The notes beneath the pieces were generated by a model. It saw nothing but the letters and a program-made list of their open reading frames with translations. It did not search any database and was not told the DNA's origin. From the NCBI GenBank assembly GCA_018644725.1, contig JABGPZ010000017.1, positions 1-36,777 on the forward strand: a stretch of 36,777 nucleotides of DNA. Direction: 5' to 3'. This document shows, one piece after another, positions 1 through 36,777 of this stretch (its first letter is position 1; each line of letters opens with the position of its first letter). Source of the stretch: Phycisphaerales bacterium. GTDB taxonomy: Bacteria > Planctomycetota > Phycisphaerae > SM23-33. A program made the translations under genes and the position numbers.

Positions 1-377
1 CGAAATCATGCAACCGACTCTCACTTAGCCTGGTACATAAAACAGGGGCAGGTCAGGGGAAAGAAAGTCTCTCCGGGGACAGCCCTGTTCCCCTCGCCCT
101 TCTGGGGTGTTTTTGCTCCGACAGTACCTTTTTTCTCTGGAGAGGGTCAAAACGGGGCATTTCGTATGACTGAACAAAAGATTAATTTGAGCCAGATTGG
201 CCAAAAACAGCAAAGTGGCTAAGGCATTGAAAACGCGACAAAATTGTAGTCAACGTCCTCGGAATCCCTTCAAACCAAATAGCTGACCTCTTTTGATTTT
301 CGAGCCAATTTTTGATTGTAACCCTTTTAATCATCTGAATTAGCTGCGCGAAAGCCAAAGTGAGATTGTTACAGGGA
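1..377. other. Left-edge stretch without a recognisable gene
   Basis: No open frame here resembles a known protein. The left part is G/C-run rich and self-complementary: AACAGGG at 41-47 pairs with CCCTGTT at 83-89, and 75-93 forms an imperfect hairpin (GGGGACAG against CTGTTCCCC). Such GGGGACAG palindromes resemble REP-type repeats, but only one copy was seen, so the class is not assigned. From about 180 the stretch is AT-rich and featureless up to the recombinase fragment. Confidence 0.4.
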
Positions 378-803
378 TCAGTAGTTATCTGAAGCACGCC
401 GTTTTTTGGGCAAAGTGCGCTTGGCATTCGCCGTCTGAAGGCCGCGAGAGACGATTTCCACGGCCTCGGACATGCCCGCCGCCCGCCGGTCGTCATAGAG
501 CATCGTCGTCTTAGGATCGCGATGGCCAGCGTAATTCATCGCCAGTGTTACATCCCCTCCGGTACAACTCAGCAGCTCAGTCGTGCCGCTGTGCCGCAGG
601 CCGTGCGGTGTGAATCGGCCGTCGAGCTTCGCCTGCTTCGCCCAATATTTCACACTATTGTATACATCCCGGTAGGTCATAGGCTGGCCGCGATGGCGCG
701 TCCCCATCGAGGTGAACACCGGCCCGGATTCGAGCCCCGCCGCCTCGCTCCACCGCAGCAACGACGCGTGGGGCGCATTCTTCATGAACGCGTTCGGGTT
801 CAT
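378..803 (-). pseudogene. Tyrosine recombinase/integrase, C-terminal fragment
   Basis: This is the catalytic C-terminal part of a phage-type tyrosine recombinase, a family that cuts and rejoins DNA at specific sites through a Tyr nucleophile. Visible in the 141-residue frame are the H-x-x-R box (HGLRH, H67 and R70), the AGH box (H94) and the nucleophile Y103 in TTMLYDDRR. The first catalytic Arg and the whole N-terminal core-binding domain are missing. Family members are usually 300-400 residues. The recombinase-like part seems to begin near residue 19 (about position 750). Upstream of that the frame runs antisense through the thymidylate-synthase fragment, so the first 18 residues are probably an accident. 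The gene is therefore broken at about 745 and should be inactive. It may be the remnant of an integrated element or of an inversion or deletion. Confidence 0.7.
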
Positions 804-1089
804 TCAATTTTTCAAAGACGTGATCGCAGCGGGCGTCGCCGAGAAGACCGGCAAGGACGTCCAGCTCGGCCGGGTCAATTGGCACGCCGACTCGTGGCAC
901 ATCTACGGCAGCGACCTCGCCGAGGCCGAGGGGCGTTTCTTCAATCGACTCGAAACGACAACGTTCACCGAGCGCACCTACAATTTCCATGACGAATTCA
1001 TCCAGCAGATGTACCTCGAAGAAGAGGCGGGCATCCTCGCGAAGATCGACGAGTACACGAAAAAGTATGAAGCGCAGGATGTGACGTAG
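712..1089 (+). pseudogene. Thymidylate synthase, C-terminal fragment
   Basis: Residues from about 12 onward resemble the dUMP-binding half of ThyA-type thymidylate synthase, which makes dTMP from dUMP and methylene-tetrahydrofolate. The fragment has the RSND dUMP-phosphate motif (15-18), a downstream Asn in AFFMNAFGF, and an H-x-Y motif (WHIYG) that contacts the dUMP sugar. The catalytic Cys lies about 20 residues before the R-S-x-D motif in E. coli ThyA and is missing here, as is the whole N-terminal half. At 125 residues it is under half of a normal enzyme (about 260-300). The break is near 745, where it meets the antisense recombinase fragment. Residues 1-11 probably come from recombinase DNA. 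A terminator follows at 1115-1141. It should be inactive. Family assignment rests on these motifs only. Confidence 0.6.
739..748 (+). repeat. 10-bp word GCCGCCTCGC at the thymidylate synthase/recombinase junction
   Basis: The word lies where both truncated genes lose resemblance to their families. The same ten bases occur on the minus strand at 4230-4221, at the kinase/PEP-CTERM junction. In both places the word precedes the surviving C-terminal fragment in its reading direction. Confidence 0.45.
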
Positions 1090-1114
1090 AGCATAGAAGA
1101 AAGACAAGTATCAT

Positions 1115-1141
1115 GGGCGATCCAATTGGGTCGCCTTTTTT
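1115..1141 (+). terminator. Rho-independent terminator after the thymidylate synthase fragment
   Basis: An 8-bp stem (GGCGATCC with GGGTCGCC, one G-T pair) closes an AATT loop and is followed by six T (1136-1141). It lies 26 bp after the stop codon, so the native end of the gene is preserved although its front is lost. Confidence 0.8.
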
Positions 1142-1248
1142 GTTTATACCGGTGGATAGATGGAGGGGGCAATCGAAGGTGGGTGAAGGTGATTCATGGC
1201 TGGTTAATTAAAAATTTCCAACAAATAATTATATTTACGCATTTTAAC

Positions 1249-1276
1249 TTGCGGATAGGGTTCTGTCGTTTATACT
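1249..1276 (+). promoter_or_regulatory. Candidate promoter of the PEP-CTERM gene
   Basis: TTGCGG (1249-1254), a 16-bp spacer and TATACT (1271-1276) follow an AT-rich tract (1203-1246) that could act as an UP element. The predicted transcript starts near 1283, giving a leader of about 135 nt. The leader contains two stem-loops: AGTTGCG 1289-1295 with CGCAACT 1309-1315, and GTCCG 1328-1332 with CGGAC 1353-1357. Confidence 0.4.
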
Positions 1277-1417
1277 TTTTTTAGCAGGAGTTGCGATCGT
1301 AGCAGAGCCGCAACTTATTTCTTCAATGTCCGATCTGGGAAATGTCTCTGGCCGGACGAACTCTATTTTGCGCGAGGGTGTGGATTGCATTCTTGACGCT
1401 CTGAAAGGTAGCAGATT

Positions 1418-2014
1418 ATGATCAAGCAAACACTGATTGGAATTGTGGCGATTGTTTCTATGGCAACAATTGCCTCGGCCGCGGAGATCAATCTCCTGTT
1501 CTCCTATGATTCAGACTCGGACACCACGACGCTGAGCTACAGCGGCGTGATGGGTGTGGATCATACGACAGACGGGTATTCCTCCCAAACGCGAAATAGT
1601 CTCGGTGGATATGTGTCCGGAGGGGAAGTAAACGTTCTGGAAAACCAGCCTGTTGGAAATATCTCCTACGTCGGGCTGGACTCTCCCACGACAGGTGCTC
1701 CATGGGCCACCCCGGGTTACCTTTATCCAAGCGAGAACTCCGGGGATGCGCTTCGGTTTGACGGCAGCATGTTGATGGGCCCGCAGGATTTCACCGCCAC
1801 GACAGAGATCAGTGGGTGGATGAAGTTTAGCGGTAAAGACTTGGCGGAGTTGGGATTTGACGCATCGGAAATTGCCAATGGCGGACTGTTTACATTGGAC
1901 ACGGCCAATGGAGATGTGGATATTGCTTGGGCGGTCGAGACCGTTCCCGAACCGGCGACGATGAGCCTGCTGGCCCTCGGCGGGATTGGCCTATTGCGCC
2001 GCCGCAAGAAATAG
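1418..2014 (+). CDS. Secreted PEP-CTERM sorting-domain protein
   Basis: This 198-residue protein has an N-terminal signal peptide (about 1-22, cut after ASAA), a Ser/Thr/Gly-rich middle with no recognised domain, and a textbook PEP-CTERM tail at 176-198: VPEPATM, a hydrophobic helix (SLLALGGIGLL), then RRRKK. In this family the tail is recognised by an exosortase in the inner membrane, which removes it and anchors or releases the protein outside. No exosortase gene is in the window. A purine-rich AAAGG lies 11 nt before the ATG. The gene stands alone, with a candidate promoter and structured leader upstream and a strong hairpin downstream shared with the convergent sulfatase gene. The middle region is probably a beta-rich surface or matrix domain; its function is unknown. 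Confidence 0.85.
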   Translation: MIKQTLIGIVAIVSMATIASAAEINLLFSYDSDSDTTTLSYSGVMGVDHTTDGYSSQTRNSLGGYVSGGEVNVLENQPVGNISYVGLDSPTTGAPWATPGYLYPSENSGDALRFDGSMLMGPQDFTATTEISGWMKFSGKDLAELGFDASEIANGGLFTLDTANGDVDIAWAVETVPEPATMSLLALGGIGLLRRRKK

Positions 2015-2035
2015 AACACACTGAATGGAACATAA

Positions 2036-2078
2036 AAAAAACACCCGGCGATGCGATTGCATTCGTCGGGTGTTTTTG
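2036..2078. terminator. Bidirectional terminator between the PEP-CTERM and sulfatase genes
   Basis: ACACCCGGCGA (2041-2051) pairs with TCGTCGGGTGT (2063-2073), with one mismatch or G-T pair, around an inner ATGC-GATT-GCAT stem-loop. An A run precedes it and a T run follows, so it can stop transcription from both sides. A near copy of the outer stem occurs at 18831-18858. Confidence 0.85.
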
Positions 2079-2096
2079 TAGGTTTCGTTCTTTCTG

Positions 2097-3749
2097 TTAT
2101 TTCGCGGGGTGGGCGTGTGCGAAGTGGGTGGGCTTGATTCGTCTCGGGTCCCAGTTCGAGCCATAGTGAAGCTTGCCGCCGATTTTCATTTCCGGCGGGT
2201 TGCGCAGGTCCTTGATGGGGTCGTTGTGGGCGGTGCACTCGGCTTGGAGTTTGGCGAACATGGTCTCGCGGATGGTTTTGAATTTTGGGTCGTCGGCGAG
2301 GTTGGTCAGCTCGCCGGGGTCGGTCTGGATGTCGAAAAGTTGGATGCGCGCTTTGTAGGGTTTGACGGGATAGCACGCGCTTTTGTTGTGGGAGCGCGAC
2401 TCGTTATTGTTCTTGGTCCAGACGATCTTGCTGCCGGCGTAGGGGTAGACGATGAGTTTGTATTTCTCGCCGCGGAGGGCGCGCTGGTAAATCTGGTAGG
2501 CGAGGTAGGCTTCTTTCTCGCCTTGATAGCCGCCCGGTTTTCCATCGATCAGATTCCGCAGGGATTGGAATTGGACCGTCTTGGGCACGTCGATCCCGCA
2601 GAACTCCATCATCGTCGGCGCGAGCGATTGGTAGTAGACCTGCTTGTCGATTTTCTTGCCCTTGGGGATGCCCGGCCCGGCGAAGATCAGCGGCACGCGG
2701 ACGGAATGGTCGTAGAGGTTTTGCTTTCCGATCAGGCCGTGACGGCCGACGGCGAGGCCGTGGTCGCCGGTGAAAATAACGATCGTCTCGTCGGCTTTGC
2801 CGGAGTCGTCCAGCGCCTTGAGGATGCGCCCGATGGCGGCATCGGCGTGGGTGATGATTGCGTAATATTCTTGACGGTGTTGCTGGACGGCCTTTTTCGT
2901 GCGTGGGTGGGGCGCGAGGATTTCGTCGCGGATGTACATGTCGCCGGAGTTGAACGGGTGGAGCGGTTTGTAGTTGTCGGGGATGGCGATCTTGTCGACG
3001 GGATATTTGTCGATGTATTCCTTGGGGCTCTGGCGCGGGTCGTGGGGTGCGTGGAACGCGACGTACATTAGGAACGGGTCGGCCGATTTGGCGGCGACGT
3101 CTTTGAGGAATCCGTTGGCTTCATTGGCCCAGAGGTCGGAGGAGTGGATGATTGTTTTCTTGCCGTCGGCGCCATTGACGCTGCGCCAGTGGCCGCTGCG
3201 GGATTTGTCGCTCGGGTCCCAGGTATCTTTTTTGGGCGGGTTCGGCCGAAGGTAGGCGTCGCCGGTCATGCCCGTTGAGCCGAACATGCCGCCGCCGGTT
3301 TTGCCGATGTGGGTGAAGCTCTTTTTGAGCGTCACGGTGCCGTTGTGCCATTTGCCGGTGACGAAGGTGTTGTAGCCGGACTTGCGGAACTGCTCGCCGA
3401 AGAGGGGCAGTCTGCCGTTGCCAGCGGATTGGCCTTGGCAGTCCCACACGCGGCGGCCGGTGTTGAGCATCGCACGCGCGGCGACGCAGATCGCACCGCT
3501 CCAGCCGCCCATGTTCATCGCGTGGGTGAAGGTGGTTCCGCGCGCGACGAGTTTGTCGATGTTGGGCGTTTTGATTTCGGGATTGTTCAGTGCGCCGATG
3601 GTCTGGAACGTCTGGTCGTCGGTGTAGAGCAGCAGCACGTTGGGGCGTTTGATGGCTTTGGGCGTTTCATTCTTTGCGACAAGGGTGGAGCAACCCGCGG
3701 CGAAGAGACCTGCGGTTCCGGTCATGCGGAGGAAGTGGCGACGTTTCAT
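2097..3749 (-). CDS. Exported sulfatase (formylglycine-dependent, S1 type)
   Basis: This enzyme of the alkaline-phosphatase superfamily should hydrolyse sulfate esters, most likely on sulfated polysaccharides. It has 550 residues when started at the ATG preceded by AAGGAC (3749). The N-terminus has a twin-arginine-like signal (RRHFLRM, 3-9) and a hydrophobic stretch ending AAGC (C20), so it is exported by Tat and perhaps lipid-modified. Visible active-site elements are the metal-binding Asp pair in YTDDQ (44-45), the modification motif C88-V-A-A-R92, GKWH, HAPHDPR, TGDHG and GKQNLYDHS. The modification motif is C-x-A-x-R rather than the usual C-x-P-x-R. That variant is known, and C88 should still become formylglycine. 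No maturase gene is in the window. Substrate cannot be told from the sequence. It is a monocistronic gene with its own promoter and terminator. Confidence 0.9.
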   Translation of the reverse strand: MKRRHFLRMTGTAGLFAAGCSTLVAKNETPKAIKRPNVLLLYTDDQTFQTIGALNNPEIKTPNIDKLVARGTTFTHAMNMGGWSGAICVAARAMLNTGRRVWDCQGQSAGNGRLPLFGEQFRKSGYNTFVTGKWHNGTVTLKKSFTHIGKTGGGMFGSTGMTGDAYLRPNPPKKDTWDPSDKSRSGHWRSVNGADGKKTIIHSSDLWANEANGFLKDVAAKSADPFLMYVAFHAPHDPRQSPKEYIDKYPVDKIAIPDNYKPLHPFNSGDMYIRDEILAPHPRTKKAVQQHRQEYYAIITHADAAIGRILKALDDSGKADETIVIFTGDHGLAVGRHGLIGKQNLYDHSVRVPLIFAGPGIPKGKKIDKQVYYQSLAPTMMEFCGIDVPKTVQFQSLRNLIDGKPGGYQGEKEAYLAYQIYQRALRGEKYKLIVYPYAGSKIVWTKNNNESRSHNKSACYPVKPYKARIQLFDIQTDPGELTNLADDPKFKTIRETMFAKLQAECTAHNDPIKDLRNPPEMKIGGKLHYGSNWDPRRIKPTHFAHAHPAK

Positions 3750-3801
3750 GGTATGTCCTTTGCGAGGGGGTGGAATGATTGGCCGTGTGGCGAGAAGAAA
3801 T

Positions 3802-3830
3802 AGTCTATCCGAGACGCGTCGCGATTCCAA
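3802..3830 (-). promoter_or_regulatory. Candidate sulfatase promoter
   Basis: On the minus strand TTGGAA (3830-3825), a 17-bp spacer and TAGACT (3807-3802) give 4 of 6 matches in each box. The predicted start is near 3795, about 46 nt before the ATG at 3749. Confidence 0.4.
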
Positions 3831-3863
3831 TAAAAAACGGGCCACTCCGAAGAGCCGCCCGTT
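3831..3863 (-). terminator. Terminator of the kinase/PEP-CTERM chimera
   Basis: A perfect 7-bp stem (AACGGGC 3836-3842 with GCCCGTT 3857-3863) precedes a T run when read on the minus strand (A run 3832-3837 on plus). It lies about 65 bp past the stop of the gene at 3929. Confidence 0.7.
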
Positions 3864-3875
3864 GGTGTGTTCTGT

Positions 3876-3895
3876 GTTTGTGGTGCGGCGAAGCC
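3876..3895. repeat. 20-bp element, 18/20 identical to 18864-18883
   Basis: GTTTGTGGTGCGGCGAAGCC here and GTTTGTCGTGCGGCGAGGCC at 18864-18883 both lie between the stop codon of a minus-strand gene and its terminator hairpin. Part of the word (GTGCGGCGAGGC) also occurs at 4216-4227, inside the chimera junction. Function is unknown; it may be a 3'-UTR module or a small dispersed repeat. Confidence 0.5.
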
Positions 3896-3928
3896 CGCAG
3901 TCGGGCATCTTGCCTGCACTGTTTGTCT

Positions 3929-4462
3929 TTACTTCTTACGGCGTCGGAGCATCGCCACGGTGCCGAGTGCCAGCAGGCTCATTGTCGCCGGTTCGGGAAC
4001 GGGCGTAACGGAGATCGTCACATCGTCGATTTGCGGCCAGCCGGTGGTGGGGAAGACCAGCATCATGCCGAGGTCTTGGCCGGCGTATGCAGCTGCGCCA
4101 GGGACATCGAAGAACACTTCGCCAAATTCTTCGCCCGCGGCGAAAACGTGCGTGTCGAGGACCGTGCGCCCGCCACCGCCGTCGATGGCGATCAGGGCGG
4201 CCGTCGTGCTATATTGTGCGGCGAGGCGGCCTGCATCGCGGTCGACGTGGTGGACGCGGACAATGTTGGGATGGTCCAGCTCGGCCATCACGCGCCCTTC
4301 GTCGAAGAAGCGCGCGACAAAGTTCGCCTCGCGCGTGGCCGCCTCCGGCAAGAGCTTGAGCGCATAGCGTTTGTGCATGTGGACGTTCTCAGCAAGCCAC
4401 ACTTCGCCCATCCCGCCCGCGCCAATCTGTTCGATGATCTTGTAGTCGCCAATCTGCTTCAT
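3929..4462 (-). CDS. Chimera: Ser/Thr kinase N-lobe joined to a PEP-CTERM tail
   Basis: The 177-residue reading starts at the ATG at 4462, which has GGGAG about 9 nt upstream. Residues 1-80 are the N-lobe of a Hanks-type Ser/Thr kinase: glycine loop GAGGMGEV (14-21), the ATP-anchoring Lys in YALKLL (K36), the helix-C Glu (E55) and HPNIV (64-68). The catalytic HRD and DFG loops and the whole C-lobe are absent. From about residue 81 the sequence becomes the end of a PEP-CTERM protein: a beta-rich domain, then VPEPATMSLLALG and RRRKK (155-177). There is no signal peptide, so the tail cannot reach an exosortase. The join is in frame at about 4222, on the word GCCGCCTCGC. The protein is probably non-functional as either parent and arose by deletion. 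A genuine novel fusion is less likely. A promoter and a terminator flank it. Confidence 0.75.
   Translation of the reverse strand: MKQIGDYKIIEQIGAGGMGEVWLAENVHMHKRYALKLLPEAATREANFVARFFDEGRVMAELDHPNIVRVHHVDRDAGRLAAQYSTTAALIAIDGGGGRTVLDTHVFAAGEEFGEVFFDVPGAAAYAGQDLGMMLVFPTTGWPQIDDVTISVTPVPEPATMSLLALGTVAMLRRRKK
4221..4230 (-). repeat. 10-bp word GCCGCCTCGC at the kinase/PEP-CTERM junction
   Basis: On the minus strand it encodes the GRLA stretch where kinase resemblance ends and PEP-CTERM-protein resemblance starts. It is identical to 739-748. No other exact copy was noticed in the window by eye. Confidence 0.45.
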
Positions 4463-4487
4463 GTTGCGTATCTCCCGTATGATGCTG

Positions 4488-4516
4488 ATTATGCCTGATC
4501 TGCGCAAAAATATCCA
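4488..4516 (-). promoter_or_regulatory. Candidate promoter of the kinase/PEP-CTERM chimera
   Basis: On the minus strand TGGATA (4516-4511), a 17-bp spacer and CATAAT (4493-4488) are followed by a start near 4481. The leader of about 19 nt contains GGGAG. It presumably drove the original kinase gene. Confidence 0.45.
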
Positions 4517-4634
4517 GACCTATCCCCGGGTTCGCCAATGAAAACCATCCAGACCGCAAGGGCACGAAAACGAAACCCCCAGGCCGGGGGAAACTCCAAA
4601 TCTGGCACAATTCCATAAACCCGGAAAAAACATA

Positions 4635-4663
4635 TTGACGCTTGGGAGGCGTGAGATTATAAT
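4635..4663 (+). promoter_or_regulatory. Near-consensus sigma-70-type promoter of tRNA-Ser
   Basis: TTGACG (4635-4640), a spacer of exactly 17 bp and a perfect TATAAT (4658-4663). The start is expected near 4670, about 27 nt before the tRNA. A hairpin TTGCCCG/CGGGCAA (4672-4688) fills the leader and may mark 5' processing. This is the clearest vegetative promoter in the window and a yardstick for the others. Confidence 0.8.
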
Positions 4664-4696
4664 TCCGCCCCTTGCCCGTTTCGGGCAAACCCACCT

Positions 4697-4786
4697 GGAG
4701 AGGTGGCAGAGTGGCTGAATGCACCGGTTTGCTAAATCGGCGTACGGTTTAATGCCGTACCGGGGGTTCGAATCCCCCCCTCTCCG
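4697..4786 (+). tRNA. tRNA-Ser, anticodon GCU
   Basis: A 7-bp acceptor stem (GGAGAGG with CCTCTCC), discriminator G, and a D arm with GTGGCTGAATG. The anticodon stem CCGGT/ATCGG has loop TTGCTAA (anticodon GCT, reading AGC and AGU). A long serine-type variable arm (GTACGG...CCGTAC) and a T arm GGGGGTTCGAATCCCCC follow. The CCA end is not encoded. Length is 90 nt. The gene stands alone between its own promoter and terminator. Confidence 0.97.
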
Positions 4787-4792
4787 GATTTA

Positions 4793-4829
4793 AGCCCCTT
4801 TCGCACAATGTGTGAAAGGGGCTCTTTTT
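4793..4829 (+). terminator. tRNA-Ser terminator
   Basis: A long stem, AGCCCCTTTCGCACA against TGTGAAAGGGGCT (4793-4823, one bulge), is followed by CTTTTT. It may also block read-through from the convergent addA gene. Confidence 0.9.
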
Positions 4830-4879
4830 ATGCCCACACCTCATTCGAGCCCCGGCGGATTTGCGAGCTTGCTCTGGGC

Positions 4880-7800
4880 CTAGAGCGTCACGGTCTGGTT
4901 TGTCGCAGTGAACAGAAGGACCGTTGTGATGGGCACGTCCCCGCAGGCTCCCGCCCAGGCGCGCGCATAACTCTCCAGCTGTGGCCGGTAATACTCGACC
5001 AGCTCCTCACGCCGATTCGCCGCGGCAGCGTCCGTTTTGTAATCCACCAAAACCCAGCCCGCTTCCTCCCGGAACGCGAGGTCGATCACGCCGCGCTCAA
5101 TCACATCGTGGCCCGAGCCCGACGCCTTGGTCGCCGCCGTGTAGGGCACTTCGCTGTAGCATTCCTCGGCGCGGAGGGCACGCTGCCAAAGGTCCGATGT
5201 CTGCACCGTTTCGACCGTCTCCACCAACGAATCCCGTAACGAGGAATCCAGGCCGGCGGACTCCAACATCGCTCCTGCGGCCGAGGCAAGATCCCCCGCG
5301 CCGCGCCGGAAGACATGGTCGAGCAATTCGTGTACAGCCGTCCCCCAGGCCATGCCGCGCGAATCCGCATCGCCGGGTTCAGCCGTCGGGTGCGCGTCAC
5401 CAAGGGCGGCGGCTTTGGCGGCCACCGTCTCATAGCTCGGAGTGAGCGCACTGCGTTTTTGGCTGGCGAGCGTGGCACGCCTCTCGGCCAGGTCAAGCTC
5501 AATCCCCCGGGCAGAGGGCGCAGCGGGAACGGGCGGCAAGTCGCATCCGGCAGGCAACGCGAGAGGCTCGGCCGTCTCCATGGCCTCGTGAAAATCGGCC
5601 CAGGGATTGGACTTGTACCATTTCTTGCGCTGAGCAACAACGAGGCATCGCCCGGCGCGGGTGGCGGCGACATACAGCAACCGCGTGGCCTCCGCGTCCA
5701 AAAATGTTTTCTCGCTCTCTTCCTGCTGATCCCAATTTGACGGACACGCCAGAAGCTTGCCCGCGCCGCCGTGGAATCCCGCGCCGCGGAAGACCATATA
5801 TCCCCGGACCCGATCGCCGTTGCGGTCGATGTGGAGACGCGGCGACTTGGCGGTTTTCCCGCGCGCGCCAGCAAGGAACACCACCGGCGCTTCGAGACCC
5901 TTGGCCTTGTGCAAATTCATCACGCGCACGGGCGCGACCTGCGGCGGCCGAGCGGGAATCACGTCGAACTGTGCCTGCTTGTCCACCAGGTCCGCCAAGA
6001 GCGTCGGGATGTCGTTGCCGAGGGCGAAGGTTCGCAGATGGCCACGCAAAAGTTCAATCGTGCGCGAAAGCCCGCCGAGCGTTCCGTCGAACCCGTTGCG
6101 GCTGGCGGTGCGGAGAAGCAGCCCCAGATCGCTCAGCATCCGCTCGAGAACGACCACCGGCGGGGTTTGCGCGTCGAGCCAATCGCGATAGGTCCGCAGC
6201 TTGGCAAACGCGACCACGAAACGCGCTCGATTTCCCTCGGGAAGTGACTCGGGCGGATCGCAGCGATAGTCAAATACCCCGCCCGCGCGCTTGAACTGGA
6301 GCAGGGATTCGTCATCCAGCCCGAACAGGCCGCTGCGCAGCATCGCCACGAGCGCGACCGGATTGTCCGGCGCGAGAAGCGCCTCGGCCGCACGGCGAAC
6401 CAGCGCCAGCTCTTCAATTTCGTTGAGCTGCGAGCCGCCCGTGACCTGGGCAGGAATGTCCCGCGCCAGCAACGCCTCGCCATAGACCGCGAGCGGCTTG
6501 CGCTTCGGCAACAGGATCAGAAAATCGCCATAGCAAACCGGACGGAGGTGTGGCCGACCCCCGTCGAAATCAATAATCGTTTTTTCTTCCGTGACCGCGT
6601 CGTGAATATACGCCGCAATCCGTTGCGCTTCGAGCTGATAGGGCGACACGCTGCTCTTGCCCGAGTAATCGTCCCGCACGCTCTTGACGCCATGGAGGTC
6701 GGCCGAGGCGGGAAGGTCGGCCTCGTCGTTGCCAACGTTCATGTCCTTGGCGGCGGCTTGATCGGTCGTGGCCTCGAGCGGGAACAGCGTGCCCTCGCGG
6801 CCAAACTGCCCGTTGACCCACTGAATCACAGAGCGCGACGAGCGGAAGTTGGTGTTGAGTTCCTGCAGCCCCGCCGCGCCGCTGACGGCCTGGATGCGGT
6901 CTTTTACGAAATCGTAGGTCTGAATGTCCGCGCGGCGGAATCGGTAAATCGACTGCTTCGGGTCGCCCACCACAAACAGCGAGGCGATGTCCATCGTCGT
7001 GCCCAGCGCGCGCTTAGGTTTGACCTGCGGGCGGGCGGCGCGATAGTCCGACTCGGCCGGATCGTCCGCCGTCAACAGCAGCATGATCTCGGCCTGGATC
7101 GGGTCGGTGTCCTGAAATTCGTCGACCAACAGCGCATGCACTTTGCTCTGAAAATATTCGCGCACCGGCCGATGCGTCCGAAGCATCGCGGCGGTTTTCA
7201 TCAGGAGATCCTGGAAATTCAGCACGTTCTGATTGCGCCGCAACTGGTCATACACCTTCTGCGCCTCCGCGAACAACTCCAAAATCAGCGCATAGCGACT
7301 CGCGCGCAACTTCGCCAACACCGGCTCGACGGACGCGGAATAAAACGTCTCCCACTGCGCGTGCGCATCAAGGCAACGCTCCTTGCGCTCGCCCTTCTCG
7401 CCGGGCCAATACTTCTGGATCAGCTTGGGGACAGGCTTGAGCGCCTCGAAATAGAGCATCGCATCGCGACGGTGGTGCGGCGTGTCAAACTGCAAGTGCG
7501 CATAACCCAGCGGCGGGTCGGCATAGAGCGCGAGAAGCCCATCCGTGTTTTTCGCAAACTCGATGGCCGGGGTTTGCTGGGCGCGGATCTGACTGAGAAC
7601 GGCCTCACCACCGCTGAGGAGCTTGAGAAATTCTTCGTGCGCAAATCGCAGCTCGTCTTCGGTGGGAAGGTCCGTTTTCTCGCTGGGCCACGACGCGACG
7701 TCGGGATAGTTGCAATAGTCGCCAAACGCCGCGCGAAGGTCGCCAAAGCGCAGGCCGTGGTTGTCCAGCCGTTCGATCCACGGCCATTGATTCCCATAGC

Positions 7801-8257
7801 ACTCGCTGACAAACAGCTCCCACGCGTGGCGCTGGAGCGCGCGATCGGCCTCGTCGTCCAGCTCGGTGAAATTCATTCCCACGCCTGCTTCGAGCGGTCT
7901 TTCGCGAAGCATTCGCCCGCAGAACGAGTGAATCGTTCCGAGGAAACAGCGGTCGATCATACTCGCAGCCTGAGCAAATCGTTCCTGCTCGACGGGCGGA
8001 ATGTTGCTGTCGGCGGCCGTGTTCTGCAGCGCCTTGAAGAATCGCCCTTGCAGCTCGGCGGCCGCTTTTTTGGTGAAGGTGATCGCCGCGAGCGAGTCCG
8101 CAGGAACCCCCGCACGAATGAGCTCCATCATCCGCTGGACCATCGAATAGGTCTTGCCCGTCCCGGCCGACGCTTCGACGAGCATCACCACATCAAGGCG
8201 ATGCTGAATGGTGTCGCGCTGGGCCTGGTCGGCGAGGATGTGTTTCGACTCGGTCAT
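4880..8257 (-). CDS. addA: AddA-type helicase-nuclease
   Basis: This 1125-residue UvrD-superfamily helicase has a C-terminal RecB-type nuclease. With its AddB partner it should unwind and resect double-strand breaks for RecA-dependent repair. Visible motifs are Walker A EASAGTGKT (28-36), motif Ia ITFTKKAAAEL (59-69), Walker B LVDEFQDT (377-384), motif III GDPKQSIYRFR (431-441), NTNFRSS, VMNLHKAKGLE and LLYVAATRA. The nuclease part has GVID (from 1056) and the VDYKTD core (1071-1076), with an upstream WGTAVHELLDH segment. The ATG at 8257 is chosen because it overlaps the addB stop by 4 bp (ATGA) and has GGGCGAGGA in front, so translation is coupled. Length and domain order fit AddA. No Chi-recognition claim can be made from the sequence. 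Confidence 0.9.
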   Translation of the reverse strand: MTESKHILADQAQRDTIQHRLDVVMLVEASAGTGKTYSMVQRMMELIRAGVPADSLAAITFTKKAAAELQGRFFKALQNTAADSNIPPVEQERFAQAASMIDRCFLGTIHSFCGRMLRERPLEAGVGMNFTELDDEADRALQRHAWELFVSECYGNQWPWIERLDNHGLRFGDLRAAFGDYCNYPDVASWPSEKTDLPTEDELRFAHEEFLKLLSGGEAVLSQIRAQQTPAIEFAKNTDGLLALYADPPLGYAHLQFDTPHHRRDAMLYFEALKPVPKLIQKYWPGEKGERKERCLDAHAQWETFYSASVEPVLAKLRASRYALILELFAEAQKVYDQLRRNQNVLNFQDLLMKTAAMLRTHRPVREYFQSKVHALLVDEFQDTDPIQAEIMLLLTADDPAESDYRAARPQVKPKRALGTTMDIASLFVVGDPKQSIYRFRRADIQTYDFVKDRIQAVSGAAGLQELNTNFRSSRSVIQWVNGQFGREGTLFPLEATTDQAAAKDMNVGNDEADLPASADLHGVKSVRDDYSGKSSVSPYQLEAQRIAAYIHDAVTEEKTIIDFDGGRPHLRPVCYGDFLILLPKRKPLAVYGEALLARDIPAQVTGGSQLNEIEELALVRRAAEALLAPDNPVALVAMLRSGLFGLDDESLLQFKRAGGVFDYRCDPPESLPEGNRARFVVAFAKLRTYRDWLDAQTPPVVVLERMLSDLGLLLRTASRNGFDGTLGGLSRTIELLRGHLRTFALGNDIPTLLADLVDKQAQFDVIPARPPQVAPVRVMNLHKAKGLEAPVVFLAGARGKTAKSPRLHIDRNGDRVRGYMVFRGAGFHGGAGKLLACPSNWDQQEESEKTFLDAEATRLLYVAATRAGRCLVVAQRKKWYKSNPWADFHEAMETAEPLALPAGCDLPPVPAAPSARGIELDLAERRATLASQKRSALTPSYETVAAKAAALGDAHPTAEPGDADSRGMAWGTAVHELLDHVFRRGAGDLASAAGAMLESAGLDSSLRDSLVETVETVQTSDLWQRALRAEECYSEVPYTAATKASGSGHDVIERGVIDLAFREEAGWVLVDYKTDAAAANRREELVEYYRPQLESYARAWAGACGDVPITTVLLFTATNQTVTL

Positions 8258-11200
8258 TCCTCGCCCCCCGTTTGGATCTCTCGCAGAGCGCGGAACGCGT
8301 CCAGCCCGGCGGCGTCGCACTCTTCCAGACGCGCCTTGGAAATGGTGGCCACGGTGTCCACGTCGCCGCAGATCAATCGATAATCACAATAGGCGCAGTC
8401 GGCCTTGTCGGTCGTCGCGCAATAGGTCCCGTCCTGAACCATCCGCAACAGGTTCCCCAGAATTCCATCCGCAAGCGCGCGCGTCTCGGCGGGGTCAATC
8501 GCGAGGCGCTTGCCGAGGCCTCGGTCGCTGGTGAAATAGTATCCGCTGGAGGCAACCCGGCCAGGGAGACCCTTCGCGGACAATGCCGCCGCGAACATCC
8601 GCTCATACAGATCCTGCTGGAGGATCCGCCCGCGGCCAAGGGTCGCGATGGCCTTGAACTTCGTCGAGGCGCCCGTCTTGTAATCCCAAATCGCAAACTC
8701 GCCGGCGGGCTCTTCGCGCGCATCGACACGGTCGATTCGGCCGTTGAGCAAAAACGTTCCTTCCGGGAGTTTGACTTCGATCGGGTCGGGAAGGTCCATG
8801 TCCGTGCCGCACGTCTCGCCGATGGTTTCCGGCGTGAGCCCTACGGAAACCTCCAGCCACTTTGGCCGCAAGCCGCTGCGGGACAACTCGTCACTATCTT
8901 CCCGAAGAAGAATATCCGCCGCCTGCTCGAGTCGGCGGCAGGTGGTTTCAAACGCGTGGTCCGAGCTGGCGGGAAGCGTTTGTTTTTTCTCCTGAATGCG
9001 CCGCTGCAACAACTCGTGGAACTCGTCACGGTCGGCCTGGGTGCCTTCAAATGGCCGCGCCTCGGAATTCCGAATCCGGTAAAACTCGCAGGCGACATCG
9101 TGAAACAACGTGCCAAACTCGGCGTGGGTCAGCCACTGGTCGGGCGAAAGGTCCCGCTCCTCGGGCGGATACAGGCCGAGGAGCTTCTGGAAAAAATATC
9201 GCCGAGGACACGCCGCAAGAGTTTGCAGCGCACTGGGCGAAAACTTCGCCTGCTCGCCGGGGTCCGCTGGCGCAACGTCCCCGTTCCACGGCCCGAAGGT
9301 TGCCGGGTCGGCCCAGTGGTCCTGCGCGCGAAGGCCCTCAGCGAGATGCTCGGGCAACAGCGCGCGCACATCCGCCGGAGAACCGGCCTCGCGACACACC
9401 GTCGCAAGCGACGCATGGGACACTTCCAGCGCATCCTGGGGATCAAGCGGCAGCCAGGTCGCCGCCGGGCCGCAATGATCGTTCAGCGTTTTACTGTCCG
9501 CGCCGGGCAGGCCCTCGACGATGGCGCACAGCGCAAAAAGAATCGTCGAAGGATACAGCTCGCGGTCGTCGACGAGGTCGTGACAGGAAAAGCTCAGCCG
9601 CACCCGCCCCGCGGTTCGCGCGAGGAGGCCGAGGAACGTTTCGCGTGCATGGTGAAGGCGCGTGTGACTCAGCGGCAGCGGCTTGTGGATTTCGCCGATG
9701 ATGCGCTGGCGGTCCTCGTCGAGCAGGAGCGGGTCTTGCTGGGGCGTCGGCGGGAACAGGTGATCGTTCAGGCCGAGGACGAAAACAAACTCTCGTCCGC
9801 TGTGGCCGCCGGTGGCATAGGGCGCCACAAACAGCCGGCCAGGCTCGGTCCCGCGCGCACCGACACAGGTGCTGGACACCAACGCCGCCAACGAGGCCAA
9901 CTGTGCGTCGAGGGGCTCTTCGCCGGGGTGGGTTCGGTGCCATTGAAGCAATTGCTCCAGCGCAAATCCAAGCCGCTGATGGGCGTTGTGGTCCAGCTCG
10001 CTTTTTCGCGCGGCGAGGTGATTCAGCGCAATCTCCATCGCGCCGAGAACCGTTTCCGGCGCGGCCATGGGCTGGGAAACAAGCTCCCGCGTCGCGTCCA
10101 GCAGCGGCGAGAGAATCGATTGAAGCTCCTGCAGATCGTCGCGGTCTCGCGTCGCACCGCGCGCCTGAGCAGCGGCAATCGCATCCGCGAGCATCGCCTC
10201 CCAGCGGGAATGCCCAACCTCAATCCCAAGACGATCAAGCGTCTGGACCAACTGCCGCGCAGGGCGACTGGTTTGCACCGCGCCGCTCACGAGAAGCTCG
10301 CGGAAGACGGCCTGGCTACAATCGTTCTGCAAAAACGCGCAGACCCCCTGCAGCAATTGTCCGGGCCGACTGAACCCCGCCGGAATCCCGTCGGAATAAC
10401 TCGCCGCGCGATCCGTGCCCAGCAGCAAATGCACCTGCTCGTAAATCAGCGGCAGATAGACCTCCGCGCGGGTGTAGAGCAATTCGACGCGGTCGAGTGA
10501 AATTTGATTCCGCAGGCAATAACCCAGCACCTCGCGGACCTCTGCGGCGGGTCCCTGTGCTCTGCGAATTTGGAGCGGTTCGCACTGGCCAAGATCCCGG
10601 CGGTGAGCGAGAATCGTTTCCAGCCGCTCGCGCAACGATGTCGGAGAAAGATGGGTCGGCTCTGCGGTGGCGGCGCGGAAATCACTCGTAAGAGACACCA
10701 CAACGCCCTGTGCTTCCAGCGCGCGCCAGAAGGTTCGCTCTGCACCCGACTGAAGCGCAAGGTCGCCATCGCCGCAGAGGATCGCCCCCTCGCCGACGGC
10801 CCCTGGGTTGGCTGCAAGAATTTCCGCAGCCAAGAGGAACAACCCCGGCCGATCGATATAGTGCTCCTCCTGGAGAAGCTGTTGATAGCGGGTGAACTGT
10901 TCGAGAAGGTCCTTGGCATATTCGCTCGAGCGGAATCCGACCGCCTCAATGTCCCCGGCCGTCACGCCCGCACCCCGCAAATCGCTCAGCGTCCGATAGA
11001 GTGCTTCGGCATAACTTTGCGACGGGGGAAAATCGGACATTTCGGCGAGCACCCTTCCACACAGAATCGGACCCAGCGGTGACGGCAATACCTCCAGCCC
11101 CTCCGCCGCAAGATGGTCATCACAAATCCGGGCGGCGAGAGAATCGGGCGTTTCGATCTGGACGTGAACAACAGGCCGGGCCGGCGCACTGCGCGCCAAC

Positions 11201-11307
11201 GTATCCAGCCACTGCTGGCCGATGCGACGCGAAGGGGCTATGAGACTTTTTTTGCCAAACGGATTGGCTTCACAGTAGGCGCTCAAGGATTGGAGGAACG
11301 TATTCAT
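8254..11307 (-). CDS. addB: AddB-like nuclease subunit with Fe-S cluster motif
   Basis: The first gene of the repair pair, 1017 residues. The C-terminal third is a RecB/AddB-type nuclease: Cys of AACPRRYFF (about 700), GRIDRVD (about 858), the catalytic IWDYKTG (Asp about 875, Lys about 877), then CAYCDYRLIC (about 971-980). The four Cys match the iron-sulfur staple of AddB nucleases. The N-terminus (SLIAPSRRIGQQW) lacks a Walker A loop, so it is probably an inactive helicase fold, as in RexB-type subunits. The middle keeps helicase-like segments (VAPYATGG, FVFVLGLNDHLFPP). The ATG at 11307 is preferred over a TTG at 11319. No SD is visible, and a promoter ends within about 10 nt of the ATG. 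It overlaps addA by 4 bp. Confidence 0.87.
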   Translation of the reverse strand: MNTFLQSLSAYCEANPFGKKSLIAPSRRIGQQWLDTLARSAPARPVVHVQIETPDSLAARICDDHLAAEGLEVLPSPLGPILCGRVLAEMSDFPPSQSYAEALYRTLSDLRGAGVTAGDIEAVGFRSSEYAKDLLEQFTRYQQLLQEEHYIDRPGLFLLAAEILAANPGAVGEGAILCGDGDLALQSGAERTFWRALEAQGVVVSLTSDFRAATAEPTHLSPTSLRERLETILAHRRDLGQCEPLQIRRAQGPAAEVREVLGYCLRNQISLDRVELLYTRAEVYLPLIYEQVHLLLGTDRAASYSDGIPAGFSRPGQLLQGVCAFLQNDCSQAVFRELLVSGAVQTSRPARQLVQTLDRLGIEVGHSRWEAMLADAIAAAQARGATRDRDDLQELQSILSPLLDATRELVSQPMAAPETVLGAMEIALNHLAARKSELDHNAHQRLGFALEQLLQWHRTHPGEEPLDAQLASLAALVSSTCVGARGTEPGRLFVAPYATGGHSGREFVFVLGLNDHLFPPTPQQDPLLLDEDRQRIIGEIHKPLPLSHTRLHHARETFLGLLARTAGRVRLSFSCHDLVDDRELYPSTILFALCAIVEGLPGADSKTLNDHCGPAATWLPLDPQDALEVSHASLATVCREAGSPADVRALLPEHLAEGLRAQDHWADPATFGPWNGDVAPADPGEQAKFSPSALQTLAACPRRYFFQKLLGLYPPEERDLSPDQWLTHAEFGTLFHDVACEFYRIRNSEARPFEGTQADRDEFHELLQRRIQEKKQTLPASSDHAFETTCRRLEQAADILLREDSDELSRSGLRPKWLEVSVGLTPETIGETCGTDMDLPDPIEVKLPEGTFLLNGRIDRVDAREEPAGEFAIWDYKTGASTKFKAIATLGRGRILQQDLYERMFAAALSAKGLPGRVASSGYYFTSDRGLGKRLAIDPAETRALADGILGNLLRMVQDGTYCATTDKADCAYCDYRLICGDVDTVATISKARLEECDAAGLDAFRALREIQTGGEE

Positions 11308-11317
11308 AGATCGAATC

Positions 11318-11347
11318 AAGATATCACAATAGGGAAGCGAATGTCAA
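11318..11347 (-). promoter_or_regulatory. Candidate addB-addA promoter
   Basis: On the minus strand a perfect TTGACA (11347-11342), an 18-bp spacer and TATCTT (11323-11318). The start would be near 11311, leaving a leader of only about 4 nt before the ATG at 11307. Confidence 0.45.
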
Positions 11348-11409
11348 ACCCGAAGCGCGGATTCTTCGCGCTGGAGCTTGGCGATCGCCTTTTTTCTGCC
11401 CAGAGGGTC

Positions 11410-11438
11410 TTGCAAAATAGGGCCAACGTGAATAGGAT
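11410..11438 (+). promoter_or_regulatory. Candidate trmB promoter giving a leaderless transcript
   Basis: TTGCAA (11410-11415), a 17-bp spacer and TAGGAT (11433-11438). The expected start, 7 nt past the -10 box, is the A of the trmB ATG (11445). The AGGA could alternatively be read as a Shine-Dalgarno site; the two readings exclude each other. Confidence 0.45.
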
Positions 11439-11444
11439 ATCGCG

Positions 11445-12101
11445 ATGCGAACGACCTCCCCCAACAAACTCAAGCACCGCCCCGACCAGAAATGGGACAC
11501 CGGCGACATCCTTCTGCCGGATGAACTCGCCGAAACGCCCCTGGACTTTGCGACGATGTTCCCGGATCGCCCCGCCCGCCCCGTCGAGATGGAAATCGGC
11601 TGCGGCAAAGGGACCTTCCTGCTCGGCCGCGCGACCTTCCGCCCGGAACTCAACTACGTCGGCATCGAATATGCGCGCCCCTACGCGGAACACTGCAGCG
11701 ACCGCTTCCGCCGCCACGGCCTGGACAACATCCGCATGTTCGCCACCGACGCGGGCCTCGTCGTGAAACACACACCCGACGAATCGCTGCTGCGCCTGCA
11801 CATCTACTACCCCGACCCGTGGCCCAAGCGCCGCCACCAACGTCGCCGGCTGATCCAGCCCGCATTCCTCGACGAAGTGCGCCGCATCCTCGTCCCCGGC
11901 GGGCAACTGCTGCTGGTGACCGACCACCGCGACTACTTTGAACACATGCTCGAAGTGATCGCCGATGCGCCGGGCTTTGCGCGATGCGAATTCCCGCGCC
12001 TGCTCGCCGAGGACGTCCACACCGTCGGCACGAACTTCGAGACCAAGTACATCGAAGAAGGCCGCAGCGTCCACAAAGCCGCCCTGCTGAAATACATCTA
12101 G
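11445..12101 (+). CDS. trmB: tRNA (guanine-N7-)-methyltransferase
   Basis: TrmB methylates G46 in the variable loop of many tRNAs, using S-adenosylmethionine, in the cytosol. The 218-residue protein is of normal length and has the SAM-binding loop EIGCGKGTFL (50-59), VGIE (72-75), the family signature YYPDPWPKRRHQRRR (121-135), and the C-terminal TNFETKY segment that contacts substrate. The start ATG is the only one that keeps the N-terminus intact. It is divergent from addB, and parB follows on the same strand after 125 bp that contain a separate promoter candidate. Confidence 0.95.
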   Translation: MRTTSPNKLKHRPDQKWDTGDILLPDELAETPLDFATMFPDRPARPVEMEIGCGKGTFLLGRATFRPELNYVGIEYARPYAEHCSDRFRRHGLDNIRMFATDAGLVVKHTPDESLLRLHIYYPDPWPKRRHQRRRLIQPAFLDEVRRILVPGGQLLLVTDHRDYFEHMLEVIADAPGFARCEFPRLLAEDVHTVGTNFETKYIEEGRSVHKAALLKYI

Positions 12102-12176
12102 CAAGGCATCGCCGCCGTCGAGAGACAATCGATTTTTCCGCCCGCAAGTCCTGCGAATCAGATGCGGGGTTGCTTT

Positions 12177-12206
12177 TTGCCCGGCGACATGCAAAATAGG
12201 GATACT
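12177..12206 (+). promoter_or_regulatory. Weak candidate parB promoter
   Basis: TTGCCC (12177-12182), an 18-bp spacer and GATACT (12201-12206). It overlaps the 12-bp word TGCAAAATAGGG (12190-12201), which also occurs at 11411-11422 in the trmB promoter. Confidence 0.3.
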
Positions 12207-12226
12207 GAACTCCTGAAAGGATTCCC

Positions 12227-13168
12227 ATGAGCCACAAGACCAAACCCAAGCGCCGCCTCGGCCGCGGCCTCGACACCCTCATCCACGGCAAAACCGACAA
12301 GCCCGCTCCCGCCGTAAGCGAAGAGGACCTCGCGCGCATCCGCCCCGATGGCCACCCCACGCAACTCGCCATCGCCGACATCACCACCAACCCCCATCAG
12401 CCGCGCTCGACGTTCGACCCGACCGAACTCGCCGAACTCGCCAGCTCCATCCGTCAGGACGGAGTGCTTCAGCCGCTGATCGTTACCGATGCCAAGCTCG
12501 ACGGGGTCGACGCGAAATACATCCTCATCGCCGGCGAACGCCGTCTGCGCGCGTCCACCCAAGCGGGGCTTTCGACCGTTCCGTGCGTCGTCCGCCAAGC
12601 CACCGAACGCCAGGTCTTCGAATGGGCGATCATCGAAAACGTCCAACGCAGCGACCTCAACCCCATCGAAAAAGCAGATTCCTATCGCAACTACATGGAC
12701 CGCTACGAACTCACCCAAAAAGACGCCGCCGAGCGTCTTGGCCAGGCGCGCGCGACCGTCGCGAACTATGTCCGCCTCAATCAGCTCGAAGACGAAACCA
12801 AAGAGATCATCGCCTCGCGACAAATCTCCTTTGGCCACGCCAAAGTCCTCGCTTCGCTGCTGGAAAGCCCCGAGCGTCAGGTGAATCTCGCACGGCGCAG
12901 TGTCGCCGAAGGCCTTTCGGTGCGGAAACTCGAACAGCTCGCCGTGGCCGAAAAGCCCGCCGACAAACCCCTCGCCGAGAAACCCGTCGCCACCGACAAG
13001 CCCGCGTATGTCCGCGACATTGAAGAACAACTCACCCAGGCGATCGGCACGAAGGTCAACATCAAACCGGGCCGCAAAAAGCACACCGGAAAAATCGTCG
13101 TCGAATACTACTCCCTCGACGACTTCGACCGCATCGCCAACTCCCTCGGCCTCAAAGACGAATTTTAA
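12227..13168 (+). CDS. parB: Chromosome-partitioning protein ParB
   Basis: ParB is a CTP-dependent DNA clamp that loads at parS sites near the origin and works with ParA in chromosome segregation. The 313-residue protein has a basic N-terminus with LGRGLDTLI (11-19, the ParA-contact region), the CTP-binding GERRLRA (103-109), the ENVQRSDLNPIEKA box (137-150), a helix-turn-helix (about 162-186) and a C-terminal dimerisation segment ending SLGLKDEF. A good SD (AAAGGA) precedes the ATG. There is no parA neighbour and no obvious parS palindrome was seen, so the gene is separated from its usual partner. rsmG, often near parAB, is over 20 kb away. The region between the HTH and C-terminus is Lys/Pro-rich. 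Confidence 0.95.
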   Translation: MSHKTKPKRRLGRGLDTLIHGKTDKPAPAVSEEDLARIRPDGHPTQLAIADITTNPHQPRSTFDPTELAELASSIRQDGVLQPLIVTDAKLDGVDAKYILIAGERRLRASTQAGLSTVPCVVRQATERQVFEWAIIENVQRSDLNPIEKADSYRNYMDRYELTQKDAAERLGQARATVANYVRLNQLEDETKEIIASRQISFGHAKVLASLLESPERQVNLARRSVAEGLSVRKLEQLAVAEKPADKPLAEKPVATDKPAYVRDIEEQLTQAIGTKVNIKPGRKKHTGKIVVEYYSLDDFDRIANSLGLKDEF

Positions 13169-13187
13169 AACCCGCTACACACAAAAC

Positions 13188-13228
13188 AACACCGCCAGCC
13201 GGAGCAATCCGACGGGCGGTGTTTTTAT
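13188..13228. terminator. Terminator between parB and the convergent membrane-protein gene
   Basis: AACACCGCC (13188-13196) pairs with GGCGGTGTT (13215-13223) with an inner CGGA/TCCG stem. T-rich sequence follows, and an A-rich stretch precedes, so it may serve both strands. Confidence 0.8.
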
Positions 13229-13251
13229 TTCTCGATTGAGGGCGCCTGTTC

Positions 13252-14859
13252 TTATTCGTCTTTCTTGCCGCCGAAGCCGTCCAGCAACCCCCCGACGCCT
13301 TTTTTCAAATCCTCGCCCAATTTGTCGCCCAGCTCATCGCCGATCTTGTCCTTGAGAGTGTCGCCGACCTTGTCTTTCAGAATCTCCAGGCCCTTGCCCG
13401 CAGCAAACTTCAACACAAGCTTGCCGACGGCATCGCTTTTTTCCGCGTCGGTGGCTTTGGGATCGGTCAGGGTGCGCCACATCGGGACAATCGCCGTGCC
13501 GAGGCCTTTGTACTTCTCTCCGAATTTCGTGACCAAGAAGGCATCCAGCCCTTCGGGATCGGGATACACTTCAAAGACCGGCTCGCCCGCAATCTTGGCA
13601 TCGGAGGACAGATTCGTCATCTTCACCTTCAGCGCCGGGAACACGTCCACCAAATGGACGTCAATTTCGACCTCGCGGACCAGCCACGCTGGTGTCTTCG
13701 TATGTAGCTGCGAGTAGGCCGTCTGCGAGCGATACCACGCCACGCGCGAATTCTCTTTCTTCTCGGCATCTTCCTTGGCAAGTTCCTCGGGCGTTTTTTC
13801 GTCCCCCATCATCCCCTGGACCTCTTTCCAATATTCATTGAGCTGCTCGGCCTGTTCGATATAGCCCAGAATCGTCGTCAGCGGATCCTCGGCATTCTCC
13901 GCGTCCTCGAGATCAAAGTCAAAATCGGGGAAAAAGCTCTCAAGGGTATACACGATCCCCTCGCTCGCGCGTTTGGTATCGATTGTCAAGTTGAGACACT
14001 CGACACGATCCACCACAATCTGTTTTTTCAGAAGCGACAGGAACGACATGTCCATGCCAACTTTCCCGATCGCAAACCGGTTACGAATCGGCTCCGAATT
14101 CTTCGTCAACTGTACCCCGTCCATCGAGATCGACCCGCCGTGGAGCGACAGGGCAAGGTCCGTAATGTTCACCTCGGCACCGTTGACCCGCTCCAGGCCA
14201 TCCTTGGCATAGGGGGTGACGTTCACGTTGGCGACATACCACGCCCCGCCGACAAACAGGCCGATGAGAATCAAAATCACAACAGCGCCACTGCGCCGCA
14301 GCAGCGGCGAGCGTTTATTGAGAGAGTCTTCCAACGTCCCCTTGCGCCCACCGAAAAAGATCCACAGGAAGATGCGCACAAACCGATTCTCGGCCGCACG
14401 ATCCATCTTTTCCGACTTCTTTCGACGATTGACCACACCCTGCCGAATCGAACCGACCAGGAATGCAAAGACAACCGCCAGCACAAAGCCGCCCGCCAGG
14501 CCCGTCAGCAGGCCCGAGAATACGCAATAGTTTTCCCAATCGAGGAACGCCAGAACAGGCGTTTCGCCCACTTGGGTCAGAAGCGGCGCGAGGCCTGCAT
14601 CGTGAATCAGCCACTGCCCAAGACTGTGCAACGGCTCGACGGCGATATAACTGGTTCCCGCGCCCAGCATCATCGCCAGGAACACCGCGCCAATGTTGCA
14701 GTTCAGCAGTACGACCAGGAAAATCAACAACGCGGCCGTGAGATTGACCCCCGGCACCATCCCGAGCGTGAAGCCCAGGAACATTCCCAGCGACACGTCG
14801 CGCAAGCTCCCGCCGCCGCGAACAATTTCACCGATTTTCCGAATCATTCGTAAACTCAT
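13252..14859 (-). CDS. Fused TIGR03546/TIGR03545-type membrane protein
   Basis: The 535-residue protein starts at the ATG with AAGGAG 8 nt upstream (14859). Residues 1-140 resemble TIGR03546: an amphipathic start, then hydrophobic segments near 22-60, 60-78 and 113-137 with the SLGMFLGFTLGMVPG pattern. A basic linker and one membrane helix (189-209) follow. Residues 212-300 resemble TIGR03545, an AsmA-like envelope family (pattern VNGAEVNITDLALSLHGGSISMDGVQL). The rest is an acidic helical stretch and a periplasmic region. It ends in amphipathic repeats of the form LKDKxGDxLxDKxGD. In other bacteria these two families are, from memory, usually separate adjacent genes; here they are one chain. 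Function is unknown, probably in envelope lipid or membrane organisation. Confidence 0.7.
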   Translation of the reverse strand: MSLRMIRKIGEIVRGGGSLRDVSLGMFLGFTLGMVPGVNLTAALLIFLVVLLNCNIGAVFLAMMLGAGTSYIAVEPLHSLGQWLIHDAGLAPLLTQVGETPVLAFLDWENYCVFSGLLTGLAGGFVLAVVFAFLVGSIRQGVVNRRKKSEKMDRAAENRFVRIFLWIFFGGRKGTLEDSLNKRSPLLRRSGAVVILILIGLFVGGAWYVANVNVTPYAKDGLERVNGAEVNITDLALSLHGGSISMDGVQLTKNSEPIRNRFAIGKVGMDMSFLSLLKKQIVVDRVECLNLTIDTKRASEGIVYTLESFFPDFDFDLEDAENAEDPLTTILGYIEQAEQLNEYWKEVQGMMGDEKTPEELAKEDAEKKENSRVAWYRSQTAYSQLHTKTPAWLVREVEIDVHLVDVFPALKVKMTNLSSDAKIAGEPVFEVYPDPEGLDAFLVTKFGEKYKGLGTAIVPMWRTLTDPKATDAEKSDAVGKLVLKFAAGKGLEILKDKVGDTLKDKIGDELGDKLGEDLKKGVGGLLDGFGGKKDE

Positions 14860-14993
14860 GCTGATCTCCTTGCGTGAGAGGGTCTGAACATACAACTGGT
14901 TGGCTACGTTTATGATATGCTCGCAAGGCGGCAGTTTCCAGCGAAATTCTCCATTGTCCATCTCCCGCGCTACCAATTCGTTCAGGATTGGAG

Positions 14994-14999
14994 TACAAT
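14994..14999 (+). promoter_or_regulatory. Candidate -10 box of the GNAT-MMPL operon
   Basis: TACAAT ends 8 nt before the ATG at 15008, with no convincing -35 box and no Shine-Dalgarno near the ATG. If used, the transcript would have a leader of 0-2 nt. Confidence 0.35.
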
Positions 15000-15007
15000 A
15001 CCCCACA

Positions 15008-15475
15008 ATGGAGGTCCGAAAAGCACATGTCCGTGACGCCAAATCGATCTGCGAGTTGGTGAACCACTATGCCGAGCAGGGTTTGATGCTGCACCGCAGC
15101 CTCGAAAGTACATATGACTGCCTGCGCGAATTTTGGGTGATTACCGAAGACGACACGCTTCTGGCGTGCGCGGCGCTGGATGTGTTCTGGGCAGACCTGG
15201 CGGAAATTCGCTCCATCGCCGTCGCCGAAGCTGGCCAAGGGCGCGGCCTGGGACGAATCCTGATCGAACACGCCCTCGAGGACGCCAAAGGTATGGGCAT
15301 CTCGCGCGTGTTTGCAATGACGTACGAAAAAGAGTTTTTCATCCGCTTGGGCTTCTGCGAAACGCCCCTTCAGTCGTTGCCGGAAAAAATTTGGCGTGAA
15401 TGCCTCGAGTGGTACGACAAAGGGCACCGCCACGAATCGGCCATGCTGATCGACCTTGCAGGAGATGCGACATGA
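15008..15475 (+). CDS. GNAT acetyltransferase, short N-acetylglutamate synthase-like
   Basis: The 155-residue single-domain GNAT enzyme has the acetyl-CoA loop GQGRGLGR (76-83). Its sequence follows the ArgA-type pattern: VRKAHVRDAKSICELVNHYA at 3-22, GLMLHRS, DLAEIRSIAV, FFIRLGFCET and LPEKIW. Short ArgA-like proteins of this type make N-acetylglutamate from glutamate and acetyl-CoA, the first step of arginine synthesis. That substrate is inferred, since no other arg gene is near. The ATG at 15008 is chosen because upstream codons have no family resemblance. The stop overlaps the next gene by ATGA, so it is coupled to the MMPL transporter, which is an unexpected partner for arginine synthesis. 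Confidence 0.8.
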   Translation: MEVRKAHVRDAKSICELVNHYAEQGLMLHRSLESTYDCLREFWVITEDDTLLACAALDVFWADLAEIRSIAVAEAGQGRGLGRILIEHALEDAKGMGISRVFAMTYEKEFFIRLGFCETPLQSLPEKIWRECLEWYDKGHRHESAMLIDLAGDAT

Positions 15476-17817
15476 GTTCTTTCGGCAGTCATGTTACGCG
15501 CAATCGCTGGCTGGTGGTCCTGCTGTGGGGCCTTCTGGCGTGGGTGATGATGCAATTCATTCCCGTGGGCGACCCGGCCGACAGCGAACGCACGACGCTC
15601 TTGCCAGAGCAAAGCCGCTACACCATCGCCATGGACAAACTCGCCGAAGGGTTTCCCAATGACTGCGCACTGAGCACGGCCGTGGTCGTTGTCGAGCGCC
15701 TGGGCGCACCACTCTCCGACCAAGACAAAACGTGGATCGCGTCTCTCGCCAAGGCCATCGGCGCCAACGTCCAGGCCGAAGCCGAGGCCCATCCCAACTC
15801 CAAACCTGCCCATGTCAGCTCCCCTGGCGAGCTCGATTCGAAAATCAAACAAGCCAATCTACTTCGCTCGGGCGCAGGACACCTGTCGGGAAAATCCGTC
15901 CCGTCGCTTTGCAATCCCACCCGCAGCCAAATCACCGAAGACGGCCAGGCCGCCATCATCCGCGTCGCCATCCCCGCCAACTTCGTCACGATTCGCTCGG
16001 CGCGCCTGACGGGAACCATCCGCGAAACCGCCGCGAAACTCGAACGCCCCGACGAATGCAAGGCCCTGCGCGTCGGGGTCACCGGCACGGGCGGGTTCGG
16101 CCACGACTATGCCGACTTTGTCAAACGCAGCCAGGCACGCACCTCCCTCGCAACCGTCCTCAGCGTGATCTTCATCCTGCTGATCGTCTACCGTGGCATC
16201 CTCGCCGCCCTCGTACCGCTGGTGTCGATTTCGCTGGCGGTCGTCCTGGTCCTCAAAGGCATTAACTTCGCGCAAAACAACGGGTGCGCGGTTGGCACGG
16301 CCGAAAAACTATTCGTGTTCGTGCTGATGTACGGCGCGGGGATCGACTACTCCATCCTGCTGATCAGCCGATTCCGCGAATTTCTCCAGCGCCAGCATCA
16401 GCCCCGCGAGGCCATCGTCAAAGCCACCGACGCCACCAAAGGGGCCATCTTCGCCTCTGCGGGCACCGACGCGATGGGCGTGTTCATGCTCATCTTCTCG
16501 CAATTTTTGATCTTCCGCACCACTGGCCCGGTCGTCGCCATCAGCCTACTGGTCGCGATGGTCGCAGCGCTGACGCTCGTGCCCGCCCTGGTTGCCCTGT
16601 CGGGACGCAAGCTGTTTTGGCCGCGGAAAATCAAACCCGTCCGCCAGAGCACTGTGAAATTCTGGGACGGCTTGGCGCGGTTTGTCCTCGCCCGCCCCGC
16701 CGCCGTCCTCGTGGGCGTGCTGCTCCTCGCGGGCCTGGCCATGGCCAACGCGCGCAACATCACCTGGGTCTACAACGCCATCACCGGCATCCCCGTGGAA
16801 TATGCCCTGCCCGAGGGCGTCGAACGCGGCCACGATGTCGGCAATGCTCCCGCCGGCGTGGACATTGTCACGCGCCACTGGGCCGAGGGCGAAGTCTCGC
16901 CCGTGAAAATCCTCCTCGAATCGCCGACGAAGTTTACGCGCACGACCGCGCTGGACACCGCCAAAGCCGTGACCATCGCGCTGGCAAATCACAAGGCCGT
17001 CAATAATGTCCGCAGCTATTACGAACCCTTCGGCCTCGACCAACCCCTCACCGACAAAACCGGCGCCGACATCCCCGGAACCGCCACCATTCGCAACGGT
17101 GCAAAAGACACCTACCTCACCGCCGACCGCAAAGCGATGCGCTTCGAAGCGATCCTTCTCCAAGACGCGATGAGCAACAAATCCATCGCCCTTCTGGATG
17201 AAATCCGCAGCCAGATCACAACCGCCGCCCAGTCCGTCGGCGTCGAGGGCATGATCGTCCACATCGGCGGCGCAACGGCGCAAATGGAAGCCATCCGCGA
17301 CATCACCAGCAGCGATTTCAAGCTGATGGTCGCCTGCGTCCTCGGCGTGATCATTCTGATCGTCTTCGTGCTCCTGCGCGACATCCGCATGACGCTGCTG
17401 ATGGCGGGGCTGGTCGTGGTGAGCTATCTCACGACGCTCGGGCTCGTCGAATGGATCTACCCGATGCTGTTCGGCGCGGAAGGGCTGGACTGGAAGGTCC
17501 AAATGTTCCTGTTTGTGGTGATGGCGGCCGTCGGCGTGGACTACAACATCTTCCTCGCCGCGCGCATCGAGCAAGAAGCCCAGCGTCACAACTGGAAATC
17601 CGCCGTCCACCGCGCGATGGTCGCGACCGGGCCTGTGATCTCCTCGGCCGGGCTGATTATGGCCGTGACGCTCGGCAGCCTCACCGTCGGGCACATCGTC
17701 CTCCTGCGACAAATGGGACTCGCGCTCGGACTCGGAATCCTCGTGGACACCTTCGTCATCCGCCCGCTCGTCCTCCCCTCCGCCGCCCTCCTCCTCTGCG
17801 GAAAGAAAAAGAAGTAA
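15472..17817 (+). CDS. MMPL/RND-family transporter
   Basis: A 781-residue inner-membrane transporter of the MMPL branch of the RND superfamily, using the proton gradient to move lipids or other hydrophobic compounds. The layout is the usual doubled one: a first helix (about 12-30), a periplasmic loop (about 31-220), five or six helices, a second loop (about 440-610) and a last helix bundle. The conserved helix motifs GAGIDYSILLISRF and AVGVDYNIFLAARI carry the Asp-Tyr pairs expected for proton relay. The ATG overlaps the GNAT stop (ATGA) with GGAG in front, so an upstream in-frame start is not needed. No membrane-fusion or outer-membrane partner is adjacent. Substrate is unknown. Confidence 0.9.
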   Translation: MSSFGSHVTRNRWLVVLLWGLLAWVMMQFIPVGDPADSERTTLLPEQSRYTIAMDKLAEGFPNDCALSTAVVVVERLGAPLSDQDKTWIASLAKAIGANVQAEAEAHPNSKPAHVSSPGELDSKIKQANLLRSGAGHLSGKSVPSLCNPTRSQITEDGQAAIIRVAIPANFVTIRSARLTGTIRETAAKLERPDECKALRVGVTGTGGFGHDYADFVKRSQARTSLATVLSVIFILLIVYRGILAALVPLVSISLAVVLVLKGINFAQNNGCAVGTAEKLFVFVLMYGAGIDYSILLISRFREFLQRQHQPREAIVKATDATKGAIFASAGTDAMGVFMLIFSQFLIFRTTGPVVAISLLVAMVAALTLVPALVALSGRKLFWPRKIKPVRQSTVKFWDGLARFVLARPAAVLVGVLLLAGLAMANARNITWVYNAITGIPVEYALPEGVERGHDVGNAPAGVDIVTRHWAEGEVSPVKILLESPTKFTRTTALDTAKAVTIALANHKAVNNVRSYYEPFGLDQPLTDKTGADIPGTATIRNGAKDTYLTADRKAMRFEAILLQDAMSNKSIALLDEIRSQITTAAQSVGVEGMIVHIGGATAQMEAIRDITSSDFKLMVACVLGVIILIVFVLLRDIRMTLLMAGLVVVSYLTTLGLVEWIYPMLFGAEGLDWKVQMFLFVVMAAVGVDYNIFLAARIEQEAQRHNWKSAVHRAMVATGPVISSAGLIMAVTLGSLTVGHIVLLRQMGLALGLGILVDTFVIRPLVLPSAALLLCGKKKK

Positions 17818-17860
17818 CCACCACACTTCCTTCCCTCGCATTTTGTCGAAAGGAGCCCCC

Positions 17861-18772
17861 GTGAACGACACCACCCCGATGCGATTACGAGACATTCCAT
17901 TTCGCACCTTTGTCCGATTTGGAACATGGTTCGGACTTTCCGTCGGACTCCTCGCCGGGCTTGTGGTCTTCCCGATCAGCTTTACCGGCTACCTTGATGC
18001 GGGTTTCCGCGGGTGTAGCTTCTCACTTCCAATTCAAGGCTATCAGATCGGCTTAAGCGCACTCTGCATTCTGCCCATCTATTTCGCTCTCCTGTTCACA
18101 ATTGTAAGCCTCATTGCGTATTGGCCATTTCGCCTCATCACTCGTGCGTTGGCAACCAAGTGGAAGCTCTTGCTGGCAGGATATCTTCTGCTCATCATAA
18201 CCACCGCAGGTGTCATTGTACTCAGCGAGAGGCAGAATCATAATCGGGCTCAATTTGCACTGAAAGCCGACTTACAGCCGTCTGTACTGAATGATCTGCA
18301 CACACTATATCTCATTGAGGGAAAACTGGTAACCAACTGGGGCTCCTTTGCCAAGGCCGTTGGCCCACCTGCTATAACGCCTGAACGGATTACCCTCCTC
18401 TACAGCATGGATTATCTTGGTGACCGTGTCTATGAAGGGCTCCGCCACTACCAAAAATCCGCCTTCCCCGCCGCTTGTGAACAGGCCGCCGAATTCCTCG
18501 AACAATGGGACTCTCAACGCCAAACCGCTCTAGCGCAATGGAATAAGCACAATGGGAACCTTAAGGCACAGTTGGAATTATTCCTCGATCCAACATTTGA
18601 AGTCGCCGTGGTTGCAAACCAACTTGAAGCACTTCATGACCGCTACAATGTCCCCGAACAGCTTCTGACTACTCTCCTCCAGAACATATCCAAACTCAAT
18701 GAGGACCCGCAAACGGCCCGTGCAGAAATTAATAAAATAATCGCCGAAATCCTTAAAACAAGCACGCAATAA
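17861..18772 (+). CDS. Membrane protein of unknown function
   Basis: The start is GTG at 17861, set by a strong AAAGGAG 6 nt upstream. The 303-residue protein has three hydrophobic segments (about 18-40, 62-85 and 105-123). A soluble, mostly helical C-terminal region (about 125-303) follows, rich in Gln, Leu and Glu and without a recognised motif. It lies 43 bp after the MMPL gene on the same strand and is probably co-transcribed. Base composition is visibly lower in GC than the flanking genes, which suggests later arrival. No family is recognised. Confidence 0.7.
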   Translation: MNDTTPMRLRDIPFRTFVRFGTWFGLSVGLLAGLVVFPISFTGYLDAGFRGCSFSLPIQGYQIGLSALCILPIYFALLFTIVSLIAYWPFRLITRALATKWKLLLAGYLLLIITTAGVIVLSERQNHNRAQFALKADLQPSVLNDLHTLYLIEGKLVTNWGSFAKAVGPPAITPERITLLYSMDYLGDRVYEGLRHYQKSAFPAACEQAAEFLEQWDSQRQTALAQWNKHNGNLKAQLELFLDPTFEVAVVANQLEALHDRYNVPEQLLTTLLQNISKLNEDPQTARAEINKIIAEILKTSTQ

Positions 18773-18826
18773 TACTCCTCCGCCGCCCTCGCTCCGCCAA
18801 TGCATTTTCCTACGAATCGAACGCAC

Positions 18827-18859
18827 AAAAAAACACCCGGCCGTGAGGTCGGGTGTTTT
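18827..18859. terminator. Bidirectional terminator, ACACCCG family
   Basis: ACACCCGGCC pairs with GGTCGGGTGT around GTGA, flanked by an A run and a T run. It closes the plus-strand operon and the convergent autotransporter gene. The outer stem matches the terminator at 2036-2078. Confidence 0.85.
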
Positions 18860-18863
18860 GATT

Positions 18864-18883
18864 GTTTGTCGTGCGGCGAGGCC
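18864..18883. repeat. 20-bp element, 18/20 identical to 3876-3895
   Basis: It lies 12 bp past the stop of the autotransporter gene and before its terminator, the same relative place as its partner at 3876-3895. It contains GCGGC-GAG-GCCGC, a small hairpin. Confidence 0.5.
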
Positions 18884-18894
18884 GCGGGTCTGGC

Positions 18895-21042
18895 TTAGTA
18901 GTTCCAGACAAAGCTGACCGAGCCGAGGTGCTCGACCATGTCGCTGGCCATTTGGCCCTGATAGCGGAACGCCATCGAGGTGTTGCTGTCGAGGCGCATG
19001 CCGAAGCCCACGCCGTAATAGAACACGTCCGGAGCGGTGGTTTCGACGTCGGCCTTGAATCCGCCGAGCAAGTCCTGGCCTTGCAGTGTGCCCGAAACGC
19101 GCGCGCTTTGGTACAGGTATTCGTGTTGCCAGCCGGCTTCGAGCTGGAGATTCGCGGGCATGCCCAGCAGCTCGCCCTTGTGGCTCAGCCGTGCGCCGAG
19201 GCGCGTGGAGAGAGCGCATTCGCGAACCGCGTCATAGTCGACCGCCGTCAGCAACTGGCCGTCTTCCTTGAAGCTTTCGCGATTGATGAAGCTGTAGGTC
19301 ACGGTCCCCATCGGCGTCAGCGTGGTCCCCGGAGCAAGTGCAATGTCATAGCCAACGGTCATCGCGGCCGTGATGTCCCACATGCTGAAGTCGCCTTCGT
19401 GATCGCCACCCTCACCGAAATCGGTGTAGCGACGATAGTCCGTGGTGTGCAGGCCGAGATTGACGCTTGCGGTCAAGAAGGCCGGGCCATCGCGGAACGA
19501 GGCATAGGGACCGAAGCGGTAGCTGTCCATGTCGCCGTCGCCTTGGCCGTGGCTGAAGTCGATAGTCTTGTGTTCATAGCTGAACGCGAAGCCCAGCAGG
19601 AAGTTGTCGGAGACCTTCATGTCCACGCCGGCGGCAATCCCGTAAGCGCAGAATTCATAGCCCATGCGGCTGTTGGCGTCTTTGTGGTCGTTCATCACGC
19701 CGTACGGCATGGCCCAAATCGTGGCCGTGCCAAGGTTCGCCGGGCGCGTCGAGGGTCGCCGCGTCGTGGGCGCTTTGCGTTCCACGGTGCCTTCGGCAAG
19801 ACGAGTCACTTCGTCGGCGGGAGAGGCAACAGCCATTTCCGCACCAAGGCTCATCGCGATTGCGTCTGCATCGCTGGCGGCCGAGGCGAGCATGTCGCTC
19901 ACACCCATGCCCGGTTCAAAGGCCATCGCGTGGGCATTGTCGCTCAGCACGGCATAGGCGTGGCGTTCGACCTGCTTGGTGAGGCGTTCGTCCCAGACCA
20001 ACGGGAGCCTGGAGTCGACTGCGGAATCTTCAAGGTTAATCAATGTGAGGTCAATCGCGAAGACGTTGTCATCGCTGATCGGACGACCGGTCGCGGCGGC
20101 CACTTCCGAGGCCGTCTCGAGAACTTCTGCCAATTGTTCCTCCGAAATCGCGGGGAGCTTCGAACCGGCGAAGTCAACATCTTCGAAATCTTTGCCGGTG
20201 AAGTCTTGGCCCGTGAGGTCCATGTCGTTAAACGACGCGCCGACGATCGAAAGCGCACCGTCGATAGCACCGGGATCAAGAATCACCTTACGTTCTTGGC
20301 TGGGGTCGGCACCTTCTTCTGCCGTATATGCCGCAGCGAACCATGCGCCGTCGAGATTCGAGCCGGTAAAGCTTTGGCCATCAAGTTTGGACTGGTTGAA
20401 GTTGGTTCCGCGCAAGTCCATCGTCTCGAACGTGCCAGCGGCATAGCCGCCCGTGGAGGTCGACAGGTCGCTACGGGAAATGTCCACCATCTGCAGGTTG
20501 CCGTTGAAGCCGGTGCTTCCATCGGTGTACGATGCGGTTGAGGTCAGCTGCGCGCGGGAGATCCCGCGGCCAGAGACGTTGGTGCTGGGACTTGGGATCG
20601 CAGCAGGCCACACGCCGCCTTGGCTGAGGCCGCGGAAACCCGCGCCAGCAGCCGAGGTGCCAAAATCGCCCGCAATGTCCGCGTTGGTGAAGTCCGTCCC
20701 GGCCGTGATGGCCGCATTGGTCATGAGAGTACCAACAAGGTTTGCGTTGGTAAAATTCACGCCGGACAGGTTGGCATCGTTCAGGTCCGCGCCAGAAAAG
20801 TCCGCACCCGTGAAATCCGAATCGGTAAAGTTCGTATACACGGCCGATGCGCCCGAAAGGTCGCTTCCGCCGGTGAAGTCCGGGTGGCTCGCATAAAGAG
20901 CGCCATGCCCCCAGTAGGAAAAGCCCGTGGGGAGATCATCGCCATCCAGCGTTCCGTCAGGCAAATTCAGCACAGCAGCCTGGGTCGTGACCGCCACAAA
21001 GAGCAGCATTCCCGCCAGTGTCCAATTCTTCATATTCCTCAT
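18895..21042 (-). CDS. Autotransporter-type barrel protein with pentapeptide-repeat passenger
   Basis: The 715-residue protein starts at the ATG with AGGAG 7 nt upstream (21042); a second ATG at 21033 is also possible. A signal peptide (about 1-23, ending TTQAA) is followed by pentapeptide repeats of the A(D/N)LxG type at about 45-125 and 175-290 (DFTGADFSGADLNDANLSG and similar). An alpha-helical Ala-rich linker and a Thr/Pro/Arg stretch (APTTRRPSTRP) come next. The last 270 or so residues alternate polar and aromatic residues as in a 12-strand autotransporter barrel and end in an aromatic residue (SFVWNY). This suggests a type V-like outer-membrane protein displaying a right-handed quadrilateral beta-helix. 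Pentapeptide proteins are mostly cytosolic, so the pairing is unusual. It is monocistronic, with a terminator at 18827-18859. Confidence 0.8.
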   Translation of the reverse strand: MRNMKNWTLAGMLLFVAVTTQAAVLNLPDGTLDGDDLPTGFSYWGHGALYASHPDFTGGSDLSGASAVYTNFTDSDFTGADFSGADLNDANLSGVNFTNANLVGTLMTNAAITAGTDFTNADIAGDFGTSAAGAGFRGLSQGGVWPAAIPSPSTNVSGRGISRAQLTSTASYTDGSTGFNGNLQMVDISRSDLSTSTGGYAAGTFETMDLRGTNFNQSKLDGQSFTGSNLDGAWFAAAYTAEEGADPSQERKVILDPGAIDGALSIVGASFNDMDLTGQDFTGKDFEDVDFAGSKLPAISEEQLAEVLETASEVAAATGRPISDDNVFAIDLTLINLEDSAVDSRLPLVWDERLTKQVERHAYAVLSDNAHAMAFEPGMGVSDMLASAASDADAIAMSLGAEMAVASPADEVTRLAEGTVERKAPTTRRPSTRPANLGTATIWAMPYGVMNDHKDANSRMGYEFCAYGIAAGVDMKVSDNFLLGFAFSYEHKTIDFSHGQGDGDMDSYRFGPYASFRDGPAFLTASVNLGLHTTDYRRYTDFGEGGDHEGDFSMWDITAAMTVGYDIALAPGTTLTPMGTVTYSFINRESFKEDGQLLTAVDYDAVRECALSTRLGARLSHKGELLGMPANLQLEAGWQHEYLYQSARVSGTLQGQDLLGGFKADVETTAPDVFYYGVGFGMRLDSNTSMAFRYQGQMASDMVEHLGSVSFVWNY

Positions 21043-21235
21043 ATCAATCTCCTGAAACGATGGCCCGCATCCAGCGAACCTTTTGTTGTCTAAGCCTCCC
21101 AATGGCTGTAATTGTACAACCACACCACCAGAATCTCTTTACAGAGGCTATGGGGTCCTTCGTAGTATCGACTATTCTTCGCGTCTCGTCCAGCTTTTTT
21201 TGGGCATTTCTCCCATTTTCTCCGAAATTCTTGTC

Positions 21236-21264
21236 TTGCCGGAAGGGTCCTTTGCCGTTATAGT
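21236..21264 (+). promoter_or_regulatory. ilvE promoter
   Basis: TTGCCG (21236-21241), a 17-bp spacer and TATAGT (21259-21264). The start is expected near 21271, giving a leader of about 62 nt. Confidence 0.55.
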
Positions 21265-21332
21265 ATCTGCCCATTCGACACCCGAAACCCATGCCCCTGT
21301 TCCTGCGGGAACTCCGATCAAAAAGGTTCGCG

Positions 21333-22208
21333 ATGAAAATCTGGATGAACGACAATTTGGTAGATCAAGCCGATGCCACCGTCAGCGTGTTTGACCATGG
21401 CCTGCTCTATGGCGATGGCGTGTTTGAGGGCATTCGTGTCTACAATGGGGCCATTTTTCAGGCGACCGCGCACCTCGAACGCCTGTTTCTCTCGGCCGAG
21501 CGCATCGCGCTCACCATCGGCTATACCCACGACGAGCTGATCGCCGCCATGGACCAGGCCATCGCCGCCAACGGCATCACCACAGGATATATCCGCTTGG
21601 TGGTCACCCGCGGGGTGGGCACGCTGGGCCTGAACCCCAATCATTGCCCCAAATCGACAACATTCATCATCGCCGACGCCATCCATCTTTACACCGAAGA
21701 GATGTACACTAATGGCATTAACGTCATTACAGCCAAGCGGTTACGGACGCATCCAGAAATGCTGCCCCCGCGCGTCAAGTCGCTCAACTACCTCAATAAC
21801 ATCCTCGGAAAACTCGAAGCCATCCGTGGCGGCGGGGCCGAGGCAATCATGAGCAACTCCGACGGAAACGTTGCCGAAGCGACATGCGACAACATTTTCA
21901 TCGTCAAAGATGGGGCCATCCTCACTCCGCCGGCCGAAGCGGGCATCCTTTTGGGTATCACCCGCCAAATCGCGCTCCTGATCGCCCAGCGCCTGGGATA
22001 TGCAGCGCGAGAAGAAAATTTCACCATCGATGCCGTTCGCAATGCCGACGAAGTGTTCCTCACGGGGACGGCCGCAGAGATCATCGCCGTGGTCCGCCTC
22101 GACGATGCCCCCATCGGCGACGGCACGGTCGGACCGACCACCACCGCGCTGCTGAGCGCCTTCCGAGAGTTCATCGACTCCGACGAAGAAATCACATACA
22201 CCGAATAA
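21333..22208 (+). CDS. ilvE: Branched-chain amino acid aminotransferase
   Basis: A fold-IV PLP aminotransferase that interconverts branched-chain amino acids and their 2-oxo acids in the cytosol. The 291-residue protein has DHGLLYGDGVFEGIR (21-35), the PLP lysine K149 in RVKSLNYLNN, the EATCDNIFIV segment (182-191) and LLGITR near 221. The start ATG has AAGG about 10 nt upstream. Fold-IV relatives such as D-amino-acid aminotransferase or aminodeoxychorismate lyase look similar, but length and motifs favour IlvE. It is a single gene with its own promoter and terminator. Confidence 0.88.
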   Translation: MKIWMNDNLVDQADATVSVFDHGLLYGDGVFEGIRVYNGAIFQATAHLERLFLSAERIALTIGYTHDELIAAMDQAIAANGITTGYIRLVVTRGVGTLGLNPNHCPKSTTFIIADAIHLYTEEMYTNGINVITAKRLRTHPEMLPPRVKSLNYLNNILGKLEAIRGGGAEAIMSNSDGNVAEATCDNIFIVKDGAILTPPAEAGILLGITRQIALLIAQRLGYAAREENFTIDAVRNADEVFLTGTAAEIIAVVRLDDAPIGDGTVGPTTTALLSAFREFIDSDEEITYTE

Positions 22209-22232
22209 CATCTCGCGTCATACCGACGTTCT

Positions 22233-22258
22233 GCCCGAGGGGTTCCTCGGGCTTTTTT
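22233..22258 (+). terminator. ilvE terminator
   Basis: A perfect 8-bp stem GCCCGAGG/CCTCGGGC with loop GGTT is followed by six T. Confidence 0.93.
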
Positions 22259-22269
22259 GTGGCCGAACG

Positions 22270-22659
22270 CTATCCTTTGGCGCGGCGCAGTTCCAGAATC
22301 CAATCCACCGCATCGATCTCGACCGCACTGCCCCGAAGGATAACACTTTGGCCAGACTCCACGCGAACCGTGCGCCATCCGCCACTGGCCGAGGGGGCCA
22401 CAGAGCCGCGCGCCGGCGAACCGGTCCGGGTAAACCACACGAACCGGTAGTCCAAATCAATGGGCATCTGCCACGCCTCTTCGAGGGACACTTCCACGCG
22501 CATCGGCCGGGAAACCATCGGCGGATAGGTCCGCGGCGCCTCCGACAGCGAAACATGCCACGCGTTCCCATATTGAATTTTTTCTTCCATCGGGTAATTC
22601 GTACACCCCGCCAGCAATCCAATGGCCAGTACACATCCAAGCAATATCATACGGTTCAT
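22270..22659 (-). CDS. YcfL/DUF1425-like lipoprotein
   Basis: A 129-residue lipoprotein with lipobox LLAGC (C19) and AAAGGAG 8 nt before the ATG. The C-terminal part has the YcfL-like pattern: YRFVWF, a turn, WRTVRVESGQSVILRGSA, then a final strand ending LELRR. YcfL proteins are small beta-sandwich periplasmic lipoproteins of unclear role, next to lpoB in Enterobacteria. No peptidoglycan gene is adjacent here. It follows the oxidoreductase gene by 92 bp on the same strand. Family assignment is from pattern only. Confidence 0.65.
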   Translation of the reverse strand: MNRMILLGCVLAIGLLAGCTNYPMEEKIQYGNAWHVSLSEAPRTYPPMVSRPMRVEVSLEEAWQMPIDLDYRFVWFTRTGSPARGSVAPSASGGWRTVRVESGQSVILRGSAVEIDAVDWILELRRAKG

Positions 22660-22751
22660 ATCGAATCTCCTTTCAATAAGGCAATACTCTCAGCTTGGGT
22701 CGCTTCTCGCAGTATGTATAGTCTCCGCGTCGGCCGTTGCGCACAATTGGG

Positions 22752-23756
22752 CTATTCCTCGGCCTTGGCGGGATAACACTGCTCGAGGCTCACGCCGTGG
22801 ATTTGAAGTTGCTGATAGGGCGATTCAGGCCGCTGGGTCTGGGCAGAAAGGTACATCGCCTCGACGGTCGCGTGCGCCAAGAGCAGTCGCGCCGCCTGAT
22901 CGGAATTGGCCTCACCGGCCGCAACCGAATGGGCAAACGCCAACGCCTCGCGACAGGCAGCCGCCTCGGCCGCGTCGCCGCCCGCCTCGCTGGCGAGAAC
23001 CGTGCCCCGGGAAGAGGTACTCTCGATCCATTCGCGAGACTCGCCGCCGCGACGGGTCGCGTAGAGCTGGCCGATGGGATTCGTTCCCGAATGCAACACC
23101 GCCATCACCGTATCGTCGGTATCGTGCACGGGCGTGGTGGTGTCTCCGCTGGCTGGGCGATCCGTTTGAATCGCTGCGTAGACCGACTCTGGCAAACCTG
23201 CGACCTCAATAAGAATGTCCAACATCTCCAAACCCGAGTACAGCAACACGCCGCCGCCAGCACTTTGGCAATCGCCACGCCAGCCCATCGGCAGTTTAAT
23301 TTGCGTAACCAGTTCGGCGCGCACCGAAGAAACCCCTTCGGCCGCATCGTCGAGCAACGCGCGATAGCTTTCCATCGCCCGACGCGGATTCCCCACGCCC
23401 AGCGGCAAATCGCGGTCACGAAACATGCGAACCACCTGTGCCGCCTCTGTGAGATTGCGCGCGAGCGGGGCAGGCTTGAAAACCGCAATCCCCTGCGCAG
23501 CAAGAAATTCCAGCGCCGCAACTCCCGAAGCGGGCGGGATCGACAAAAAGACCACATCGGGCTTGGTCTGGAGAACCATCTGGCGTGAATCGCCAAAGGC
23601 CTCGACCTCGCCACACTTGGCCACAAACGACTCCAGACGTTGCGGGTCGTACTCACTGACCCCGACGACGTCCATGGTCTCGTCTTGCGACACAGCCCGG
23701 AGAATCGCCGGATTCCAGCCTCCCAGGCCAATGACTGCTACTCGAATTGGATCCAT
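22752..23756 (-). CDS. Gfo/Idh/MocA-family oxidoreductase
   Basis: A 334-residue NAD(P)-dependent oxidoreductase, probably acting on a sugar or sugar derivative. The N-terminal Rossmann fold starts RVAVIGLGGWNP (5-16), and the second half is the alpha/beta substrate domain. The usual E-K-P motif is replaced by FKPAPLA. The expected active-site region reads GWRGDCQSAGGGVLLYSG, with G-G-G-V-L-L in place of the common G-G-G-x-L-x-D-x-G-x-H. The catalytic His is therefore not obvious and activity is uncertain. The ATG at 23756 is chosen over 23771 because it follows a near-perfect GGAGGTGAT. Upstream lies a divergent DUF3472 gene. Confidence 0.82.
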   Translation of the reverse strand: MDPIRVAVIGLGGWNPAILRAVSQDETMDVVGVSEYDPQRLESFVAKCGEVEAFGDSRQMVLQTKPDVVFLSIPPASGVAALEFLAAQGIAVFKPAPLARNLTEAAQVVRMFRDRDLPLGVGNPRRAMESYRALLDDAAEGVSSVRAELVTQIKLPMGWRGDCQSAGGGVLLYSGLEMLDILIEVAGLPESVYAAIQTDRPASGDTTTPVHDTDDTVMAVLHSGTNPIGQLYATRRGGESREWIESTSSRGTVLASEAGGDAAEAAACREALAFAHSVAAGEANSDQAARLLLAHATVEAMYLSAQTQRPESPYQQLQIHGVSLEQCYPAKAEE

Positions 23757-23828
23757 ACGAATCACCTCCATTCTCCCCCGAAGGTAGAGTTTTGCCGCTC
23801 CAATGTCAAGCCTCTTGGGGTAAACTAC

Positions 23829-23856
23829 TGGACAACGCCCTCAGTATGCCTACAAT
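23829..23856 (+). promoter_or_regulatory. Candidate promoter of the DUF3472 gene
   Basis: TGGACA (23829-23834, 5 of 6), a 16-bp spacer and TACAAT (23851-23856, 5 of 6). The start is expected near 23863, about 41 nt before the ATG. Confidence 0.5.
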
Positions 23857-23903
23857 GCTTTACGGTCCCGCAACACTCCACCTCCCATAGAAATGACACA
23901 CCC

Positions 23904-24884
23904 ATGCGATTGATTTCCGCGTTGACATTAACGATCCTGCTTGTCCTGGTCGCGAACCTCTCGGCCGAAAAGACCGCCGCTCCGGCCAAGCCCAAAGCAC
24001 CCGCAGCCGAACCCCCTTCGCGCCGGGCCGACTCGATCCACATCGCCTATCCTCAAATCAAGGAAATGGGCAAGCGCCCGCCCGTGGTCGGGTTCTACAA
24101 CGAAATCCAGATCAAACAAACATGCTCCGGCACGTTCTTCATGGCCGCGGGATTCCAGCACGGCTACTTCGGTGTCCAGGACCTCCGCAACGACAAGCGT
24201 GTTGTCATCTTCAGCTGCTGGGACGGCAAAGGCGACCCCATCGACCCGCGCAAGGTCAAACCCGACCGCCGCACCCGCGTGATCTACAAAGGCAAAGATG
24301 TCCGCGCCGGGCGCTTCGGCGGCGAGGGCACTGGCGCGCAGAGTTTTTATTCCTACTCGTGGAAAGTCGGCGAGACGCTGAAATTCTATCTCCAGGCCAC
24401 GCCCCTGCCGAAAGAAAACGCCACGCGCTACACGGGCTGGTTCTATCTCGCCAAGGAAAAGGCCTGGAAGAAAATCGCCACCTTCCAACGCCCCGGCTCG
24501 GCAAACACGCTCCACGGCCACCACAGTTTCCTCGAAGACTTCACCGGCCACGCAGCCGACAAACATCCGCGTGAAATGCTCTGCGGGCCCGCATGGCTAC
24601 AGCACGCCGGCGGCGAATGGTTCCACATCCCCTTCGCCAAAACCAGCCAATCCCCGCGCAACCATCGCTACCCACTGCTGAAAAATACCGACTTCGGCAT
24701 CGCCGGAAATCTCTTCCGCATGACCACCGGCGCGCTCACCAAGCAGATCATCGGGCCGGGCCAATGGCTGAAACTGCCCAAGGCGAAAATCGCGCCCAAG
24801 GCCCCCGAAATCAAACTTCCCAAAGAGCCCGACATCAACGTCCCCGAGAACCAGCAGGCCGCCAACATCCGCACCCGGCCATAG
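23904..24884 (+). CDS. Exported DUF3472-type protein
   Basis: The 326-residue protein has a signal peptide (about 1-22, MRLISALTLTILLVLVANLS) and a Pro/Lys/Ala linker. A domain with the DUF3472 look spans about 45-215: GYFGVQDL, RVVIFSCWDG, a gapped FGGEGTGAQSFYSYSWKVGE, then a GWFYLA strand and HSFLEDFTG. A second beta-rich part follows, and the tail is Lys/Pro-rich. DUF3472 proteins are often secreted and lie among polysaccharide genes, suggesting carbohydrate binding. That is family context, not shown here. No clear SD precedes the ATG. It is divergent from the Gfo/Idh/MocA gene. Confidence 0.72.
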   Translation: MRLISALTLTILLVLVANLSAEKTAAPAKPKAPAAEPPSRRADSIHIAYPQIKEMGKRPPVVGFYNEIQIKQTCSGTFFMAAGFQHGYFGVQDLRNDKRVVIFSCWDGKGDPIDPRKVKPDRRTRVIYKGKDVRAGRFGGEGTGAQSFYSYSWKVGETLKFYLQATPLPKENATRYTGWFYLAKEKAWKKIATFQRPGSANTLHGHHSFLEDFTGHAADKHPREMLCGPAWLQHAGGEWFHIPFAKTSQSPRNHRYPLLKNTDFGIAGNLFRMTTGALTKQIIGPGQWLKLPKAKIAPKAPEIKLPKEPDINVPENQQAANIRTRP

Positions 24885-24917
24885 CGCGACCCCGCCTCAT
24901 TGGCCTCCCGCCCACCT

Positions 24918-24956
24918 AAACAACAAGCCCGGAATGTAAAAGGAACAAACCGGGCC
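24918..24956 (-). terminator. Terminator of the gspE-cvpA operon
   Basis: GCCCGG (24927-24932) pairs with CCGGGC (24950-24955) around a 17-nt loop. On the minus strand it is followed by TTGTTGTTT. It lies 27 bp past the cvpA stop. Confidence 0.5.
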
Positions 24957-24982
24957 TGTCTCGTTTATGCGATTCGCGGTTC

Positions 24983-26215
24983 TTACCGCCTTCTCTTCGA
25001 TTTCTTTTTCTTTTCGTCGGGCGAGCGGATGTGCAGTGCTCGCTTGCGCAGTTCCATTTCCGCAAAGGGGAAGGTGTCTTTCAGCGACTCCCGAAGGCTG
25101 TCGCGATAGAGAAAGGCCTTGGGCGCATACCCCTCGGGGAGGCAATAGACCCAATCCACCGTCAGCCACAGGTGCCTGGAATAAAGCCTCGGCGGAGCAG
25201 TGCCCGACGGCTTTTTGACTTTTTCTTGATCGATCAGAGACTGGATGTACTCTACATAATCCAGAACGACACGGTCACTGCGAGCGACAAACAACGCGTT
25301 CCGGTCTTCGGCCTGCCATGCGGTCCACTGGCCCTTGGGGGTCAGCGCAGCATAGGCCACAGGATAGAATCTTGCACTCGCGACAACTTTGCCTTTGACC
25401 TTTTTTTCGGCCAGAATCGCGAAGTGACTCGCCGGCAACCGCCACCAGGGATCCACCTTGGTCTCGCCAACTTTTTCACCCTTGGGCACCAGTGTATGCG
25501 AGACGTTCATCCGAAGCATATAGCGATTTGTCCACGCGGGGTTCCGATTGTTCGCGACCGCACACAACGCCTGGGGCGCTTCGTCTTTCACCAGTTGATA
25601 CAGCTTGATGCTGTTGGACTCGAAAAGTTTCGACGTGATGGGAACCGCACGCAAAGCCATCCCGGCGGTATTGCGGTTGCACTGTAGTGCCAGCAACGGC
25701 TCGCTGGTGTTCTGCTCGGCAAAGCTGTCGTCGCCGAGGGCAGCACTGGCGGCATTGGCGATCGATAGGACCATGGTATCGCAGCTCATCAACGCCGAGC
25801 TTTGGCGGCGCAAGTCCGGGCCGTAGGGCTGATAACCCAGGGCCTTGGCCCCCATCGGAAGCGTCTGGACCAAAACCGCGAAGACCCCGCCAACGAGCAG
25901 GCCGCAAAAGATGCCCACGATGCCGCCGCCGATTTGATCCGGCCATTTGCCCATGTGGATGTCGTGATGCACCAGCATTTGCAGGCCGAAGCGAAGAATC
26001 GCAAACGTCGCGACAAACAGAACCGTCAGGCTCACAGGAGCGCCATAGGCCGGGAACCCGCCCAAAACGCCCTTGGCGAAATATTGGTACAGGGTCAGTG
26101 CGGTGGCTGTGGCAATCAGACAGCTCAGCAGCGTAACAAGCGCTTGGAAAATCCCGTGACGGCTCTGCAACCAGGCCGCCAGAAGAATCAAGAGAATGAC
26201 AATGGTATCTAGCAT
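24983..26215 (-). CDS. CvpA-family membrane protein with a large C-terminal domain
   Basis: The 410-residue protein has an N-terminal CvpA-like part of four membrane helices (about 1-18, 24-45, 58-80, 95-120). These carry the family pattern of a short amphipathic piece and GGGIVGIFCGLLVGGVF. CvpA proteins are linked to colicin V export and, in later work, to envelope homeostasis. The 280-residue soluble C-terminal region is not recognised. It has several Trp-rich segments (DPWWRLP, RHLWLTVDWVYCLP) and a very basic tail (KKKKSKRRR). The ATG has AAAGGA upstream and lies 11 bp past the gspE-like stop, so the two are one operon. Confidence 0.72.
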   Translation of the reverse strand: MLDTIVILLILLAAWLQSRHGIFQALVTLLSCLIATATALTLYQYFAKGVLGGFPAYGAPVSLTVLFVATFAILRFGLQMLVHHDIHMGKWPDQIGGGIVGIFCGLLVGGVFAVLVQTLPMGAKALGYQPYGPDLRRQSSALMSCDTMVLSIANAASAALGDDSFAEQNTSEPLLALQCNRNTAGMALRAVPITSKLFESNSIKLYQLVKDEAPQALCAVANNRNPAWTNRYMLRMNVSHTLVPKGEKVGETKVDPWWRLPASHFAILAEKKVKGKVVASARFYPVAYAALTPKGQWTAWQAEDRNALFVARSDRVVLDYVEYIQSLIDQEKVKKPSGTAPPRLYSRHLWLTVDWVYCLPEGYAPKAFLYRDSLRESLKDTFPFAEMELRKRALHIRSPDEKKKKSKRRR

Positions 26216-26226
26216 GGCAGGGTCCT

Positions 26227-27855
26227 TTATGACTTCTTGGGTTTGGTCTTCGTGGTGACCCGGATGATCTCTTCAATACTGGTGGCGCCCTTGACGGCCT
26301 TTTGAATCGCGTGGATCTGCATCGACTGATACCCACCCTGGCGGGCGATGGCTTTGAGGTCGCTCAGGCCCTTGCCTGCGAGAACCGCGTTGGCAAAGTC
26401 CGGGGTGTTGGTGAGGACTTCGTACATCCCCGTCCGCCCGAGATACCCCACGTTGCGGCAGATCCCGCAGACGATATCCTTGCCCTCTTTGTCCTTTTCG
26501 CGGACCAACGGCACACGCGTCAGCGAGCGGATCGAGGCAGGCAGGCCCAGTTTTTTCAATAGTCCCGGATCGGGCGCATAGGCGGTTTTGCACTCGGGGC
26601 ACAGCACACGCAGAAGGTTGCCCCCCACCACGCCGCGCAACCGCGAGAGAGCGACCTTGGGGTCACCGACGAGTTTCATCCACAGCCCCACCGCCGCGAA
26701 CACGTCCTTGGCGGGAATCGTGAACACCACGCTGTGGTCTGCGGCATAGTCGCACGCGCGCCGTGCAGCCTTGGCGGACACTTCACAATTGTCAAAGCCC
26801 ACGATGTCCGGATCGCGACGCAGTGCCGAGATCATCATTTCTTCGAGTAGCGCGGGATCTTTGTATTCGTTCTGCGTAATGTTCGGCAGGTCCGCGATGG
26901 TCTGTTTCTCGAAGGTGACAATCTGCTGGAGATAGGCATCGCGCTTGCGGAGGACCGAATAGAACAGGCTCGTGCGGCCCGAGCGTTTGGGTGCCACCAC
27001 CAGGGTCACACCCGGCTGCTGGAACAGATCGCGGATGGCCTCTTTTTGCGGATCGGCCATGCCGATTTCGTCCAGATCGGTCTGCACCATTTCCTGAACA
27101 ACCTGAATGTAGAGGTACGGGCCTTTTTCCGTGCGGCGCGCGCGGACGATCAAGTCGGTCGGCTCGTCGCCTTGGTCAATGCGGACCTGGCCTTTTTGCG
27201 TTGTCTCGAGTTGCGTGGGATTGATGCCCGAAACCGGAATCAGCATCGCGAGGATGTCGTCGAATTCGATGGCACTGAGAGACTCGCCGAGGGTCGGGAC
27301 ACCGTCGATGGTGTACTTGACCGAAACCTGGCTGGCGGCTTTGACGAATTCGACCTCGGCTGCGCGGCGATAAGCGAGATTGAACAGCATCGCCTGCGTG
27401 TGATTGTATCGGCGCACAAGATCGCGGTCGGTGGCCTGTTCATCGCTGATGAGCACGGCCCGCGAATCGCAATCGTAGAGACGAATTTTGGTGTCCACGG
27501 GGATCGGCTTGTGGGTCCAACGGTCTTTGATCGACGCGAACCATTCCTTGGTGAAGATCTGGTAGGACACGTCGACGAGTTTGTTGCGATGCATGGTATA
27601 GGCCGCCATCACCCCAATGATTCCCGCAGCGTACACGCCGATACCAATGCCCAGCCCCGCAAGAATCGTCAGAATCATCCCCAGCGCGCCCGCGCCAAGG
27701 AACAACCCGACATACAGCTTACGGTTGGCCTGAACGGCTACCGCATCCGCGTTCATCCACGGCGCCAAAAAGACCCAAAGTGCAAACATCCCCGCAGCGA
27801 CCACGATGCAGATCGGACTGATCATCATTGAGGAATATAGAGTTTCCGCTAACAT
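26227..27855 (-). CDS. Membrane-anchored GspE/PilB-like ATPase with degenerate Walker motifs
   Basis: The 542-residue protein has three N-terminal membrane helices (about 12-31, 48-67, 70-87), which replace the usual GspE N-terminal domain. Then comes a type II secretion/type IV pilus ATPase core. The Walker A loop reads APKRSGRTS (288-296), with Arg at the place of the invariant Lys. The Walker B region reads RRDPDIVGFDNCE (346-358), without the normal acidic GEIRD. The C-terminal tetracysteine zinc site is intact (C419, C422, C463, C466), and so is GRTGMYEVL. ATP hydrolysis is doubtful; it may be a scaffold or a divergent ATPase. SD AAGGA precedes the ATG. It is the first gene of an operon with the CvpA-family gene. 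No pilin, GspF or secretin gene is nearby. Confidence 0.82.
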   Translation of the reverse strand: MLAETLYSSMMISPICIVVAAGMFALWVFLAPWMNADAVAVQANRKLYVGLFLGAGALGMILTILAGLGIGIGVYAAGIIGVMAAYTMHRNKLVDVSYQIFTKEWFASIKDRWTHKPIPVDTKIRLYDCDSRAVLISDEQATDRDLVRRYNHTQAMLFNLAYRRAAEVEFVKAASQVSVKYTIDGVPTLGESLSAIEFDDILAMLIPVSGINPTQLETTQKGQVRIDQGDEPTDLIVRARRTEKGPYLYIQVVQEMVQTDLDEIGMADPQKEAIRDLFQQPGVTLVVAPKRSGRTSLFYSVLRKRDAYLQQIVTFEKQTIADLPNITQNEYKDPALLEEMMISALRRDPDIVGFDNCEVSAKAARRACDYAADHSVVFTIPAKDVFAAVGLWMKLVGDPKVALSRLRGVVGGNLLRVLCPECKTAYAPDPGLLKKLGLPASIRSLTRVPLVREKDKEGKDIVCGICRNVGYLGRTGMYEVLTNTPDFANAVLAGKGLSDLKAIARQGGYQSMQIHAIQKAVKGATSIEEIIRVTTKTKPKKS

Positions 27856-27925
27856 GGCGTATCCTTCATGTAAGGTTCATTGACTCTCGCCGCCCAAGCT
27901 GGCACGCAGCGCAGGCGGGTCGTCG

Positions 27926-27955
27926 ATTATACCGCCCTACCCAAAACAGATGCAA
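27926..27955 (-). promoter_or_regulatory. Candidate promoter of the gspE-cvpA operon
   Basis: On the minus strand TTGCAT (27955-27950), an 18-bp spacer and a perfect TATAAT (27931-27926). The leader is about 64 nt. Confidence 0.5.
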
Positions 27956-28050
27956 GACGTTTCCACCGATTCCAACGGTTTGTGAACGCAATTTTTCGCG
28001 CGACGGCGATCCCGTACAGTGACTTCAGGAACAATGAACCCAACACCCTA

Positions 28051-29985
<1,935 letters not shown>

Positions 29986-29992
29986 GCGATAG

Positions 29993-30021
29993 GGTATACC
30001 CGATCACACCCCAATTGTCCA
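29993..30021 (-). promoter_or_regulatory. Candidate promoter of the ABC-F gene, leaderless start
   Basis: On the minus strand TGGACA (30021-30016), a 17-bp spacer and TATACC (29998-29993). The expected start is at 29986 or 29985, the first base of the ATG. Confidence 0.5.
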
Positions 30022-30030
30022 GAGCGAGAC

Positions 30031-31053
30031 CTATTTCGGAGCGGGGCCGGTGGAGGCGCGGAAGACCGGTTCGCGGTGGCAGACGACGTCTTTGGGGGCG
30101 ACGGTTTCGCCCGCCTGGGTTTTTTCCATCATCTGACACAACGTCTCCACGGCAAGGCGGCCATGCTCGAAGGAGTTGTGCGTCACCGTCGTCAACGGCG
30201 GGTCGAGCAGCGACGCCATGTCCGTGTCGGAATAGCCCGCAATGGAAATGTCGCCCGGAACATGAAGCCCAACCTTGCGCGCATAGCGGATCGCGCCGGC
30301 GGCGATGGGGTCGTGGGTAGTCAGCACGGCCGTGGGGCGATTCGTCAGCGTCAACAGCCGCCGCATGCCCTCTTCGCCACCCTCGGCGCCAGAGCAATCG
30401 GTGATGAACGCCTCGGCCGGAAGCTCGGCACCGGCCCGGGCGATGATGTCGCGATAGGCCTGAATGCGAACGATCTTATCAAGGTCATATTTGTGCGCGG
30501 CGATAATCCCAAAGCGCTTATGCCCCAACTCCAGCAGATTCTTCACCAGCGCCTCGGCTGGCGGCTGGTCGTCGCCATGGACACGCGTGACAGAGTACGG
30601 CGCGTTGCGCTCGGAAAGCAGAATGAACGGGATATTGCGCTCCTTGAGCTCGTTGAACATCTTCGTGGAGGTTTCCGGCTCGCCGACGTGGAGGATCATC
30701 CCGGCCACGCGGAAACTCACCGCGCGACGGAACGCGTCATACATTTCTTCCGGCGATCCCTTGGAGTCGAACACCGCACACGCCAGATCGCGCTGGGCGA
30801 GGTGACGGCAGATCGACTGGGCAAGTTTGCTCATCGGGTCCGCGCCGAGGTGCGGCACGACGAGCGCGACCATCGGCACGTGGCCGCGGAACACGCCCTG
30901 GACCACGCGATTGGGGATATAGCCATTCTCCGCCGCAACGGCCTTGACCTTCTTGCGCGCCTTTTCGCTCACGCCCGGCAAGTCCCGCAGCGCCTTGGAT
31001 ACCAAATAGGTCGAATAGCCCGTCAGCCGCGCGAGTTCACGAATCGTAATCAT
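30031..31053 (-). CDS. LacI-family transcriptional regulator
   Basis: The 340-residue regulator starts at the ATG at 31053, preceded by AAGGAG at 7 nt; a TTG at 31059 is rejected. The N-terminal HTH (TIRELARLTGYSTYLVSKAL, 3-22) with hinge region is LacI-type. The periplasmic-binding-protein fold follows (VALVVPHLG, FGIIAAH, DISIAGYSDTD), ending in a P-P-L-T-T-V segment. The ligand is probably a sugar; none can be named. It is divergent from pcrA, with a strong promoter and a 12-bp perfect palindrome between them. No sugar operon follows, so its target genes lie elsewhere. Confidence 0.9.
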   Translation of the reverse strand: MITIRELARLTGYSTYLVSKALRDLPGVSEKARKKVKAVAAENGYIPNRVVQGVFRGHVPMVALVVPHLGADPMSKLAQSICRHLAQRDLACAVFDSKGSPEEMYDAFRRAVSFRVAGMILHVGEPETSTKMFNELKERNIPFILLSERNAPYSVTRVHGDDQPPAEALVKNLLELGHKRFGIIAAHKYDLDKIVRIQAYRDIIARAGAELPAEAFITDCSGAEGGEEGMRRLLTLTNRPTAVLTTHDPIAAGAIRYARKVGLHVPGDISIAGYSDTDMASLLDPPLTTVTHNSFEHGRLAVETLCQMMEKTQAGETVAPKDVVCHREPVFRASTGPAPK

Positions 31054-31103
31054 GGTCAATCTCCTTGTGGGTTGGGCGGCCGATCCAATGGCCGCGTCAT
31101 CTC

Positions 31104-31132
31104 AGTATAGCAAACACGGTTAGCTCTGGCAA
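31104..31132 (-). promoter_or_regulatory. Promoter of the lacI-type gene
   Basis: On the minus strand TTGCCA (31132-31127, 5 of 6), a 17-bp spacer and TATACT (31109-31104, 5 of 6). The start near 31097 gives a leader of about 44 nt carrying AAGGAG. Confidence 0.6.
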
Positions 31133-31152
31133 GAAAAAGCGGCCCCTTCCGC

Positions 31153-31164
31153 TAACGATCGTTA
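31153..31164. promoter_or_regulatory. Perfect 12-bp palindrome TAACGATCGTTA, possible LacI-type operator
   Basis: It lies between the divergent lacI-type and pcrA genes, 20 bp upstream of the lacI -35 box and 36 bp upstream of the pcrA -10 box. LacI-family proteins bind such palindromes and often regulate themselves. Its location suggests autoregulation. Only one copy was noticed. Confidence 0.4.
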
Positions 31165-31200
31165 TCTCAACCCCCTCTTTTCTTTTCCCCGCAAAGTTCG

Positions 31201-31206
31201 TATACT
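31201..31206 (+). promoter_or_regulatory. Candidate -10 box of pcrA, leaderless start
   Basis: TATACT ends 6 nt before the pcrA ATG, so the expected start is the A of the ATG (31213). No SD is present. The -35 region is only C/T-rich. Confidence 0.4.
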
Positions 31207-31212
31207 GTTTGC

Positions 31213-33561
31213 ATGACGATTCAAGATTCCATTCTCGATGGCCTCAACGACCCCCAACGCGAAGCCGTCCAGCACGTCGACGGCCCGCTGCTTGTGGTGG
31301 CTGGGGCTGGCTCGGGCAAAACCCGCGTGATCACCCGCCGCGTGGGCTATCTCGTTGCGTCCGGCATCGATCCGCGCAACATCCTCGCGATCACCTTCAC
31401 CAACAAGGCCGCGGGCGAAATGCGCGAACGCGTCGAGGAGATGGGCATCCCCTACGGCGCGACGGTCTGCACGTTTCACGCCCTGTGCGCGCGGCTGCTC
31501 CGAGAATTTGCGCCCTACGCCAACCTCCAGCAGAACTACACCATCTATGACCGCAACGATCAGCTCAAAGCGGCCAAGACCGCCATCGCCGCGCTGAATC
31601 TCACCGGCGGCTACATCACGCCCGGCAAGGCCCACTCCGCAATTTCCAACGCAAAAAACGCGCTGCAAACCGCTCGCAGCTACGCCGAAAATGCCACCGA
31701 TTTCTACAGCCGCAACATCGCCGAAATTTATCTCCGCTACGAGCAGATCCTCACGAAAAATAACGCGCTCGATTTCGACGACCTGCTCCTGCGCATCGCG
31801 TTCCTCCTGCGCGACCACGGCGACATCCGCAGCGCACTCTCCAACCGCTATCGCTACCTGCTCGTCGACGAATATCAGGACACCAACCACGCGCAATATC
31901 TCATCTCCCAGGCCATCGCCTCGTCGCACGACAACTACTGCGCCACGGGCGACCCCGACCAGAGCATCTACGCATGGCGCGGCGCGGACATCCGCAACAT
32001 TCTTGATTTTGAGAAAGATTTCCCCAACGCCAAGACCGTCCTGCTCGAAGAAAACTACCGCTCGGTTCAGCCGATCCTCACCTGCGCATCGAACCTCATC
32101 GCCAACAACGCCTCGCGCAAAGACAAGCGACTCTTCACCACCCGCGAAGGCGGCGAGAACGTCCACATTCTTCTCGTCGACGACGAGCAACACGAAGCGC
32201 GCGAAATCGCCGAACGCATCGACGCACTCCGCACAAACGACGGCGTGCCGTACAACGAGATGGCGATTTTCTATCGCGTCAACTCGCTCTCGCGCGTGCT
32301 CGAAGACGCCCTGCGCCGCAAAGGCATTCCCTATATCATCGCCCGCGGCGTGGAATTTTATAACCGGAAAGAAATCCGCGACATGCTCGCGTATCTGCGC
32401 GCGCTGTCCAACCCGGCCGACGACATCAGCTGTGAACGGATCATCAACACGCCCGCACGCGGCATCGGCGCAGCGAGCATCAAAAAGCTCTACGCACACG
32501 CCTATCGCACGGGCAAATCGCTGCTTGCAGCCTGTCGCGAACCGGCCGAAGCGGGCCTCTCTACCGGGCCGATCAAAAAAGTGACCGCCTTCTCGGACAT
32601 GATGGAAGGCCTCGCACGCAAGCTCAATGTCGAACCGCTCCGGCGACTGATCTCGGAAATCTACACCGAGTCGGGCTACGAAAAAGCGCTCACCACAGCC
32701 GCGGCCGACGGCAGCGAAGCCAAAGCCAACATCGAAGAATTGATCTCCTCGGCCACTGAATTTGACGAGGAAAATCCCGATGCAACCGTCGCGGACTTCC
32801 TCCAGCAGGTCTCGCTGGTGAGCGACACCGACCGCTTCGACGGCGCGGCCGGATCGGTAACGCTGATGACCCTCCACGCCGCCAAGGGACTCGAATTCCC
32901 GGTCGTGTTCATGGCCGGCTGCGAAGAAGGAATGCTCCCCTTCCAGCGCGGAGTGCAGATGCCCGGCGACGAAATGAAACTCGACGACCTGGAAGAAGAA
33001 CGACGCCTCGCCTTCGTCGGCATCACCCGCGCGATGCGGCGGCTAACCATGGTTAGCGCGCGGACGCGATTGCTGCGCGGCCAACGAACTTCCGCCAGCG
33101 CCAGCCGATTCCTCGACGAACTCGGCGAAGATGCCACCACCCGCGAAGACCTCTCCACGACGATGAGCGCGTTTGACCGGTTCGAACGAGCGACGTCGCG
33201 TGGCGGATTTTTCCCCAGCCGCAAAGCCAAGCCCAAAGTCGATCCGTATGAAGCGTCGGGCTTTGACGAGTGGAACCACGCGGTGAAATCGGCCAAACCC
33301 GCCAAGGCCAAACCGGCCAAGTCGGCCGGCGACTTCGACGCCCCTGCCGACTATGGCGACGAATACGAAACGCCCATCCCGCCGGAATACGAGTACCTCC
33401 GCAAAGGTTCGCGCGTACGCCACCGCAAGTTCGGCACGGGCGAGGTGATGAGCCTCACGCGCAGCTGGCCCGACACCCGCGTGAAGGTCCACTTCCAAGC
33501 CTTCGGCCAAGTCAAGACGTTGGTGTTAGCCATGGCCAATCTGGAACTGCTGGACGGGTAA
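31213..33561 (+). CDS. pcrA: UvrD/PcrA-type DNA helicase
   Basis: This 782-residue 3'-5' SF1 helicase acts in nucleotide-excision repair, replication-fork repair and transcription conflicts. It shows DPQREAVQ (Q motif), Walker A VAGAGSGKTR (29-38), ITFTNKAAGEM, Walker B LLVDEYQDT, GDPDQSIYAWRGA, EENYRS, LMTLHAAKGLEFPVV and AFVGITRA. After an Ala/Lys/Pro linker it ends in the small domain RKGSRVRHRKFGTGEV, which in PcrA/UvrD binds RNA polymerase. Length is standard (about 720-780). The start ATG has no SD and a -10 box right in front. It ends 8 bp from the stop of the convergent cyclase-like gene. UvrD is an equally valid name. Confidence 0.94.
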   Translation: MTIQDSILDGLNDPQREAVQHVDGPLLVVAGAGSGKTRVITRRVGYLVASGIDPRNILAITFTNKAAGEMRERVEEMGIPYGATVCTFHALCARLLREFAPYANLQQNYTIYDRNDQLKAAKTAIAALNLTGGYITPGKAHSAISNAKNALQTARSYAENATDFYSRNIAEIYLRYEQILTKNNALDFDDLLLRIAFLLRDHGDIRSALSNRYRYLLVDEYQDTNHAQYLISQAIASSHDNYCATGDPDQSIYAWRGADIRNILDFEKDFPNAKTVLLEENYRSVQPILTCASNLIANNASRKDKRLFTTREGGENVHILLVDDEQHEAREIAERIDALRTNDGVPYNEMAIFYRVNSLSRVLEDALRRKGIPYIIARGVEFYNRKEIRDMLAYLRALSNPADDISCERIINTPARGIGAASIKKLYAHAYRTGKSLLAACREPAEAGLSTGPIKKVTAFSDMMEGLARKLNVEPLRRLISEIYTESGYEKALTTAAADGSEAKANIEELISSATEFDEENPDATVADFLQQVSLVSDTDRFDGAAGSVTLMTLHAAKGLEFPVVFMAGCEEGMLPFQRGVQMPGDEMKLDDLEEERRLAFVGITRAMRRLTMVSARTRLLRGQRTSASASRFLDELGEDATTREDLSTTMSAFDRFERATSRGGFFPSRKAKPKVDPYEASGFDEWNHAVKSAKPAKAKPAKSAGDFDAPADYGDEYETPIPPEYEYLRKGSRVRHRKFGTGEVMSLTRSWPDTRVKVHFQAFGQVKTLVLAMANLELLDG

Positions 33562-33569
33562 CATTCCGC

Positions 33570-34451
33570 TTACTGTTTTTCAAGGACACTGGTGACATAT
33601 GATTTGAGCCAACGGTATTTGTCTCTAATCTCCTCGCTTAACTCTTTCTCCACTAGCCCCTCATGTAAAAGATTTTCTACGTGTTTCATTATTCCCCCAT
33701 GAATACCGCCTTTGTCACGAACCCATCGAACGTTGACTTTTCCATATTCATTTTTCTCCCTTACATGCTGAGAATTCTCATCTCTATCTATATCATAATG
33801 AAGAAAATCGAAGAAATATAATCCATCAATGTCTTCTCTAATAAACTCCGTCAACTTCCGCCCAGCCGTACCAAACTTCATAAGCGGATAAAGTTTTGGC
33901 TGAAATGTCTCAATATGCTGGTACAGTTCATCGCTTACAAGAATCCTCGGGAATTTTGCTCGTTTGCTTTCAAGTTCATAGGCATTAATCATACCCGGCC
34001 CCAATGTTATGGTGGGCTTCCGATTATCAGCTCTTGCCTCTCCCGCGATGCTTCCTCCTCCTCTGGGTGGGTCCCATGATTTGTCCCAATACATGTCTCC
34101 AATCGTGATTGCTCCGCGAACACACAACCCAAGCTCTAGCATGCGATCATATAAATATCGAGCCGTGTAAAAAATCAAACTTAACCTCTGTGTCTTACTG
34201 GGCAAAAAAATCACAATACTATCTGAAAAGGCTCGTATCTGTAGCCTCCACCACTCCCAGTTGCCATCTCCCTCAGGATTTGCTACTGTGGTCACTTGGG
34301 CTGGAGGTTTTATTTCTAGTGCCTTCACTAGATCATTTAGAGTACTAGGAACAAGCAGGCTTTCTTCCACCTTTTTTCTAAAGCCAAGAATGTCAATAAA
34401 TGCCACATAACACTCTGTGTAAGCTCTTGCTACTGTCGGTTCTTCGATCAT
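33570..34451 (-). CDS. Class III nucleotide-cyclase-like protein, possible Pycsar-type cyclase
   Basis: The 293-residue soluble protein carries the marks of a class III cyclase fold. These are AFIDILGF (17-24, D20 as first metal ligand), RAFSDSIVIF (73-82, D77 as second metal ligand), VRGAITIGDMY (111-121), and GPGMINAYELE (151-161) followed by PRILVSDELY. This order matches class III cyclases and, in my judgement, the PycC cyclases of Pycsar anti-phage systems. The C-terminal 90 residues are helical and charged. The gene is clearly richer in A+T than all neighbours, which suggests horizontal arrival. It sits 28 bp downstream of rsmG on the same strand. No PycTM or PycTIR effector is next to it. 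Nucleotide specificity and activity are not known. A weak SD (AAAGGA, 13 nt away) precedes the ATG. Confidence 0.6.
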   Translation of the reverse strand: MIEEPTVARAYTECYVAFIDILGFRKKVEESLLVPSTLNDLVKALEIKPPAQVTTVANPEGDGNWEWWRLQIRAFSDSIVIFLPSKTQRLSLIFYTARYLYDRMLELGLCVRGAITIGDMYWDKSWDPPRGGGSIAGEARADNRKPTITLGPGMINAYELESKRAKFPRILVSDELYQHIETFQPKLYPLMKFGTAGRKLTEFIREDIDGLYFFDFLHYDIDRDENSQHVREKNEYGKVNVRWVRDKGGIHGGIMKHVENLLHEGLVEKELSEEIRDKYRWLKSYVTSVLEKQ

Positions 34452-34479
34452 AACTACCCAATTTCCTTTGTATTAAGTC

Positions 34480-35157
34480 CTACATTTGTTTTTCGAGGAT
34501 GACGAAGCAGCGGGTGCCCATGTTGAGGGGCAGTTCAAAGGGCGACGTTTCGATGACATCGAAGCCGAACTTTTTCGCCTCGCGAGCAGTGACGGCACGT
34601 TCGATCTCGACGGCCGACGGTGTTTTGTAGTTGATGATTCGCCCGGGCGCATCGCTCTTGAGCAGACCACGAACCTCGCGCAAAAATTTCCCGCTCTCGC
34701 CGACAGCACGCAGGACCACCATGTCATATTGCCCGCCGTGTTCTCCGCGCGCGGCCTCGCGGACCTGCGCGGTCTCCACCGAGGCAAACGGAAACCCGAG
34801 GCGCTGAATCTCTTCGGCGATGAACGCGGTTTTCTTCGTCCGACATTCAATCCCGCAAATTCGCAGCGCCGGATTGGCCCACGCCAGCGGCAAAATCGGG
34901 AACCCGCCGCCGCAACCCACATCCGCCACCACCGGGGCGGTTTCGCCCAGCAACTCGGGACAAATCGACACCACCGCCAGAGAGTCGGCCACGTGACGGA
35001 AATAGAAATCCGCCTCGTCGGTAATCCGCGTGAGGTTCGTCTTCTTGTTCGCCGCGACGAGGTCGTGGTACAGTTGCGCAATCGCGTCAAGACTCCGCCC
35101 GCCGAGGCCAAGCTCGTCAAGGAACGTCTGAAACGCGGTGAGTTGTTCATCAATCAT
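34480..35157 (-). CDS. rsmG: 16S rRNA (guanine527-N7)-methyltransferase
   Basis: RsmG (GidB) methylates G527 of 16S rRNA with S-adenosylmethionine. The 225-residue protein has NLTRITD (40-46), the H-V-x-D-S motif (HVADSLAV, 55-62), the SAM-binding VADVGCGGGFPILPLA (77-92), and ECRTKKTAFI (104-113) where GidB usually has DSLxKR. A later VVLRAVG strand follows. It lies 32 bp after the zinc-ribbon gene and 28 bp before the cyclase-like gene, all on the minus strand. No strong SD precedes the ATG. It is not next to parAB or mnmG as in many bacteria. Confidence 0.92.
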   Translation of the reverse strand: MIDEQLTAFQTFLDELGLGGRSLDAIAQLYHDLVAANKKTNLTRITDEADFYFRHVADSLAVVSICPELLGETAPVVADVGCGGGFPILPLAWANPALRICGIECRTKKTAFIAEEIQRLGFPFASVETAQVREAARGEHGGQYDMVVLRAVGESGKFLREVRGLLKSDAPGRIINYKTPSAVEIERAVTAREAKKFGFDVIETSPFELPLNMGTRCFVILEKQM

Positions 35158-35189
35158 GGGGGTTCATTTCTGTAAAATCGTGTTCGTGT

Positions 35190-35459
35190 TCAGCGGTTCG
35201 CCGCGCCAATTGCGAGGACCATTCCTACCGCGATAATCATCATTTCCTGTGGCGGATCAGGCCAAATCATCATCACTGGGACGAGAATTGCAAGCGCCCA
35301 AAATAGCGTCTTGAGGCGGCCTCGCCATTTTCCGGAACGGATCGTCTTCCGATGAATCAGCAACGCCGTCCCGCACGAGGGGCAGTCCATTTCACCGACG
35401 CCGTCGGGAACGTCAATCGTCGCGCCACACTCGGCGCATGTTGTTTTCTGACTCGCCAT
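35190..35459 (-). CDS. Small zinc-ribbon membrane protein
   Basis: The 89-residue protein starts with a zinc ribbon, CAEC (C8, C11) and CPSC (C26, C29). A basic stretch (HRKTIRSGKWRGRLK) and two membrane helices (about 51-65 and 72-86) follow. The ATG at 35459 is chosen because the longer frame upstream only overlaps the XylR gene. It lies 14 bp after the regulator's stop and is part of the same run. Function is unknown; perhaps a membrane-tethered sensor or assembly factor. Confidence 0.7.
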   Translation of the reverse strand: MASQKTTCAECGATIDVPDGVGEMDCPSCGTALLIHRKTIRSGKWRGRLKTLFWALAILVPVMMIWPDPPQEMMIIAVGMVLAIGAANR

Positions 35460-35473
35460 GGCAAGTTCTCTCT

Positions 35474-36613
35474 CTAGGCCTCGGCCGGGGCGCGATGTTG
35501 ATTGCGATAGGCCTTGGGGTTCATGCCGACCTCGCGCCGGAAGGCGGCGCACAAGTTCGTCGCGCTGCAATGGCCAGTCTTCAGAGCAATCACGCGGACC
35601 TTCTCGTCGGTCTCGGCCAACAGCTCTTTGGCGCGGGCGATGCGGTATTGGCGAATCTCTTCGCCGGGCAGGCGGCCGAGGTGTTTGCGGAATGCCTTTT
35701 GCAGGCCGGTGCGACTGAGGGTGGTCTCGGCGACAACGTTGTCCACGCCGATCGCCTCGTGGTAGTGCGTCCAAATATACCGCAGTGCCTTGGCAACTTG
35801 CGGGTGGCTCACCGCGATGATGTCCGTCGATTCGCGCTGGGCGACGCCCGCCGGCGGGACAAGGATCGACTCGGTGGGGCGCGGTTTGCCGTCGATCAAC
35901 CCATCGAGAATTTCCGCCGCGCGATAGCCAAGCTCTTCCATATTGCGGTCGATGCTCGACAGTGGCACGAGGGCATATTCGCACGTCAGCAAAGCGTTGC
36001 CCGTACCGAGCACGGCGACCTCTTCGGGGACTTTGATCCCGCGAGACTGGCACGCTTCGAGGACTTCGGCCGCAAGTGGATCGTTGTGGGCGAAGACCGC
36101 GAGGGGCTTGGGAAGGCTCTCGATTTTTTCGGCGAGCAGATCAATCGGATCGCGCGTGGCGGCCTCGTCACTGATTCGAAAAATCTCGCACGAGTGCCCC
36201 GCGTCTTCCACGGTTCGCTGGAACGACAGCCCCCGCTCGATCGACGTCCGCGCACTGAACGCGTCACGCGTGTAATACAGGAAATTGCGGAACCGCTTGG
36301 CGAGAAAATGCTCCGCCGCGAGTTTCCCCAGCGCCGCGTTATCATTCGTCACACGCGGCAACGCCAAATCGCTGCGCGCAGTGGACAAATCCACCACCGG
36401 CACAGACTGGCGCGACGCAAACTCCGCAAGCTGCGGGTTGCTACCGAGATAGGTCAGCACGCCATCGCACGGCTTGTTCCACGGAATTATCTGGTTATAG
36501 GCCATGTCCAGCACGAGCTGCCAGTGATGCTCACGCGCATAGCGGGAAATCCCAAGCTCCATCCCGGGGTTATACCAACACAGCGCAATTAAAATTTTCT
36601 TCCTCTTTGGCAT
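35474..36613 (-). CDS. XylR-type regulator: LacI-like sensor plus AraC DNA-binding domain
   Basis: The 379-residue protein has an N-terminal sugar-binding sensor of the periplasmic-binding type: ILIALCWYNPGMELGISRYA at 7-26, AVFAHNDPLAAEVLEACQSRG, VAVLGTGN. A C-terminal AraC double helix-turn-helix spans about 280-372, with LSRTGLQKAFRKHLGRLPGEEIRQ and the AFRREVGMNPKAYR signature. XylR of E. coli has this order and activates pentose genes. Related PVC-group proteins are numerous and sense varied sugars, so the ligand is not assigned. The ATG has AAGGAG 6 nt upstream. It is the first gene of a four-gene run with a strong promoter. Confidence 0.92.
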   Translation of the reverse strand: MPKRKKILIALCWYNPGMELGISRYAREHHWQLVLDMAYNQIIPWNKPCDGVLTYLGSNPQLAEFASRQSVPVVDLSTARSDLALPRVTNDNAALGKLAAEHFLAKRFRNFLYYTRDAFSARTSIERGLSFQRTVEDAGHSCEIFRISDEAATRDPIDLLAEKIESLPKPLAVFAHNDPLAAEVLEACQSRGIKVPEEVAVLGTGNALLTCEYALVPLSSIDRNMEELGYRAAEILDGLIDGKPRPTESILVPPAGVAQRESTDIIAVSHPQVAKALRYIWTHYHEAIGVDNVVAETTLSRTGLQKAFRKHLGRLPGEEIRQYRIARAKELLAETDEKVRVIALKTGHCSATNLCAAFRREVGMNPKAYRNQHRAPAEA

Positions 36614-36657
36614 AGATTCTCCTTCAACAGATTATGCTTTTTTGCACTCTGTGTCCG

Positions 36658-36685
36658 ATTATATAACACAAGTGCTATGAATCAA
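36658..36685 (-). promoter_or_regulatory. Promoter of the XylR-rsmG-cyclase run
   Basis: On the minus strand TTGATT (36685-36680), a 16-bp spacer and a perfect TATAAT (36663-36658). The start is expected near 36651, giving a leader of about 38 nt. The spacer holds an imperfect inverted repeat (AGCAC-TT-GTGTT) that could bind the regulator. Confidence 0.6.
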
Positions 36686-36777
36686 CCCTTTCTTTTTCCC
36701 TTTTGGGTCGATTCATTTTTTTGAGTAATTTGTCCTCGCCTGCGAATAGGGCATGCTACGGTTCCACTGAAAAGCCA

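Follow-up and report, generated by a model that had tools for sequence, protein, structure and literature searches.

A membrane-anchored relative of the PilB/GspE ATPases, probably catalytically inactive, conserved beside cvpA and usually pilT in Phycisphaerae

The stretch of DNA analyzed here (the window) comprises 36,777 nucleotides of contig JABGPZ010000017.1 (C45) of a Phycisphaerales bacterium and carries, on its reverse strand, two closely spaced genes, of which the first, referred to as E (26227..27855, − strand), encodes a 542-residue protein. On the basis of the open reading frame, Pfam and AlphaFold2, E is a membrane-anchored PilB/GspE-like putative pseudo-ATPase. Residues 154–532 match T2SSE (PF00437) with 85.9 bits, above the Pfam gathering score of 24.9 bits, which places E in the superfamily, and its scores against the GspE equivalog TIGR02533 (117.9 bits, cut-off 630) and the PilB equivalog TIGR02538 (101.5 bits, cut-off 676) lie below both cut-offs. 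In an AlphaFold2 model with a mean pLDDT of 83, the core superposes on structures of GspE, PilF and PilB with VIA-align Z-scores of about 29–30. The zinc tetracysteine C419/C422/C463/C466 (26458..26601, − strand), in the CxxC...CxxC arrangement of the PilB/GspE extension ATPases, is invariant in all groups aligned. Ahead of the core, three long membrane helices are predicted at residues 14–41, 45–66 and 68–93 (residues 14–93; 27577..27816, − strand); a simple hydropathy scan detects only two of them, and the three-helix tether described in the earlier note stands on the AlphaFold2 prediction. This N-terminal region gave only scattered weak matches and no named family in a Pfam search, and it is diagnostic of the class by the N-terminal-only profile A1.

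The catalytic motifs of E are degenerate. In the Walker A segment (residues 288–296, APKRSGRTS; 26968..26994, − strand), R294 aligns with the Walker A lysine, and the open reading frame, the T2SSE match and the alignment all bear out the earlier description of a GspE-like protein that combines this altered motif with four zinc-site cysteines. All 12 canonical relatives, drawn from other planctomycete lineages, have the lysine, and none of 81 own-clade sequences does; in the own clade, the column is filled mainly by Val (48%), Leu (21%), Ile (9%) or Arg (7%); the arginine of the window is thus a minority state, and R294 did not prove to be a conserved position. The narrower own-family alignment agrees, with 31 of 31 sequences lacking the lysine and having an altered Walker B and His box. 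The earlier note has E lacking the acidic Walker B. This motif is degenerate (residues 346–358, RRDPDIVGFDNCE; 26782..26820, − strand) but not absent, reading DPDIVGFDNCE against the canonical DPDVVMVGEIRD. Throughout the clade, the Walker B Gly-Glu is degenerate, the His box (TGH) is replaced, mostly by Lys or Arg, and the Asp of the Asp box is mostly replaced. Own-clade E consequently shows neither the Walker A GxxxxGK[ST] nor the Walker B with Gly-Glu and the His box TGH of an active PilB/GspE ATPase, whereas the canonical relatives retain GPTGxGK[ST]T, the Asp box, DPDVxxxGEIR, TGHMVFSTVH and similar motifs. An ATPase that still works through a non-canonical basic residue (K290, R291 or R294 in the window) would fit the Lys-to-Arg exchange and the further basic residues of the loop, but is very unlikely given the variability of position 294 and the concurrent decay of Walker B, His box and Asp box. 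A separate Planctomycetaceae GspE-like protein (L166, 5488–7071), missed by the three-helix profile, also has no Walker A lysine (GPRSGLTTS) and is possibly another independent loss.

Other residues of the nucleotide site are retained. G293, E316 of the Asp box, R416 and all four cysteines are found in 100% of both the own clade and the canonical relatives, and T/S295 of the P-loop in 99% of the own clade; since the P-loop glycine and hydroxyl residue and the Asp-box glutamate are kept, E may still bind nucleotide.

The second gene, on the same strand, encodes a 410-residue CvpA-family membrane protein, C (24983..26215, − strand), separated from E by the 11 bp of 26216–26226, as the earlier note had it. 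Its residues 2–124 match Colicin_V (CvpA, PF02674) with 40.9 bits (gathering score 29.3), and the same family is matched by all 21 aligned members; Pfam and the predicted structure delineate a transmembrane domain of four helices (residues 1–124; 25844..26215, − strand). The C-terminal extension (residues 125–410; 24986..25843, − strand) is mostly β in a low-confidence prediction. It has no Pfam match, including none to a protease family, in keeping with its earlier description as an unrecognized domain. Foldseek returned no match at E ≤ 0.001 for this model, in which residues 190–390 are of low confidence; with the same low-confidence model as query, the best VIA Z-score was 4.9, to assorted β-sandwiches, and no convincing sequence relative was found in the PDB. 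A DUF4352-like β-sandwich, suspected by eye, had no supporting Pfam match and was set aside. Related extensions are present in the CvpA proteins of the window's family, and CvpA is about 350–660 residues long in Phycisphaerae compared with mostly about 185–270 in the canonical relatives. Enterobacterial CvpA is a predicted 4–5-helix inner-membrane protein of uncertain function, needed in E. coli for deoxycholate resistance (PMC6705877).

Gene order was surveyed at 88 loci, with denominators counting those with enough sequence. The pairing with cvpA is nearly universal: in 83 of 84 relatives, cvpA is the next gene after E. Directly upstream, 67 of 85 relatives (79%) have a pilT-family gene, preceded in turn by hisF at 22 of 61 loci; hisF, pilT and cvpA are the recurrent neighbors of E, and the usual unit is pilT-E-cvpA, with hisF in front at roughly one testable locus in three. 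The linked PilT proteins appear to be catalytically intact: Walker A is kept in 68 of 69, and the two that were scored against TIGR01420 reach 400 and 405 bits (cut-off 319). The gene preceding one of these two is identified as hisF by its NCBIfam model. Two observations temper what the linkage can say. Because pilT is also linked to catalytically intact E (L089, L093, L095, L096, L100 and L160), it is not specific to the pseudoenzyme state, and because hisF is adjacent as well, some of the shared gene order may reflect common descent and not function.

The genome from which the window comes has hisF and pilT on another contig, C34, with 20 bp between them. This PilT shares 51–57% identity with the six operon PilTs from Phycisphaerae used for comparison, and the PilT encoded in the pilus cluster only 37–42%; the hisF-pilT pair is thus orthologous, and the module is present but split. 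Beside the relocated pilT, near the probable break of the operon, lies a tandem pair of genes (L209, 1416–6495) for proteins of 838 and 790 residues that have a long identical stretch in common in their C-terminal halves. The two-component complex proposed earlier is not supported in that form, the usual unit having three genes. The earlier statement that no pilus or type II secretion gene is near agrees with the neighbors examined on the 36.8-kb contig and with its lack of PilC/GspF, but does not extend to the relatives with pilT next to E. A search of the genome's contigs located four ordinary PilB/GspE ATPases and three two-domain PilC/GspF platform proteins, none of either on C45, and this tally leaves no platform over for E. 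Elsewhere in the window, a 742-residue protein (18895–21123, − strand) combines pentapeptide repeats with an autotransporter β-barrel by Pfam, which seems an uncommon pairing for a planctomycete.

These gene neighborhoods bear on two alternatives in which E acts without PilT. In one, E works with CvpA alone as an envelope unit, a channel or exporter with its scaffold, with no further functional tie to PilT or pili. The E-cvpA linkage is tighter than that of pilT, the window contig has no platform gene and the neighbors examined are not pilus genes, and CvpA of E. coli is itself active in deoxycholate resistance (PMC6705877); what speaks against such a unit, which we consider rather unlikely, is that 79% of loci have an intact PilT-family motor beside E, among them loci from lineages beyond the class in which E is canonical. 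In the other, E would bind ATP, ADP or another nucleotide without hydrolysis and signal through its helices to CvpA, independently of PilT. The retained P-loop and Asp-box residues are compatible with such a switch, as is the lack of an adjacent pilT in the window and 18 of the 85 relatives, and a Walker A mutant of Myxococcus PilB reportedly alters EPS signaling, suggesting that a substrate-free state can signal (PMC11656802). Against it, the Walker A lysine is gone from every own-clade member, mainly in favor of Val or Leu. This lysine is the main phosphate contact, and its loss usually cuts nucleotide affinity strongly. We likewise give the nucleotide switch only a small share of our confidence.

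E is a fixture of the class. An orthologue was found in 35 of 35 own-family genomes, with a match reaching into or covering the N-terminal membrane region, and profile A1 matched 38 of 38 own-order genomes and 272 of 298 class genomes, nearly always once per genome. When 20 apparent absences were searched again with the full profile, 13 gave a match extending into the membrane region, bringing the count to at least 285 of the 298 Phycisphaerae genomes sampled, in essentially single copy. Across the phylum, the narrow profile matched 43 of 294 genomes, several families outside Phycisphaerae among them. Three MAGs labeled Actinomycetes or Candidatus Kuenenia (L148, L155 and L179) also carry the E family; either mislabeling or mixed bins may account for this. 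Five pairs of degenerate E gave dN/dS values of 0.10–0.24, indicating purifying selection on a gene that is conserved rather than decaying; one CvpA pair gave 0.28.

The distribution and selection together decide against the view that E is an ordinary PilB or GspE that has been damaged and is decaying into a pseudogene. In other lineages, there are indeed relatives with the canonical lysine and a linked pilT, the pattern that the earlier note had named as the sign of such damage, and the window copy sits on a long branch. These relatives do not turn E into a damaged PilB, since E lacks the lysine throughout the class and is under purifying selection; near-universal presence, intact frames and invariant cysteines leave decay extremely unlikely, and this explanation is refuted for the family as a whole. 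The sequence evidence that E is a conserved pseudo-ATPase is strong.

In a tree of E relatives, the lysine-bearing sequences form one cluster. With ordinary PilB/GspE as outgroup, this cluster adjoins the outgroup and the degenerate sequences are distal, from which the active state is most likely ancestral; catalytic activity would then, most likely, have been lost from an active, membrane-anchored ancestor. The earlier suggestion of descent from a secretion or pilus ATPase is borne out, as are the motif loss, the tether to the membrane and the near-constant pairing with CvpA, all of which are conserved class-wide. A second degenerate lineage is formed by four sequences (L091, L097, L099 and L163), which may have lost the motifs in the same event as Phycisphaerae or in a separate one. 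One genome has a second, more ordinary PilB/GspE-like copy (L111, 5357–7108) directly before the degenerate E.

We propose, with about even confidence, that CvpA is a membrane partner at which the pseudo-ATPase E anchors PilT or regulates it, a partnership read from gene order. The ancestor would have been a membrane-anchored pilus-extension or secretion ATPase of PilB/GspE type, whose catalytic residues are kept in other planctomycete lineages, and the Phycisphaerae lineage would have lost the Walker A lysine, the Walker B Gly-Glu and the His box. With three helices and a presumed outside N-terminus, the core would face the cytoplasm, probably with no ATP turnover of its own now. On this view, E would be the membrane receptor, or a regulatory subunit, of a ring ATPase that has kept its catalytic residues, with the neighboring PilT as the likeliest candidate. 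It could act on that ring by stacking, hetero-oligomer formation or competition, and would couple the motor to CvpA, whose presumably extracytoplasmic C-terminal domain may sense or contact the envelope. The output might be pilus retraction, surface sensing or some envelope process for which PilT supplies the motor. A role for a dead subunit is plausible because PilT cooperates with a secondary ATPase, PilU, through which inactive PilT Walker mutants still retract (PMC11656802). In a bolder version, which we regard as doubtful, the dead membrane-embedded PilB-type subunit and CvpA would replace the PilC/GspF platform as the dock for PilT, which would drive an envelope process other than pilin polymerization.

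Little seems to have been written so far about inactive members of the PilB/GspE/PilT motor family. A probably inactive motor relative fixed across a whole class, with intact sister lineages, offers a natural before-and-after comparison, and E provides a concrete test of how a ring ATPase may be anchored or regulated without its usual platform. The poorly understood CvpA family gains a repeated partner. Many phylum-restricted planctomycete genes, some of them essential, have no known function (PMC10632474), and planctomycete cell biology acquires here a defined three-gene target.

In the literature searched, we found no description of the pilT-E-cvpA module and no paper joining CvpA, GspE and planctomycetes, and CvpA with PilT returned only unrelated genome papers. 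The secretion-related operon Plim_0401-0410 of P. limnophila was considered as a possible pilT-E-cvpA locus, but the identity could not be shown. Among known systems, PilU is a functional analogy only: it is likewise a secondary ATPase relative working with a primary PilT (PMC11656802), but is PilT-type, whereas E is PilB/GspE-type and membrane-anchored. For C, a parallel in architecture is MarP, in which an extracytoplasmic, trypsin-like protease domain follows a CvpA-like membrane domain. C also has a four-helix CvpA domain with a further region behind it, whose fold is predicted with low confidence and which showed no match to a protease or other Pfam family; the short CvpA of one canonical relative (L095) weakly matches the MarP model (16 bits, cut-off 250). 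With GspE and PilB themselves, E shares ancestry, the zinc tetracysteine site and the same fold over residues 147–535 (Z 29–30 to 4pht, 1p9r and 5tsh), but its N1 domain is replaced by the three membrane helices, and it is without the Walker A lysine, Walker B Gly-Glu and His box. Also close are the canonical planctomycete homologues, exemplified by a Gemmataceae MAG (L160) and by L089, L090, L092–L096, L100 and L159, which have the N-terminal membrane region, cvpA downstream and often pilT upstream in common with E, and differ from it in that their catalytic motifs are all intact and their CvpA partner is mostly short.
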